A stretch of 64,000 bases of DNA, from the NCBI GenBank assembly GCA_023823795.1, contig CP085711.1, forward strand, positions 1 to 64,000. Reading direction: 5' to 3'. This DNA is from Bacillus sp. F19 (GTDB lineage: Bacteria; Bacillota; Bacilli; Bacillales; Bacillaceae). This document shows positions 1-64,000 of the stretch, in pieces (the first letter of the stretch is position 1; each line of letters begins with the position of its first letter). The notes under the pieces are model-generated. The model worked only from the letters and a program-made list of their open reading frames with translations, was not told the DNA's origin and did no database searches. Made by a program: the position numbers and the translations under genes.

Positions 1-582
<582 letters not shown>

Positions 583-646
583 ATTTTGCACAGACAGCTA
601 AATTTGAATTTGAGAACGGATCACCTAAGGAAAAGCTTTAATTTCA

Positions 647-675
647 TTCTTCAACTATCGGGCGCTTTAATTAAA
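647..675 (+). repeat. Dispersed TTCAACnATCGGGCGC repeat, copy 1
   Basis: The core CTTCAACTATCGGGCGCTTT recurs, with variants, in at least ten other gaps of this window. The general plan is TATTCAACAATC followed by a GGGCGCTT half-hairpin. Better-preserved copies such as the one near 15,800 add the complementary arm GGAT-GCGCC. Confidence 0.75.
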
Positions 676-729
676 TAAGGATTATAGAAATGATCAAATT
701 TATAAAAGAATGATTCAATTGAATATATT

Positions 730-762
730 AAGAGCATGTTTTGTTTTCAAAACACGCTCTTT
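730..762. terminator. Bidirectional hairpin terminator
   Basis: AAGAGCATGTTTT pairs with AAAACACGCTCTT (one G-U position) and a T-rich run follows. It sits between convergent genes and could serve both. Confidence 0.75.
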
Positions 763-801
763 CTTTTTGTTCAGGTTTATTAGTATCAATTTGATCAACC
801 A

Positions 802-2721
802 TTATTCTAAAGCTATATGAATGATGGATTGGTTGATGAGGTCTGTTAAGGTTTCAATTCCTTTTGGCAACAAATGGACACCGTCTTCTGCAAAATATTC
901 TGGGTGGTCAATAGCTTCGGAATGCCAATCAACCAACGTAACATTCTCATACTCTTGAGATTTTTTATATAATGCTTGATTCACTTTGCCTTCCCATGAG
1001 CGCGGTACACGTGTATTGACTAAATAAATATGAGCCTGCGAGAAAGCACTGAGTAATGTGTCCATTTGATGATTAGTAAAATAACCATTTGTTCCCAGTT
1101 GAATGATGACTGCTTTATCCGGATGATTAAAATCTGCATAACCAGGGGCTAACTTGATAGCTTGTGAAACTTGTCTTCCAATTTTTGCATCAATCGTTAT
1201 GTCAGGAAATAATTTTTGCAAGCTTGGAGCAATATCTATCATAACAGAATCTCCAATGGCCAGTATTCCCGTATACGGTTGATTTAGAGGTATATCATTT
1301 GTATCATTTTTCTCCTTTTGGGGTGTTTCTTTGTTCTGTTCGGTTCCTGGTTTAAATTCTTCGCCATGATCTTGATCGGAAGGATTTTTCTCAGATGCAG
1401 TGCTTTCCTGATTCGTATCGGTATCTTTACTGCCAGAAGACGCTTCACCATTTATTTTTACTTTAGCTGGATATGACGCCATTGCATCCTTTTGTTCTTC
1501 ACCTTTTACCACACCCGTGATCCCGGTAATAAACACCAGAAGGACTAAAGGGATGAGCCCCGTTAATATTTTTCTGCCAAAAGAAAAGCTTCTCCACTTT
1601 ATCCTATTGATGACAAAGCACCTCAGAAAAAATGATCGGAATCCATGTTTTCGAATCGGCATTTCAATAATACGATAAGACAGTTCCGCAATGATGAATG
1701 TAATGGCTAGTTGCAAACCGACACGCCAGTATGCAGGATTTCCTATTTCATAACCGGGAGTGCTCAACACGATCACTGGGTAATGCCAAAGGTAGATTCC
1801 GTAAGATCTTGTACCTATCCAGCGTAGAGGTTTCCAGGCGAGTAATTTCCCTAAAAAGCTTGCCGGATGACAAACACAAGCGATCAGGATCGCAGAATTC
1901 ATACAAATCAGTAACATGCCTCCGTTGTACAAAAACACCTGATATTCATCTACAAACAATACGCAAAAAATGAAGATGACCAATGAAATGATACTTGTTA
2001 TATTCAGTGAATTGTGAAGCTTGACAGAAAGCTTTTTGGACGAGAGTCTCTTCATTGGCCAAACAAGAGCCAACCAGCAGCCAATTAACAGTTCAAATGA
2101 ACGGGTATCGGTTCCATAGTAAACACGACTCGGATCTGTCCCGGGTTCATAGAGCAGACCCATTAACATGGCAGAACAGATTGCACCGCTAAAGACATAA
2201 ATCGCAAACTTGCTTTGCTTATTACATATGTAAAGACCAATTGCCAACACAATCGGCCAAATGATATAAAATTGCTCCTCTATTGCTAATGACCATAAAT
2301 TCTTCAATGGTGAAGGGGAGCTAAAACTATCAAAATATGAAACTTCATGAAAGATAAACCACCAATTGCTTGTATAAAAAATAGAAGAGATTGCATCTCC
2401 TCTTACAGTATGAAGAAGTTCTCTGTTAAATAACGTCACCCAAACGATAGTAACCAAAATCATGAAATAGGCTGCCGGAAGTAGACGCTGCATCCGTCCA
2501 ATCCAAAAATCACGCAAATTAATTGTAAATCGCTGTCCTTGTGCCGGCAACATGATAGACGTGATTAAGTATCCTGATAAAACAAAAAAGATATTTACTC
2601 CGAGGAACCCTCCTCTAGCCCAACTGAAGTTAAGATGGTAAGCAATAACAAATAGTACAGCTAAAGCTCTAAGTCCATCCAATCCATGGATATAACGGTG
2701 ATTTTGTGTATTGCCTGACAT
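802..2721 (-). CDS. oatA: Peptidoglycan O-acetyltransferase OatA
   Basis: 639-residue integral-membrane acyltransferase of the OatA type. It O-acetylates peptidoglycan muramic acid and so confers lysozyme resistance. The N-terminal two thirds are an acyltransferase-3 domain with about ten membrane segments and the early YHLNF motif carrying the expected catalytic His. A hydrophilic low-complexity linker rich in Ser, Glu, Asp and Lys (about 415-480) leads to an extracellular SGNH esterase-like domain: GDSV with Ser492, GTNG near 543, and DGVH with Asp613 and His616. Start: ATG preceded by GGAGGA. It is divergent from the sigma/anti-sigma pair and carries its own ECF-type promoter. In B. subtilis oatA belongs to the sigV-rsiV operon; here it is on the opposite strand. 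Confidence 0.92.
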   Translation of the reverse strand: MSGNTQNHRYIHGLDGLRALAVLFVIAYHLNFSWARGGFLGVNIFFVLSGYLITSIMLPAQGQRFTINLRDFWIGRMQRLLPAAYFMILVTIVWVTLFNRELLHTVRGDAISSIFYTSNWWFIFHEVSYFDSFSSPSPLKNLWSLAIEEQFYIIWPIVLAIGLYICNKQSKFAIYVFSGAICSAMLMGLLYEPGTDPSRVYYGTDTRSFELLIGCWLALVWPMKRLSSKKLSVKLHNSLNITSIISLVIFIFCVLFVDEYQVFLYNGGMLLICMNSAILIACVCHPASFLGKLLAWKPLRWIGTRSYGIYLWHYPVIVLSTPGYEIGNPAYWRVGLQLAITFIIAELSYRIIEMPIRKHGFRSFFLRCFVINRIKWRSFSFGRKILTGLIPLVLLVFITGITGVVKGEEQKDAMASYPAKVKINGEASSGSKDTDTNQESTASEKNPSDQDHGEEFKPGTEQNKETPQKEKNDTNDIPLNQPYTGILAIGDSVMIDIAPSLQKLFPDITIDAKIGRQVSQAIKLAPGYADFNHPDKAVIIQLGTNGYFTNHQMDTLLSAFSQAHIYLVNTRVPRSWEGKVNQALYKKSQEYENVTLVDWHSEAIDHPEYFAEDGVHLLPKGIETLTDLINQSIIHIALE

Positions 2722-2809
2722 AGTTTATTCCTCCAATAATCTGTACTGCTCCTCATGGTTGTCATGGTATTTAAAATTATGGGAGAGGAGCAAAAATCAT
2801 TCCCATGAA

Positions 2810-2839
2810 TAGACGTGACCATCCAATCATTTAGTTTCA
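2810..2839 (-). promoter_or_regulatory. Putative SigV-type promoter of oatA
   Basis: On the minus strand TGAAAC (2839-2834) is followed after 18 nt by CGTCTA (2815-2810), about 90 nt upstream of the oatA ATG. Sequence and spacing match the element in front of the sigma factor gene. The 18-nt gap is about two longer than usual for ECF promoters. Confidence 0.6.
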
Positions 2840-3003
2840 TAAAAATAGATAAAAAAATAATAATAACATACATTATTTTTTTGAAAGCAAACTTTATTAT
2901 ATTATTCAACATAGTTTGTTTAAAGAAATAGAATAGGGTGGTCTAATTGTCAAACCCAGAATTAAATTATTTTTAAGGTGGTCCGAATTCTGAAATATGC
3001 GAA

Positions 3004-3033
3004 TGAAACTTTTTAATGACGTTTCTTCGTCTA
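3004..3033 (+). promoter_or_regulatory. Putative autoregulatory SigV-type promoter
   Basis: TGAAAC (3004-3009), an 18-nt spacer and CGTCTA (3028-3033) resemble the ECF consensus. The element lies inside the longest possible reading frame of the sigma gene and therefore argues for the downstream ATG at 3090. Confidence 0.6.
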
Positions 3034-3089
3034 AACTTCGAACAGCTTATAAAAATAAAGTATTTTGCAAAAAGGGGCTCTTTGAACTA

Positions 3090-3587
3090 ATGAAGAAAAA
3101 AGATGTGAATGAACTATTCGTCACCTGTATAAATGATCACAAAGAGGATTTTTATCGTTTGGCGTTCAGTTATGTAAAAAATCAAGAGGATGCATTGGAT
3201 ATCGTCCAGGAATCAATAAAAAAAGCACTTATTTCTATTGAAACGATTCAAAAATCTGGATCGATCAAAAGTTGGTTTTATAAAATTGTCGTTCGTACGT
3301 CGATTGATTTTTTAAGAAAACAAAAGAAAATCACCTTTGTGGATGATCAAACGATTGAATTTTTAAGTCATGGAAAAATAGATGCATACAATGACATTGA
3401 TCTTTTCAATGCTTTGAATGAATTACCCACTCAGTACAAAACCGTTATTATTCTTCGCTTTTTTGAAGATTTAAAATTGGAGGAAATCTCGGAAATTATG
3501 GATGAAAATATTAATACAGTGAAAACACGGCTTTACAGGGGATTAAAATTATTACGCATCATCATTACTGAGGAGGAATTAATATAA
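3090..3587 (+). CDS. sigV: ECF-family RNA polymerase sigma factor, SigV type
   Basis: 165-residue sigma-70 family factor, the usual length for SigV. Region 2 contains RLAFSYVKNQEDALDIVQES near residues 23-42. Region 4 is a helix-turn-helix near 132-155 (LEEISEIMDENINTVKTRLY). The frame is open back to an ATG at 2997, but that start would place the apparent ECF promoter inside the coding region. The ATG at 3090 follows AAGGGGC and gives the family-like N-terminus MKKKDVNELF. The stop overlaps the ATG of the anti-sigma gene, which indicates translational coupling. SigV is activated by lysozyme when RsiV is cleaved. The assignment rests on family resemblance plus the RsiV and OatA neighbours. 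Confidence 0.85.
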   Translation: MKKKDVNELFVTCINDHKEDFYRLAFSYVKNQEDALDIVQESIKKALISIETIQKSGSIKSWFYKIVVRTSIDFLRKQKKITFVDDQTIEFLSHGKIDAYNDIDLFNALNELPTQYKTVIILRFFEDLKLEEISEIMDENINTVKTRLYRGLKLLRIIITEEELI

Positions 3588-4444
3588 TGGACAAGAAATT
3601 GGAAGCTTTAAGAAAAGAATATAAGAATACACCTATCCCAGATGAATTGGATTTCATCGTGAAAAAAGCCCTCAAGCAAAAAAAGAAAAGAAATGTGAAC
3701 ATGATGCAGCGTCTTGTTGGGGTCGGAGCAGCGGTGCTGATATTCATCACAGGAGTTAATGCGAGTCCAAACCTTGCAAATGCCTTATCAGAAGTGCCTA
3801 TTGTTGGCTCGCTCGTTAAGGTGTTGACTTTTACAGAATTTAAAGTAGATGAGGGAACAGCCAAAACGGAAATAAAAGTACCTGCGATTACGAACATGGA
3901 AAATAAAACATTAGAATCCACCTTGAACAAAAAATACCTGGAAGCAAGTAAAAAACTGTACAATGATTTTATGGCGAAAATAGAGGAAGTAAAGAAGAAT
4001 GGCGGAGGTCATTTGGGTGTAGAAAGCGGTTATGATGTCAAAACCGACAATGATCAAATTCTTGCTGTGGGCAGATATGTTGTAAGCACGGTGAATTCTT
4101 ACTCAGAATATACCTATGATACGATCGACAAGAAACATGAACTTTTGATAACCTTGCCGAGTTTATTTAAAGATGATAGCTATATGAACCTGATAAACGA
4201 AAATATAAAGGAACAGATGAGGCGTCAAATGGAAAGAGACCCCGACAAGTTTTATTGGTTGGATGATGAAATGGGCTTTAAAACCATTGCCAAAGACCAA
4301 AGCTTTTATATTAACGATATAGGAAAACTTGTTATCGTATTTAATAAATACGAAGTCGCGCCAGGCTATATGGGCGTTTGTGAATTTACCATTCCGACCG
4401 ATGTGATTGCCAATGTATTAGCCAGTAAAGAATATATCAAATAG
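3587..4444 (+). CDS. rsiV: Anti-sigma factor RsiV (lysozyme sensor)
   Basis: 285 residues, the same length as B. subtilis RsiV. A cytoplasmic N-terminus of about 38 residues (sigma-binding region) precedes one membrane segment near 40-58, then VNASPNLANA, which resembles the signal-peptidase-like cleavage region of RsiV. The extracellular part, from about 60 on, is a DUF3298-type domain, which binds lysozyme in the characterised protein. In B. subtilis lysozyme binding triggers cleavage by signal peptidase and release of SigV. The ATG overlaps the sigma gene stop and a rho-independent terminator follows at once, so sigV-rsiV appears to be a two-gene operon. Confidence 0.85.
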   Translation: MDKKLEALRKEYKNTPIPDELDFIVKKALKQKKKRNVNMMQRLVGVGAAVLIFITGVNASPNLANALSEVPIVGSLVKVLTFTEFKVDEGTAKTEIKVPAITNMENKTLESTLNKKYLEASKKLYNDFMAKIEEVKKNGGGHLGVESGYDVKTDNDQILAVGRYVVSTVNSYSEYTYDTIDKKHELLITLPSLFKDDSYMNLINENIKEQMRRQMERDPDKFYWLDDEMGFKTIAKDQSFYINDIGKLVIVFNKYEVAPGYMGVCEFTIPTDVIANVLASKEYIK

Positions 4445-4457
4445 CAGAATTATAACA

Positions 4458-4487
4458 AAAAATCAGGGTTTGATGCCCTGATTTTTC
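4458..4487 (+). terminator. Terminator after rsiV
   Basis: AAAAATCAGGG pairs with CCCTGATTTTT around a 6-nt loop. Confidence 0.85.
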
Positions 4488-7844
<3,357 letters not shown>

Positions 7845-7904
7845 TTCTTTACATTTAAATCATAAAAGAAGAGAATGCGAATTAGGAGAATCATTGACAT
7901 CATG

Positions 7905-7946
7905 GTGCTTTACGGTCTATGTTAAGAACCCTGTCACTAGGACATA
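7905..7946 (+). repeat. Partial copy of the 23.3-kb inverted-repeat element
   Basis: CTTTACGGTCTATG with AACCCTGTCACTA corresponds to the right arm of the complete element at 23,333-23,443 (CTTTGCGGTCTATGACACG, AACCCTGTCACTA). The left arm is absent here. Confidence 0.55.
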
Positions 7947-7964
7947 TAAGGGGGAAGTGACTGA

Positions 7965-8264
<300 letters not shown>

Positions 8265-8364
8265 ATCAGTTATCTTTTTGGGGTTGCGTTAGACAGAATA
8301 ACAGGAGTCGTTTGGTCACCAAATATTCTGGTTCTTCAAATAGGAAGAAGGAGAGTGATTGAAC

Positions 8365-8627
8365 ATGGATATTCAAGACGCAGTGAATATCGGGCATCGA
8401 TTAGGGTCAGATTTACGGCAGGCCGGAATCAAGACTTTTGAAGAGCTTCAAAAAATAGGATTTCGTGAAGCATGTCGTTACGGGCTGTAGCGCCAGATAG
8501 AGACTGCACCCATTCGCTGCTTGCATTAGCAGGAGCAATTGAGGGTGTCCGTTGGACCCAGCTCCCGGTCGAAGTACGCAAGAGAGTAAAAATAGACGCG
8601 CTTAATGGGAATTTTGGAAAGCGATAA
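8365..8627 (+). pseudogene. TfoX C-terminal-domain protein, frameshifted
   Basis: ATG at 8365 behind AGAAGGAG. The first 38 codons give MDIQDAVNIGHRLGSDLRQA and GIKTFEELQKIGFREACR, then the frame runs into TAG at 8488. From 8481, in another frame, the protein resumes with RAVAPDRDCTHSLLALAGAI and EGVRWTQLPVEVRKR and stops at 8625-8627. The rejoined protein of about 87 residues matches the helix-hairpin-helix C-terminal domain of TfoX/Sxy-like proteins. The break is a single-base change near 8475-8481, either a real mutation or a base-calling error. Confidence 0.8.
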
Positions 8628-8677
8628 TACATTGTTTTCATACATTCCACCCTCCAAATCAAAAGGTTGGCTCGGTT

Positions 8678-8797
8678 ATGAAGAATAAAATTTATCATAT
8701 GCCAGGGCAGCAGTATTATAATGTGGCAAAAGAGGAAGAGATGTTTTGTAGTAAGGAAGAGGCACAAAAAGCCGGGTATAGGCCTAGTAAGCGATAA
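8678..8797 (+). CDS. Small sunset-domain protein
   Basis: 39-residue protein, MKNKIYHMPGQQYYN at the start and FCSKEEAQKAGYRPSKR at the end. The pattern IYH-PG-YY, a WFC/MFC-like site and EEAQKAG is that of the small 'sunset' domain found at the ends of nuclease-like and other secreted proteins and as stand-alone short ORFs. There is no signal peptide. The ribosome site is weak (AAAGG, 13 nt upstream), and a terminator hairpin follows within 10 bp. The function of the stand-alone form is unknown. Confidence 0.65.
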   Translation: MKNKIYHMPGQQYYNVAKEEEMFCSKEEAQKAGYRPSKR

Positions 8798-8803
8798 AAG
8801 TAT

Positions 8804-8837
8804 GAAAAACGCTTAGATTCGTTCAAGCGTTTTTTTA
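8804..8837 (+). terminator. Terminator after sunset-domain ORF
   Basis: AAAACGCTT pairs with AAGCGTTTT, followed by a T run. Confidence 0.8.
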
Positions 8838-8898
8838 TCGGAGTTTTCTAATAAAATCATGGCGAAATTCCAATACTAATAAAAAAGAGGTGATTTTA

Positions 8899-9069
8899 GT
8901 GGGAAAATGGAATAAACAGGCGGCATCGAATAATAATTTGCCATCAAACACAATCCGGTCATCTGAACTCCTGTTAGGTAAAAAAGCAGACCATGAATTT
9001 TCAGAGGAGCTGTCCGATGGCGCAGAAAGAAATCGAAACATTCAGACACTTAATAACAGTCCTAAATAG
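8899..9069 (+). CDS. Small hydrophilic protein, possibly spore-related
   Basis: 56 residues from a GTG start behind AGAGGTG (spacing about 8). The sequence is Asn/Ser/Glu-rich with the block ADHEFSEELSDGAERN in its second half. That block loosely recalls the EFSEE motif of YfhD-like small Bacillus proteins, but I do not recognise the family with confidence. No membrane segment or signal peptide is present. The good ribosome site and clean frame argue for a real gene. Confidence 0.5.
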   Translation: MGKWNKQAASNNNLPSNTIRSSELLLGKKADHEFSEELSDGAERNRNIQTLNNSPK

Positions 9070-9418
9070 AAAAAGCTGATGCAACGGTGGCGATGAAATA
9101 ATCGTCACCATGAACTTATTTTTGATGGCACAGTACATGATAAAGACACTTCGCTTCCAATTGGAATACCACTAATCTCATGTATTACTCTTTATGGCAA
9201 AATTAGAAAACTTAGTGAAAAGGATATCGATATTAAGGTTAAGTTAAGACATCTTGGCTACGGTACCTCTATTAATATAGGATGCATTCCCAAAGTGTGT
9301 TTATAAATTCTTATTAGAAGAATTTCCAGTCGGGCCACATATAAAATGCCTTATAAATAATATAGTTTATTAAATTATGACATTCATAGAGTGTCTTTTT
9401 GGATTTGAGTCAATATTT
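9070..9418. other. Gap with an unrecognised open frame
   Basis: Between the small gene and the IS3 element. The plus-strand frame 9097-9306 is open for 69 codons without a clear start (it includes FDGTVHDKDTSLPIGIPLIS). It may be the tail of a lost gene; I recognise no family. Confidence 0.35.
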
Positions 9419-9439
9419 TGGACACTAAAAAGTTAAATC

Positions 9440-10255
9440 TTAAGCTGTATTCCTAATTCGATCTTCAATGGCTTGTGGGGTTTGATAGCCTAAGCTGCTG
9501 TGAATTCTTTTTCGGTTATACCAACCTTCAATGAATTGGAACATTGCTAATTTAGCTGTTTGATAGTCTAGATATTGTACGTGGTTGACTTCTTCCTTTT
9601 TTAATAAAGCATGAAAGGATTCAATACAGGCATTATCGTACGGGCAACCTTTCTGACTAAAGGATTGCTTAATATGATGGTTTTGGATATGTTGAGTAAA
9701 CTCACTGCTTGTATATTGTGAGCCAAGATCTGTATGAAGAACTAAGCCCTCCGAGGGCTTTTGTGAAATGTGTGCGTTATTGAAAGCTTTTATGACCAGT
9801 TCTGTCGTCATTGAACGAGAAAATGAATACCCTACTATTTTCTTAGAATGAAGGTCCAATACCGAAGCTAAATAACACCATCCGTCTTTTAACGTGTGGA
9901 TATACGTAATATCTGCTACCCATTTCTCATTAATGGTCTGAGTAGTGAAGTCTCGTTTTAGCAAATTATCCAATTGAATAACCTTTTCTATAGATGTATA
10001 GGGACGGTATTTTTTCTTAGTAATAGATCGAATTCTTGCCTTGCTCATTAAACGTTGAACACGCTTTAGACTTAGGGAAAACCCTTTGGTTAATAAGCTT
10101 TCATGAATCTTTGGAGCCCCATATCGTCCCTTGCTTTCCAGGTAAATGAGATGAATTTCCTTCGTGAGTTCTTGGTTTTCCTGTTCGCGATTTGATACGA
10201 CTATTTGAAGGGACTGATAATGGCTGCTTCTTGGGATTTCTAGTATTTCACACAT
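9440..10255 (-). CDS. IS3-family transposase OrfB (DDE integrase domain)
   Basis: 271-residue catalytic part of the transposase. An HTH_21-like N-terminal region (EIHLIYLESKGRYGAPKIHE near 35-54) is followed by an rve integrase core. The DDE residues are Asp in VADITY, Asp in HTDLGSQY and Glu in ESFHALLKKE. Translation probably proceeds from orfA by a -1 frameshift: the orfA frame ends at GCGAAAAAGTAA, and slipping back one base there reads through VTETDLTEFIEEHKKQYPVQ into this frame. Confidence 0.9.
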   Translation of the reverse strand: MCEILEIPRSSHYQSLQIVVSNREQENQELTKEIHLIYLESKGRYGAPKIHESLLTKGFSLSLKRVQRLMSKARIRSITKKKYRPYTSIEKVIQLDNLLKRDFTTQTINEKWVADITYIHTLKDGWCYLASVLDLHSKKIVGYSFSRSMTTELVIKAFNNAHISQKPSEGLVLHTDLGSQYTSSEFTQHIQNHHIKQSFSQKGCPYDNACIESFHALLKKEEVNHVQYLDYQTAKLAMFQFIEGWYNRKRIHSSLGYQTPQAIEDRIRNTA

Positions 10256-10314
10256 CCTCTGTACGGGGTATTGTTTCTTGTGTTCCTCAATAAATTCGGT
10301 AAGATCTGTCTCGG

Positions 10315-10599
10315 TTACTTTTTCGCGAATATGGCCATAGCCTTTTTTAAGATTTCAACTTCTTGCTTTAACCGAAGGTTTTCCTTCTGTATGGCGGCTA
10401 ATTCCTTTGGAGTCATGGACTCTTCCCCTAAACCGATTGGAGTAAATTCTTTAACCCATTTATAAATGGTAACTTCTGATACGCCATATTCGCCGCTTAA
10501 TTCTCTGACCGAATCACCCGAGTGATAAAGATCTACTATAGTCTTCTTGAATTCATTATTATATTTTTTACCTGTATTCTTACGTTCCAAGACGGACAC
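10315..10599 (-). CDS. IS3-family transposase OrfA (HTH)
   Basis: 94 residues. A transposase_8-type helix-turn-helix (VRELSGEYGVSEVTIYKWVK near 32-51) precedes a C-terminal coiled-coil (KENLRLKQEVEILKKAMAIF) of the kind that mediates OrfA/OrfAB dimerisation. The frame ends in the A-rich slippery region that leads into orfB. Confidence 0.9.
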   Translation of the reverse strand: MSVLERKNTGKKYNNEFKKTIVDLYHSGDSVRELSGEYGVSEVTIYKWVKEFTPIGLGEESMTPKELAAIQKENLRLKQEVEILKKAMAIFAKK

Positions 10600-10960
10600 A
10601 TCCTCTCAAAAATCATTGTAAGGACTTAACTAAAAAGTGTCCATGAAACTATACTAACTCCATTTTTTATGTTTATTTTTTGATTAATTGTTCTTTGTAA
10701 AGTAATGGCAGTTAATTGAAGTTTATTACTCTATAAATAAACCATAATTAACAAATTAGATTTTCTCCTAATGAAATGGGTAACTTTAATTAGACAGACT
10801 TCCTCTTGTTCAACTAATGCATAAATGCACAAAAATGAACCTCCCTATAAAAGGAAAGTCCCTGGAATTGAATAATATATTTCATAATAAAAACCTCATT
10901 TAGATGCGTTACGGTAAAGCGTATCACAAGTTAAGCAAATAACAGCTTATGTATTTCCTT

Positions 10961-10993
10961 GTTATTCAGCAATCGGGCTCTATTATGCAATAA
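10961..10993 (+). repeat. Dispersed repeat copy 3
   Basis: GTTATTCAGCAATCGGGCTC, then TATTATGCAATAA; the GGGCGC core is mutated to GGGCTC. Confidence 0.65.
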
Positions 10994-11052
10994 CTAGATC
11001 AGATTTATACGACTTTATTGTTATATTTTTAAGTGTAGTGAAGTATTAATTT

Positions 11053-11084
11053 TAACCCCGTCCTGAAATCAGAACGGGGTTATG
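11053..11084. terminator. Hairpin, probable terminator for the DUF6528 gene
   Basis: TAACCCCGT pairs with ACGGGGTTA around CCTGAAATCAGA. It lies about 120 bp beyond the 3' end of the minus-strand gene at 11,202; the run on the minus side is AT-rich rather than a pure T tract. Confidence 0.55.
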
Positions 11085-11201
11085 CATGTTTAAGGTTCTA
11101 AAATTAGATAACTTTATTGTCACTTTTCACAAATTCCTTCTTAACTGCTTCAGACTCCCTTTGTAATTATTTTGGTACCGACTGACAGCTTCGACTTGAA
11201 C

Positions 11202-12182
11202 TTACTGATAATTTGGATTCCAGATACGCGCCTTATAAAAAGAACCACCCTTTAGTACACGCTTGTCTGATGGCAAGTAAAAATCAACGGTATCTGTAGT
11301 CCAGGAATATTTCGTGCCTGCCCTAGGCACTGCCAATACGACCTGACCTGAAGGCTGATTGCCTATGCTTTTGACAGATTTGCGACTAATCTCGCTGGCT
11401 CCCTCGTAATCTTCTAACCAAGCATTAGTCGACTTGCTGTATTGATAGACTTTCGTGTTCGAAGTTACCCACATTTTATCGGTGTCTCCATATACGGGAG
11501 ACAAGTCATGCCCACCGAAAGTTGGAATACTGCTCCTGCTAATCTCTTCCAGTTGTGGATCTTCAGGTGTGCCTTTCACTTTGAGTGAAACCAAGTAGAG
11601 GTCACCCAACGCCCACAGTACTTCCCGTTCTGGATCCCATAATACGCCATGTGCACCTTGAAGATAATACTCGGTATACTTGGAAGAATCCGGTCCTTGT
11701 GAAGCAGTATAGACCCTAACAAAGTTCCCGTGACTTGATGCAGCAGCAATGTTTCCATCCGGCAACAGCTCCGCGGCATGCGGGTTGCCTCCTACATTGT
11801 GTCCCCATACCCGTTTTCCTGAAGGATATTTCACCATCGCTACCAATCCAGCTGAATCCGTCACAAGCATATATTTTCCGCCATTTTCCCCTTTACGGAG
11901 CTTTACACCGCTTGGTGTTCCCCATGCTGACGTCAGTTCTTCGAATCCGTTTTCTATAGTCGGAGCCCAAGACCATTTCAAGGCGTTTTTGTCGTTCCAA
12001 TCACTCTTTTTCGTGTCGAAAACGAGAATTTGATCAGATTCTTGATCCGTAACCGCTACCCAATAATCGCTTTGCTTGTTATCCTCGGCATAAGCTTGTC
12101 CATAATTGGCACCGGACATGACCACTGATATACTTATCACTACCGCTACAACCAACACCAACTTTTTCCAATAATTGATCAA
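11202..12182 (-). CDS. Secreted DUF6528 beta-propeller-like protein
   Basis: 326 residues with an N-terminal signal peptide (KK, a hydrophobic stretch to about residue 24, and a likely cut after QAYA near 32). The mature part resembles the DUF6528 family: repeated blade-like segments such as ILVFDTKK, YMLVTDSAGLVAMVKYPSGK, HAAELLPDGNIAAASSHGNF, GAHGVLWDPEREVLWALGD and FGGHDLSPVYGD suggest a beta-propeller. The start is TTG: GGGAGAG lies about 8 nt upstream and an in-frame TGA excludes the nearby ATGs. The function is unknown; homologues occur near carbohydrate-related genes. Confidence 0.75.
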   Translation of the reverse strand: MINYWKKLVLVVAVVISISVVMSGANYGQAYAEDNKQSDYWVAVTDQESDQILVFDTKKSDWNDKNALKWSWAPTIENGFEELTSAWGTPSGVKLRKGENGGKYMLVTDSAGLVAMVKYPSGKRVWGHNVGGNPHAAELLPDGNIAAASSHGNFVRVYTASQGPDSSKYTEYYLQGAHGVLWDPEREVLWALGDLYLVSLKVKGTPEDPQLEEISRSSIPTFGGHDLSPVYGDTDKMWVTSNTKVYQYSKSTNAWLEDYEGASEISRKSVKSIGNQPSGQVVLAVPRAGTKYSWTTDTVDFYLPSDKRVLKGGSFYKARIWNPNYQ

Positions 12183-12371
12183 CCATCATCTCTCCCTTTT
12201 CCTATTATGCTTTTATTTGGTATTCTCCCTGATGATACTCCGCCTTTGTTAAACGCATGTAAATACAGTCTAAATAATTTACAAATTCTGATTTTTCGAA
12301 GTAGCTGCAAACGAATTGAGCTACCGAGGACTTGAGTTTAAGAACGGGGGATATGCGGCAACTCCTTTTCA

Positions 12372-12403
12372 TATTCAACAATAGGGCCATTTTCTTGAAT
12401 AAG
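12372..12403 (+). repeat. Dispersed repeat copy 4
   Basis: TATTCAACAATAGGGCCATT then TTCTTGAATAAG. This is the GGCCAT subtype shared with the copies near 24,715 and 26,515. Confidence 0.65.
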
Positions 12404-12485
12404 ACTTCCAATCAAAAGTGAAAAATGGGATTTAGACTATAATTTTCTGATATTTCGAATTTCTAATATAAAAATAAAAAAACAC

Positions 12486-12516
12486 TTGAACCTTACGTCG
12501 CGTAATGGGGTATCGT
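12486..12516 (+). promoter_or_regulatory. MerR-type promoter with 19-bp spacer and dyad
   Basis: TTGAAC, a 19-bp spacer and TATCGT, with the palindrome TTACGTCGCGTAA inside the spacer. An overlong 19-bp spacer carrying a dyad is the signature of promoters that MerR-family activators untwist. The regulator's own gene begins 38 bp downstream, so autoregulation is likely. Confidence 0.7.
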
Positions 12517-12553
12517 AAAGTTACCGGTAAAAATAATCGCGCGAAATGAGAGG

Positions 12554-13068
12554 ATGACCATTAGACGCACAAAATATTGGAAAGTTGGAGATCTAGCAAA
12601 ATTAACTGGATTAACGATTCGAACGTTACGATATTATGATCAAATCTGTTTGTTTCGCCATCCGGATATTCTGAATTCGGACACAGGTTGTATGTCGAAA
12701 ATGACATTCTACGTTTACAGCAAATTCTTACGTTAAAAGACCTGGGTTTATCGCTCGACGAGATTAAATCTATTCTGGCTGATGACGATTACGATCCATT
12801 CGAAGTTGTTAAACTCCAGATAGATCGCCTTAAAGAAAACATCAGAAACCAGCAGAAGCTTTTAAAAGAATTACAAAATGTATCAAGCCTTATGCGAATG
12901 GAAGAACCTGTGACGGTTGAAGATTTTACACAACTATTAAGAATGATGAAAAAGAATCATGAAAACTATTTCACTGAACGGCGGAGAAGTATGGAACGCC
13001 ACTTCGACCTGCTTGGGAACTTCCTTATCAAGCATCCTAATCAACCAGACCAGAGGAGGAAAAAATAA
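12554..13068 (+). pseudogene. MerR-family regulator with one frameshift
   Basis: The first part gives a MerR helix-turn-helix (YWKVGDLAKLTGLTIRTLRY YDQ). It then leaves frame near 12,656, where the expected LF-PSGY(S) sequence resumes one frame over (PSGYSEFGHRLYVENDILRL). The rest continues as an effector-side coiled coil (QQILTLKDLGLSLDEIKSIL, then QKLLKELQNVSSLMRMEE) to the stop at 13,066. Joined, the protein would be about 170 residues, normal for a TipA/SoxR-like MerR regulator. The stop overlaps the ATG of the next gene, so regulator and SRPBCC genes form one operon. A single missing base near 12,656 (or a sequencing error) explains the break. Confidence 0.8.
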
Positions 13069-13529
13069 TGAAGAAACGCTTTGTAACTCACGATACTTTT
13101 ACGATTGAAAAGAATTATAATGTTTCACCTGAACGAGTGTTCACAGCCTGGTTGGACTCTGAAGAAAAGGCCCAGTGGTTTCAAAAGGCTGAGGAATTTG
13201 ATTTTCGAGTCGACGGACGTGAGCGTAATATAGGTGGACCTCCAGGGGGACCAGTATTCACCCAAGATGCACGGTATTTAGAAATCGTTCCTGACCAGCG
13301 TATCGTCTATTCCTACACGATGGATATGGATGAAACACGGGTATCCGTATCCGTAACAACGGTAGAATTCAAGCCTGCAGAAGACGGGACCCAGTTGATT
13401 TTCACAGAGCAGGGTGCTTTTCTCGACGGTCATGATTCACCAGCCGATCGTTTACACGGAACGAAATTTTTGCTAGACAAACTTGGCGAGTATCTACAGA
13501 AAGAGTCAACAGTGGAGAAAAATCAATGA
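13068..13529 (+). CDS. SRPBCC (AHSA1-like) domain protein 1
   Basis: 153-residue protein of the START-like SRPBCC superfamily, AHSA1 group. The pattern is the N-terminal FTIEKNYNVSPERVFTAWLD, an FRVDG-ERNIGGPPGGPVF loop, the strand YLEIVPDQRIVYSYTM, then T-VEFKPAEDGTQLIFTEQG and a C-terminal helix. Members bind hydrophobic ligands or act as stress proteins; the ligand is unknown. The ATG overlaps the stop of the MerR gene, which argues for co-regulation by it. Confidence 0.8.
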   Translation: MKKRFVTHDTFTIEKNYNVSPERVFTAWLDSEEKAQWFQKAEEFDFRVDGRERNIGGPPGGPVFTQDARYLEIVPDQRIVYSYTMDMDETRVSVSVTTVEFKPAEDGTQLIFTEQGAFLDGHDSPADRLHGTKFLLDKLGEYLQKESTVEKNQ

Positions 13530-13575
13530 CGAATGCTATGCAAGTCAAAGTCAAATTCATTTAAGAGGGGTGGAC

Positions 13576-14049
13576 ATGAACCAAAACAACGCAACAAACA
13601 AAATCGCAACGCAAGTAGGTGAACGCGAGATTGTGATCACCCGCGTATTTGATGCTCCACGCGATCTTGTGTTTGATGCCTGGACGAAAGAGGAGCACCT
13701 GTCGAAGTGGTGGGGACCTCGAGGTTTTACGACGACTTTTCAGAAGTTTGATATGAAACCGGGCGGTACATGGCAGTTTATCATGCACGGTCCTGATGGC
13801 GTTGATTATCCCAATACCAACGTCTTTGTCGCGGTCGTTAAACCCGAGCGAATCGTCATCAAACATGCTGTGTTTCCCCATTTTCTGGCGACAGCAATCT
13901 TTGAGGATCTGGATGGTATGACCAAACTCACTTATAGCACAGTTTTTGAAGAAAATGCCGCTGTATTCGATAAGGTGAAAACATATGCCGTCCCAGGTGC
14001 CGAACAGACCATGGATCGTCTTGAGGAGCATCTGGCAAGTATGTCTTAA
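13576..14049 (+). CDS. SRPBCC (AHSA1-like) domain protein 2
   Basis: 157 residues from ATG 13,576 behind GAGGGG; an upstream open extension to 13,483 overlaps the previous gene and lacks a ribosome site. It is an AHSA1-type domain: VITRVFDAPRDLVFDAWTKE, LSKWWGPRGFTT, KPGGTWQFIMHGPDG, then an aromatic-rich strand and a C-terminal amphipathic helix (GAEQTMDRLEEHLASMS). A paralogue-like partner of the preceding gene, it completes the apparent MerR-controlled operon. Confidence 0.82.
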   Translation: MNQNNATNKIATQVGEREIVITRVFDAPRDLVFDAWTKEEHLSKWWGPRGFTTTFQKFDMKPGGTWQFIMHGPDGVDYPNTNVFVAVVKPERIVIKHAVFPHFLATAIFEDLDGMTKLTYSTVFEENAAVFDKVKTYAVPGAEQTMDRLEEHLASMS

Positions 14050-14215
14050 AAGTAAGAGGCCAGCCTCGTATGGATGCCCCCGGTATCAGCTCGCTATAAA
14101 ACGTCGATAAAACTTGACGTCTGGATGCTTCGGTAGTTGGTATCTTGTATCTGGGGTACCGCCAGGGTACCGCCAGCAAAACGCGGATTTACAACGTTAA
14201 GGATATTCCAGCATT

Positions 14216-14260
14216 AAAAATCCCAATCTCTCAGTGATATAAATGAGAAATTGGGATTTA
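14216..14260. terminator. Strong hairpin downstream of the SRPBCC operon
   Basis: AAATCCCAATCTCTCA pairs with TGAGAAATTGGGATTT with an 11-nt loop and flanking A/T tracts. Confidence 0.75.
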
Positions 14261-14265
14261 ATTAT

Positions 14266-14427
14266 TCAACAAATGCGCCTAGTATTGGAAGTGTTAAAGA
14301 ATATAAATTATCAAACCAACAAGTTAAAGATATTTCTAACTTAATAGCACTACATGGAACCGGCTGGGGGCTATTAGTAGCATTAGCAAAAAAATTCGCA
14401 AAAAGTCCTACATTAAATTCATCATAG
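14266..14427 (+). pseudogene. Remnant encoding a small amphipathic, bacteriocin-like tail
   Basis: The plus frame from the repeat-like TTCAACAAATGCGCC reads APSIGSVKEYKLSNQQVKDI, then SNLIALHGTGWGLLVALAKK, FAKSPTLNSS and stop. The Gly/Trp-rich HGTGWGLLVALAKKFAK segment is amphipathic and cationic, like the core of some small bacteriocins. No start codon is visible because the 5' part has been replaced by repeat sequence. The bacteriocin reading is speculative; the frame itself is seen. Confidence 0.35.
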
Positions 14428-14634
14428 AGGACAAATGACAATTCTTATGCGTCAGGCAGGTTTAGTTGTTCCAGGTCTTTATGGTCCATCAAAAGAGGAG
14501 TGAACTCAGATAGGCATGGAAGCAAATTAATTGAGGGTAACTAATAAAACAGGTATACAGTTCTTTTTTTGTTTAACTATTAGGTAGCATTCCTTTTAGA
14601 AAGAATAAGTAATTTTAACATTAATGGTAATGAT

Positions 14635-14676
14635 CTTCAGCAATCGGGCGCTTATATCCTTTTTAATAGAATAAAA
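14635..14676 (+). repeat. Dispersed repeat copy 5
   Basis: TTCAGCAATCGGGCGCTTAT, then ATCCTTTTTAATAGAATAAAA. Confidence 0.7.
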
Positions 14677-14710
14677 GGTTGAGTTAATCACCTAATTTTG
14701 AAATAATTGG

Positions 14711-14741
14711 TATTAAGCAATCGGCCATATAATGGAGTAAA
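14711..14741 (+). repeat. Dispersed repeat copy 6
   Basis: TATTAAGCAATCGGCCATATAA, then TGGAGTAAAA. It is the GGCCATAT subtype and lies only 35 bp after copy 5 in the same orientation. Confidence 0.6.
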
Positions 14742-14998
14742 AAATTAATCGTATTATATTGTTTATGTCGCTTTTATATACATATCCTACAAATCAGAAC
14801 AGGATTTATCGGATTTCTGAATGATTATCTTGATATTATTCCATTATACCAGATAATATAAGTCAATACTTTTGTCTTAAAATAGTTTGAAAGGTCATGC
14901 TATTTTAAATGTAGGCAAGACAAAGAGGCTTGAGAAAACTCGAATGATTTTATAAAAAAACAACCATAATAAAAATAGGGATAAAAGGTGTGTAGCTA

Positions 14999-15619
14999 AT
15001 GAACAAAGATAAGATCATTAGAACTTTTGATAAACAAGCAAAAATATATGAAAAGAGAAGAAGAAAACGGTCAGAAAGAAAATGGCGAGAAAAATTACTC
15101 TCATCTGCAAGAGGGAAAGTGCTGGAGGTAGCTGTTGGTGCGGGAGCAAACTTTCATTTTTATCCTCAAGGAGTAGAAGTGACAGCAATTGACTTCAGTG
15201 AGGGAATGTTAAAGAAAGCAAAAGAAGCTGCGATTGAAGAAGGTATAGAAGCCCAATTTATCCTTTCTGATGTTGAATCCCTTTCGTTTGAGGATAATTC
15301 ATTTGATACGGTTATCTCTACATTATCGCTGTGTGGATATGAAGATCCTATGAAAATATTAAATTCATTTAATAAGTGGTGTAAACCTGACGGACAAATT
15401 CTTTTATTAGAACATGGAAAAAGCTCAAACTCTATGATTGGATACTTTCAAACGATGCTTAATCCACTTAATAGAAAGGTCGCAGGCTGCTATTTAAATC
15501 GTGATATGCTTCACATCGTTGAACACTCTAACATTCACATTGAGAGGATGGAACATTATCTGACTGGTGCGGTTCATTTAGTTTGGGCAAAACCGAATAA
15601 GCATATTTCAATACAATGA
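14999..15619 (+). CDS. Class I SAM-dependent methyltransferase
   Basis: 206-residue Rossmann-fold methyltransferase (Methyltransf_11/UbiE-like). Motif I is VLEVAVGAGANFHFYP (residues about 41-56, with AVGAGA in place of the common DxGxG). An acidic residue follows at AIDFSEGMLKKAKE, then FILSDVESLSFEDNSFDTVI and a C-terminal post-motif region with YYLTGAVHLVWAKP-like sequence. It is soluble and its substrate is unknown. It stands alone between two repeat-rich gaps, behind AAAAGGTG. Confidence 0.85.
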   Translation: MNKDKIIRTFDKQAKIYEKRRRKRSERKWREKLLSSARGKVLEVAVGAGANFHFYPQGVEVTAIDFSEGMLKKAKEAAIEEGIEAQFILSDVESLSFEDNSFDTVISTLSLCGYEDPMKILNSFNKWCKPDGQILLLEHGKSSNSMIGYFQTMLNPLNRKVAGCYLNRDMLHIVEHSNIHIERMEHYLTGAVHLVWAKPNKHISIQ

Positions 15620-15798
15620 TGTTATGGAAACATTGAACATAATGAAAAGAAATTAAGGCATTACACTGTAGTAATCATAACTGCTCAATAAAGAATAATT
15701 AGAGTTGTATTTGAACGAAAGGCTAGTAAGTTGTTATTCCATAAACAAGTGAAAGGATAATCCAACAGCTAGGTCTGGAACCGATAGGGAATTGATGT

Positions 15799-15845
15799 GT
15801 TTATTCAAGAATCGGGCGATTATCCAAAACAATGGATAGCGCCTT
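15799..15845 (+). repeat. Dispersed repeat copy 7 with both hairpin arms
   Basis: TTATTCAAGAATCGGGCGAT TATCC is followed by GGATAGCGCC. This is the copy in which the complementary arm is best kept, and it shows the unit ends in a GGGCG-TATCC/GGATA-CGCC hairpin. Confidence 0.7.
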
Positions 15846-15966
15846 ATTTAATGTAATAAAGTATAGAGTAAATCCTTTGATTTTGAGATGAATAATTTTC
15901 AAATAGGGGCAAAGGGAGCTAAGCTACGATATACCGCAAAGTAGCCTACAAAAAATGTATACATCT

Positions 15967-15994
15967 AAACCTCGCTGAATTCAACGAGGTTCTT
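15967..15994. terminator. Hairpin at the end of the resolvase remnant
   Basis: AACCTCG pairs with CGAGGTT around CTGAATTCAA; oriented to terminate either the minus-strand remnant or upstream plus transcription. Confidence 0.5.
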
Positions 15995-15996
15995 CG

Positions 15997-16221
15997 TTAG
16001 CTGCTTTGGTTCACTTTTCGATATAAGGTCATTCGGGAAATTCCGGCTTTTTCAGTCGCTTCAGAGATCGTGGCTCCTTGATTAATTAGATATAGAGCAT
16101 AATCAACCTTCTCTTGATCCACTTTAGGTCTTCCTAATGTTTTTCCTCGTCTTTTGGCTGCTACAATACCCTCTCTTGTTCTCTCAGCAATTAGATCTCG
16201 TTCAAACTGTGCAATTCCTGC
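15997..16221 (-). pseudogene. C-terminal fragment of a serine resolvase/invertase
   Basis: The minus frame reads AGIAQFERDLIAERTREGIV, AAKRRGKTLGRPKVDQ and then a Hin-like helix-turn-helix ending in ISRMTLYRKVNQSS and stop. This is the end of the catalytic domain plus the DNA-binding domain of a Tn3/Hin-type recombinase. The catalytic-Ser half is absent and no start exists, so it is a relic of a lost transposon or plasmid. Confidence 0.85.
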
Positions 16222-16466
16222 AAATTAAAGTGAATAACATTTTTCCATGCGCGGACTTTGTATCGAGCCAAGCTTCGCATTTTTGTTAAGTAAGAAGCAT
16301 GAGGCACCTGTTGGATTAAATTAAAGTTTGATCAAAGTTATTACGCTAACGGGTGAAGGTTATTTCAAGAAGGATGTATGCCACTTTTGTCGAAATTCAA
16401 ACAATAGAGAAACAATTAAATGGTATTTAAGTGAAATAATCAATAGGTTACATAAGGGGTGTTCAA

Positions 16467-17696
16467 ATGAAAGATTTCTATATAAATTTAGATAGGTACG
16501 CTGAATTGGCAGTTAAGGTTGGAGTTAACATCCAAAAAGGGCAGACGCTGGTTATTAAAACTACACTCAACTCAATTGAATTGGTTCGGTTAATTGTTAA
16601 TAAAGCCTATGAGGCTGGAGCAGGAGACGTTGTAGTGGACTGGAGAGACGATATTGTTGATAGAATGCGTTTTGAGATGGCAAATGAAGAGGTATTTAAA
16701 ACCTTATCATACTGGTATGCTAGAGAGAAAGAAGAACTAGCTGAAAAAGGAGCAGCTTTTATGCATATCGACTCTTCAAGCCCCGATTTTTTAAAGGGTA
16801 TTCCAGTAGAAAGAGTTTCAAATTTTAATAAGGCTAAGGGAAAAGCAATGTATCCATATAGTCGATATGTACAGAAAGATAAGATTAGCTGGACGATGAT
16901 AGCCAGTCCATCTGCTGATTGGGCTGCGAAAGTGTTCCCTGATGCTCCGAAAGAAAAACAGGTTGATTTATTATGGGATGCAATTTTTAGAGCAACTCGC
17001 TCAAATTTAGAGGATCCTGTTAAAGCATGGAAAGAACATGTTGAAAACCTACAAGAAAAAACTACTTATCTAAATAAAAAACGATATAAAATGTTGGTTT
17101 ATGAAGCACCCGGTACTGAACTAACCGTGGAGCTTCCAAAAGGGCATGTCTGGATTGGAGCAAGGAACATAAACCCAGAAGGAATTGAGTTTATCTCAAA
17201 TATCCCGGTTGAGGAAGTTTATACTGCTCCTCTTAAGACGGGTGTAAATGGATATGTCACCAGCACTAAGCCTCTTAGTTATGGTGGTAATATTATTGAC
17301 GATTTCACTCTTACCTTTGAAAATGGAAGGATTATTAGTGTTGAGGCTAAAAAGGGGGAGGAGATTTTGAAAAACCTCATTGCAACTGATGAAGGATCTT
17401 CTTATCTCGGTGAAGTGGCCCTTGTTCCCTTTAACTCACCTATTTCTCAGTCAAATGTTTTGTTCTTTAAAACGCTATTTGATGAAAATGCTTCGAACCA
17501 CCTTGCTATTGGCAGCCCATATTCAATTTGTCTTGAAGGTGGTAAAACAATGACCTCAGAGGAGCTTGTGAAGAATGGGTTCAATGAGAGTACAACACAT
17601 GTTGATTTTATGATTGGTTCTGCTGATATGGACATCGACGGTATAACTTCTGACGGAACAAGAGAAGCAATTTTCCGTAAAGGAAACTGGGCATAG
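16467..17696 (+). CDS. M29-family metallo-aminopeptidase
   Basis: 409 residues, the usual length of thermophilic-type aminopeptidases (AmpS/AmpT, M29), cytoplasmic enzymes that remove N-terminal residues using two metal ions. The expected ligand positions are present: Glu in NIPVEEVYTAP (about 250), Glu in SSYLGEVALVP (about 318), His in ASNHLAIG (about 346), and His378 and Asp380 in THVDFMIGS. The start ATG follows AAGGGGTG. It is a solitary gene, with no convincing terminator seen downstream. Confidence 0.9.
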   Translation: MKDFYINLDRYAELAVKVGVNIQKGQTLVIKTTLNSIELVRLIVNKAYEAGAGDVVVDWRDDIVDRMRFEMANEEVFKTLSYWYAREKEELAEKGAAFMHIDSSSPDFLKGIPVERVSNFNKAKGKAMYPYSRYVQKDKISWTMIASPSADWAAKVFPDAPKEKQVDLLWDAIFRATRSNLEDPVKAWKEHVENLQEKTTYLNKKRYKMLVYEAPGTELTVELPKGHVWIGARNINPEGIEFISNIPVEEVYTAPLKTGVNGYVTSTKPLSYGGNIIDDFTLTFENGRIISVEAKKGEEILKNLIATDEGSSYLGEVALVPFNSPISQSNVLFFKTLFDENASNHLAIGSPYSICLEGGKTMTSEELVKNGFNESTTHVDFMIGSADMDIDGITSDGTREAIFRKGNWA

Positions 17697-17946
17697 GTAA
17701 CAATCAACACCTAGTTTAGAAATTTCTTATGGAACTAAAGGGTGTGACAATTGAAGATGTTTACAGATGGTATGAACTATTATGCATCTATATTAGATGA
17801 ATAATATTGATGTAACGGGGATGATTGTTCAATTAGTTCAGTCTCTTTTTTACTAACAGGGCAGGGTAGATTAATATGGTTTTTATTGTTGTAATATTCA
17901 CATTGTTATTAACCATACAGTATAAAACATTCAGGGGGAGATTTAT

Positions 17947-18324
17947 ATGCCATTAAAAGTAGGAGATATAATTACGTTTGAACGGACTTTTACAGTAAGG
18001 GATGTTGAATTATTTACTGAGATTTCAGGTGATGAAGGGATTCATCATATAACCCCAGATGAACAGGGAAGACTTGTAATTCAAGGGTTATTAACGGCAA
18101 CTCTGCCAACAAAAGTAGCTGGAGATAATAACGTACTGGCTCGTAGTACGAATTTTGAGTTTTTAAGACCTGTGTTTACGGGAGATACAATAATATGTGA
18201 AGTTAAAATTGAAAAATACGAAATGCAAGAAAATAATAGAACAGCTTTTATTGCATCCTTTTTATGTAAAAATCAGAATGAAAAAGAAGTATTGAAAGGG
18301 GATGTTTCAGGAGTAATACTTTAA
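17947..18324 (+). CDS. MaoC-like hot-dog dehydratase
   Basis: 125 residues with a MaoC/(R)-hydratase hot-dog fold: an N-terminal VGDIITFERTFTVRDVELFT, the hydratase helix replaced by GDEGIHHITPDEQGRLVIQG LL, and FEFLRPVFTGDTIICEVKIE near the C-terminus. The D-x5-H hydratase pattern of bacterial (R)-specific enoyl-CoA hydratases is only approximately present (GDEGIHH), so catalytic competence is uncertain. GGGGGAG precedes the ATG. Confidence 0.75.
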   Translation: MPLKVGDIITFERTFTVRDVELFTEISGDEGIHHITPDEQGRLVIQGLLTATLPTKVAGDNNVLARSTNFEFLRPVFTGDTIICEVKIEKYEMQENNRTAFIASFLCKNQNEKEVLKGDVSGVIL

Positions 18325-18349
18325 ATTCTTTAAACTTTCTTCAACTAGT

Positions 18350-18433
18350 GCGTTAGTGAAAGAAGAATTTAGTCATTTTAGGGCTGAAGCCAACTTTTAG
18401 TTATTCCATTAAAGGGCGCTTATCCAGTATGGA
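18350..18433 (+). repeat. Long dispersed repeat copy 8
   Basis: GTTAGTGAAAGAAGAATTTAGTCATTTTAGG and then TTTTAGTTATTCCATTAAAG GGCGCTTATCC. The same two blocks recur at 30,887-30,958, so the repeat unit is longer than its core. Confidence 0.65.
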
Positions 18434-18514
18434 GAGACCCAGTTAAGTGAGACAAGGAAAAAGCACCCCCTGAAACGTATTAGTAAACTAAACGATTTTG
18501 GAGGTGTTTTTCTT

Positions 18515-18661
18515 ATGGGGAAAATAGTTCATTACCCTGAAGAAATTAACAAAATTTCAATATTGATTGTTGAAGACGATACAGATATAAGTAATATGAT
18601 TTGTGATTTATTGGAGCAAAATGAATATGGCTCAAAGACTGCTTACTCATTGGGCACCTGA
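18515..18661 (+). pseudogene. Truncated response-regulator receiver domain
   Basis: 48 codons from an ATG with a perfect GGAGGTG ribosome site. ISILIVEDDTDISNMICDLL is the beta1/acidic pocket of a CheY-like receiver, but the frame stops after YGSKTAYSLGT, before the phospho-Asp and the output domain. The rest of the regulator and any kinase gene are missing, so this is a 5' fragment of a deleted OmpR-type gene. Confidence 0.75.
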
Positions 18662-18788
18662 ATGAGGTACTCAAACAGCTCACATGACAACTTCACGACC
18701 TCAAAACGGCTGAATGAAGTACTCAAAATACCGATTTAACAGTTTCTTTACTGTGTTGTTAAATTAATAGCAACTGCTTTTTATCCAG

Positions 18789-20039
18789 CTATTCTGCATT
18801 TGCGACAGAATCGTTATTTATTCGCATATGATTAGGGAGTGGAAACGCACTACCAATGAACGCTGCGCCAAGCATTGGTAATAATAAATTAATTGGGAAG
18901 AACATCAGTAATAATACTATAGCGGCGATTGGTTTCTGTAATGCGTAGCTTAAAATAGCGGTCGTCACAAGCGCTACAGAAGCAGTTGCATCCAACGGTA
19001 CGACAGTAGCGATGGCATATCCGATACTTATACCAGCAAATATAATCGGAAAAAGATGTCCACCACGCCAGCCTGTAGTTAAACAAAATGCCGTTGTACA
19101 TAATTTTAAAATGCCCACAATAAGCAGCAGCCAAAATGATATTTCTGTCCACTCATGCACTAATTCTTCTATTTCGTGAGCTCCTGAAAACATTGTATAT
19201 GGGAATAAAGTTCCTACAATCCCTAAAAGAATACCACCTATAATCCCTAATGTCAGTTTATATTCTTTAAAAGGATGCACCACTTTTTCCAATATATATT
19301 CTATTTTGAAATAAAAATAACCTAAACCAGCTCCTATACAAACAAGGGGAAGAAAGGCAATCCACTCATTGAGTGCAAAAGTCCCTTTCTCGAAATTAAC
19401 AATAAAGGATCCACGATTATCTAACTTACTAAGCCATATAAAAACAAGAAAACCAGCAAAAGTAGTAGCAAGATATAAATTAGTCTTATTTCTTTTAGAA
19501 ATTTCAGCAATTCGGTCTTTTTCATTTTCATTTGGGGCTAAGTAACCAAATAGCGGAGCATTAAAAATAACGCTTAAAGTAGCACCTATCCCGGCTTCTG
19601 TTAGTTCTCGTACTCCTTTTAAAGTAAATGTAAAGCGATCCCCGATCCACGTACAAAGTCCACCTATAATCCCAACGAGTGCTGCTTCCGGTCCTAGGCT
19701 TGCGCCAAATATTAAAGCGATCATAGCCGTTAACGTAGATTGATGCACAAAACGGTACTCAATTCTACCTGTCTCCTTAAATTCAGACATTACCTCTGGC
19801 ATTAAACGCGGGTATGTACCTAAGTACTTCTGTGCCAGTCCGATAAGAATACCACCAATCGTTGTTACACAAATTGTGTAATAAGTTGGTGATGCTAATT
19901 CTTCAGGTACATAGTCCCAAATAAACCAAATCCCAACATTTACTAAAGATAAAAATAACCAGGCCGTAGCACCAACTATAGAACCTAGAAACATACCGTA
20001 CATGATGAATAAATAGTGCCTGCCTCTCATAATAGTCAC
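18789..20039 (-). CDS. ClC-family chloride channel/transporter
   Basis: 416-residue polytopic membrane protein of the voltage-gated ClC family. FGASLGPEAALVGIIGG near 112-128 corresponds to the GREGP anion-filter segment, and TGWRGGHLFPIIFAG near 318-332 to the GGIFAP segment. About ten hydrophobic helices are visible. The gating Glu position carries Leu-Gly-Pro-Glu, as in other divergent Bacillus members. The start is GTG with AGGAGG 8 nt upstream; an ATG three codons downstream is the alternative. It probably moves Cl- or F- across the cytoplasmic membrane; the ion is not decidable here. Confidence 0.85.
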   Translation of the reverse strand: MTIMRGRHYLFIMYGMFLGSIVGATAWLFLSLVNVGIWFIWDYVPEELASPTYYTICVTTIGGILIGLAQKYLGTYPRLMPEVMSEFKETGRIEYRFVHQSTLTAMIALIFGASLGPEAALVGIIGGLCTWIGDRFTFTLKGVRELTEAGIGATLSVIFNAPLFGYLAPNENEKDRIAEISKRNKTNLYLATTFAGFLVFIWLSKLDNRGSFIVNFEKGTFALNEWIAFLPLVCIGAGLGYFYFKIEYILEKVVHPFKEYKLTLGIIGGILLGIVGTLFPYTMFSGAHEIEELVHEWTEISFWLLLIVGILKLCTTAFCLTTGWRGGHLFPIIFAGISIGYAIATVVPLDATASVALVTTAILSYALQKPIAAIVLLLMFFPINLLLPMLGAAFIGSAFPLPNHMRINNDSVANAE

Positions 20040-20885
20040 TCTTTATGCCTCCTTCATATTCTGTTATAAAAAAATTAGGGATTCTGATACGAAAATAATT
20101 GGATAAATAATTCAATATATGAATATTATCTTTTAAAGAGAACTATTTATTCGAAAAATATTCCTTAAATCCCACCTTCATTGTTAAACCTTTCTAACTT
20201 TACATCTTTTTTTTATATAATACTAGATTCAAATAAACTGAAATTCCAATAAAGGAAAACGTTTTAGGCACTCGTATATATTGTCTAAAACGTCTTAATA
20301 AATGTATCTTTGAGGTGTTGTTAATAAATAAACAAACAAGACCATGTAAATGTAATTATACTACTATGAATGTGTAAATAGGAGCATATCAATAATCATA
20401 TTTATTAGATTTTGGATGCATAACCTCTTCTATCCCTTTTTCTATTACCATTCTAGCGAAAAGGTAGTATACTATGTTTTTTAGATAAGGAATTTGGGTG
20501 GGGGATACAAGGTGAGTAAGATAAAAGTAGAAAACATCTCTTCACCAAACTTCATGGAAATATATGAATTTGTGAAAATGCACATTTAGTAATCTTGTGT
20601 AAAAAAGACAGTCTATGCCCTCGCTGACGGGGGCTTTGCGCTCTCGTTTAGTCACAGTAGAATCTCCTTTTATCGTTGTTTACGTTAGTCTACTTGACCT
20701 TAAAATAATTGTCTAACTTAGTGTAGCCGATTCATGATAAAACGGTGGAAGAAGAGAGTTTCTGCACCCAGGCCGAGTATATAGCTGCCGGTTACAGAAA
20801 TCAATAAGATAGAAATTGCTAGGTAACTTTGAATGAAGGTTTTTTGAAGGTATCAGAAAAGGAGTTCTTGCTGATTAATTTTTGC

Positions 20886-20917
20886 TGGATAGTCGCAAAT
20901 GACTATCCACTTTTTTG
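20886..20917 (+). terminator. Orphan hairpin terminator
   Basis: TGGATAGTC pairs with GACTATCCA, followed by CTTTTTTG; no gene directly upstream remains. Confidence 0.7.
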
Positions 20918-21024
20918 TTGATGTTTATGTTTTTTTAAAGCGGTCTTTTCTATTTTTCAGTAACGTCTAATATTCATCGATTTGTGAAAAATGATTACAA
21001 TTCTTAAGGCTGCTTGTTTCACCA

Positions 21025-21175
21025 TCATTTTATTTTGACATCCACAATGTCATAAAAGTTCAGTCTTATCTCAGCATCTAGTTCATCTTGAATGACCACT
21101 TTTTTTGCGTAGCGGAGTTTAGCCTTATTTCTAGTGACTCTTAATAAAATTGTATGCAGATTCGTTCTGGGTATT
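21025..21175 (-). pseudogene. Unrecognised 3' gene remnant
   Basis: About 49 codons open on the minus strand without a start: RTNLHTILLRVTRNKAKLRY, AKKVVIQDELDAEIRLNFYD, IVDVKIK, stop. The charged, regular composition looks coding, but I cannot name a family. Confidence 0.3.
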
Positions 21176-21278
21176 TTTAGAATAATTTATAGTCAATAAC
21201 CCTAATGCCTCATAAATAAATGATTTTATAACATATTGGAAACAATACCAACTAGTAAAACAGCTAGGAGGTATATTT

Positions 21279-22979
21279 ATGTTTAGAGCATCTGCGGGTG
21301 ACTATATGATGGATCTTTTGATAGATTGGGGAGTAGATCATATATATGGAATGCCAGGGGACTCGATAAATACTTTAATTGAGTCCATAAGAAAGGTAAA
21401 AGACCAAATAAATTTTATACAGGTTAGGCACGAAGAAGCTGGCGCATTAGCAGCAGCAGCCTATGCAAAATTAACAGGTAAGCTGGGTGTGTGTATGGGG
21501 ATTGCTGGACCTGGTGCAATCCATTTATTAAATGGACTTTATGATGCAAAACTAGATAAAGCTCCAGTTTTAGCCATTGTAGGACAAGTAGAAACAGATT
21601 TAATGGGAACAGATTTCTTTCAGGAAATCGATTTGGCCAACCTGTTTAAGGATGTTGCCGTATACAGTCAAATGGTTATGTCAGCTGAACAACTCCCAGC
21701 TGTATTAAATCAGGCAATAAGAACAGCTTATGATAAAAAAGGCGTCTCCGTTCTTATCATTCCTGATGATATACCAAAGTTTGAAGTTGAGAGACATGCT
21801 CGACAAACAAGTTCTTTTTATGTTCAGCCAAATATACTTCCTCAAGAAAAAGATGTAAAGAAAGCAATTGAAATCTTAAATGAAGCAAAACGACCTGTTA
21901 TTTTAGCAGGAAAAGGAGCTAGAGGTGCAAGTCAATCTCTCCTTACATTTGCTGAAAAAATGAAAGCGCCAATTGTTCTTAGTCTACCCGGTAAAGGTGT
22001 TATTCCAGATGAACATCCTTTTTGTTTAGGAGGACTTGGGTTAATTGGTACCAAACCAGCAACTTTGGCAATGGAAGAAGCTGATACGTTAATTATGATT
22101 GGCACATCTTTCCCATTTACAGGATATCTACCTAAAAATGCAAAAACCATACAGTTAGACAATGACCCATCTCAGATCGGAAAACGTTATGCCGTTGATG
22201 TTGGACTTGCAGGTGATTCTTATCAAACTTTACATAATCTCATTACCTTGGTTGAAAATCATAATGATGGTTCATTTCTTAATGAATGTCAGGCAAATTT
22301 AAATGAGTGGCGGCAAAAATTACATGAGCAGGAACAAGACGATTCTATACCAATTAAACCTCAGCGTGTCATTCGTGCCCTGCAGAAAGTTGCGGATGAT
22401 GATGCCATTCTTTCAGTCGATGTAGGGAATGTTACTGTATGGATGGCTCGCCATTTCAACATGTTAAATCAAAGGTTTGTCATCTCAAGCTGGCTAGCAA
22501 CATTAGGGTGCGGCTTACCTGGAGCAATTGCTGGAAAGATCGCTTATCCGGATAAACAGGTATTTGCAATTTGTGGGGATGGCGGTTTCCAAATGATGAT
22601 GAATGACTTTGTCACCGCTGTAAAATATGATCTTCCACTAGTAGTAATTGTTCTTAATAATCATAAAATTGCAATGATTAAATTCGAACAGGAAGTTATG
22701 GGCAATGCTGAATTTGGTACCGATTTACATAACCCAGATTTTGCCCGATATGCTGATATTTGCGGAGGAATAGGATATCATGTAGAACACCCAGAGGAAT
22801 TACTACCTGTATTGAAAAAAGCGATATCTGCAAATAAACCATGTATTGTTGATGTTATTGTGGATGCAAGTGAAGCACCATTACCTGCAAAAGTAACATT
22901 TGGACAGGCCAAAGGTTATGCCCGTCACATGCTAAAAGAATTGTTTCAGGAAGGAACAATCCATAAGCCACCACTCTAA
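21279..22979 (+). CDS. ThDP-dependent pyruvate oxidase-type enzyme
   Basis: 566-residue member of the acetolactate synthase/pyruvate oxidase family, closest in pattern to Bacillus YdaP and lactobacillal Pox enzymes, which convert pyruvate to acetyl phosphate or acetate with FAD and ThDP. N-terminal Pyr domain: VDHIYGMPGDSINTLIES and the catalytic Glu in VRHEEAGALAAAAYAKLTGK. Central FAD/DHS domain at about 190-330 (RPVILAGKGARG). C-terminal PP domain with the ThDP motif GDGGFQMMMNDF through VIVLNN (about 430-465). AGGAGG precedes the ATG. An isolated gene; oxygen-dependent peroxide production is possible but not shown. Confidence 0.85.
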   Translation: MFRASAGDYMMDLLIDWGVDHIYGMPGDSINTLIESIRKVKDQINFIQVRHEEAGALAAAAYAKLTGKLGVCMGIAGPGAIHLLNGLYDAKLDKAPVLAIVGQVETDLMGTDFFQEIDLANLFKDVAVYSQMVMSAEQLPAVLNQAIRTAYDKKGVSVLIIPDDIPKFEVERHARQTSSFYVQPNILPQEKDVKKAIEILNEAKRPVILAGKGARGASQSLLTFAEKMKAPIVLSLPGKGVIPDEHPFCLGGLGLIGTKPATLAMEEADTLIMIGTSFPFTGYLPKNAKTIQLDNDPSQIGKRYAVDVGLAGDSYQTLHNLITLVENHNDGSFLNECQANLNEWRQKLHEQEQDDSIPIKPQRVIRALQKVADDDAILSVDVGNVTVWMARHFNMLNQRFVISSWLATLGCGLPGAIAGKIAYPDKQVFAICGDGGFQMMMNDFVTAVKYDLPLVVIVLNNHKIAMIKFEQEVMGNAEFGTDLHNPDFARYADICGGIGYHVEHPEELLPVLKKAISANKPCIVDVIVDASEAPLPAKVTFGQAKGYARHMLKELFQEGTIHKPPL

Positions 22980-23252
22980 AACCAAAAAAGAGAGAAACAT
23001 ACAAAAGAGCTCCTTCCTTTTTGATTTCCATAAGATAAAAATATAAGTAGTCCATCTTCTCTATGTAGATGGCCACTGTAACAAAACGGGGTAAAACCAA
23101 ATTTCAACAGGGAAAAGATAAAACCTTGTCAAAAGGCTGTTGGAAAGAAGTATTTAACGGCCGCATAAAAAGGATATAAGCATATAACCTATCCATATAT
23201 ACAATAGTCTAAAACTGAGTAGCAATTGAATTAGTCATTTACTAAGAGTGAA

Positions 23253-23287
23253 AAGAAGCTATATGGAAAGTTTCCATTTAGCTTCTA
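23253..23287 (+). terminator. Hairpin GAAGCTA...TAGCTTC
   Basis: AGAAGCTATATGGAAA pairs imperfectly with TTTCCATTTAGCTTCT; probably an orphan terminator, well downstream of the oxidase gene. Confidence 0.5.
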
Positions 23288-23332
23288 ATTTACTTATTTA
23301 TGTTGCTTTTATTTTTGATTTGTTTTGCATAT

Positions 23333-23443
23333 AGGGGTAGTGACAGGTGTGACAGGGTGAAACAAAAAAGGAGCATTCTTTACTCCTGTTTCCCCCATGT
23401 ATGCTACTTTGCGGTCTATGACACGAACCCTGTCACTACCCCT
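23333..23443. repeat. 111-bp inverted-repeat element
   Basis: Perfect 15-bp terminal arms: AGGGGTAGTGACAGG at the left and CCTGTCACTACCCCT at the right. The interior contains a second small hairpin (GGAGCATTCTTTACTCC-like) and the CTTTGCGGTCTATGACACG block seen again near 7,910. It has no coding capacity; it is either a MITE-like element or a structured RNA element. Confidence 0.65.
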
Positions 23444-23538
23444 AAGATAAGCTAACAATGTTAAATATGTTGTTTTTAACTTTATTGTATACAACAACAT
23501 ATATATCATCATATGTGTTGTTGTATTTGTATGTTTTT

Positions 23539-23592
23539 AGTACCGCGGTTGGCCTAAGCCCATCGTCTCTTTTAGGGGACGATGGGCTTTTT
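23539..23592 (+). promoter_or_regulatory. T-box leader remnant (antiterminator/terminator part)
   Basis: GTACCGCGGTTGG is followed by AAGCCCATCGTC-TCTTTTAG-GGGACGATGGGCTTTTTT. The ACCGCGG block directly in front of a CGTC/GACG terminator is the 3' end of a T-box riboswitch, but the AGGGTGG half that should precede it is replaced by TGTTTTTA and no Stem I is evident upstream. The gene behind it is a truncated amino-acid permease, the kind of gene T-boxes regulate. Confidence 0.6.
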
Positions 23593-23627
23593 TGTATACT
23601 TGCACCAAAGATTAGGAGGCTAAATGT

Positions 23628-23819
23628 ATGAGTAACAAACAAGGAAGTTTAATACGAACCATGACATCACTCCATATTATGATGATGGCGCTGGGAGGAG
23701 CTATAGGTGCAGGGTTATTTAAAGGAAGCAGCACAGCCATCGATATGGCAGGCCCGGCAGTAATTATTGCGTATCTGGTTGGAGGAATCATATTGCTTTT
23801 AGTTTGTTTTGCATTTTAA
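23628..23819 (+). pseudogene. Truncated amino-acid permease (APC family)
   Basis: 63 codons: LIRTMTSLHIMMMALGGAIG, AGLFKGSSTAIDMAGPAVII and the second membrane segment, then VCFAF and stop. This is the N-terminus of an APC-family amino-acid/proton symporter (normally about 450 residues with 12 helices); ten helices are missing. The ribosome site AGGAGG and the T-box remnant upstream show it was an expressed, tRNA-controlled transporter before the deletion. Confidence 0.85.
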
Positions 23820-24050
23820 AATTCATAGTAGGGCTTCCTCCTTAAGACTTTGAGTCAGATTGGACTATATACTCGTATCTTACTGAGGGGCTCTACTTTT
23901 TTCAAACCTGATATTTAACGATCTACAGGAATGCTAACGAAGCACTTTAGTAAAAGAAGATGATAAGTTTTAGTACCAACTAATAATACCAGGTGTTAAA
24001 ATGAGGTAGATATATTTTAATAAAATATAATATTGGTAATGGGGGCTTTA

Positions 24051-24479
24051 ATGTTGTTTGATACTCAAAAAATTAAAGATATTATTAAACATCGCTATCC
24101 ATTTCTTTTAGTGGATAGAATTCTAGAATTAGATGAGGGAAAAAGAGCAGTTGGTACTAAAAATGTGACAGCTAATGAAGCTTTTTTAAATGGGCATTTT
24201 CCTGATTATCCAGTTATGCCAGGTGTGTTAATTGTAGAAGCTTTAGCTCAAGTAAGTGCAGTTGTAATGCTTACGAAAGAAGGAAATCAAGGGCGATTGG
24301 GGCTTTTAGCAGGAATAGATAAATGTCGTTTTAAACAGCTAGTAAGACCAGGAGATCAACTCCGTCTTGAAGTTGAAATCACTCGTTTAAAAGGTCCTAT
24401 CGGGAAAGGAAAAGGTATCGCCACTGTTGATGGAGAATTAGTTTGCGAGACAGAACTAATATTTGCATTTGGTGATTAA
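24051..24479 (+). CDS. fabZ: 3-hydroxyacyl-ACP dehydratase FabZ
   Basis: 142-residue hot-dog dehydratase of type II fatty-acid synthesis, removing water from 3-hydroxyacyl-ACP. Family motifs: [18 protein letters not shown], and the active-site block [22 protein letters not shown] with catalytic His and Glu, then [22 protein letters not shown] 24,051 follows GGGGG; an upstream TTG (24,033) would add six residues not typical of FabZ. In Bacillus fabZ usually sits near murA or spoIID-type genes; here it stands alone, so it may be an extra copy. Confidence 0.88.
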
Positions 24480-24590
24480 CCTACCGATTGAATCCAAAAT
24501 AGTTAACTTTGGTTTTTCAACAAACGTGGACGTTTTTTGAAAAGAGTACATATTTTATATGCATTTTTCTAAGTCTTTTTTTAAAAGCCA

Positions 24591-24627
24591 AAAATCCCTG
24601 TTTATCGAACCAAAACAGGGATTTTTC
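24591..24627 (+). terminator. Terminator downstream of fabZ
   Basis: AAAAATCCCTGTTT pairs with AAAACAGGGATTTTT, an excellent rho-independent hairpin about 110 bp past the stop. Confidence 0.85.
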
Positions 24628-24713
24628 TACTTACAATAATGATCGCTAGTTTCTTTAAGCACTACACTACGTTTAAAAAATAATAAAGTTGTTTAAAAAA
24701 CGCCAGTCATGCA

Positions 24714-24748
24714 ATTCAACGATCGGGCCATATTCTGGAGTAGAAAAG
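24714..24748 (+). repeat. Dispersed repeat copy 9
   Basis: ATTCAACGATCGGGCCATAT, then TCTGGAGTAGAAAAG; GGCCATAT subtype. Confidence 0.65.
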
Positions 24749-24862
24749 CAATTAGGTGGTTCATCTCGAAATGTATGTTATTCCATTGATATGAACGAAA
24801 CTGTCAACCCACCACACACAAATGTTTTTAAATGGTGTTTGATTCAGCAATGAATAGAGTTA

Positions 24863-24975
24863 TTCCTTGTTCAACTTACAAACCAAATATCCTTTCGGAT
24901 TTAGCTTGTCAAGGGCGCACTTTCCCTTGATAAGCTAAATCCGAAATGGGTACAATCCTAAAAGTTGAATAAGGA
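24863..24975. repeat. 113-bp palindromic element beside the IS110 element
   Basis: Outer arms TTCCTTGTTCAACTT and AAGTTGAATAAGGAA enclose an almost perfect inner hairpin (CGGATTTAGCTTGTCAAGGG against CCCTTGATAAGCTAAATCCG). It has no coding capacity and ends right at the edge of the IS110 3' flank, so it may be the element's target. Confidence 0.6.
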
Positions 24976-25238
24976 AAACCTTAAAAACTTGGCACGAAGG
25001 CAAAAACGTTGACGGTGGTATACAAACTGATATGCGTGGGTTGGGTACCACATTTCACTACATCCGTCACGGAGCTGCCTCTGACTAAAGGCGCACGTTC
25101 GGTTCTTAGAACCTAGTGCATAATGGAACATGAGGGTTCTCCTTCCCGGGAGTTTGCCTTCGAGCCAAATCTTCAATTTTCAATCACAAAGATATTATTC
25201 GATAAAAAATTTATAACATAGTTTAATTTTTAATCTAC
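24976..25238 (-). ncRNA. Candidate guide (seek/bridge) RNA region of the IS110 element
   Basis: About 260 bp without ORFs downstream of the IS110 transposase stop, more GC-rich than its surroundings and full of short complementary strings (for example GACGG...CCGTC, and GGTTCTTAGAACC). IS110-type elements encode a guide RNA in a non-coding end; for IS1111-like members it lies on the 3' side of the transposase gene. The location and structure potential fit, but no RNA boundary can be fixed from sequence reading. Confidence 0.4.
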
Positions 25239-26366
25239 TTAAGCAACATTCAAATCAATTACTTGCTTATCCTCAATGGCACAACCGATAGCCCAAATAA
25301 ATCCAAGTAATTCTCTGGCAACAGCAACAACAGCTACTTTTCCGCCTTTTCCTTTAGCAGAGATGCGATGATATTTCATATGAAGACGGTGTTGAGCCTT
25401 CCAAGCAATACGTTTTGCCTCTGGATCTTGACCTTCTTGACGTTTAAGCAATTCTCCTTTAAGAGATGGCCGATGGCGATAAGACCAACAAACTTCTACT
25501 ATTGAACGACGAATTTGGGAGTTTCCGGTTTTAGTAATTGAACCTTGCCAACGACTAGATCCACTCGAGTATTCTTTAGGGACGAGACCAGCATATGACA
25601 TCAGTTGTCTTGGATTTGAAAAGCGAGAGAATTGTCCAATTTCAGCTACTAATGTAACAGCAGTTACTTCTGCGACTCCTCTTAATGTTTGGAGCGCTTG
25701 AATGACGGGAGCATGTTCACTTTGAATGGCTTCTTCATGTATTTGAGCTTCTAGTCGTTTCATACGCTCCTCAACTTCATAAATGGCATGGAGATATTCT
25801 TGAAAAACAATACGCTGAGAAGCTCTTTCAAATGTTAATCGTTTTAACCATTCACGATGTTTTACGGACCAATTTCGAACTCCTTGCGGAGGACGTATTT
25901 CATGGCGAAGTAAGAGGTGAACAAGTCTCTGGCGAGAACTTTGTAAATCCTCTCGAGCATCATGACGAGCACGGATTAAATCTCTCAATGCTTCATGATC
26001 TTCATCTGGAACCCATACAGAAGTAAGCTCTCCAGCACGAAGTAGCTGAGCTAATCTAGTAGAATCCCTTTTATCTGTTTTGACGCGATCGCCCGAACGC
26101 TTTGGGATAAGAGAGGGTGCAACAACCATACATTCAATGTCCATAGATAGAAGTAATCGATAAATTCCATACCCAGTAGGTCCTGCTTCATAACAAACAA
26201 GTAGATTTTCATGATTTCCTAACTTTTTCATTAGTTTGCGAATATCTTCTGGTTTATTTTGAATAGTTCCATGAAATCTAGGTTCACCACGGCCAGGGTC
26301 AGCAATCGCAACAGCAATAGTATCTTTAGATACGTCTAAACCAACAAATTTTTGAACATCCTTCAT
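25239..26366 (-). CDS. IS110-family transposase (DEDD recombinase)
   Basis: 375 residues. The N-terminal RuvC-like DEDD domain has FVGLDVSKDTIAVAI (first Asp, about residue 10), CYEAGPTGYGIYRLL (Glu near 60) and KTDKRDSTRLAQLL (Asp-x-x-Asp, about 97-100). A middle coiled-coil (about 180-215) is followed by a C-terminal Transposase_20 domain with the catalytic-Ser region: LRGVAEVTAVTLVAEIGQFS RF, MSYAGLVPKEYSSGSSR, then GNSQIRRSIVEVCW. Complete and intact. RNA-guided recombination is established for characterised IS110-family members. Confidence 0.92.
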   Translation of the reverse strand: MKDVQKFVGLDVSKDTIAVAIADPGRGEPRFHGTIQNKPEDIRKLMKKLGNHENLLVCYEAGPTGYGIYRLLLSMDIECMVVAPSLIPKRSGDRVKTDKRDSTRLAQLLRAGELTSVWVPDEDHEALRDLIRARHDAREDLQSSRQRLVHLLLRHEIRPPQGVRNWSVKHREWLKRLTFERASQRIVFQEYLHAIYEVEERMKRLEAQIHEEAIQSEHAPVIQALQTLRGVAEVTAVTLVAEIGQFSRFSNPRQLMSYAGLVPKEYSSGSSRWQGSITKTGNSQIRRSIVEVCWSYRHRPSLKGELLKRQEGQDPEAKRIAWKAQHRLHMKYHRISAKGKGGKVAVVAVARELLGFIWAIGCAIEDKQVIDLNVA

Positions 26367-26512
26367 AATAACGGCTCCTTTTCGTGTGTAGCTCTACACT
26401 CGGTTTTTTATTTTGGTAGTAACATTATGACCAAGTGCAACCTACGTTAAGCGATGGGAGCCGTTTCGTTCATTATGACTAAAGTGCAGTTTAACGGAGT
26501 AAGCGGATTCAG

Positions 26513-26550
26513 AAGTTATTCCACATAAAGGCCATATTCTTGAATAAAAA
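26513..26550 (+). repeat. Dispersed repeat copy 10
   Basis: AGTTATTCCACATAAAGGCC, then ATATTCTTGAATAAAAA; GGCCATAT subtype with the TTATTCCA lead-in of the copies at 18.4 and 30.9 kb. Confidence 0.6.
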
Positions 26551-26725
26551 AAGGAATTATTAGGAGGTAAATTTGAAATTAAAAAGGATGTTACTTAGTT
26601 CAGTTAATGGATGATGTTCAGTTGAACATTGATATGCATTTGACCCTTCATTAGAAGGGGTGTGGGCCACGAAAAAAATAATTTCGTCTAGAACGAGGTG
26701 TGGAAACCTTTCCACTATAAGTTTT

Positions 26726-26758
26726 AAAAAGATTTGCTATGTATGGAAATCTTTTTTT
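26726..26758 (-). terminator. Terminator of the DUF3189 gene
   Basis: AAAAAGATTT pairs with AAATCTTTTT across a 13-nt loop, about 15 bp beyond the stop on the minus strand. Confidence 0.7.
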
Positions 26759-26772
26759 ACTATATTGTAGTA

Positions 26773-27285
26773 TTACTTAAACATTTCATTTTCTAAAATA
26801 ATCACGTTTTCATTGAAAGGAGTTTTACCAACGTGTTTCGTGTTTTCAACTAACCGAAAAACATTATCACAGCATTGTTTGGCACCTTTTACTAATAACG
26901 GTACACCTATAAAATCAATTTTCAATCCTCTAGAGAAAAATCCCCCAAATGACATAACAATTGGAACAGTTGGTGATGTATTTGAGAAAACTATTTTTTC
27001 ATTAATATGAAATTTATTTTGTAGTAGTAAAGTCAATTCTTTTAATGCTGGAACAACAAGCTTGTCTCTTTTCCGTCCAATTGTATACACAGAGTTGCCA
27101 TCTTCATCGTTCCCGTGAAAAATAAGTTTTCCAAAATCCTCTTTCGTTAGTTGGTTGAAATATTTTACATTTAATATTTCTTCCGAAGTCAGTGTTCTTT
27201 CTGATTGAGGTAATTGTTTTAAATGATATGCGGCAGCCAAAGCCGTGGTATGTGTACCACCATAATCATTATAAATATAAATCAT
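26773..27285 (-). CDS. DUF3189 family protein
   Basis: 170-residue soluble protein of the DUF3189 family, common in spore-formers and of unknown function. Features: MIYIYNDYGGTHTTALAAAY HLKQLP at the N-terminus (a YGG-T-T turn after the first strand, suggestive of nucleotide or phosphate binding), GKLIFHGNDEDGNSVYTIGR near 73-92, and a conserved SFGGFFSRGLKIDFIG block near 111-126. The ATG is preceded by AAAGGATG. It is flanked by transposon debris on both sides but is itself intact. Confidence 0.75.
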   Translation of the reverse strand: MIYIYNDYGGTHTTALAAAYHLKQLPQSERTLTSEEILNVKYFNQLTKEDFGKLIFHGNDEDGNSVYTIGRKRDKLVVPALKELTLLLQNKFHINEKIVFSNTSPTVPIVMSFGGFFSRGLKIDFIGVPLLVKGAKQCCDNVFRLVENTKHVGKTPFNENVIILENEMFK

Positions 27286-27673
27286 AGGAAATCATCCTTT
27301 ATTATTTTATCTATTTTTATTATGAGTATTATTCCTTTAACGATTCGGTTTTCGTAAACTAATTTTGAAAGAGTTTAAAGACTTTGGAGTCCTAATATAT
27401 CCCCTTTATGTCCCTATGGTGGGCTGACAGAGAAATTCCAAAATTCAGTGTTTTTTAGTGTTTTTACGATACATTATAGGACGGCTTTCCTCGTTACTTA
27501 AAGAAAAAAAGTAAATAATACATAGCGAGAAACGAATTTGGATAGTTAGTTTGCAAACCCTTTTGTACGGAACCTTATTTACAGGTTGGAAAAAATGTAA
27601 ATAAATCCCTTTGTAGCTATAGGTAGTTGATAAGAAGGTCGTAAAATAACCTAATATATTATCTCGGTAGTTC
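27286..27673. other. Gap, nothing recognised
   Basis: About 390 bp, AT-rich. A minus-strand frame of 79 codons (27,445-27,684) has no ribosome site and no recognisable family. Confidence 0.4.
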
Positions 27674-27991
27674 TTGATGAACATCTATTTCACTTGTAGC
27701 AGACACCTCACTGTGTTCAAAAGTTGGGAAGGCAAAGCAGCTATTCAATTTCTAAAGTTAGAATCCTTGCCACATGAACTTGTAGAGTATACGGATGAAG
27801 AGCTCTTACTTTACCTAAGACAAGTGGTAAAACGCAGTATAGGCTTGAAGAAGATACGAGCACTTAAAGAAGCAGCCAATCGTTCGATTGGTATTCGACA
27901 AGGGTCAAATATGGCGAAATTAGAGATGAGAGCTTTACTAGAGAAGTATGAATTTATTCAATTAAAATTTGATCTATTTGCCTGTATATAA
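27674..27991 (+). pseudogene. Internal fragment of an IS110-family transposase
   Basis: From about codon 12 the frame reads VFKSWEGKAAIQFLKLESLP, then a helical region (RSIGLKKIRALKEAANRSIG IRQGSNMAKLEMRALLEKYE). This is the segment between the DEDD and Transposase_20 domains of IS110-type proteins. Both catalytic regions are missing. The fragment is not from the intact copy 1.5 kb upstream, so a second IS110 lineage once sat here. Confidence 0.75.
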
Positions 27992-28191
27992 CTTTTATAA
28001 TCTATAAATCAATAAATCAATAAATAAATAAAAAACAAAAAGATGGTAATATTGGCATCTCGGGAAGATAAAAAAGAACTCATTATCGAAAATGCTGTAG
28101 GTGTCCGTTTATTGCGTCCTTATTTCATACTTAAAGATCGCACCTTATATGGAAAAAGGTGTTTTTCCTTTATTGGGATACTTCTGACGAA

Positions 28192-28239
28192 CTAGAACAA
28201 GACAAGAACTCCAATAATTAATGACCATAAAAAGGACAT
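28192..28239 (-). pseudogene. Truncated GlsB/YeaQ/YmgE-like membrane protein
   Basis: Behind a very strong AAAAGGAGGAGG site the minus strand encodes MSFLWSLIIGVLVLF and stop. The opening matches the first helix of GlsB/YeaQ/YmgE stress proteins (MSF-WSLIIGG-), which normally run to about 80 residues. Probably only the first helix remains; a genuine 15-residue membrane peptide is the alternative. Confidence 0.45.
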
Positions 28240-28502
28240 TTTTCCTCCTCCTTTTAATTTTTAAAAGCATAATCGTATAAGTCTTCAAGCATTTCTTAAT
28301 ATATTGCTTTTATGAAGCTTATTTATTCTGCCGTTACTGTATATTTCCCTCCGTATTAAAAATTATCCGACATAGAAAGGCGAATAAAAGATGCAAATAA
28401 AAGAATTATTTTTAGAATAACAAGGTACTTTTTTGTTAGTAGCCAACACGAGCTAAACCCCACATATTGATTACAAATAGTTATTATAGTGATTAAAATA
28501 CA

Positions 28503-28541
28503 GCGTTTTTTTTCGATGTTTGCCTTAGCTTGATGGGCATG
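28503..28541. mobile_element. IS231-type solo end 1
   Basis: CCTTAGCTTGATGGGCATG preceded by AGCGTTTTTTTT; identical in plan to the ends of the IS231-like element at 31.4-33.1 kb. No transposase is attached. Confidence 0.6.
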
Positions 28542-28714
28542 TGGTAGGACCCCTGTAAGATCAGAAACAGCAATTATTGAAATAAAATTAATTTCGTTTA
28601 TTCCCCGTGAAAACTAGGGCAGTATCCATAGCGATTATAAAGTTCTTTTTTTATGAATATTCCCGGAAATTCAGCAGATAGTACTAGGGTATATACTTTA
28701 AAGGAGTGACTAAC

Positions 28715-29248
28715 ATGAAATACACATTTTTAACAAGCGCCTTGATTGCTCTATTCCTAACCGGCTGCGGGGTAAGTGATAATAATGATAATGGAAAAAA
28801 TGTAGGAATGAATACTCGAAGCGATAAAAATAATGCCATGGACAATACCTTGAATGTAAATGACAGAAACGGGGACAACAATTACAATACCAGGCAATTA
28901 AGCAATGGTGACGATGATAATAAAATGCGCGTGGCTGATGAAGTAGCAAATCGGCTAGAGGACATGGAGGATGTAGACGGTGCCTCTGTCATTATTACAG
29001 ATAATAACGCATATGTCGCCGTGAATCTGACAAATGACAAGAACCTGACAAATGACTTAGAAAAGAGAATTGTTGATCATGTAAAAAAACATGATGAAGG
29101 TGTAGACAACGTTTATGTCTCTGCGAATCCTGACTTTGTTAAAAGTATGAATGAATATGCCAACGATATTCAAAATGGAAAGCCGATTGGCGGACTATTT
29201 GATGAGTTTGGTGATATGGTACAAAGAATGTTCCCGGATGCCAAATAA
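28715..29248 (+). CDS. YhcN/YlaJ-family sporulation lipoprotein
   Basis: 177 residues. A short lipoprotein signal peptide ends in LTGC (lipid-modified Cys near residue 19), followed by an Asn/Asp-rich low-complexity linker (about 22-65). A C-terminal YhcN/YlaJ domain has MRVADEVANRLEDMEDVDGA SVIITDNNAYVAVNL and a final DFVKSMNEYANDIQNGKP. These lipoproteins sit in the spore inner membrane and affect germination. The ATG at 28,715 has AAAGGAG at ideal spacing; the in-frame GTG nine bases earlier overlaps that site and is less likely. Confidence 0.85.
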   Translation: MKYTFLTSALIALFLTGCGVSDNNDNGKNVGMNTRSDKNNAMDNTLNVNDRNGDNNYNTRQLSNGDDDNKMRVADEVANRLEDMEDVDGASVIITDNNAYVAVNLTNDKNLTNDLEKRIVDHVKKHDEGVDNVYVSANPDFVKSMNEYANDIQNGKPIGGLFDEFGDMVQRMFPDAK

Positions 29249-29360
29249 AAGAGCTTAAAATCTCTGTTTATAATCGACTTGAGCTCATATTGCATAGGTT
29301 CACTATCGGATCAATATCGATACAAATTGATAAAACTGGGTCTCTCCACTACATATTACA

Positions 29361-29419
29361 GAAAGAATAGCGTTTTTTTTGTTTTTGGGGTAATGATTTA
29401 CCCTAGCTTGATGGGCATG
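29361..29419. mobile_element. IS231-type solo end 2
   Basis: CAGAAAGAATAGCGTTTTTT, then GGGGTA and TAGCTTGATGGGCATG. This is the inverted form of the left end of the IS at 31,441 (there ATACGCTATTCTTTCTGTAG), ending in the 13-bp tip CTTGATGGGCATG. It is followed by TGGCGGTACCCC, nearly the target sequence duplicated around the complete element. Confidence 0.65.
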
Positions 29420-29441
29420 TGGCGGTACCCCTATAATACGA

Positions 29442-29473
29442 AAGGGCGCGTTTCCATAGGACGTGTCCTTTTA
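29442..29473 (+). repeat. GGGCGCG hairpin repeat
   Basis: AAAGGGCGCGTTTCC and GGACGTGTCCTTT, related to the hairpin at 8,018. Confidence 0.4.
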
Positions 29474-29631
29474 ATTTGATCCATTTTATGGAATACTGCT
29501 TATTTAGCTATAGGGTATATTGTGTAATATAGTATTAAACAATTCTATTTAGGAAAATATTAAAAGATAAGAATTAATTAAAAGCCTAATATTGACTGGA
29601 TTATTAATGTTAAATACGGAAGGAATAAAAA

Positions 29632-30717
29632 ATGTTGGAAAAAGGTAAAATATCACCTCGTCAATTTTCAATACTGGTAACTTTCTTTACGGTAGGTGGG
29701 AGCATCTTATTTGTCCCAACTTTGACTTTCTATGCAAAACAAGATGCATGGATTGCATATCTACTTGGGGCAGGAATTGGACTATTGTTTGTATTATTAA
29801 ATAATACCCTTGGCAGTATTTTTCCTAATATGACCATAGCGGAATATAGCGAAGTTATCTTAGGGAAATGGCTTGGGAAAATCGTTTCTTTACTGTATTT
29901 TATTTATTTTTTCATTATCTGTGTTCATTTTCTTAGACAGATGGGGAATTTTCTAACAACCCACATTTTGAATGAAACTCCGATTGTAACAATCCATATT
30001 ATCTTTTTCATTGTTGTTATCATGGGTGTCCGTCTTGGACTTGAAACTTTAGCACGGGGATCTGAAATTTTTCTTCCTTGGATTACATTGCTTTTTTTTG
30101 TTTTCATTGTTTCTCTTGTTCCTCAGATGAAGTTTAATCATTTACAGCCTTTATTAGAAAATAAATTATTATACACTGTTTACTTATCGATCGATTCTCC
30201 TTACACGCAACTAGTAACATTCTTAATGATATTCCCTTATGTTAACCAAATAAAAAAAGCTGAAAAATCCTTTTACTTTGGAACACTGAGTGGGTTCATT
30301 ATTTTATTTTTAATATTAATAGTATCTATATTAGTTCTTGGAGCCGATCATTCAGCAAGGCAAATTTACCCAAGCTATTCTCTAGCAAAAAAAATCAATG
30401 TAGGGAATTTTATACAACGAATTGAAGCAGTGATAATGATCATTTGGTTAGTAACGTTATATTACAAGGTAACTATTATCTTTTATGCAGCAACTTTATG
30501 TCTTGGGCAAATATTAAAATTAAAGGATCATCGCCCTCTGACTTTTCCTCTAGGAATGGTTATTGTTGTCTATTCAATTGTATCTTATCCGAATATAATT
30601 TCTTATAGTGAGTTTGCTAATACTACATTGGGACCTTTAACTATTACTTTTGGACTGATTCTGCCACTGTTATTATTAGTAATTGGTAAATATCGATTTA
30701 GTTGGAAACACCAATAA
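29632..30717 (+). CDS. GerAB-type spore germination permease (orphan B subunit)
   Basis: 361-residue membrane protein with ten predicted helices, of the Endospore_germ (GerAB/ArcD/ProY) family: SPRQFSILVTFFTVGGSILF VPT at the start and a GLETLARGSEIFLPWITLLF F block around 135-155. B subunits form the germinant-binding membrane part of Ger receptors together with A and C proteins. No A or C gene is adjacent, unlike normal ger operons, so it is an orphan receptor component. GGAAGG lies upstream of the ATG. Confidence 0.85.
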   Translation: MLEKGKISPRQFSILVTFFTVGGSILFVPTLTFYAKQDAWIAYLLGAGIGLLFVLLNNTLGSIFPNMTIAEYSEVILGKWLGKIVSLLYFIYFFIICVHFLRQMGNFLTTHILNETPIVTIHIIFFIVVIMGVRLGLETLARGSEIFLPWITLLFFVFIVSLVPQMKFNHLQPLLENKLLYTVYLSIDSPYTQLVTFLMIFPYVNQIKKAEKSFYFGTLSGFIILFLILIVSILVLGADHSARQIYPSYSLAKKINVGNFIQRIEAVIMIIWLVTLYYKVTIIFYAATLCLGQILKLKDHRPLTFPLGMVIVVYSIVSYPNIISYSEFANTTLGPLTITFGLILPLLLLVIGKYRFSWKHQ

Positions 30718-30886
30718 TGTTTAGAGACAAAATAAACAAATGTTAAACAGCGATTTAAATTGAGGACACAATAAGTTTGCTCACTACTGTTATGGAAAAA
30801 TGATTGTATGTAATAAAGATAGTAAATAAATCAATATTCCGCAATATCTGCCAGTACAAGTTGTGATTTTTCCCAGAAAAGGGTGG

Positions 30887-30958
30887 GTTAGTTAAAGAAG
30901 AATTAAGTAATTTTAGGATTCCAGGTCATATTTTAGTTATTCCATTATAGGGGTCCAG
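30887..30958 (+). repeat. Long dispersed repeat copy 11
   Basis: GTTAAAGAAGAATTAAGTAATTTTAGG, then TTTTAGTTATTCCATTATAGG GG. It parallels 18,350-18,425 block for block, but the GGGCGC part is replaced by GGGGTCC. Confidence 0.6.
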
Positions 30959-31013
30959 GTATCTTTCCGAGAAAAACATACGCTAAGGTTTTGTTCAGAA
31001 AACCAGGTTTTAC

Positions 31014-31262
31014 TTGGAAGGTGCTGAACCCATAAATTGTAATGATAATTTAGGGGTATTAGAGCAAGTCTTAGGTTCCAAAGGGTTTTACAGAACTCAT
31101 CAGTCTTACCTTGTGCCATTAAGCAAGATTGAGGAAATTCTACCTGATAACTACATGAAATCATATAACTTAAAACTGAAAAATTGTCCTGCAAAAATTG
31201 AGGTTAGCAGGACCAAGTATAAGGAACTGAAGAAAGAATTACAGAAAATACTCTACAATTAA
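31014..31262 (+). pseudogene. LytTR DNA-binding domain fragment
   Basis: About 82 codons: FYLEGAEPINCNDNLGVLEQ, SKGFYRTHQSYLVPLSKIEE I and a YNLKLKNCPAKIEVSRTKYK end. This is most of a LytTR domain (the F-R-HQSY-V pattern is diagnostic), as in AgrA/LytR-type regulators. No start codon with a ribosome site exists and the receiver or membrane half is missing. A true terminator follows, so this is the 3' end of a deleted regulatory gene. Confidence 0.75.
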
Positions 31263-31264
31263 AA

Positions 31265-31300
31265 GGGTTTGTCCAATAATTTAATTTATTGGACAAACCC
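31265..31300 (+). terminator. Terminator interrupted by a MITE
   Basis: GGGTTTGTCC pairs with GGACAAACCC. The MITE begins at the very next base, so the usual T tract has been displaced. A GGG...CCC site of this sort resembles the IS231 target preference. Confidence 0.7.
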
Positions 31301-31428
31301 CATCGCCATCAAGTTAAGAAATGCATTCTTCCCCAAAACGAAAAAAATGAGCTAAATTCTATAAATAACTGTAGAGATATAAAATTTTCGTTTTGGGGAT
31401 ATTTCAAAATCTTAGCTTGATGGGTATG
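31301..31428. mobile_element. 128-bp IS231-type MITE
   Basis: Ends CATCGCCATCAAGTTAAG and (right, inverted) CATACCCATCAAGCTAAG match the IS231-like tips. The interior pairs TTCCCCAAAACGAAAA with TTTTCGTTTTGGGG. It has no coding capacity and could be moved in trans by the neighbouring transposase. It lies head to tail with the full element, separated by 12 bp. Confidence 0.7.
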
Positions 31429-31440
31429 TGGGCGGTACCC

Positions 31441-33066
31441 CATCGCTATCAAGCTAACAAAACAAAATACCCCCTAAAATGAAAAAAATACGCTATTCTT
31501 TCTGTAGACTCATAGGAAAGGATGGCGTTTTTGTATGTCTATTTCTGTATCTGATGAATTACAACTATTTGCTCAAGAAATTCAAAACTTCTTATCTCCA
31601 AATTTCTTACGAGATCTTGCTAGAGATGTTGTTTTTGTACAACGAACCAGTAAGTACCAAGCAAAAGATTTAGTCGCTTTATGTGTATGGATGAGTCAAA
31701 ATGTCGCTAAAACCTCTTTAACTCAGTTATGTAGCTGTTTAGAAGCATCAACAGAAGTGCTCATCAGTCCTGAGGGACTGAATCAACGATTTAATGCCAC
31801 AGCCGTGCAATTTCTACAACAAGTGTTAGCCGAACTTCTCAACCAAAAGTTATCTTCAACTAAGCTGCTCACTTCTCCATACACTTCTATTTTCAAGCGT
31901 ATTCGTATCCTAGATTCAACTGCATTTCAACTTCACGATGTATTTTCATCTGTTTATCCAGGTGCAGGAGGATGCAGTCATACAGCGGGGGTGAAGATTC
32001 AGCTTGAGTATGATCTATTAAGTGGACAGTTCCTACATATTCATACAGGTCCAGGTAAACAACATGATCGAACCTATGGTTCTCTGTGTGTCCCAACTGT
32101 GACAGCGAATGATTTATGTATCCGTGATTTAGGTTATTTTCACTTGAAAGATCTTCAACATATACAAGATAAAAAGGCTTACTATATCTCTCGTATTAAA
32201 TCAAATACACGTATTTATCAAAAAAATCCCAACCCTGATTATTTTCAAGATGGAAGAATCAAGAAAGGTACAGAGTATATACAGATAGATATGGAGGTCT
32301 TAATGAACTCACTTCAACCAGGACAAACATGCGAAATATCCGACGCTTATGTAGGAATGACTGATAAAGTACCAACTCGTGTGATTGTTCATCGGCTAAC
32401 AAAAGAACAACAACAAAAACGATTACAAGATCAAACTGTAAGAGAAAAAAAGAAAGGAATGAAGTATTCTCCTCGTAGTAAACGACTCAGTGGTATCAAT
32501 GTATATATGACAAACACTCCTACAGATATTGTCCCGATGGGACAAGTACATGATTGGTACTCTTTACGTTGGCAAATCGAAATTTTATTTAAAACGTGGA
32601 AATCATTCTTTCAAATTCATCAGTGTAAAAAGATAAAACCAGAAAGATGGGAGTGCCATTTGTATGGACAATTGATTGCCATTCTACTCTGTTCTTCTAT
32701 CATGTTTCAAATGCGGCAATTACTTCTTATGAAAAAGAAACGAGAACTGAGTGAGTATAAGGCCCTTCTTTTCCAAGCTATACAGAAAGACACCCAAGAG
32801 CTATCAAAGGTTCTACTTCGCCTGTTCAACCTCCTACAGCAAAACGGGCGAAAATCTCATCGATATGAGAAGAAAACAGTCTTTGATATATTAGGTGTCG
32901 TTTACAATTGTACCATGTCTGATAATCAAGCGGCTTAATTCAAAAAAGGAAACCCGTTAGGGTTTATTTCGTATGCAAATCTTTAAAGCATCTACATATA
33001 GACTTTCAAAAAAAGAAACAATCTTGCTTATCATTGACGTTACATGAGCTTAGCTTGATAGCGATG
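31441..33066 (+). mobile_element. Complete IS231-like element (IS4 family)
   Basis: 1626 bp. Terminal inverted repeats CATCGCTATCAAGCTAA (left) and the inverse GCTTGATAGCGATG (right). It is flanked on both sides by the identical 12-mer TGGGCGGTACCC (31,429-31,440 and 33,067-33,078), which fits the GGG-N5-CCC target preference known for IS231. It is therefore a simple, probably recent, intact insertion. Confidence 0.92.
31535..32938 (+). CDS. IS4/IS231-family transposase
   Basis: 467-residue DDE transposase. First Asp in RILDSTAFQLHD (about residue 128), second in the CIRDLGYFHL strand (about 200), and a Y-(2)-R-(3)-E-(6)-K signature: YSLRWQIEILFKTWK (about 348-362). This is complete and supplies the catalytic Glu. 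The ATG lies about 95 bp inside the left end. The frame is intact and the C-terminus is basic. Confidence 0.93.
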   Translation: MSISVSDELQLFAQEIQNFLSPNFLRDLARDVVFVQRTSKYQAKDLVALCVWMSQNVAKTSLTQLCSCLEASTEVLISPEGLNQRFNATAVQFLQQVLAELLNQKLSSTKLLTSPYTSIFKRIRILDSTAFQLHDVFSSVYPGAGGCSHTAGVKIQLEYDLLSGQFLHIHTGPGKQHDRTYGSLCVPTVTANDLCIRDLGYFHLKDLQHIQDKKAYYISRIKSNTRIYQKNPNPDYFQDGRIKKGTEYIQIDMEVLMNSLQPGQTCEISDAYVGMTDKVPTRVIVHRLTKEQQQKRLQDQTVREKKKGMKYSPRSKRLSGINVYMTNTPTDIVPMGQVHDWYSLRWQIEILFKTWKSFFQIHQCKKIKPERWECHLYGQLIAILLCSSIMFQMRQLLLMKKKRELSEYKALLFQAIQKDTQELSKVLLRLFNLLQQNGRKSHRYEKKTVFDILGVVYNCTMSDNQAA

Positions 33067-33097
33067 TGGGCGGTACCCCTAAAAGATAATAATCGTC

Positions 33098-33808
33098 TCA
33101 TTCTTGATCAATTGGAGACTGCAAATGGTCATTATATGTATCAAGGTAAAGTTGTCCATTTGCACCTAAAACTCCATAGGTCACGTCGTTTACCCACAAA
33201 TTGCGCTTCTTTAACTCTTTCTCTAGCCACGAGAGAGTAATTTTATTCTCCTTCAAATTTTTATCAATGATTTTTCCATCCATAATTAATTCAATAGGAA
33301 GCCTGTATTCTGGACTGGACGCGATCCATAAATCTTGTCTTGTCACGGTACGATACTGAGGCTTTTTCAATAAAGTTAATGTTCCGTTGATTTCAAGAAT
33401 AGCAAAAAGAACCTCCTCAATATCAAATACATTTTTTTCTCGTAGTTCTTGATTTAAGTAATCTAAGGTATAACGCATCTTTTTCATGTTATGTTCTAAT
33501 ATTTTTCCATTCTGAATGACAATGGTTGGATCTCCAGCAAAAAACTTACGAGCCTTTTGGCTTTTTAAGCACATATAGGCAATAAGAAAAGTCATACCAA
33601 CAAAGATACCGAAAGAAAGCAAGAGATGGTAGGCTTTAATATGAATATTAAACGCTAAATTCGCTACAATTGCACCCATTGTGATAGCTATAACGAAATC
33701 AAAATAGGTCATTTGAGCAAGAGTTTGTTTACCTAAAAAACGGGTAGTAATTATCAAAATAAAAAATGCTCCGAACGTACGAAGGATGATTTCAATATAA
33801 TCAGGCAT
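33098..33808 (-). CDS. DUF421/YetF-domain membrane protein
   Basis: 236 residues with three N-terminal membrane helices (about 8-85) and a cytoplasmic DUF421/YetF domain. Diagnostic strings: RTFGAFFILIITTRFLGKQT LAQMTYFDFVIAITMGAIVA N, KNVFDIEEVLFAILEINGTL, and a second related repeat WVNDVTYGVLGANGQLY. The family is frequent in Bacillus (YetF, YkjA, YdfR), its function is poorly defined, and some members are spore-associated. Strong GGAGGAAG site. Its stop lies only about 20 bp from the IS231 target repeat, so the IS inserted just past the gene and probably in its terminator. Confidence 0.85.
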   Translation of the reverse strand: MPDYIEIILRTFGAFFILIITTRFLGKQTLAQMTYFDFVIAITMGAIVANLAFNIHIKAYHLLLSFGIFVGMTFLIAYMCLKSQKARKFFAGDPTIVIQNGKILEHNMKKMRYTLDYLNQELREKNVFDIEEVLFAILEINGTLTLLKKPQYRTVTRQDLWIASSPEYRLPIELIMDGKIIDKNLKENKITLSWLEKELKKRNLWVNDVTYGVLGANGQLYLDTYNDHLQSPIDQE

Positions 33809-34267
33809 ATTCTTCCTCCAGATGAGTCAACTATTTCTTATATCATTATAGTCAGGGTCTTTTTTTATAAACATCCGTTTTTTTGCATACAACTAGAAAT
33901 ATGGTCAGTTATAAATCCAGCAGGATACTTGAACTGGGCATTGGAGGTTAGTCCTGCCATTGTCGGACTAATCATCGTAATTGCAACATACAGTAAACTT
34001 CGCCTTACTACTCTCTCTTATATCATTATTGCCATTCTAACGATTTTGATGTTTGTCGGCGGCCTTTAGATTAGCCAAAGGAAGGTCAATTATTCTAGTT
34101 ATCCAAATATCGAATCTGTATTTTTAAATATCCGAAGTCTAATAAAGAATGCGTCTAGTTTCATTTACATTTAGTAGAATATGGCGCTAATTGACCTTGA
34201 ATTGAAAGAACGGTGTTTGTATGGCTTTTCAAGGGAATAGAGCAAATAACCATTTTGTAGGTGTTCC
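33809..34267. other. Gap with a DUF2238 remnant
   Basis: Besides the remnant at 33,896-34,069, the sequence 34,070-34,267 is unassigned. Confidence 0.5.
33896..34069 (+). pseudogene. N-terminal fragment of a DUF2238 (YjdF-like) membrane protein
   Basis: The frame gives EIWSVINPAGYLNWALEVSP, AIVGLIIVIATYSKLRLTTL SY, IIIAILTILMFVGGL, stop. The NWALEVSPAIVGLIIV pattern, the FR/LRLTTLSY loop and the second helix are those of DUF2238 proteins, which continue for four more helices. No start with a ribosome site is visible. Confidence 0.65.
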
Positions 34268-35128
34268 TTGAATAGAATAGAAAGCTTGCACTATTCATCT
34301 GGAAAGGCATTATCATTGATGAACGGCCACTATTTAAATAAACGTTTGTTTAAAACTAGAAAGCCTTATAAAGCACAGTTCATTGAACAGTTAAAGTTTA
34401 TGGATAAGACTATTACTGGTAAGGTAGATGGAATCATCATTCAAGGGATTGCTCATTCGAATTTTAACCAGCTCACAAACAAAGCATTCGAAAGGGGGAT
34501 AGAGATTGTGACTGTTGATACGGATGTCGCTGACAGTGAGCGGAAGGCATTTGTCGGTTCGGATAATTATATGGCAGGAGTACAGGCAGGGAGCGCTAAG
34601 ATCGAGGACACAAAGGGAGATCAATATGTCGGAATTGTAACAGGAAGATTCGACGCTTTGAACCAACAGCTTCGAATAAAAGGGTTCAAGGATGCAATTA
34701 AAAAGGAAAACCGTATAAAACTGGTTGATATTGAAGTATCCAATATTACAAAGAGCGGTGCACTGCAAGCTACATACGATTTATTAAAGAAGCACCCTCA
34801 TATAAATGCTTTTTATGGGACTAGTGCTCTTGATGGTTCGGGGATTGCCCAAGAAGTGGTCAATCAGTTTAACTTAAAGCAGAGGACGTATATTATTGGT
34901 TTTGATATTTTGCCGCAAACACTTCTTCTATTGGAAGAAGGCTCTATAGATGCATCTGTTGTCCAATACCCATATGAAATGGGATATCAATCAGTTGAAG
35001 CATTGCTTCATTTGAAAAATGAAGATGAAAGTAAAACACTACATCACACCCTGACTAAGGTAATCCGCCCTACCGACATTCAAGACTTCTATGAGAAGGG
35101 AACTGTATATGAAAACCATACGAAGTAA
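34268..35128 (+). pseudogene. Duplicated, 5'-truncated copy of the sugar-binding sensor gene
   Basis: From base 34,381 on, this frame is about 99% identical to the gene at 48,517-49,518. Its first 38 codons are unrelated, replacing the membrane anchor and first strand of the binding fold, so the product cannot be a normal receptor. Differences from the intact copy: an extra Glu codon (QEVV against QVV), Lys for Met, Leu for Met, Lys for Arg and Arg for His. All are amino-acid-changing. Confidence 0.85.
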
Positions 35129-35393
35129 GCTGCTCCTTTCCTTTTTTGCCTTTGTTGTTTTATTCAATGTAGTGTCTGTTACTATTTATTTTAGCAGTCG
35201 ATCTTTCTTGTTAGAGTATGATGCAAGTTTCGAACGTTTTTTATTAATGAATCAAATTTCGCAAGATTCAAATCTTCTATATGTAAAAACCAATGCTTAT
35301 GTGGTTGAGAAAAATCAAACTTCCATACAGGAGTTTCATAAGGTCCGTCATTTATTAGAAAGTAGCATAATAAAGCTGGAGACGAATAAAAAT
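34381..35393 (+). repeat. Segmental duplication, copy A (partner at 48,774-49,783)
   Basis: 1013 bp matching 1010 bp at the partner, with seven differences visible (six substitutions and a 3-bp indel). The right edge coincides exactly with the left inverted repeat of the IS6-type element. Confidence 0.93.
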
Positions 35394-35435
35394 GGTTCTG
35401 GTGCAAAAACTTCAATAATAGCAATTAATCTCTAA
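35109..35435 (+). pseudogene. Duplicated N-terminal fragment of the YesM-like kinase
   Basis: The first 95 codons equal the kinase gene at 49,499 apart from Ser-to-Thr and Glu-to-Val changes. The frame then runs into the IS6 inverted repeat and stops at 35,433. Only the first membrane helix and part of the sensor domain remain; all catalytic parts are missing. Confidence 0.85.
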
Positions 35436-36016
35436 ATCTTGGACATACTGATACTTTAATCTTAAAAAAGGTGCGTGATAGTATGGGAAATCAAAATTTA
35501 TTCAAGTGGAAACATTATCAGCCTGACATGATTTTGTTAACAGTGAGATGGTACCTACGGTACAACTTGAGCTTTCGTAATTTAGTGGAGATGATGGAAG
35601 AACGCGGCTTATCGATGGCTCACACAACGGTTATGCGTGCCTCGTGTCATGACGGGCGATAAGAATCCGGCTTATCCTATAGCAATTGAAGAGTTGAAAA
35701 AAGAGAAAAGCATACCTGATGGTATGCAACTTAGACAACAGAAGTACTTGAATAACATAGTGGAGCAAGATCATCGCTTTATAAAGAAGCGAGTCTGTTC
35801 TATGCTAGGATTAAAAACGTTTCGAACAGCCAAACAAATCATCTGTGGAGTGAAGGTGATGCATATGCTGAAAAAAGGACAACTTCAACAAGGGGTGAAG
35901 TCTGTCCAAAGTGAGATTGAATTCATACATAAATTATTTGGAGTAGCCTCATAATTCATAGATGAAAAGGATATTGAGATTCTATGTTTCTAACAGGTCA
36001 TATTTGCACCAGAACC
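35394..36016 (+). mobile_element. Internally deleted IS6-family element
   Basis: Inverted repeats GGTTCTGGTGCAAA (35,394) and TTTGCACCAGAACC (to 36,016) bound 623 bp, shorter than the usual 800 bp or so. No 8-bp target duplication is seen (left flank AATAAAAAT, right flank CTTTTAATAG), as expected if recombination occurred next to the element. Confidence 0.85.
35483..35954 (+). pseudogene. IS6-family transposase, middle deleted
   Basis: The N-terminal part (MGNQNLFKWKHYQPDMILLT, VRWYLRYNLSFRNLVEMMEE RG) and the C-terminal part (NNIVEQDHRFIKKRVCSMLG LKTF) of an IS26/IS240-type transposase are in different frames. They meet near 35,640, where VMR joins a GDKNPAYPIAIEELKKE segment. The segment with the first catalytic Asp residues is gone, so the element is non-autonomous. 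Confidence 0.88.
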
Positions 36017-36041
36017 CTTTTAATAGATTAGATCTATTGTA

Positions 36042-37286
36042 TTAAACAAACGTGTTGTTTTTCCGGAGTCTATTAACTATTGACAGAGCAAACTGATTAG
36101 CCCGTTCAACATCTCCTTTTTCTAAATAGTAATCAAACAGCTTAATTTCATAAGTCTCCGTATCATAGCTGTTACCCATATTCTTAAATAACGGATACGC
36201 AACTGTCTCTAGATAATGATAGTATTGGTCGGTTAAATTTTGAATCTTAAATATATGCAACTGAAAAAGGTGTAAAACCATTGTATCCTTTAATTTCTTT
36301 GCTAATGAAAGACCTTTTTGCGCTACTTTTAGCAACTCTATTTCAGATAGTAAGCCTAACTTTGTAGCAGCATTTAAATATCCTTCTAATGTCACTAGAT
36401 AATGAGGATGAGAAGGATCACGTAATTTCAAGGATTGACTATAATTTTCGAATGCTTTTTCATAGCATCCGTTCCGAAATTGTTGATAAGCATAATTATG
36501 TAGTAGTTTTGATTTTTGATCATTTAAACCAAAGTTGTCGGCCATTTCAATTAATCTTGGGTAGCTAGAATCTTTTGTATCAAAAAATTCTTCATTTTCA
36601 ACTTGAATCAACATTATCATTTTTGTTTCAACTATTCTATTAAAGCTATTTGCACTATTAAAAAATTGAAGCGCTTTATTAGCATAATGATAGGTTAGTA
36701 TTTGGGAATTCATAAACATATAGACATAAGCTAAATCATAATAATATTCAGGATTATTATAATAACGTATATTAATTTTCTTTAAATAAGAAATTGCTTG
36801 ATTAAATTCTCTGTGATAATCAAGATAAAATTTCCCCTTAATATGATATAGCATGTTTTGTTCATATAGCGAAAGTTCTTGCCAACTGTCCATTTCCTCG
36901 ATCAAGGATTTAGCAATCGTACTTTCTCCAATTAATAAATAATATCTAGTTAGAACTAGTGTGTATGATCGATAAAAATCAGGAATTTTTAAAAACTTGA
37001 TTCCTTCCAACTTAGTTTTTATGCTTGTTGCTTTTGAATTTAGTTTAAAAATAATGGAATCATGCCAATCTTTTATCAGTAAATCCAAGCCTAAGTATGT
37101 ATCGATCTCTACCTGCATATCGATTTGTAGTCTTTTAGCTAACAATCCGAGTGTTTTTTCTGATACTTCTGTAATACCACGTTCAATCTTGCTTACATGT
37201 GTACTTGAACAAATCTGGTTCCCTAATTCTTCTTGCTTTAATCCTTGAAGTTCACGGTGAAATTTTATAATTTTTCCTTGAATCAT
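36042..37286 (-). CDS. RRNPP-type HTH/TPR regulator (PlcR/NprR-like)
   Basis: 414 residues. An N-terminal HTH_3 domain (LQGLKQEELGNQICSSTHVS KIERG, about 13-37) is followed by a long all-helical TPR array (about 90-400; repeats such as NPEYYYDLAYVYMFMNSQIL TYHYANKA and LLHNYAYQQFRNGCYEKAFE NYSQSLKLRDP). This layout is that of RRNPP quorum-sensing regulators (PlcR, NprR, PrgX, Rgg), activated by short secreted peptides. GGAGAGGG precedes the ATG. No pheromone gene is visible on either side: the 3' side is cut off after 25 bp by the IS6 remnant. The S8 proteases upstream are plausible targets, as NprR and PlcR control proteases, but this is inference. Confidence 0.8.
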   Translation of the reverse strand: MIQGKIIKFHRELQGLKQEELGNQICSSTHVSKIERGITEVSEKTLGLLAKRLQIDMQVEIDTYLGLDLLIKDWHDSIIFKLNSKATSIKTKLEGIKFLKIPDFYRSYTLVLTRYYLLIGESTIAKSLIEEMDSWQELSLYEQNMLYHIKGKFYLDYHREFNQAISYLKKINIRYYNNPEYYYDLAYVYMFMNSQILTYHYANKALQFFNSANSFNRIVETKMIMLIQVENEEFFDTKDSSYPRLIEMADNFGLNDQKSKLLHNYAYQQFRNGCYEKAFENYSQSLKLRDPSHPHYLVTLEGYLNAATKLGLLSEIELLKVAQKGLSLAKKLKDTMVLHLFQLHIFKIQNLTDQYYHYLETVAYPLFKNMGNSYDTETYEIKLFDYYLEKGDVERANQFALSIVNRLRKNNTFV

Positions 37287-37990
37287 AATGCCCTCTCCTT
37301 GTTTTCACCTCATTAGAATACTTTTCATGATCTTTCAGTTACTTTATTTATCTTATTTCGTGTACTAATATCGTTGTATTTAATTTTAACAATATTTTTA
37401 TCGATTTCAATAACATTCACAGTAACTCTTGCTAGTCAAATGTTACCTATCCTCCCAAATTTTTAAAATATATCACACTAAAAAAATGAAAACCACAATT
37501 CAAATTCTGATTTTTCTAATCTATTTCTATAAAATCTATCAATTCAATATTATTTATATTCAAGAGAAAACTAGGCCAATAGTCCTTAGATAAACCCCCT
37601 TTGCAATATACTAATAAAGTTATTAATATTACTGTTATAGAAGTTGTTTGAAAATTTAGGGAAATGTAATTTTTCCATCATCGAAACCACTTCCAACAGC
37701 GCATCAGTGACAGAACCCCAAGTAGATCAAGTATTACACCAATTCACTTTTGAAAAACGAAAAGCGATCCAGAAATAAACGACTAATAATAAAGTAATAT
37801 TTCTGAATATTGATTAATCGGTGGATTACCTCTCAATTTTACTAGATAGTTGAGAGACTTTAAAAGGCTCATGTTGTAAGACAAATCTGTGTATGAAATG
37901 TGAAGTCAAGTCGTTATTGCGATACCTTCACATTTTTACAAATATAGTAGTCTACTATTTATTAGGAAAAGGAGAGGTTGTTTAGTTTCT
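37287..37990. other. Divergent promoter region between regulator and protease fragment
   Basis: About 700 bp, very AT-rich. A short open frame at 37,662-37,777 ends SVTEPQVDQVLHQFTFEKRK AIQK and may be a gene relic. No PlcR box (TATG-N8-CATA) was found by eye. Confidence 0.4.
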
Positions 37991-38590
37991 ATGGGGAAAA
38001 GAAGAAACAAAAAAATGCTTAGCGTATTAACCGCAAGCTTGGCTTCCTCACTACTTTTGGGAACAAGTACTACGAATTCATTTGCTAATGATGACACCGC
38101 TACCGCATCGACTGCTACCCAGACATCCCAGTCGCAGGAGAAAAGCAGGATAGTTGAGACGCACAAGGTCACACTGATCACCGGTGACGTCGTTTATGTA
38201 GAAAAACATAGTGATGGATTACTTGTTAACACTCTACTACCAAGGGAGGACGGAACACCAGAATCATATATGACGAAAAGTATTGGTGATGACTATTATT
38301 TGATTCCAGATGAAGCTACTCCATTTCTAGCTGCAAACCAGCTGGATGAGGAGCTGTTTAACATCACGAAATTGGTTGAATATGGATATGATGACTCTCA
38401 TGAGTCGAGTATTCCAATGATTGTAACAGAGGAATCCGGAAAAGTTAATCCATCTGTCAGCGAAGCGGCCGAAGAGGCTGTGACTACTGGAGCAACGGAA
38501 AAAGTAGAGCTCCATAGCGTTAATGCCATCGCAGTGAAAACGGACAAAAAGCATGCTAAGAAATTCTGGGAGGCTGTGATAGAAGGCTGA
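37991..38590 (+). pseudogene. Truncated S8 protease: signal peptide and propeptide only
   Basis: 199 codons: a signal peptide with a long basic start (MGKRRNKKMLSVLTASLASS LLLG, cut near NSFA), then a propeptide with THKVTLITGDVVYVEKHSDG and VNAIAVKTDKKHAKKFWEAV, then a TGA. This is the pre-pro region of a large extracellular subtilisin-like protease whose catalytic domain should follow. Together with the fragment at 45,885 it may represent a protease gene split by the incoming large protease gene. Confidence 0.75.
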
Positions 38591-38706
38591 GATAATATAA
38601 ATATACATTTAAGTGAATAGAGAAAATTCAAAAAACTTAAATGTTCCAAAGGTAAATGAGCAGCAGACTTAAACGGTTGAAATGCTCGAAATGGGGGGGA
38701 AGAATT

Positions 38707-41700
38707 ATGAAGAAAAAAGTGATTAAAAGTGTTGCATCATTATCGATAGCCGCTCTTGTAATGTCGAATTTTACTTTCGTTCATGCAGAAGAAAATCAAA
38801 ATCCGGGACAAGCGCCAATTGTTGCGGAAGACCAAGGTTCTGAAGCAGGAATTAAGGTAAGTAATACTGAAAACTTTCCAAGTTCGTCAGCCATCACTTC
38901 AGATGACATGCAAGCCTTAAGGAATAAAGGCGAACAGAGTATCAAAGCACAGTATGAAAGAGAACAGAAAAACCGATTTGCAAAGAAAGACTCGCTAAAC
39001 GTAGAAGAAGAAACGTATAACCCAGATGACAAGGTTTCTGTTATTGTTCAATTAAAAGGACAAACAGTACCTCAATTGACTGCAAGTCAAGCTGGTGTTA
39101 CTCCAATGTCAGTAAGTAAGGGGAAAAGTCTTGTAAAAGAAGAAATTCAGTCAACGAAAAATGAAATCATGAGTACCTTAGATCTTGCTAAGTCGGGAAG
39201 TAACGGTATCAAGTTTAAGCATGAATTTAATACGGTTATGAAAGGATTTAGTATTAACGATATTAAATACAAAGATTTAGAAAATATAAAATCATTACCT
39301 AATGTTAAAGCAGTGACAATCCAACAGAAATTTTATCCTGCTGTAAATCAACAACATGATTTAACGGGGATTAAAAATGTATGGAATGGTTCAGCAGTAG
39401 GAAAGCCTACTGGTTACAAAGGTGAAGGTATGCTTATTGCAATCGTTGATACAGGTATCGACTTTACACACGAAGCGTTCCCAGATCCAAAAGACATGAG
39501 TAAAACACGAATCAAAACAGGAAAATTTAAACGAGAAGATGGTACAACATCATATAAAGTTGTCGACGGGTACGACTGGGCTGATCAAGATAGTGATGTT
39601 ATACCACACGTTGAACTTCCAGACTCAAATACAAGTTCACATGGTGTGCACGTAGCAGGTATTGCAGCTGGTTCTGGACCAGTGATTCAAGGGGTTGCGC
39701 CAGAAGCACAGCTTATCGCAGAGAAAGTGTTTTCTGATAAGCAACCAGGTGCGTTAACAGAAGATATTATAAAAGGAATCGACCATGCATCCTCATTAGG
39801 TGCAGATGTTATTAACATGAGTCTTGGATCATCTTCTTCATTTGATACAAGAAACCCTAACGATCCAGTAGGAATTGCAATTCGAAATGCAACAGATGAA
39901 GGTCACATTGTAGTTGTAGCAGCAGGTAATGCTTCAAATGCATATGCTGACCGTTCAGGCGGAATGGGACAAAGCATAAAAATCGGGCAAACACCTGATT
40001 TAAATAAAATTGGAACTCCTGGAGTGTATCCGGATTCATTTACGGTTGCAGCAGCAAATAATATCGTAACTAGTCATAAGTATACGTTCTCATCAAATGC
40101 TGCTTTAACAGCGGGAGGAACAGTCGGATCTTTCACTGGAGAAGGTCTTGACGATTGGCATTGGAACAATGACACAACGAAAGAATTTGAGTTAGTGTCG
40201 TTAGGGAATAACACAGATGGAACGCCAAAAATTGGTCAACTATCTGATTACGATGGTCTTGATGTAACAGGAAAAATCGTCTTAATTCAACGTGGTACGT
40301 TAAACTTGACAACAAAAGTTGTGAATGCACAGAAAAAAGGTGCTGCAGGGGTCATCATTTATAACCAACCAAATAAAGCACCGCTTGATAATCCAGTTGG
40401 ATTTGGATTAATTCCATATACGTTTATCAGCAATGAAGATGGAGTGAAGTTGGAAGATGCCTATAAAAAGCTAAACAGCGGCGGTATAGGTCCAGGGCCA
40501 GGACCAGGATCATATGCAGCAACTCCAAAACCAGTTAAATTTACGATTACAAATGATAAATTAGGGTCAGGCTTTAGAGAATCAAATGCAGGTCAGCCAA
40601 CAGACTTCACAAGTTGGGGAACAACAAGTGATTTATTGTTAAAACCTGAAGTAATGGCACCTGGACATGCGATTTATTCATCTGTACGTGTCGCTGCAGA
40701 TAAACATAATACGTATGAAAACCAAGATGGCACGTCAATGGCAGCTCCATACGTTGCGGGAGCGGTTGCAGATGTTATGCAAGGGTTAATCGCAAAGGGT
40801 TATCCAACTGGTACAAGAGCATTTGCCCAATTAACTAAAAATTTAATCATGAACACTGCGATTCCAGCAAAAAGAGATTATATAAATGAGGAAAATGGAG
40901 CAGACCGTCAAGATTACATGACTGAGTACCAACCAAGACGCCAAGGCGCAGGGATGATTCGACCAGATTTAGCGTTGAAATCACCAGTTGTTGTATCAGG
41001 CAAAGATGGTAAAGGAAGCATTAGTTTAAAAGAAATTGGCAATACGGCGACATTCACATTAACGGCTCAAAATCTTTCGAATAAAGAGGTTACGTACAAA
41101 GTAAACGGTACAGTAATGACTGATTATTTAAAAGATGCAGGGAAAGCAAATTCGGATAATATTCGTAGTCGTTATCTAGAAGATGCAAAATTAACAGTTG
41201 ATCAAAAGGAAATTACGATTCCGGCAAATTCAAATAAACGAGTGGAAGTAACCGTTTCACTTGCTGATTCAACTGTCAAAAATACGTTTGTCGAAGGATA
41301 TGTGTATTTAACACCAACTGACGACACTCTTCCAACGTTAAATGTTCCGTATAACGGATTTTATGGTGATTGGAATGAGCCAAGTGTAATTGATAATAAA
41401 GATACTAACATTTGGACAGCATCCAACTTAGGTACGCAATTAGCTGTTACAGGTGGAGGCAATTATTTCACCTATCAAGAACTATTTGGTCAACCAACTT
41501 CACCAGCACAAATCGCACTAGGAGATAAATACTATGTAATTCCTAGAGGTCTTTACCCAGTTCCAGCACTTGCGTTACTACGAAGTGTACGCAATCTAAA
41601 AGTGGATGTTGTCGATAAAGATCATAATGTTGTCACTCATTTATCAGATAGCAACTGGCTTTCAAAAGGTGACCCTTATACAAATGGCATGCCATTAAGG

Positions 41701-44700
41701 CTTGCACCAGACTGGACTTGGTATGGATGGAATGAAGCAGTTCCAGTTCCAGATGGACAATATTATTTTGCGATTACAGCAACGCCAGACGGGCCGAATC
41801 CAAAACCGCAAAAGACAATGTATATGCCAATGTATATAGATACAGCTGCACCAAAGATGAATGTTGTTCGTTCAGCAGGTTATGATGAAAAAACAAAGCC
41901 TGAAACAACGGATACAGGGAGCTATACAGTTCGATGGACGATGAATGACGGAGACGCTGGTAATGTTGGCGGCAATGTGTACATGGCACTTAATGGGTCT
42001 GAACAATTTAGCTATAAAGAAAACGTGAAACAAAATGCAGATGGTTCATATGAATTAAAAGTACCTGGCTTAGTAGAAGGTTTAAATATTATCCATGTAG
42101 CACCAGTTGATAAAGCTGGTAATATGGGAGAAGCTCATGTAATTATTGTCAATAAAACAAGTAAACATGCTTGGATTGATTTATCAACTGCAACATTAAA
42201 TGACAATCCTCCAAGTATGGCATGGGAAGCGAACGTTAAACCAGGTGACACCTTTAATTTGAATTTCAATGCTGTTGGAAGTGCTGATAGTGTGAAAAGT
42301 ATTCAGGCAGTCATATTAAGAAATTACAATGATCATAGTACAATCGTTGGAGAACCAATCGATATTGATATGACACAAAATGTCACACAAAAACCATACT
42401 TCGGTATCTATAAGGAGTTTTCAGTTAAAGGGAAAGTAACCATCCCATCGACAACGCCAAAAGGTAAATATGGTGTGAAATATTTTCTAATGGCAGAAGG
42501 TGAAAAATGGACGGATCCAGGAGTTCCGGCGGTTGGTATTCAGACATATCTGGATACAGATGCACCAACCATTACGTCATTAAATACAACTTCCATGAAA
42601 GCTTTTGTGAAAAACGATGGGGATCCTGTCTCGTTAATGCTGAACGCTTCTGCAGGAGATTTAATCAGTAATTCAAGAGGATTTAAAGTCGAGTTTTCAG
42701 TTGATGGCGGCGCACCAAAATCAATGGGAGCGAATTCAAACAACAGTACATTAACTCAAACATTCAGATACCCTGTTGTGTTACCAAGTGCGACTGGTGA
42801 TGATACACAAGATACTCATACGATTAAATTAATCGCAACCGATACATTAGGAAATGTAAGTGAATATCCATTTACTGTAAAATTAGCTTCAAGTAAAGTA
42901 ACTCTAAATTATACATTAAATGGACAAAGCAAGACACAAGATATCGCAATTCAAAAAGTTCAGAGTTCAAGTCAAACAGCATCGATTACGATGAAAGAGT
43001 CATTGAGCAGTGCAAAAATTTATGATGCAAATAAGGTATTTTATTCGGAACAAGGAGAACCAATAATTAGTGGTTACATTCAAACGCCAAATGGGAATTT
43101 AAATAGTACGGACCCAGTACTTGCTCCAATTTTATTACTTGGAAATCCTAATAATAGAGTATCAAGCACAAGCATCGGTTATACAAAAACCGGGATTACA
43201 TCATGGAATATTCCAGCAGATAGTTATTATTTCCAAAATCAACCAACTGGATACAATGATATTGGGGCTACCCCTCAAGGAGATAGTACGTTCCCGATTA
43301 CGATGGTTGACTTTTTAGGAAATGAAACAAAAATTGATGTTAAGATTCATAAAAATGCTTATATTCCAAAAATCAAATTTGATAACGGGATTATTGATCA
43401 TGAAAATAATGATACAGTTACACTCTTTACGTACGATTCAACATATACATTAAAAGGAACTGTAACGGCTTCTCAAGACCGATTCTGGGCTGTAATGCAT
43501 GATTGGAATCGTTCAATAAACGGCGAAAAAGCAACATTCAAAAATTTATTTGATAATAATTCAGCTTGGAGAGAGAATCCAGTAGATAATCCAGCTACTA
43601 TGGATATACCACAAGGCTATGAAATGGACACGGGTGTAAGAACATTTAGCTTCGATACAGGTGAACTACAACCAGGCGCTAACTTCTTTGAAATTGATGG
43701 TGGAAGTATCGTTGGTAGTAACCCAGCGCATGCAATGGCTGGTATTCATCCACTTGTAAAAAACATTATTGTATATCGTTTGGGTTCATCTGAAGGAGCA
43801 GACCAACCGTTAGCAACCAAAGCGGCAAATGCATTAACATGGGATCGCATTAAAGGAGAAAACAAACATCAATCATTATTAGTAACAAATTTAGCATTAT
43901 CAACTTTTGATGAAGCAAATCATGCAATCATCAGTTGGAATAGTAGCAATACAGATGTAATTAAAAATGACGGAACTGTCATTCGACCAGATCAAGATAC
44001 AAGTGTGACACTGATTGCGACAGCAACAGTTGGTGGTTCAACTGCAGTGAAAACATTCAATGTAACAGTTGCAGGAAAAGAAACGAATGATGATATTGCA
44101 GCAAATGAAGATTCTTCTAATATCACGTGGAATATAATACGTGGAGAAAACATTGATCTAAACGATCTGAATAGTGCATTATCACTACCTAAGTTCGGTT
44201 CAAATGGATCAAGAATTGAATGGACTTCTGATGATGTAAAACATGTCACAAATCAAGGACGTGTGTACAAACCGTTGTTTGATGAAGATGATGCACATGT
44301 AGAACTTGTTGCCAAAATTACACGTAATACAACAACTGTATACAAAACGTTTAACGTAACGGTTCTAAAAGATACAGAAAATAAAGAGCGAACAATTTTA
44401 CTTCGAGCATATCATTCGCTTTTAGGAACGGATTTACTAGGTGACAATAAATTATCAACAGAAATTACAAAAGATTTAGTATTACCAACAAGCTATGGAA
44501 ACGATGGTGTATCAATTACATGGATATCTACTAATCCAGATGTGATTTCTCCTGATGGAAAGGTGACTAGACCATCACAAAATACAGGAGTCTCTTTAAC
44601 TGCAATCTTCCGTTTAGGTGATGAAGGTATTGCAAATGAATATTCCTTCTATGTACGAAGTGAGGATACAGACACTTCAGCAGTTGTAGAAGCAGCAAAA

Positions 44701-45474
44701 GGTTCTCTTGTGTGGAATGCGATTAAGAAAGAAAATACAGATCAAAATGCTGTAACAACGAATCTAAACTTACCAACAACAGGTAATTATGATACGACAA
44801 TTTCATGGTCTTCAAGTGATCCAAAAATTATCTCGACAGATGGAAAGGTAAACCGCCAAAAAGCTAAAAAGCCAGGAGGACGTCAAGTTACGTTAACTGC
44901 TACGATCACTAAGGGAACTTCAAGCGTTACAAGAGTATTTGATTTAACTGTTGTAAATATCGTTGATCGTACAGCTCCAAAAGCACCATTCATCAATAAT
45001 ATCGATGATAATGACCTTTCAATCAGTGGTAAGACTGAAGCGAATGCAGCTGTTATTGTAAAAAATAAAACGAAGGTAATTGGAACAGGAACAGCAGATT
45101 CAAATGGAGTTTATCGTATTAAATTAGTTAAACAAAAAGCAGGTACAATTTTAACAGTATATGCTAAAGATGAAGTAGGAAATCAAAGTACTCCATCTAA
45201 AACTACAGTTTTAGATCGTACAGCGCCAGCTAAACCGATTATTTCAAGTGTGAAAGTAACAACTAAAGAAATTCAAGTACAAGGAAAAGCTGAAGCAAAT
45301 GCAACGGTTGTTGTACAAATCGGCAAGAAAGTAGTAAAAGTAAAAGTAGCAAGTAACGGTACTTTTGGAGTAAATTTACCAAAACAAAAAGGTAAATGGA
45401 CTATTACTGCATACGCGATTGATAAAGCAGGTAATATAGGTGTTAAGGTAACAAAAACTGTTACAATCAAGTAA
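38707..45474 (+). CDS. Giant secreted S8 serine protease (Vpr-like, 2255 aa)
   Basis: The signal peptide ends near FVHAEE (about 26), followed by an I9-type propeptide (VSVIVQLKGQTVPQL, then TVMKGFSINDIKYKDLENIK). The S8 catalytic domain has Asp248 (AIVDTGIDFTHEAF), His312 (SSHGVHVAG) and Ser677 (GTSMAAPYVAG). A PA domain is inserted at about 530-600 (KGAAGVIIYNQPNKAPLDNP) and an Fn3-like region follows the catalytic domain. About 1,300 further residues include four atrophied bacterial Ig repeats (pattern LTWDRIKGENK..., ISWNSSNTDVI, DGTVIRP, between about 1700 and 2090) and two C-terminal Big_6-type Ig domains introduced by DRTAP. No LPXTG or SLH anchor. B. subtilis Vpr has about 800 residues. 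ATG 38,707 follows GGGGGG; an upstream open frame to 38,656 lacks a signal sequence. Confidence 0.9.
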   Translation: MKKKVIKSVASLSIAALVMSNFTFVHAEENQNPGQAPIVAEDQGSEAGIKVSNTENFPSSSAITSDDMQALRNKGEQSIKAQYEREQKNRFAKKDSLNVEEETYNPDDKVSVIVQLKGQTVPQLTASQAGVTPMSVSKGKSLVKEEIQSTKNEIMSTLDLAKSGSNGIKFKHEFNTVMKGFSINDIKYKDLENIKSLPNVKAVTIQQKFYPAVNQQHDLTGIKNVWNGSAVGKPTGYKGEGMLIAIVDTGIDFTHEAFPDPKDMSKTRIKTGKFKREDGTTSYKVVDGYDWADQDSDVIPHVELPDSNTSSHGVHVAGIAAGSGPVIQGVAPEAQLIAEKVFSDKQPGALTEDIIKGIDHASSLGADVINMSLGSSSSFDTRNPNDPVGIAIRNATDEGHIVVVAAGNASNAYADRSGGMGQSIKIGQTPDLNKIGTPGVYPDSFTVAAANNIVTSHKYTFSSNAALTAGGTVGSFTGEGLDDWHWNNDTTKEFELVSLGNNTDGTPKIGQLSDYDGLDVTGKIVLIQRGTLNLTTKVVNAQKKGAAGVIIYNQPNKAPLDNPVGFGLIPYTFISNEDGVKLEDAYKKLNSGGIGPGPGPGSYAATPKPVKFTITNDKLGSGFRESNAGQPTDFTSWGTTSDLLLKPEVMAPGHAIYSSVRVAADKHNTYENQDGTSMAAPYVAGAVADVMQGLIAKGYPTGTRAFAQLTKNLIMNTAIPAKRDYINEENGADRQDYMTEYQPRRQGAGMIRPDLALKSPVVVSGKDGKGSISLKEIGNTATFTLTAQNLSNKEVTYKVNGTVMTDYLKDAGKANSDNIRSRYLEDAKLTVDQKEITIPANSNKRVEVTVSLADSTVKNTFVEGYVYLTPTDDTLPTLNVPYNGFYGDWNEPSVIDNKDTNIWTASNLGTQLAVTGGGNYFTYQELFGQPTSPAQIALGDKYYVIPRGLYPVPALALLRSVRNLKVDVVDKDHNVVTHLSDSNWLSKGDPYTNGMPLRLAPDWTWYGWNEAVPVPDGQYYFAITATPDGPNPKPQKTMYMPMYIDTAAPKMNVVRSAGYDEKTKPETTDTGSYTVRWTMNDGDAGNVGGNVYMALNGSEQFSYKENVKQNADGSYELKVPGLVEGLNIIHVAPVDKAGNMGEAHVIIVNKTSKHAWIDLSTATLNDNPPSMAWEANVKPGDTFNLNFNAVGSADSVKSIQAVILRNYNDHSTIVGEPIDIDMTQNVTQKPYFGIYKEFSVKGKVTIPSTTPKGKYGVKYFLMAEGEKWTDPGVPAVGIQTYLDTDAPTITSLNTTSMKAFVKNDGDPVSLMLNASAGDLISNSRGFKVEFSVDGGAPKSMGANSNNSTLTQTFRYPVVLPSATGDDTQDTHTIKLIATDTLGNVSEYPFTVKLASSKVTLNYTLNGQSKTQDIAIQKVQSSSQTASITMKESLSSAKIYDANKVFYSEQGEPIISGYIQTPNGNLNSTDPVLAPILLLGNPNNRVSSTSIGYTKTGITSWNIPADSYYFQNQPTGYNDIGATPQGDSTFPITMVDFLGNETKIDVKIHKNAYIPKIKFDNGIIDHENNDTVTLFTYDSTYTLKGTVTASQDRFWAVMHDWNRSINGEKATFKNLFDNNSAWRENPVDNPATMDIPQGYEMDTGVRTFSFDTGELQPGANFFEIDGGSIVGSNPAHAMAGIHPLVKNIIVYRLGSSEGADQPLATKAANALTWDRIKGENKHQSLLVTNLALSTFDEANHAIISWNSSNTDVIKNDGTVIRPDQDTSVTLIATATVGGSTAVKTFNVTVAGKETNDDIAANEDSSNITWNIIRGENIDLNDLNSALSLPKFGSNGSRIEWTSDDVKHVTNQGRVYKPLFDEDDAHVELVAKITRNTTTVYKTFNVTVLKDTENKERTILLRAYHSLLGTDLLGDNKLSTEITKDLVLPTSYGNDGVSITWISTNPDVISPDGKVTRPSQNTGVSLTAIFRLGDEGIANEYSFYVRSEDTDTSAVVEAAKGSLVWNAIKKENTDQNAVTTNLNLPTTGNYDTTISWSSSDPKIISTDGKVNRQKAKKPGGRQVTLTATITKGTSSVTRVFDLTVVNIVDRTAPKAPFINNIDDNDLSISGKTEANAAVIVKNKTKVIGTGTADSNGVYRIKLVKQKAGTILTVYAKDEVGNQSTPSKTTVLDRTAPAKPIISSVKVTTKEIQVQGKAEANATVVVQIGKKVVKVKVASNGTFGVNLPKQKGKWTITAYAIDKAGNIGVKVTKTVTIK

Positions 45475-45540
45475 TAAGTTTAATGGTGTTATAACGAGGC
45501 GAATTCCCTGATATAACCACTATTCAAACAAATTAAAAAA

Positions 45541-45592
45541 AGGCTGGGACCATATCTCGATTTTAAAAATCGAGATATACCCAGCTTTTATT
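45541..45592 (+). terminator. Strong terminator after the giant protease
   Basis: AGGCTGGG with CCCAGCTTT closes the outer stem, and TATCTCGATTTT pairs with AAAATCGAGATA inside. Confidence 0.85.
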
Positions 45593-45823
45593 TTTATTCA
45601 ATTTAATTGTTTTTTCACATATGTAGATAACATAAAGTTGCTTCCATGTAAGTCAGTATTAAGCGCCTAAATAAATTAGGTGCTTTTCTGATCTCGAGGA
45701 GGATGATGTTGCTAGGTTGTCATCCACTTGGAATGAGTATATCAACATAGTGGGCCGTTATTCGTTTATCCTTCCTGATGAAATCAGAGATGGTCGATTA
45801 CGCCCTTTAACATACTAGGAAAA

Positions 45824-45873
45824 GGACATAACGGAATCTTATCTCTTTTTCATGATAGGATTCCGTTATGTCC
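45824..45873. repeat. Hairpin repeat GGACATAACGGAATC
   Basis: GGACATAACGGAATC and GATTCCGTTATGTCC are perfect 15-bp arms around a 20-nt loop, not adjacent to any intact gene end. It looks like a small palindromic intergenic repeat and abuts the protease fragment. Confidence 0.6.
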
Positions 45874-45884
45874 GCTAATGCTTA

Positions 45885-46496
45885 TTGCGTGATTTGGTTC
45901 CATTGCTACACAAACCCCAAGGATATCATTCTATTCCAATGTTCTCTCTAAATTATGAACAAGGAACAGCAATCAAAGGGAAATTAACTTCCGGCAATGG
46001 CACATTCCATTTTGGTGATGCGAGTCAAGTAATAACAAGAGGGGATGTATTAGCTGACTTCATCTCTCGTGGTCCATCCCGAGTATTGTATGATATTAAA
46101 CCGGAAGTAACCGCACCTGGAGTTTCAGTATTATCGACTGTACCGTCCTATGTGCATGGACCCGATCAAATAGGGAATTATCAATACGCCTACGAGCGCC
46201 TATCCGGTACATCAATGGCGGCTCCTAACGTTTCAGGCGTGGCCGCGCTGTTATTACAAGCCGATCCGAAGGCCACACCATCTGAAGTGAAAGAAAAACT
46301 GATGAATACAGCTGATCCGTTAAATGGGGACTATAGTGTATTTGAAGTCGGGGCAGGACAAGTTGATCCGTACGAAGCGGTTCATTCTCAAACTCGAATC
46401 GAAGTAGTCGATAAGACGGAAGGAAAATATGATAAAAAAGGAAATCTAAAGACCATAAAAGAAGACACGGGAGCGATCAGCTTAGGCTTATTTTAA
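45885..46496 (+). pseudogene. S8 protease fragment with the catalytic-Ser region
   Basis: 203 codons, not starting at a natural N-terminus. The end of a PA domain (GYHSIPMFSLNYEQGTAIKG) is followed by FISRGPSRVLYDIKPEVTAP GVSVLSTVPS and the catalytic-Ser motif LSGTSMAAPNVSGVAALLLQ. It ends after KTIKEDTGAISLGLF with a premature stop. The Asp and His parts of the triad are missing. It is clearly divergent from the giant protease (GTSMAAPN against GTSMAAPY), so it is not a duplicate of it. Confidence 0.8.
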
Positions 46497-47131
46497 AAGC
46501 AATTTATTTTGGCGGCGGCACGACAGACTGATCAGAAAGGGAAATCTTCTTTCTGTCATGCTGTACGTGTCGTTTCGGCATTAAATGATCCGATAACCAC
46601 GGTCTGTAGGAAAACACCAACATTCCGTAGGTTCCTGTCCCATTTGCGGTCAGCCGCCATACCGAACGAGCCGAAAACATGAAAGCCAGAAAATGACGGG
46701 ATAAAAGCATATTAGATTGCAGGGTAAGCAGCCATTTACGGCTGCTTTTTCATTGTTCTTTTCCCTTTTGAATCCAAATCGTAAAACAGCGCAAGCCGAC
46801 TACTTTTCCAGCCGGCAGGTACCCGAACCTTTCCGACAGGAAACGAAGACGGCGAGTCAATCGATCAAGGGGCAAAAAACTTTTTTATTAAAATCGCTTT
46901 CGCAACATAAAAAACTTTTTATGCTAATCCCTTGACCGATTGCCTATACGTGTTTTTCGTTCTCCTTGCAAAAGGGGAAAAATCATCCCCCTTTGGGGAA
47001 CATCAGCGCTTCGGCTTCAAAAGGGACAACCCAAGATTAAAAAGAAAAGGAGGAAATGAAACAACCTTAAAAACATTCAAGAAAAAAGGAAAAGCAATAT
47101 CCAAAATCATTATTACAAAGGAGAATGAAGA
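46497..47131. other. GC-richer leader region of the RadC islet
   Basis: Composition changes here (GGCGGCGGCACGACAGACTG, CGAGCCGAAAACATGAAAGC). There is a terminator-like hairpin (AAGCAGCC/GGCTGCTTTTT, 46,727-46,751) and a mini-ORF ATGAAACAACCTTAA behind AGGAGG at 47,050. Open frames of 60-70 codons exist on both strands but have no ribosome sites or recognisable families. Confidence 0.5.
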
Positions 47132-47584
47132 ATGACTTTAGAATCTATTTTTGAAGTAGTGCGAATCAGACAGGAAATCAGGGAAGCAAAAGAAGTTTTT
47201 GCCGCATACAAGATAACTTCTCCAATGGATGCAGAGAAGCTTGCGGCATCCTATATTGCAGATGAGGACAGAGAGGTATTTCTCGTCATGATGCTTAATA
47301 CAAAAAATGAGGTAATAGGGCTACACCGTGCACACGTGGGAAGTTTAAATGCAAGTGTTGTTCATCCAAGAGAAGTGATGAAATCAGCTATTTTAAACAA
47401 CGCGGCATCTATTATCGTCAGTCATCAGCATCCCTCCGGTGACCCAACACCAAGCATGGAAGATATAAAAGTTACAAGGAGAATTGCTGATGCAGGGAAG
47501 ACCTTAGGAATAGCGCTTCTTGACCATATCATTGTAACCCATAAAGGAAACCATATAAGCTTGAAAGAAAAAGGCTATCTATAA
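47132..47584 (+). CDS. RadC-like JAB/MPN domain protein
   Basis: 150 residues, a stand-alone RadC JAB domain without the helix-hairpin-helix half of chromosomal RadC. The metal site is complete: GLHRAHVGSLNASVVHPREV then VSHQHPSGDPTPSMEDIKVT (His-x-His-x-Pro-Ser-Gly-Asp). Such short RadC/YeeS proteins are typical cargo of integrative elements, phages and plasmids; their function is unsettled. AAAGGAG precedes the start. It is followed by a zinc-ribbon gene in the same orientation, forming a two-gene islet. Confidence 0.85.
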   Translation: MTLESIFEVVRIRQEIREAKEVFAAYKITSPMDAEKLAASYIADEDREVFLVMMLNTKNEVIGLHRAHVGSLNASVVHPREVMKSAILNNAASIIVSHQHPSGDPTPSMEDIKVTRRIADAGKTLGIALLDHIIVTHKGNHISLKEKGYL

Positions 47585-47789
47585 GATTTAGAGCAAAGGG
47601 GCATAGCCCCTTTGTTTATATAAAATTAAAGATTAAAGATTATGAATAAATTTATAATCCTATACGAATGGAAGAAAAACATTCGTTTTTTCAAGTATTA
47701 GATACAGGCATCGAGCCTGTTATTGGCTGTTGCCGCAGCTCAATCCAAATTTATTAACCATGTTTAATCCCTTAAGGAGGAGAACAAGA

Positions 47790-48308
47790 ATGAATAAGAA
47801 AACATGTCCATATTGCGGAAGTAACATTAAAAAAATGAATGAATTTCAGTATTACTGCGGGTTCTGTGATATGAGAGTGAATTCAAATAGGGCAATGCAG
47901 AACAATGAAAGACTGGAAGTGAGGGTGAGTGAATTTGTAGCCGATCATTATATTGATAAGAACACTCCAGAATTAATGAATTTTTCAACTTACGAGCTTT
48001 TGTATATGTTAAAGTTTATCAGAAAAGAAAGAAGCGATATGTATCATCATATGAAAATTTTCCATCTGGCTGGTGAACAGGATGACACAGAGCGATATGA
48101 AGAGATAGAAAAAGAGACCGGCCGAAATTATATATATTTGTCCAAAAAAATGTTTGTTGTTGAAAATATCATTAGACTGAGATTAGGATATATACCTGTA
48201 AAAATAACAGAAACGTATTTGGTTAAGTATTTAGAAAACATAAAGAATGATAAAAAGGGCCCCATGATTATTCGCACAGAGCACGTTAAAAAGAATGGAA
48301 AAAAATGA
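47790..48308 (+). CDS. Zinc-ribbon protein of mobile-element type
   Basis: 172 residues from an ATG behind AAGGAGGAG; a longer frame from 47,730 lacks such a site. An N-terminal four-cysteine zinc ribbon, TCPYCGSNIKKMN then YYCGFCDMRV (Cys6, Cys9, Cys24, Cys27 approximately), is followed by a helical charged domain (MNFSTYELLYMLKFIRKERS DMY) and a basic C-terminus. The family has no assigned function; placement 200 bp after a RadC-like gene is typical of integrative-element cargo. Confidence 0.7.
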   Translation: MNKKTCPYCGSNIKKMNEFQYYCGFCDMRVNSNRAMQNNERLEVRVSEFVADHYIDKNTPELMNFSTYELLYMLKFIRKERSDMYHHMKIFHLAGEQDDTERYEEIEKETGRNYIYLSKKMFVVENIIRLRLGYIPVKITETYLVKYLENIKNDKKGPMIIRTEHVKKNGKK

Positions 48309-48516
48309 GTAATCGATATTAAAAATTATGACTTTCCATAATATATGTGAAGAGCCTTTTTGTATTGCAATTATCAATTCTGCGTAATTAGATTTCAGAA
48401 TTTAAATGAATATAAATTGGTTAAGCCTTTATATAGCAACGTTTAACGAAGGTATTATAAAATAGTTAATAGTTTTAAAATTTTAAAAAATATGAATATA
48501 TTTACTAGGTGATGAA

Positions 48517-49518
48517 ATGAAGTTCAAACGTTGGTTTTATCTTCTATTATTTCTGCTATTTATGATCAATCTCTTCTTAATGCTTGTTTACGGCAAAAAA
48601 ACATTTGAAGCCCAAGATCGGGTGAAACCACCTCATCAATATGACTATCATTTCGCTTTAATATCGGAAGAAGTAGATAATGAATACTGGAGGTTAATAG
48701 AAAAAGGAGCAAAAGATGCAGCTGAAAAATACAATGTTTATTTGGAATATCTAGGCCCTAAACAGGCTGATAACATTGAACAGTTAAAGTTTATGGATAA
48801 GACTATTACTGGTAAGGTAGATGGAATCATCATTCAAGGGATTGCTCATTCGAATTTTAACCAGCTCACAAACAAAGCATTCGAAAGGGGGATAGAGATT
48901 GTGACTGTTGATACGGATGTCGCTGACAGTGAGCGGAAGGCATTTGTCGGTTCGGATAATTATATGGCAGGAGTACAGGCAGGGAGCGCTATGATCGAGG
49001 ACACAAAGGGAGATCAATATGTCGGAATTGTAACAGGAAGATTCGACGCTTTGAACCAACAGCTTCGAATAAAAGGGTTCAAGGATGCAATTAAAAAGGA
49101 AAACCGTATAAAACTGGTTGATATTGAAGTATCCAATATTACAAAGAGCGGTGCACTGCAAGCTACATACGATTTATTAAAGAAGCACCCTCATATAAAT
49201 GCTTTTTATGGGACTAGTGCTCTTGATGGTTCGGGGATTGCCCAAGTGGTCAATCAGTTTAACTTAAAGCAGAGGACGTATATTATTGGTTTTGATATTT
49301 TGCCGCAAACACTTCTTCTATTGGAAGAAGGCTCTATAGATGCATCTGTTGTCCAATACCCATATGAAATGGGATATCAATCAGTTGAAGCATTGCTTCA
49401 TTTGAAAAATGAAGATGAAAGTAAAACACTACATCACACCATGACTAGGGTAATCCACCCTACCGACATTCAAGACTTCTATGAGAAGGGAACTGTATAT
49501 GAAAACCATACGAAGTAA
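48517..49518 (+). CDS. Membrane-anchored sugar-binding sensor (Peripla_BP_4)
   Basis: 333 residues. An uncleaved N-terminal membrane helix (WFYLLLFLLFMINLFLMLVY) anchors a type I periplasmic-binding fold: FALISEEVDNEYWRLIEKGA KDAA, KVDGIIIQGIAHSNFNQL, GIEIVTVDTDVADSERKAFV GSDNYMAG, and ALQATYDLLKKHPHINAFYG. Such anchored RbsB-like proteins co-encoded with LytS/YesM kinases act as extracellular sugar sensors (XylFII-LytS is the known precedent). Its stop overlaps the kinase start by about 20 bp. It presumably presents the locus's sugar ligand, possibly a mannoside, to the kinase; the ligand is inference. Confidence 0.82.
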   Translation: MKFKRWFYLLLFLLFMINLFLMLVYGKKTFEAQDRVKPPHQYDYHFALISEEVDNEYWRLIEKGAKDAAEKYNVYLEYLGPKQADNIEQLKFMDKTITGKVDGIIIQGIAHSNFNQLTNKAFERGIEIVTVDTDVADSERKAFVGSDNYMAGVQAGSAMIEDTKGDQYVGIVTGRFDALNQQLRIKGFKDAIKKENRIKLVDIEVSNITKSGALQATYDLLKKHPHINAFYGTSALDGSGIAQVVNQFNLKQRTYIIGFDILPQTLLLLEEGSIDASVVQYPYEMGYQSVEALLHLKNEDESKTLHHTMTRVIHPTDIQDFYEKGTVYENHTK

Positions 49519-49783
49519 GCTGCTCCTTTCCTTTTTTGCCTTTGTTGTTTTATTCAATGTAGTGTCTGTTTCTATTTATTTTAGCAGTCGATCTTTCTTG
49601 TTAGAGTATGATGCAAGTTTCGAACGTTTTTTATTAATGAATCAAATTTCGCAAGATTCAAATCTTCTATATGAAAAAACCAATGCTTATGTGGTTGAGA
49701 AAAATCAAACTTCCATACAGGAGTTTCATAAGGTCCGTCATTTATTAGAAAGTAGCATAATAAAGCTGGAGACGAATAAAAAT
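48774..49783 (+). repeat. Segmental duplication, copy B (source copy)
   Basis: Partner of 34,381-35,393. Here the sequence lies within intact sensor and kinase genes, so this copy is most likely the original. Confidence 0.9.
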
Positions 49784-50947
49784 AGCCTAGATCCCATCCA
49801 ACTTCAGAAGTATATCAATACCATCAAGAATTTTGTATTAGAATGTGAGATGACGGTCGGATTTGTCATTCGTGATGACATTGTCCAATATACGAAACAT
49901 CTGAGAGAAGCACGAAAGACTTCCACTTATTTACAAGAGACGACTATGTCTCTAATTGATTTAGAGTTAACAGACTATCAATCTTTCTTTGCAGGAATGG
50001 AACAACGAAATGAATCATTCAAGTGGTTTACCTTTTTTCTGTTTAATACTACTGTCTTGCTGGCCATTTCTTTTGCAATATGGTTTTCAAAGGGCATTAA
50101 CCGTCCGATTCAAAGCCTATCTAGAGCTGCCAATGAAATTTCTGCTGGAAAGTTTGATGGTCAAGCCGTTGACATTGAATCCAATGATGAGTTAAAGCTC
50201 CTCGGAAATACGTTTAATACAATGCGTGACAATATCCGTCAGTACATCATTGAAATGGAAGAGAAATCAGAGCTTGACAGGTTGTTTAAAGAATTGGAAC
50301 TAAAGCATCTGCAAAATCAGATTAATCCCCACTTTCTATTTAATACTTTGAATACGGTTTCAAGGATGGCGTATCTCGAAAATGCAGAAGATACATCACG
50401 TTTGATAGATTCTGTCTCTTCTTTATTACGGTATAGTTTAGGCGATAATAAAAAATCCGTATTGTTAAGGGCAGAGGTAGATGCCGTCACCGATTATTTT
50501 TATATCCAGCAAACCCGATTTGGTGATCGGATTACCTTTCATAAGCATGTAGAGGATACATGTTTAGATATTGAAATCCCGAGACTATCCTTACAGCCCC
50601 TAGTTGAAAACTCCTTCATTCATGGGGTGGAGGGTAAAGAAGAAGGAGGGGAAATATCTCTTCACGTATATAAAGAGGAACAGAACACAGTTGTAGAGAT
50701 AAGGGACAATGGCGCAGGAATGTCAGGGGAACAGATTCATTCTTTGTTAACCTTTTCATCCAGTGGACATCAACTTCCTCACGTTGGTCATTCTACAGGT
50801 ATCGGTCTAATTAATGTGGTTCGACGGCTTCAGCTGTTTTATCAATATGACCATGTTATAGAGATCTTATCAGCGCCTGGGAAAGGAACATCTATAAAAT
50901 TACTGTTGCCAAAGGAGGGGAAGTTATATGAACGTAGTGATCGCTGA
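49499..50947 (+). CDS. YesM-type sensor histidine kinase
   Basis: 482 residues. TM1 (about 7-28), an extracellular helical sensor part, TM2 (about 175-196) and a HAMP domain (FSKGINRPIQSLSRAANEIS AGKFDG) are followed by a His_kinase (LytS/YesM) domain with the phospho-acceptor His in NQINPHFLFNTLNTVSRMA (about 278) and an HATPase_c domain (QPLVENSFIHGVE N box, EIRDNGAGMSG, GIGLINVVRRLQLFY). Start ATG 49,499 behind AGAAGGGA, overlapping the sensor gene; the stop overlaps the regulator gene by 20 bp. It phosphorylates the downstream YesN-type regulator. Confidence 0.9.
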   Translation: MKTIRSKLLLSFFAFVVLFNVVSVSIYFSSRSFLLEYDASFERFLLMNQISQDSNLLYEKTNAYVVEKNQTSIQEFHKVRHLLESSIIKLETNKNSLDPIQLQKYINTIKNFVLECEMTVGFVIRDDIVQYTKHLREARKTSTYLQETTMSLIDLELTDYQSFFAGMEQRNESFKWFTFFLFNTTVLLAISFAIWFSKGINRPIQSLSRAANEISAGKFDGQAVDIESNDELKLLGNTFNTMRDNIRQYIIEMEEKSELDRLFKELELKHLQNQINPHFLFNTLNTVSRMAYLENAEDTSRLIDSVSSLLRYSLGDNKKSVLLRAEVDAVTDYFYIQQTRFGDRITFHKHVEDTCLDIEIPRLSLQPLVENSFIHGVEGKEEGGEISLHVYKEEQNTVVEIRDNGAGMSGEQIHSLLTFSSSGHQLPHVGHSTGIGLINVVRRLQLFYQYDHVIEILSAPGKGTSIKLLLPKEGKLYERSDR

Positions 50948-52343
50948 TGATGAAATGCTAGAACGCAAGGCAATGAGAATGTTTCTAGAAAAAAATTTCA
51001 GTAATATTAAAGTGGCAGGAGAGGCTTCAAACGGGAGAGAGGCAATTGAATTAGCAGAGCGTCTTCAGCCTGATTTTATGTTAATGGACATTAAAATGCC
51101 AGGTATTGATGGAATTGAGGCCATTCGACAGATACGGAAAAGGCAGATGAACATCAAATTCATCTTGGTTTCAGCTTATGATTCTTTTGAATATGCCAAA
51201 GAGGCAATGAAAGAGGGTGTCAAAGAATATATTTTGAAGCCGGGAAAGAAAGAAGAAACAATGGAAGCGATATCAAGAGTCTGTGATGAAATAATAAACG
51301 AGAGAGCAGTCTCAGACCAAAAAGAAGAGTATATGTATTTTGCTCAGGAAAACTTCCTCTTAAAGATTCTCCAATATGATGTGAGGGAGGAATTTCTGAC
51401 ACAGCAAAGGCAGCTGTATCCGGACATGCAAAGCGGTTTTTTCTTTGTCGCAGATCTAGGGGATTGTGGGGATGACGATTTATTTCAGCAGTTGCTGAAA
51501 CGTTATTCGCCGTATCCGCATATTACTGTTTACTATGGCCAAAAGTATGTAACCCTATTTATTAGTCCAAAAGAACATCCCAAGACGGAAGCGCTCGTTT
51601 TAGCGAAGAAAATCGTATCCGCCATCACAACAAGGATCTGGATTGGCATAGGTTATCCTTATTCAAAAGTGGAGCAACTTCCCTATTCATATCAGGAGGC
51701 TTTACAAACTCTTCGCGCATTGAAAAAAGACAACCGAAGTCTATATTGTCTTCCTTTTGCTAAGAAAGAAGAGTTAATTGAGGAATTAGAAGAATTGTTT
51801 TTCTGTGTTTTTCAGGGGGAAATACCCTCAGCCCTTTCAATTGTTCAACAGCTTCTAGGAAAAATGGAACAGAACGAGTTGTATATAAAAATCAGAGAAA
51901 GGCTTGTACGGGAAGGCATTTCGATATCGATCCATCAACTTTCTTTTCCGCAAACAGAAGTCGAATGGAAGGAATTTATACAAAATCTCTGTATGAAGGT
52001 ATTGGAGTTTTATCATTCAAATAATCCGATTGAAAAAGCTAAAAAATATATCGATTTGTACTACCAAGAACCAATCACCCTGGAACAGGTTGCTGATCAT
52101 GTAAAACTAAGTCCTACCTATTTTACAAAGCTTTTTAAGGAAACATCCCAAACGACTTTTATAGATTATCTCACTGAGGCTCGACTTGCCAAAGCAAGAC
52201 AATTATTAAATGAAAATACATATAGTTTGAAAGAGATAAGCCACATGATTGGCTACAAGGATCCAAACTACTTTAGCAGGGTATTTAAAAAACACTACCT
52301 GATTTCGCCGAAGCAATTTAATAAGCAGCATTCTGGTGACTGA
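50928..52343 (+). CDS. YesN-type response regulator (receiver + AraC HTH)
   Basis: 471 residues. The N-terminal receiver has MNVVIADDEMLERKAM, the phospho-Asp54 in DFMLMDIKMPGIDG, and Lys in YILKPGKKEE. A middle domain of unknown function (about 130-360) is followed by an AraC-type DNA-binding domain with two helix-turn-helix motifs (ITLEQVADHVKLSPTYFTKL FK, and YSLKEISHMIGYKDPNYFSR VFKKH). It is the output of the three-gene sensor system and is expected to activate the transporter genes starting 156 bp downstream. Confidence 0.92.
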   Translation: MNVVIADDEMLERKAMRMFLEKNFSNIKVAGEASNGREAIELAERLQPDFMLMDIKMPGIDGIEAIRQIRKRQMNIKFILVSAYDSFEYAKEAMKEGVKEYILKPGKKEETMEAISRVCDEIINERAVSDQKEEYMYFAQENFLLKILQYDVREEFLTQQRQLYPDMQSGFFFVADLGDCGDDDLFQQLLKRYSPYPHITVYYGQKYVTLFISPKEHPKTEALVLAKKIVSAITTRIWIGIGYPYSKVEQLPYSYQEALQTLRALKKDNRSLYCLPFAKKEELIEELEELFFCVFQGEIPSALSIVQQLLGKMEQNELYIKIRERLVREGISISIHQLSFPQTEVEWKEFIQNLCMKVLEFYHSNNPIEKAKKYIDLYYQEPITLEQVADHVKLSPTYFTKLFKETSQTTFIDYLTEARLAKARQLLNENTYSLKEISHMIGYKDPNYFSRVFKKHYLISPKQFNKQHSGD

Positions 52344-52462
52344 AGCAGAAGTTAGCAGAGTATTTAAGTTAGGGGGTTCAGACCCTAAAAAAGTACAGAA
52401 AATCATAATAAAATGCAGAAAATTCTATCTGTATTGGCTAGAATCTTTTTTTATAATATAAC

Positions 52463-52476
52463 TGTAAACGGTTTCA
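52463..52476 (+). promoter_or_regulatory. Consensus cre (CcpA) site
   Basis: TGTAAACGGTTTCA matches TGWAANCGNTNWCA at every position. It lies 24 bp before the solute-binding-protein start, downstream of the AT-rich promoter region, a position expected for CcpA roadblock repression. Confidence 0.8.
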
Positions 52477-52499
52477 TTTAAACGGAGGGGGAATAAAGC

Positions 52500-53777
52500 T
52501 TGAAAAAGAGGATATGGTTATCTATATTATTGGCGTTTTCTTTGATTCTTTCTGCCTGCAGTTCATCAAAGAGCGCAGGGGATGGCGAAGATAAAAAGGA
52601 TTCAGGTAAAATGGAAATATTTAGCTGGTGGACCGGAGCCGGTGAAGAAGATGGATTAAAAGCACTAATAAAGCTTTTCGAAGAGAAATACCCAGATGTT
52701 CCGATTGAAAATGCAGCCGTTGCAGGCGGTGCCGGAACGAATGCTAAAGCGGTCCTGGCAAGCCGGATGCAAGGAAATGATCCTCCTGCAACCTTCCAGA
52801 TCCATGGCGGAGCCGAGTTGAATGAAGGATGGGTAAAGGCCGACAAAATGGAACCAATCGATGATCTATATGAAAAAGAAGGATTAAAGGACAAGTTTCC
52901 ACAAGATTTAATAGATATGGTTAGCAAGGATGGTAAGATTTACTCCGTTCCTGTTAATATTCATCGCGGAAATGTTCTATGGTACAACAAAAAGGTATTT
53001 GAAGAAAATGGCCTCCAAGCCCCGACTACTTTTAACGAGTTTTTTGAAGTGGCAGATAAGTTAAAAGCAAAGGGTATCACTCCGTTAGCGTTGGGTGATA
53101 AAGAGTCTTGGACAGCAACCCATTTATTTGAAACTGTATTGCTAGGCAAGCTTGGAGCCGAGGAATACACCAAACTTTGGAAGGGTGAACTTGCACTTGA
53201 CGACAAAAAAGTAGTCGAGGCTGTTGAAACGTTCAAGAAAATGCTTTCATACATCAACGAAGACCATAGCTCACGGAACTGGCAAGATGCCTCCCAATTA
53301 GTGGCAAATGGAGAAGCAGCTATGAATGTCATGGGCGACTGGGCAAAAGGTTACTTTGTGAATGACTTGAAGCTCAAAGTCAATGAAGACTTTGGATATA
53401 TTACAACACCTGAAACAGAAGGGCAATTCATGGTTGTCACTGATACGTTTGGGCTTCCAAAAGGTGTTAAGAATCCGGATGATGTGAAGAAATTCCTTGC
53501 TGTATTAGGCTCTGTGGAAGGCCAGGACGCCTTTAACCCGTTAAAAGGTTCAATTCCTGCCCGTACGGATGCAGACGTTTCTAAATATGATCAGTATGGA
53601 AAGGATACGATTGAAGATTTTAAAGAAGCAAAATTGGCTGCAAGCTTGGCCCATGGCTCAGCAGCACCTGAGGGCTATCTGACCAAAGTCAATCAGGCGG
53701 TCAATATTTTTGTTACACAGAAAGATGTGAAGGGGTTTGTGGAAACCCTAACAGCAGCTTCTTCTGAATTGAAATAA
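52500..53777 (+). CDS. Sugar ABC transporter solute-binding lipoprotein
   Basis: 425 residues. Lipoprotein signal peptide ending LILSAC (Cys about 20), then a family-1 extracellular solute-binding fold (MEIFSWWTGAGEEDGLKALI KLFEEKYPD, FQIHGGAELNEGW, GDKESWTATHLFETVLL). The start is TTG with GGAGGGGG at about 9 nt; no alternative ATG keeps the signal peptide. It captures an oligosaccharide or sugar at the cell surface for the two permeases that follow; the usual MsmK-type ATPase is not encoded here and is probably shared. Confidence 0.9.
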   Translation: MKKRIWLSILLAFSLILSACSSSKSAGDGEDKKDSGKMEIFSWWTGAGEEDGLKALIKLFEEKYPDVPIENAAVAGGAGTNAKAVLASRMQGNDPPATFQIHGGAELNEGWVKADKMEPIDDLYEKEGLKDKFPQDLIDMVSKDGKIYSVPVNIHRGNVLWYNKKVFEENGLQAPTTFNEFFEVADKLKAKGITPLALGDKESWTATHLFETVLLGKLGAEEYTKLWKGELALDDKKVVEAVETFKKMLSYINEDHSSRNWQDASQLVANGEAAMNVMGDWAKGYFVNDLKLKVNEDFGYITTPETEGQFMVVTDTFGLPKGVKNPDDVKKFLAVLGSVEGQDAFNPLKGSIPARTDADVSKYDQYGKDTIEDFKEAKLAASLAHGSAAPEGYLTKVNQAVNIFVTQKDVKGFVETLTAASSELK

Positions 53778-53782
53778 CCATC

Positions 53783-53820
53783 AAAAAGAGGATGAGATTT
53801 TTTGCTTCCTCTTTTCTTTT
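53783..53820 (+). terminator. Intra-operon hairpin
   Basis: AAAAAGAGGATGAG pairs imperfectly with CTTCCTCTTTT ahead of a T run, between the binding protein and the first permease. Such partial terminators typically make the binding protein more abundant than the permeases. Confidence 0.6.
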
Positions 53821-53843
53821 TTCTCATTAAAGGAGGCAGAGAG

Positions 53844-54824
53844 ATGGAGCAGCCCATCATCAAACAAACCCAAACGACCGGAACGTCCATTGGACTATAC
53901 AGCAAAAGAAAGAAAAAGCTAACGAAAGACCATCTTCTAGCCATTGCATTTATCTTGCCATCTATTCTTTTCATTACAGTCTTCGTATACGGATTCATCA
54001 GCTGGACGGGTTATGTATCACTCAGTAATTGGAATTCTCTCGTTCCGGATTTCTCATTAGCAGGATTCAAAAACTATCAATTTTTATTTAACGATTTCCG
54101 TTTTCAGGCTGATTTGCGCAATACTATTGTTTTTACCGTCTTATTCATTGCAGCAATCATATTTATTGGTCAGTTCCTTGCGGTTTTATTAGATCAAAAA
54201 ATCAAGGGAGAATCGCTCTTCCGGAATATCTTTTTCTTCCCCATGGCATTATCTTTCGTCGTAACAGGAGTCGTGTGGCAATGGTTGTTGAATCCTTCGA
54301 CAGGAGTCAACCTCTTTTTGACAAAAATCGGGCTTGATTCAAGATGGTATACCGATACGAATATATTAGCCGGATTTAAATGGGGGAAAATCGAATTTGG
54401 GATCCCTGTCGCTATTATTGCTGTAGTCATTGCGGCAGTATGGCAGATGACAGGGTTCTCGGTTGCAATGTATTTAGCAGGTCTTAGAGGAATTTCTGAT
54501 GAGATTAGAGAGGCTGCGAGAATGGACGGTGCTACGGAATTTCAAATTTACCGTAAAATCATTCTGCCTTTGCTTCGGCCTATTACGGTAAGTGTTGTCA
54601 TCATCATGGCCCATATTTCGTTGAAAATATTTGACCTGATATATGCGATGACTGGTTCAGGGGCAAACTTTGTCACAGATGTTCCCGGTGTTTACATGTT
54701 TGAGACGACCTTCCGAGGAAACTATTATGCAAATGGTGCAGCGATCGCCATCGTTATGCTTATTTCGGTAGCTATCTTTATTGTTCCTTATCTGATCTCC
54801 AGTAGAAAGGGGGATTCCAAATGA
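53844..54824 (+). CDS. Sugar ABC transporter permease, MalF type
   Basis: 326 residues with six membrane helices and the EAA loop EIREAARMDGATEFQIYRKI ILPLLRP near 225-251, which contacts the ATPase. ATG 53,844 behind AAAGGAGG; the frame is open upstream, but that portion lies in the intergenic hairpin. The next gene overlaps by 4 bp (ATGA), so the two permeases are translationally coupled. Confidence 0.92.
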   Translation: MEQPIIKQTQTTGTSIGLYSKRKKKLTKDHLLAIAFILPSILFITVFVYGFISWTGYVSLSNWNSLVPDFSLAGFKNYQFLFNDFRFQADLRNTIVFTVLFIAAIIFIGQFLAVLLDQKIKGESLFRNIFFFPMALSFVVTGVVWQWLLNPSTGVNLFLTKIGLDSRWYTDTNILAGFKWGKIEFGIPVAIIAVVIAAVWQMTGFSVAMYLAGLRGISDEIREAARMDGATEFQIYRKIILPLLRPITVSVVIIMAHISLKIFDLIYAMTGSGANFVTDVPGVYMFETTFRGNYYANGAAIAIVMLISVAIFIVPYLISSRKGDSK

Positions 54825-55642
54825 CAATTAGAACCTTTACCAAACCGTTGTTATATTTTATGTTAGTCGGAATCAGCCTTTTATTCCTGATGCCAGTCTA
54901 TGTCATGATCGTGACCAGTTTGAAGCCTTTGGACCAAGTCACCTTGACAGAGATGTGGAAGCTGCCTGCAACACTTGATTTCAGCAGTTATTCTGTGGCG
55001 TTTACTAAGCTTGCACCTAACCTATTGAACTCTTTTTATCTCGTCATTCCAGCCACGCTTTTATCGGCACTTTTGGGATCTTTGAATGGCTATATTTTAT
55101 CCAAATGGAAGTTCAAAGGCGCAGACACTGTATTTACATTAATTCTATTTGGGATGTTTATTCCCTACCAAAGCATCCTAATTCCGATGATTCAATTCCT
55201 GCGGGAAATTGGATTGTACAATACCATCGCGGGACTCGTTTTTGTACACGTGGTTTATGGGATCCCAATAACCACTCTTATGTTCCGAAACTTCTATGCT
55301 AGCATTCCAGACGAAATGATAGAATCAGCCAAGATTGACGGAGCGGGGTTTATCCGGATTTTCCGTTATATCATGATTCCACTTTCGATTACTGGATTTG
55401 TCGTGGTCGCCATCTGGCAGTTCACGAACATCTGGAATGAGTTCTTGTTTGCCGTGACTATCACGACTTCCAGCCAACAGCCGATCATGGTCGCCCTTCA
55501 GAATTTATCAGGAAGCCAAATCGTTCAATGGAATGTACAAATGGCTGGGGCACTGCTCGCTGCCCTTCCCACCCTATTAGTCTATATTTTCTTAGGGAAG
55601 TTTTTTGTAAAGGGATTACTTGCGGGATCAGTAAAAGGGTGA
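54821..55642 (+). CDS. Sugar ABC transporter permease, MalG type
   Basis: 273 residues, six helices, EAA motif PDEMIESAKIDGAGFIRIFR YIMIPLS near 166-191. The C-terminus is typical of MalG-like proteins (FFVKGLLAGSVKG). It is the last gene of the importer; the gap behind it leads to the broken GH92 gene. Confidence 0.92.
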   Translation: MTIRTFTKPLLYFMLVGISLLFLMPVYVMIVTSLKPLDQVTLTEMWKLPATLDFSSYSVAFTKLAPNLLNSFYLVIPATLLSALLGSLNGYILSKWKFKGADTVFTLILFGMFIPYQSILIPMIQFLREIGLYNTIAGLVFVHVVYGIPITTLMFRNFYASIPDEMIESAKIDGAGFIRIFRYIMIPLSITGFVVVAIWQFTNIWNEFLFAVTITTSSQQPIMVALQNLSGSQIVQWNVQMAGALLAALPTLLVYIFLGKFFVKGLLAGSVKG

Positions 55643-55769
55643 CAGGTATTTAAGATGACTGGCCAAATGCAGGCCTGTTAGCTCTAAATAATCACAAAGG
55701 TATAGAGGGAGGTGCAATAACTTTTTCATTGCTGTTTTGAATAATAATCTAATTGGAGGTGTGAATTAA

Positions 55770-56019
55770 TTGAACAAAAAAAAACGTTAAGAAAGGTTTA
55801 TATGTTCTGACCTGCTCAGCTTTACTGGCAGGAATCTTATATAATCCGACTGCTCAGAAGGTTTCTGCCGGATCACAAACAAAAACTGCAACCGACTTCT
55901 TCACGTCATTTGAAGAAGAGAATCCACAGCCGACCTGGAAAAATCAAGTAGAAACCGATGCAAAAGGAAAAAAGATGTCTTCAGGTATCGATGGCAACAT
56001 TCAATATGATGGCATTTAG
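55770..56019 (+). pseudogene. Broken N-terminus of a first GH92 alpha-mannosidase
   Basis: TTG start behind GGAGGTG, then a run of nine A residues (55,776-55,784) that throws the frame into a stop. With one A fewer the frame continues through a signal peptide (KKGLYVLTCSALLAGILY NP, cut near VSA) and the typical GH92 opening (TATDFFTSFEEENPQPTWKN, then ETDAKGKKMSSGIDGN). It then stops again at TAG 56,017. The catalytic part is absent, so this is a decayed second mannosidase; the homopolymer break could also be a base-calling error. Confidence 0.75.
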
Positions 56020-56331
56020 GGGGATAACACATAAAGTGGTGAAAGAAAAGAGCTAGCAGTGAATGTGAAAATTAATCAACAAGCTGCTTACAGTGATGAC
56101 GCATATGTGGTATTCGAGCTGTTTAAGGGCAATAGATCAATGATGATCAATGAAATCCCTATTCATCAAAGTACGATGGAAGTCACTCAGTATCTTAATA
56201 CAAGGTTAAAGTATTTGTGTTCCAACAGTGACATTCCTGTCCATTTGGCAGAACACTCGTGCTTAAGTAAAAGATAGAACTATAGGTGAATAAAAGATTC
56301 ATAATTAATGAAATTGGGAGGACAGATTAAA
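56020..56331. other. Gap with an unrecognised open frame
   Basis: The same frame as the preceding remnant reopens and runs to 56,277 (VKINQQAAYSDDAYVVFELF KGNRSMM, then IPVHLAEHSCLSKR). It is not GH92-like and I do not recognise it; it may be part of the debris of the lost gene. Confidence 0.35.
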
Positions 56332-59300
56332 ATGGGAAAAAAGCTTTTATCCATGTTTATGATCGTATTGATTCTATTGACTATGATGGAACCATTATCG
56401 TCGGACTCCGTTATGGCGGTATCCGAATCCCATCCGCAGGAATCAAAGACCACGAATGTGGCTTTGAATGCGAAGGCGACAGCCAGCGGTCAATGTAATG
56501 AATATGAAAATCCTAGTTTTGCCGTGGATGGCAGAACCGATACGAAGTGGTGTGACAATTCCGGTACTGCTCAGAAATGGCTAGAGTTGGATTTGGGCAA
56601 AGAATACAACATTAACCAATGGGTTGTACAAAATGCTTGTATTGGTGAATCAAAAAATTGTCCTTACTGGAATACCAATTCATTTCGTTTGCAGATGAGT
56701 GAAGACGGAAAGACCTGGGAAGATATCGATGTTGTAAAGGATAACTATCAGACAATCGTTGACAGATACGTCCCTACGTTTAAAGGTCGTTATATTAGGC
56801 TCTATCTAGATAAACCTTCCACTCAAGACTCAAACGCTAGGATTTACGAGTTAGAATTGTATGGCACAGATGTAGAACAAACGCCTGCTTATCCGGAGAT
56901 TAACAAAAAACCTGTAGATTATGTCGATCCATTTATCAACACATTAGGCGATAATGGCCAGACGAATCCTGGTCCAACAACGCCGTTCGGTCTAGTATCA
57001 TTGGGACCGGATTCCGATGGTGGGGCATTTAGTGGATATTATTATCAAGATAAATATCTGAAAGGGTTTTCACACCTTCGATTCAGCGGTGTCGGCTGCA
57101 GCGGTGCAGGTGGAAATATCTTGATGAAGCCTGGGATCGGTTCGTTTACGAATGACAGCAAAAAATATAAAGAGAAGTACGACAAAAACAGTGAGGAAGC
57201 ATCACCTGGCTATTATAAAGTGAAACTTGAATCCGACATTGAAGTGGAACTGACTGCTTCGAAGCGTGTAGGATTCCATAAATATAAGTTTCCTAAATCA
57301 CAAGATGGGTATGTGCTAATTGATCTAGCAAACTCATATGCAGGGATGCTAGATGCTAGTCTTAAGGTTGAAAATAACAATGAAATATCAGGCTATATTA
57401 CAGGAAAAAATGTATGTGGTCATGGCTACTATAAAATGTATTATTCTATTCAGTTTGATCAAGATTTCGACTCCTATCAGTCTTGGTCTGGCGATGCTGT
57501 CGGAGACGATGAGAGTCGCAGCGGCACAAAGATTGGGGTATTTGCAAAATTTGACACAAACAAAAATCAGGAGATAAAAGCAAAAGTTGGTCTTTCTCCA
57601 ATTAGTGTAGAAGAGGCAAAATATGAAAGAGATCATGATATTCCGAATTGGAATTTTGACCAGCAACGGAGCAAAACGAGAAAAATTTGGAGTAAGCTTC
57701 TAAACAAGGTGGAAATCACCGACAACGATGAGGAAAACAAGACGATTTTCTATACGCAGCTGTATCACTCCTTCCTTCACCCAAATAATGTCACAAGCTC
57801 AAAAGGCGAGTTCCGAGCGGCAAGGGATGAGAATACGATTCGCAGCACCTCTGAGTTTGGCAAGGACTTTGAATATTACTCAGGCTGGACGACATGGGAT
57901 GATTTTAGGAAATACTCCTTGTATTCAATACTTGCTCCTCAGGAGTTTGATAATATTGTGAAATCTATGGTGGATGTATATAAGACTAGGGGCTCCTATG
58001 TCCAGTGGGGGCAAGGGTACTGGCCAAGTCCGACTGTACGGAATGAATTTAACGGTGCGGTAATCCTTGATGCTTATACAAAAGGATTTGATGATTTCGA
58101 CGCGTATACGGCTCTTCAAGGGATGGCTGTCGATACAGATCATTATGTTCCTAATAAAGTATCCGGAGCACTAGAGAAAGCATACAGTGCTTATTACCCG
58201 ATGAAGCTAGCTTCTCTTCTTGGAGACAAGGCAACCTATTTGAAATACCGGGAAATTGCGTTGTCTTATCAGGATCTCTGGAACCCAACACAGAAGGATG
58301 ACCAACAAAATGTACGAGGATTTTTTACGCCGAATGCAGAAACAGTTGCAAGCGTTTCAAAGATCAATGAATTTGCTTATCAAGGAAATCTGTGGCATTA
58401 CCGATGGTTCGTTCCGCATGATGTCCAAGGTCTGGCCAAACTAAGGGGGAGCTCTGAAAAGTTAGCTGATGACCTAGAGTATTTCTTTGAAATTGATGAA
58501 TATATGGCAATCAACGAACCGGATATTCAAGCGCCGTATATGTTTAATTATTTGGGCAAGCCTTATTTAACCCAGAAATATGTGAGAGAATACACGACGG
58601 AAGTAGTTACACAAAAGTACCATAACCATGGATTGTATGCTTTGCCGATCAAATCACGTGTATACCGTGCTGATCCAGAGGGGTATTTGCCTTCGATGGA
58701 TGATGATGCCGGGGCAATGTCTTCCTGGTTCGTGTATAGCGCAATGGGGTTATTCCCTGGAAATCCCGGAGACCCTTACTATATGATCGGTTCGCCTATC
58801 TTCTCTGAAATGACATTGCATCTTGAGAAAGGGAAGTCATTTACGATAAAGGCAAACGATGTATCTAGTAAAAATCGCTATATTCAAGAGGCGAAGCTGA
58901 ACCGGAAAAGCTTTGATCAGGCATGGATCAGCTACGAGGATATTATGAAAGGCGGAAAACTAGAATTCCAAATGGGCTCAACCCCGAACAAAGAATGGGG
59001 AGCTGATCCAAGTAAAACTCCTCCTTCTACGGATTTCACAAAAGAGGTCATTCTTAAATTGAACAGCATCACAGTACCTGCACCGGTAAAAGTGGCCATC
59101 GGAACGGCGAAGACAGCGGAAGCTCTTGGATTACCCGAAAAAATAGCCCTTGTAACCGATGGGGGAAATGTGGATGCCAGTGTGAATTGGGATGTAAATA
59201 GTGCAAGCTACGATCCAACTGCCACGACGGCGCAGACCTTCACGGTAACAGGAAAAGTAACTCTGCCTATTGGAGTCACAAACCCGAACAGCGTTCCATT

Positions 59301-59991
59301 GACAACAAGCATTAGCGTATCTGCAAAGCCTGCTGAACTAGTAGCCCACTGGAAGTTCGATGAAGGCTCCGGTACAACCGTCGGCGATTCTTCAGGCAAC
59401 AGCAACACCGGAACTCTGGTTAACAACCCGACTTGGACCGATTCGGGCAAAGGCGGAGCGCTTGCTTTCAGCGGCGGCTCAAGGGCCGAGTTCAACTCTT
59501 CGGCAACTTTGAATAAAACAGGTGACGAGTCCGTGTCGTTGTGGTTCAAGACTTCTCAGCCTGCAACCGGCAACGCGAACCTTTTCCGTCAAGATAAGCG
59601 TTTCACGGCTCTTCAGTTGACAAGCGGGGGTCAAGCTCGCGTGGCCTATTGGCCCAATGCTTCATCCAGTTATAAAGCGCTGGCGTTTCCATGGACCTAC
59701 AACGATAACAAATGGCATCATTATGTGGCTTCCTACGATCATTCAACTGGGCTGAAGATTTATGTCGACGGTAACTTAGTGGCAAGCAATACAACGAATC
59801 TCGGACCGCTTCCGACTGTGACGAATAAAATCGTGCTGGGAGCCAACGAATCCGGCGGGGAAGCTTACAATGGACTGCTGGACGACGTTCGCGTATTTGA
59901 CCTCGCGTTGACTCAGGACGAAGTAAGGCAATTGAGTGATCAACAACCGCCAACGACAACGGACAATGCGCCAAGCGGCTCGGTCAATTAA
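56332..59991 (+). CDS. Secreted GH92 glycosidase, possible mannose-phosphodiester uncapping type
   Basis: 1219 residues. Signal peptide to about 30, F5/8-type C (CBM32) domain about 43-183, GH92 N-terminal beta domain and (alpha/alpha)6 catalytic domain about 195-885, Big_4 domain about 900-1005, LamG/concanavalin domain about 1008-1208. GH92 landmarks: GLVSLGPDSDGGAFSGYYY, GWTTWDDFRKY, VPHDVQGL, PSMDDDAGAMSSWFVYSAMG (catalytic-base Asp cluster). The general-acid motif EGNAW reads YQGNLWHY, with Gln684 for Glu. That substitution is described for GH92 enzymes hydrolysing mannose-alpha-1-phosphate-6-mannose, which need no acid. ATG 56,332 follows GGGAGGA. TAA at 59,989 interrupts a frame that continues as a further domain. 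Confidence 0.88.
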   Translation: MGKKLLSMFMIVLILLTMMEPLSSDSVMAVSESHPQESKTTNVALNAKATASGQCNEYENPSFAVDGRTDTKWCDNSGTAQKWLELDLGKEYNINQWVVQNACIGESKNCPYWNTNSFRLQMSEDGKTWEDIDVVKDNYQTIVDRYVPTFKGRYIRLYLDKPSTQDSNARIYELELYGTDVEQTPAYPEINKKPVDYVDPFINTLGDNGQTNPGPTTPFGLVSLGPDSDGGAFSGYYYQDKYLKGFSHLRFSGVGCSGAGGNILMKPGIGSFTNDSKKYKEKYDKNSEEASPGYYKVKLESDIEVELTASKRVGFHKYKFPKSQDGYVLIDLANSYAGMLDASLKVENNNEISGYITGKNVCGHGYYKMYYSIQFDQDFDSYQSWSGDAVGDDESRSGTKIGVFAKFDTNKNQEIKAKVGLSPISVEEAKYERDHDIPNWNFDQQRSKTRKIWSKLLNKVEITDNDEENKTIFYTQLYHSFLHPNNVTSSKGEFRAARDENTIRSTSEFGKDFEYYSGWTTWDDFRKYSLYSILAPQEFDNIVKSMVDVYKTRGSYVQWGQGYWPSPTVRNEFNGAVILDAYTKGFDDFDAYTALQGMAVDTDHYVPNKVSGALEKAYSAYYPMKLASLLGDKATYLKYREIALSYQDLWNPTQKDDQQNVRGFFTPNAETVASVSKINEFAYQGNLWHYRWFVPHDVQGLAKLRGSSEKLADDLEYFFEIDEYMAINEPDIQAPYMFNYLGKPYLTQKYVREYTTEVVTQKYHNHGLYALPIKSRVYRADPEGYLPSMDDDAGAMSSWFVYSAMGLFPGNPGDPYYMIGSPIFSEMTLHLEKGKSFTIKANDVSSKNRYIQEAKLNRKSFDQAWISYEDIMKGGKLEFQMGSTPNKEWGADPSKTPPSTDFTKEVILKLNSITVPAPVKVAIGTAKTAEALGLPEKIALVTDGGNVDASVNWDVNSASYDPTATTAQTFTVTGKVTLPIGVTNPNSVPLTTSISVSAKPAELVAHWKFDEGSGTTVGDSSGNSNTGTLVNNPTWTDSGKGGALAFSGGSRAEFNSSATLNKTGDESVSLWFKTSQPATGNANLFRQDKRFTALQLTSGGQARVAYWPNASSSYKALAFPWTYNDNKWHHYVASYDHSTGLKIYVDGNLVASNTTNLGPLPTVTNKIVLGANESGGEAYNGLLDDVRVFDLALTQDEVRQLSDQQPPTTTDNAPSGSVN

Positions 59992-60390
59992 GATGTCACT
60001 GTAACCTTAAGCGCGAGCGATAACGAATCGGGTGTAGCCAATACTTACTACACGGTAAACGATGGCGCTGAGCAAACGGGAACTTCCATCGTATTGTCAG
60101 AAGAAGGCGTGCATAAGCTTGTATATTGGAGTGTAGACAAAGCAGGCAACGTGGAACGGGCACAAACAGTATCCGTTAGCATCGATAAGACCGCGCCGGA
60201 GGTCGAGGTGACTGTACCGGGAGACAACAGCATTTATGAAGATTCCGGGGATTTGACGCTTAAGTTTGCATTGACGGATAACTTGTCGGTCCCGGCTTTC
60301 CCCAGGAAGCCATGTCACTCGCTTTGCATTGTTCCCAATTTATTAAGGTTGCACCGGAGATCTCCAACTTTGTTCTCCTTATTATGGTGA
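59992..60390 (+). pseudogene. Detached C-terminal domain of the GH92 gene
   Basis: Directly after the TAA the same frame continues DVTVTLSASDNESGVANTYY, TVNDGAEQTGTSIVLSEEGV HKLVYWSVDKAGN and SIDKTAPEVEV, an OmpL47/Ig-like domain that normally follows LamG domains in such enzymes. Coding similarity ends near 60,290 (LKFALTDNLS), where unrelated sequence is joined. A CAA-to-TAA change and a deletion would explain the structure. The region is GC-richer than the catalytic part. Confidence 0.75.
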
Positions 60391-60456
60391 TTGGGCTTAT
60401 GACAGCCGGAAGGGTAGGCGTGAGCCGAAAGAAATGTTTATATTTTGATATTAAAT

Positions 60457-60498
60457 AAAAGAGATGGAATATGACTCAATCATAAACCATCTCTTTTT
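60457..60498. terminator. Bidirectional terminator between GH92 and LacI genes
   Basis: AAAAGAGATGG pairs with CCATCTCTTTT around a 19-nt loop; T/A tracts on both sides. Confidence 0.8.
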
Positions 60499-60527
60499 TA
60501 CTTGAAAGCTTTATTCACAAACATTTT

Positions 60528-61538
60528 TTAGAGTTTCTGTGACGATTTTCTAATCAGCACTTGCGGCGGAAGAATCACTTTTTGCTTTTCTTTAGGACCG
60601 TTGCCTTCAATTCTTTCAATAAGAAGTTGGATACCAATATAGCCGAAATTATAGGCAGGCTGTGAAGCTACGGTCAAAAACGGATTAAAGTCAGGTATCG
60701 GATCAGGATCATCAAAACAAACGATTGCGATATCTTTAGGTACATGAATATTTAACTCACGAAGGCTTTTAATTGTATCGATCGCAATAAAGTTGTTTGC
60801 AGCAAAAATCGCAGTCGGTTTTTCATCATCTGGCAGAGACATCATCTTCTTAATAAGTGGATATGCATCATTCTGCATGAAAGAAAGATTTGCCAAAAGT
60901 TTTTTATTTGGTTTTATCCCGGCGAGTTGCAATGTTTCGATAAAAGCTTTTTCCCTTGCACGAGCAGTTGAAACATTGGACGGTCCATTGATTAATGCAA
61001 TTCTGGAATGTCCCTCGTCGATTAAGTGCTCGATTAATTTTCGTGTTCCTTGATAGTTATCTCCAAGTACAAGATCACAATCTATTTCCGGGATCTCCCT
61101 GTCAATTAAAACAAACGGTATTTTATTTTTGATAAGTGTTCTAAGATTTTTTTTCGACTCATCCCCTGAAGGAGCTATTAAAACCCCATCGACTCCTGCT
61201 GAAAGAAGCATTTTAACATATTCCGATTCTTTTCCCAAGCTTTCATCACTATTACTAAGAAGGAGGCGATAGCCCATTTGTTTTGCCTTATCCTCCGCAC
61301 CGCGTGCCACCTTTGTGTAAAAAGGATTTGTAATATCCGTGATGATCAAGGAAAGTATTTTCGTTTCTTTTAAAATTAAACTTCTTGCTGCATTATTTGG
61401 AATATAGTTGAGTTCCTCTATAACTTTTTCAACGTTTTTTCTTGTCTTTTCACTAATTTTTCCAGAGTTGTTGATTACTCTGGATACTGTCATTGGAGAA
61501 ACGTTAGCCTTTTTAGCGATATCATAAATGGTAACCAT
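60528..61538 (-). CDS. LacI-family transcriptional regulator
   Basis: 336 residues. LacI HTH at the N-terminus (TIYDIAKKANVSPMTVSRVI NNSGKISEKTR) with hinge helix YIPNNAARSL, then a periplasmic-binding-like effector domain (ILSLIITDITNPFYTKVARG AED, SAGVDGVLIAPSG, VCFDDPDPIPDFNPFLTVAS QP). Divergent from the GH95 gene, with two identical palindromic operators between them, so it most likely represses both. The inducer is presumably a sugar released by the locus's glycosidases. Confidence 0.92.
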   Translation of the reverse strand: MVTIYDIAKKANVSPMTVSRVINNSGKISEKTRKNVEKVIEELNYIPNNAARSLILKETKILSLIITDITNPFYTKVARGAEDKAKQMGYRLLLSNSDESLGKESEYVKMLLSAGVDGVLIAPSGDESKKNLRTLIKNKIPFVLIDREIPEIDCDLVLGDNYQGTRKLIEHLIDEGHSRIALINGPSNVSTARAREKAFIETLQLAGIKPNKKLLANLSFMQNDAYPLIKKMMSLPDDEKPTAIFAANNFIAIDTIKSLRELNIHVPKDIAIVCFDDPDPIPDFNPFLTVASQPAYNFGYIGIQLLIERIEGNGPKEKQKVILPPQVLIRKSSQKL

Positions 61539-61614
61539 GTGAATGATCCTTTCTAAATCTGAGTTTTCCTATTATTAATATAGTTTATAATCAGGGTGAC
61601 ATCAATATTTAACA

Positions 61615-61628
61615 TGTTATCGATAACT
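61615..61628. promoter_or_regulatory. LacI-type operator 1
   Basis: TGTTATCGATAACT; the central GTTATCGATAAC is a perfect 12-bp palindrome with the CG centre usual for LacI-family sites. It is 76 bp upstream of the regulator's start codon. Confidence 0.75.
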
Positions 61629-61721
61629 CACTTTAATCTGTTTATTACTTCGTTATATCCTCTTGGCACGGCTTTCTTTTTTTAAAATTCCTTAGTGTTG
61701 AAAAGTGATTAAAAAAATTGA

Positions 61722-61750
61722 TTGACATCAAAACAAACATTTGTTAATTT
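61722..61750 (+). promoter_or_regulatory. SigA-type promoter of the GH95 gene
   Basis: TTGACA, 17-bp spacer, TAATTT. Operator 2 begins three bases after the -10 box, so a bound repressor would cover the transcription start. Confidence 0.7.
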
Positions 61751-61752
61751 TG

Positions 61753-61766
61753 TGTTATCGATAACA
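61753..61766. promoter_or_regulatory. LacI-type operator 2
   Basis: TGTTATCGATAACA is a perfect 14-bp palindrome identical in its core to operator 1; centre-to-centre distance 138 bp. Confidence 0.78.
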
Positions 61767-61976
61767 TACAGAAAAGTCAGAAAAATATTATTTGCAATGT
61801 TTGTACCATAGTTGTTGCTTGAAAAGGTTTTCACTCATTCCTTGAATTCGCAACTACTCTTTTTATTGTACAAAAGTCAGATATGAGGGGGTATTTTGAA
61901 TGAAATAGTTTGATAGATGTATTACATTTTTGGCATATTTATCACTAGTTTAAGTACAAAAGGAGGAAGTTTTAAT

Positions 61977-64000
61977 TTGGCTAAGAAACATCCGATAAAG
62001 TTACTATTGTCCTCGAGTCTTTTTTTCATTCTTTCACTTATACTGATTTTTAGTAGTGTAGTTGACACAATTTCTAATGTCAAAGCAAAAGAAGAAAAGG
62101 GAAGTGAAGCTTCTTCAATGAACGGCATTACATATACCGGAAAAGCAGGACCACCAGATTCCGACCTTGCATTATGGTACCGACAGCCAGCTGTGAATTG
62201 GGAAAAAGAAGCTTTACCAATCGGAAACGGCTATATGGGTGCAATGATTTTCGGTGGTGTAAACCAAGAACACATCCAATTCAATGAAAAAACGCTTTGG
62301 ACAGGAGGTCCAGGTGAGTGGGAAGGTTATACAGGAGGTAACTGGGCAGAACAAAATCTAGAGCCGTTGGCCAAGATTCGCCGTCTGATTGAGCATGAAA
62401 AATGGGGTGAAGCTGATCAGGCGGCATATGGTCTCATGAACACTGATCGTGCATTTGGTGCGTATCAAAATTTTGGAGATATTTACCTTGATTTTGATTC
62501 TCCATCAAAAGTGGAAAACTACCGCCGTGAGCTTGACCTGAAGAATGGTGTTGCACGAGTTACTTACACAGTGGACGGTGTAACCTATAAACGAGAATAT
62601 TTCGCTAGTTACCCTGACAAAGTGGTAGTAATGCATTTAACAGCAAGTGAACGCGGGAAATTGAGTTTTGCCACCCATTTAACATCACCGCACAAGGATA
62701 CAAACGTTACTGCTTCTGACGGAAGATTACAATTGACGGGCAGTTTAAGCAATAAGATGAACTTTGAGTCACAATTGCAGGTAATGAACGAGGGAGGCTC
62801 ACTAGAAACTGGTGCTGACAAAGTCAATGTACAAAATGCCGACGCTGTTACAATTATTTTGACTGCGGGTACGGACTACGAGCATAAATACCCGACATAT
62901 AAGCGGGAACATCCGCATACCCGTGTAACGGCAAACCTTGATGCTGCATCGGTAAAATCCTATAATACACTACTTAGCGCTCATGAAGAGGACTATCATG
63001 AGTTATTCAATAGAGTCGAACTCAATATTGGCCAAAAACAGCCCCAAGTCCCAACTGATGAGCTGTTAAAGTCCTATACAGGCAATAAACAAGACAGTCA
63101 AAGTCGAGCTCTTGAAAACATCTTCTTTCAGTATGGACGGTACCTGCTAATTAGCTCATCCCGAACAGGTTCATTGCCAGCTAATTTACAGGGTGTTTGG
63201 AATAACTCAACTAAGCCGCCATGGAGTTCAGACTACCATGTGAACATTAACTTGCAGATGAATTACTGGCCAGCGGAAGTAACAAACCTTAGTGAAACGA
63301 CCCTTCCATTGTTCGATTACATCGATAAAATGCAGGAAAGAGGAAGTGAAACCGCGCGAATCCATTTCGGAGCGGACGGATGGGTAACCCATAATGAAAT
63401 GAACATATTCGACCATACAGGGCCGAAGAATTGGTGGTCGTCATTCTACTTTCCTGAGGCCGCAGCGTGGCTGACTCAACATTTATGGGAACATTATGCC
63501 TTTACGAAAGATGAAAAGTTTCTTAAGGAAACAGCTTATCCAATCATGAAAGACGCTGCAGAGTTCTGGATCGATAACCTTGTTGTTGATCCTAAAGACG
63601 GAAAACTTATCGCCACACCAAGCTACTCACCTGAACAAGGTTCATATTCCGGCGGAGCATCTATGTCACAACAGATTATTTGGGATTTGTTCACAAACAC
63701 GCTCGAAGCGAGTGAGATTTTACACGCAGACAAGAAATTCCGTGAACAGTTGAACGAGATGAAACAGAAGCTCGATCCAGGTTTACGGATAGGCTCGTGG
63801 GGACAATTGCAAGAATGGAAACAAGACTGGGATGACCCGAACAATACACATAGACATGTGTCACACTTGTTTGCATTGCATCCGGGCCGACAAATTTCCC
63901 CGTTAACTATGCCTGAATATGCTGAGGCTGCAAAGGTGTCACTTACTGCCCGTGGTGATGGGGGTACGGGATGGAGTAAAGCATGGAAAATCAACTTCTG
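61977..64000 (+). CDS. Secreted GH95 alpha-L-fucosidase-type enzyme, 3' end beyond window
   Basis: At least 674 residues, open to the end of the window. TTG start with AAAGGAGG about 9 nt upstream. N-terminal signal or anchor (KLLLSSSLFFILSLILIFSS), then the GH95 N-domain (LWYRQPAVNWEKEALPIGNG YMGAMIFGG, FNEKTLWTGGPGEW) and the (alpha/alpha)6 catalytic part: NLQGVWNNSTKPPWSSDYHV with NINLQMNYWPAEVTNLSE (catalytic Asn pair), TPSYSPEQGS (catalytic Glu), HRHVSHLFALHPG, and GGTGWSKAWKINF at the cut. GH95 enzymes remove alpha-1,2-fucose or alpha-L-galactose from glycans. Controlled by the divergent LacI regulator. Confidence 0.9.
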   Translation, partial: MAKKHPIKLLLSSSLFFILSLILIFSSVVDTISNVKAKEEKGSEASSMNGITYTGKAGPPDSDLALWYRQPAVNWEKEALPIGNGYMGAMIFGGVNQEHIQFNEKTLWTGGPGEWEGYTGGNWAEQNLEPLAKIRRLIEHEKWGEADQAAYGLMNTDRAFGAYQNFGDIYLDFDSPSKVENYRRELDLKNGVARVTYTVDGVTYKREYFASYPDKVVVMHLTASERGKLSFATHLTSPHKDTNVTASDGRLQLTGSLSNKMNFESQLQVMNEGGSLETGADKVNVQNADAVTIILTAGTDYEHKYPTYKREHPHTRVTANLDAASVKSYNTLLSAHEEDYHELFNRVELNIGQKQPQVPTDELLKSYTGNKQDSQSRALENIFFQYGRYLLISSSRTGSLPANLQGVWNNSTKPPWSSDYHVNINLQMNYWPAEVTNLSETTLPLFDYIDKMQERGSETARIHFGADGWVTHNEMNIFDHTGPKNWWSSFYFPEAAAWLTQHLWEHYAFTKDEKFLKETAYPIMKDAAEFWIDNLVVDPKDGKLIATPSYSPEQGSYSGGASMSQQIIWDLFTNTLEASEILHADKKFREQLNEMKQKLDPGLRIGSWGQLQEWKQDWDDPNNTHRHVSHLFALHPGRQISPLTMPEYAEAAKVSLTARGDGGTGWSKAWKINF

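Follow-up and report, generated by a model that had tools for sequence, protein, structure and literature searches.

The question raised by this locus is what a GH92 glycosidase does when the Glu that serves as general acid in this family is replaced by Gln. The gene lies on the forward strand at 56332..59991 of the 64,000-nucleotide stretch of Bacillus sp. F19 DNA analysed here (the window), and was defined from the ORF list, Pfam and alignment. It starts with an ATG at 56332 that has GGAGG ahead of it, encodes 1219 aa with Gln684 at the acid position, and ends with a TAA stop codon (59989-59991) beyond which the same reading frame continues. Pfam matches on this strand are an F5/8 type C (CBM32-like) domain (56476..56850; PF00754, E 2.4e-19), which bears out the CBM32 domain claimed in the preliminary description, the GH92 N-terminal domain Glyco_hydro_92N (56920..57597; PF17678, E 2.5e-68), the catalytic domain Glyco_hydro_92 (57616..58980; PF07971, E 4.8e-99), and a Laminin_G_3 domain. 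Both GH92 domains score above the Pfam cut-offs (230.9 against 34.5 bits for the N-terminal domain and 332.9 against 24.6 bits for the catalytic domain). The N-terminus of the protein resembles a signal peptide as judged by eye, and the enzyme appears to be secreted or extracellular.

Alignment places Gln684 (codon 58381..58383, + strand, counted from 56332) where the general-acid Glu was expected, as the preliminary description had proposed: YQGNLWHY aligns with YQGTLWQY of CcMan5, the CcGH92_5 enzyme of Cellulosimicrobium cellulans (PDB 2xsg, 4aq0), and with EGNAWQY of 6f8z and 7zgm. The downstream base cluster and VPHDV, described there as kept, are both found, with the base Asp792 retained in the MDDDAG motif (M789-D790-D791-D792, 58696..58707, + strand); D792 and D523 align with Asp637 and Asp353 of BT3130, the general base and the -1 subsite Asp, respectively. 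The general-acid Glu of GH92 is thus absent from the window enzyme, and this does not bar it from the family, because the accepted member CcMan5 also has Gln. Of 111 aligned GH92 domains, 55 have Q in the acid column and 56 have E; in L185, a control gene outside this set, the position aligns with neither clearly, and is Thr in one alignment. The L114 gene seems to be split between frames and was left out of the profile alignment, its Gln being read from a separate one.

Six further residues, R570, E572, Y683, Y763, M789 and D790, show no variation across the 37 rows of the tree clade that contains both CcMan5 and the window enzyme, whether Q- or E-type, nor across the 55 Gln domains of the wider set; GH92 members outside this clade mostly lack them. 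D731, left off the invariant list, is Asp in 53/55 Gln domains versus 10/55 Glu domains of the wider set. The alignments put the segment T568-V569-R570-N571-E572 (58033..58047, + strand) at the -1/+1 boundary, and make R570 and E572 candidate phosphate ligands. Glu is still present in 16 of the 37 clade rows carrying these two residues, so they can coexist with the acid.

The best PDB match of the window enzyme is CcMan5 (E 7.4e-104, with the next molecule at 3.8e-84), Gln aligning to Gln, and the passages cited from PMC5930347 report that CcMan5 cleaves Man-PO4-Man. The 37-row clade has support of 100/100, and an inner clade of 22 rows 95/89; tree building excluded domains that were short or fragmentary and reduced the number of rows, at 85% identity for the first tree and by hand for the wider one. 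Gln is found in three separated lineages in the wider tree. We reject Gln as the mark of a single inherited uncapping lineage, since constraining the Gln rows to group together gives trees that are rejected (p 1.8e-67 for all Gln rows, 1e-4 for the actinobacterial and Bacilli rows), although these p-values are optimistic because the constrained groups were chosen after seeing the tree and the stem leading to the actinobacterial rows is long (1.7). A history in which Prolixibacteraceae regained Glu would cost the same number of changes. A first quick tree of 79 rows, with two changes and one apparent Glu reversal, was superseded by the wider sampling. Decay private to the window copy is likewise rejected, as Gln is common to 37/37 Bacilli orthologue loci.

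In all 37 of these Bacilli loci there is a phosphatase gene just upstream of GH92, of which 34 are purple-acid-phosphatase-like (PAP-like; 33 ORFs, plus L083 by tblastn) and three are PhoX, both assigned by family only. The motifs DSQ, GNHE and GHDH are present in 33/33 PAP-like ORFs, and annotation beside the Bacilli operons covered four gene clusters. Among the neighbours of 19 other Bacilli GH92 genes, for which 94 of 103 matched families were viewed, no phosphatase was observed; the difference (37/37 versus 0/19) gives a Fisher p of 2.4e-15, with related species counted as separate. This control consists of Bacilli loci only, with neighbour ORFs called mechanically and the acid being Glu in 18 and unclear in L185. 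The PAP-like profile also matched, via accessory domains, a GH92 gene in L168 and a PAP2-CBM6 gene in L095 and L096. Among 14 actinobacterial CcMan5-type loci only two have a PAP2 protein next door; family searches there covered PAP2 and PAP-like proteins, the PAP-like profile giving two matches in the six of these loci to which it was applied, both to accessory domains, and no phosphatase was present among five further neighbour proteins scanned from three of the CcMan5-type loci. One of five Bacteroidota Gln loci read has an EEP neighbour (three neighbours scanned).

Upstream of 19/33 PAP-like operons (related species counted separately) there are triple Pho-box-like repeats with an 11-bp period and a score of at least 16, which is reached in 2/160 other promoters, in 1.4% of 1650 shuffles and in 0-1/33 upstream regions at other spacings. 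The reversed motif reaches the threshold in 0/33 at 11 bp, but in two at 9 bp and three at 13 bp. The PstS positive control is mixed, with 1/30 by the triple score and 5/30 with two perfect repeats at 11 bp. Two perfect repeats occur in only 2/33 PAP-like upstream regions, a count to be weighed against matching figures of 1/30 and 3/160.

We propose that the GH92 enzyme probably removes an alpha-mannose cap from a phosphodiester and that in related Bacilli the phosphatase of the adjacent gene then frees the phosphate, a reading drawn from sequence comparison. The reaction would be extracellular, calcium-dependent and inverting, converting Man-alpha-1-P-R to Man + P-R; calcium dependence and inversion are traits reported for the family in passages of PMC5930347. 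Water would be activated by Asp792, and the phosphate would probably be held by R570 and E572 at the -1/+1 boundary. Loss of the acid Glu could be tolerated, since phosphate can leave without being protonated. In related Bacilli the neighbouring phosphatase would act after uncapping, on the exposed phosphate, and the operon would probably be under phosphate-starvation control through PhoP, so that its purpose in these relatives is likely to be phosphate release and not solely carbon use of yeast mannan. The earlier prediction of a Cellulosimicrobium-like phosphodiester mannosidase is well supported by the sequence, the clade-specific residues and the conserved phosphatase neighbours in Bacilli. 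To a broader evolutionary scenario we give about an even chance: extracellular two-enzyme phosphate scavenging, with GH92 uncapping mannose-1-phosphodiesters beside a co-encoded, Pho-controlled phosphatase, in a GH92 lineage that would first have gained the Arg/Glu phosphate site and then lost its acid three times independently, because the phosphate leaving group makes the acid dispensable.

The window copy itself has a different setting. Upstream of it, on the + strand, are genes for a periplasmic sugar-binding protein, a histidine kinase and an AraC-type response regulator (48517..52343) and for a sugar ABC importer with a binding protein and two permeases (52500..55642), which the preliminary description took as the functional context of the enzyme. 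That assignment does not hold, and we reject these genes as original partners of the Gln enzyme: an operon from the same genus (G050) matches the importer and two-component system at 96.4% identity and has, after its importer, an ordinary Glu-type GH92 gene as its last gene, and the match breaks off at 56048, the point at which the Gln-type copy takes over. The importer belonged to a GH92 gene of this ordinary type that was severed here and whose truncated 5' end persists at 55769..56048 (+ strand; about 280 bp, start approximate). At 56047..56265 (+ strand) there is a C-terminal remnant of the PAP-like gene that stands upstream of GH92 in relatives. The window GH92 gene stays homologous to the chromosomal GH92 copy as far as 59314, and its C-terminal part with the LamG domain (59251..59946, + strand) shares 93.4% identity with a Metallophos-LamG gene at another place on this contig. 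The window copy, which has two private substitutions (R858 and S899) and is without a phosphatase partner, is a chimera that arose by recent duplication and was separated from its phosphatase. Among plasmid records there are 68 with a match, none of which reaches 60% identity.

Some of these features could be read otherwise. That the protein is a catalytically inactive homologue with a lectin-like or regulatory role is very improbable, given that the clade keeps the base and -1 residues without exception, that dN/dS in the catalytic domain is about 0.1 against L057 and L058, and that passages of PMC5930347 report activity for CcMan5, which has the same Gln. Pointing the other way are loss of the acid residue, the stop codon that shortens the C-terminus of the window copy, a dN/dS of 0.44 for this copy against L085 (on 16 differences), and the finding that both differences between the window and chromosomal copies change the protein. 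Also unlikely, if less so, is an ordinary alpha-mannosidase that cleaves O-glycosides, either slowly or with a proton supplied from elsewhere, beside phosphatases that act on phosphorylated mannans generally. Such an enzyme would fit the retained -1 subsite (D523, R526 and D792), the CBM32-like domain, which suits polysaccharide binding, and the Glu-type GH92 genes in the same stretch at actinobacterial loci L095, L096, L101 and L104, but Gln occupies the acid position at 37/37 Bacilli loci with no compensating Glu in the aligned column, and passages of PMC10167667 report that Bt3990 with its acid changed to Ala or Gln is strongly impaired, though not dead, on mannobiose.

A further alternative, compatible with the main chemistry, concerns the substrate, which could be another alpha-mannosyl phosphodiester, such as an inositol- or glycerol-phosphate glycan, and not yeast-type phosphomannan. 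Glu-type sisters in Prolixibacteraceae adjoin phytase, metallophosphoesterase, PHP, GDPD and type I phosphodiesterase genes (the control loci being from Bacilli only), but these relatives keep the Glu, and we regard such a substrate as possible and somewhat unlikely.

Enzymes that uncap mannose-phosphate are useful for lysosomal enzyme engineering and are rare, with one characterised enzyme cited in the literature passages; the present analysis supplies 37 Bacilli orthologue loci and named residues worth testing. The predicted uncapping activity would be tied to phosphate supply in place of carbon acquisition. A clade in which the catalytic acid was lost more than once would offer a natural experiment on the conditions under which a glycosidase can do without it, and the Glu-type sisters that share the Arg and Glu would provide built-in controls.

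Compared with known systems, the window enzyme is closest to CcMan5, with 36% identity in the catalytic domain; the two share a GH92 clade, the Gln at the acid position, the PTVRxE and MDxDAG motifs and the base Asp, but window Trp559 is Leu in CcMan5 and, going by the tree, the CcMan5 Gln arose separately. The ordinary GH92 alpha-mannosidases Bt3990, BT3130 and NnGH92 share the family, the -1 subsite Asp and the general base, but carry the acid Glu; BT3130 also has Met below the ring in place of V569, and lacks R570/E572 in the alignment. Among the literature matches listed, nothing on GH92 with phosphomannan or with a Paenibacillus phosphatase was on topic by title, and a GH92 partner of Pho-regulon phosphatases was absent, which is a weak test of absence. 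The NAGPA 'uncovering' phosphodiester glycosidase likewise removes a sugar cap to expose phosphate, but belongs to a Pfam family (PF09992) unlike GH92, and acts on GlcNAc in mammals. In the source genome, one protein combines an NAGPA phosphodiester glycosidase with a purple acid phosphatase in a single fusion. Finally, the phosphatases of the Pho regulon, PhoX and purple acid phosphatases, are of the same kinds as those that partner the Gln enzyme in Bacilli, where candidate PhoP-like repeats precede the PAP-like gene in 19/33 operons.

The GH92 gene (56332..59991, forward strand) begins at an ATG at 56332 preceded by GGAGG and ends at a TAA at 59989-59991, and its product carries F5/8C, GH92N, GH92 catalytic and LamG domains together with an N-terminus that appears signal-like by eye, in agreement with the CBM32-type domain and secretion signal of the preliminary description. 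Beyond the in-frame TAA, which cuts off the protein tail, the same frame continues into sequence that by eye looks Ig-like. The top solved relatives are the entries of the Man-P-Man uncapping enzyme CcMan5 of Cellulosimicrobium cellulans, 4aq0 (E 7.4e-104) and 2xsg (E 1e-103), followed by 6f8z (3.8e-84). Residue 684 is Gln, and the segment YQGNLWHY aligns to YQGTLWQY of CcMan5 and EGNAWQY of 6f8z; both the replacement of the general-acid Glu and the occurrence of the same Gln in the Cellulosimicrobium enzyme, as proposed earlier, are therefore borne out. Across 111 aligned GH92 domains the acid column is split between Q (55 domains) and E (56).

A scan of genome contigs recovered 59 relatives. 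Gln occupies the acid position in 37 of 37 Bacilli loci (L057-L089, L091-L094), in all 14 actinobacterial loci (13 from one alignment, L114 from a separate reading), and in the Bacteroidota genomes L133, L139, L240, L242 and L163. The same motif contains Glu in Prolixibacteraceae L090 (51% identical) and in the L090 orthologues L228-L232. Prolixibacteraceae L228-L246 include several Glu-type GH92 subgroups with the Arg/Glu motif, some having MDCDYG instead of MDDDAG. In a tree of 51 hand-picked rows, built with the columns around the acid excluded, a 37-row clade holding CcMan5 and the window protein has 100/100 support, and the acid position changes three times. A tree constrained to keep every Gln row in one group is worse by 134.7 log units (p 1.8e-67), and one that unites the Gln rows of Actinobacteria and Bacilli is worse by 35.1 (p 1e-4), with the groups picked after the tree was known and the actinobacterial stem long. 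The plain reading is that Gln was gained three times independently; two gains and one reversal give an equal count.

For the ordinary alpha-mannosidase BT3130, PMC5930347 gives Glu535 as acid and Asp637 as base, with Asp353 contacting O3/O4, Met400 lying below the ring and Cys399 where the -1 and +1 subsites meet; Trp390 is also listed. Counted by hand through the alignment, Glu535, Asp637, Asp353, Trp390, Met400 and Cys399 correspond to window Q684, D792, D523, W559, V569 and T568, and R570 and E572 adjoin these mapped residues. R570, E572, Y683, Y763, M789 and D790 are invariant across the 37-row clade (21 Q and 16 E rows); only D790 is present among 14 outgroup rows, in a single row. In the wider set all six are present in 55/55 Gln domains, and among 55 Glu domains outside the clade R570, E572, Y763 and M789 occur in none, Y683 in two and D790 in 11. 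We infer that R570 and E572 are candidate phosphate-binding residues. For another ordinary alpha-mannosidase, Bt3990, PMC10167667 describes Ala and Gln acid variants as substantially impaired on mannobiose yet still active.

A purple-acid-phosphatase-like (PAP-like) gene lies upstream of GH92 in 34/37 Bacilli loci (33 as an ORF, L083 by tblastn), with an SLH protein of ~550 aa directly between the two in 28. The PAP-like proteins have PA14 and/or F5/8C, PF16656 (purple acid phosphatase N-terminal) and PF00149 (metallophosphatase) domains, with additional fn3 domains in two of three scanned. L057, L058 and L085 have PhoX, of another phosphatase family, at the upstream position, and decayed PAP-like pieces sit between PhoX and GH92, so an unrelated phosphatase has taken the place of the PAP-like partner. 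At 19 other Bacilli GH92 loci (L167-L183, L185, L186; stretches of 16-20 kb), where the acid is Glu in 18 and ambiguous in the alignment in L185, a profile search found no separate PAP-like gene. Among 75 neighbours of these control loci (at most two per side), no phosphatase family was present in the matches listed (94/103 matched families), one HAD match being taken as the P-type ATPase of the same list.

Among the 33 regions that precede a PAP-like gene, 19 contain three TT[ACT]A[CT]A hexamers with an 11-bp period scoring at least 16/18, as against 0 or 1 of 33 at other spacings from 8 to 14; the reversed motif gives 0 at 11 bp, two at 9 and three at 13. The background is 1.4% of 1650 shuffles and 2/160 other promoters. 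As a positive control, PstS regions from 30 loci of relatives reach the triple score in 1/30 and 20 of the 30 fit 12 bp at 11/12; two perfect repeats at 11 bp occur in 5/30 PstS regions, 2/33 PAP-like regions and 3/160 other promoters. The hexamer repeats are Pho-box-like and are candidate PhoP sites.

Phosphoesterase genes also neighbour GH92 at some loci elsewhere in the clade, the neighbour control covering Bacilli GH92 loci alone. PHP (below cut-off), phytase, metallophosphoesterase and GH2-like genes lead into the GH92 gene of L090, and 4/6 L090-type loci (L090, L247-L251) have phosphoesterase families within three genes: GDPD in L247, type I phosphodiesterase in L248, and GDPD plus metallophosphoesterase in L250. 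L249 has only a motif-level ORF ~8 kb off, and the L251 GH92 gene is at a contig end. A PAP2 protein is encoded downstream in C. arenosum (with CBM6) and C. terreum, 2/14 actinobacterial loci, other neighbours having been scanned at three. An EEP neighbour occurs at one of five Bacteroidota Gln loci (L161, L162, L163, L255, L256; three neighbours scanned in total).

The Bacillus sp. F19 genome has a 5.09-Mb and a 0.51-Mb contig, the window being on the smaller. A second GH92 copy on the larger differs at 2/2127 bases in the catalytic domain, both protein-changing, and is preceded by a degenerate PAP remnant and followed by an EEP gene. Window 48009-56048 matches the same-genus stretch G050 at 96.4%, extending ~280 bp into the Glu-type GH92 gene that ends the G050 operon; the ABC importer and sensor, previously offered as context for the Gln enzyme, thus belong with a Glu-type operon. 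Window 56047 to 59314 matches the chromosomal GH92 copy at 96.5%; for 59251 to 59946 the counterpart, at 93.4%, is the LamG portion of a metallophosphoesterase gene that also lies on the smaller contig. From these three matches we conclude that the window GH92 gene is a chimera. The recombination junctions, at 56048 and about 59251-59314, separate the ABC operon with its truncated Glu-type GH92, the Gln-type copy and the metallophosphoesterase-LamG tail. The window protein alone has R858 and S899, where the four near relatives compared carry G and A. Nearby, 60528-63998 encodes a LacI-type regulator and a GH95-type gene, and the contig goes on (L164) with sugar-utilisation-like ORFs that look like a separate island. 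The segment 31298-32913 resembles L160:14738-16204 and 3820-3923 of the organism's own chromosome (69-87%) and is probably a mobile element.

Taken together, the window-type GH92 is quite probably a phosphodiester mannosidase that in relatives would act together with the adjacent phosphatase in freeing phosphate. The cluster containing the metallophosphoesterase-LamG gene also has a PhoX with an N-terminus nearly as in L085, and a 1372-aa fusion of an NAGPA phosphodiester glycosidase to a purple acid phosphatase (L195:11783-15901; about C2:189782-193900 in the organism's own genome). This fusion is a one-chain parallel to the proposed GH92/phosphatase pair.
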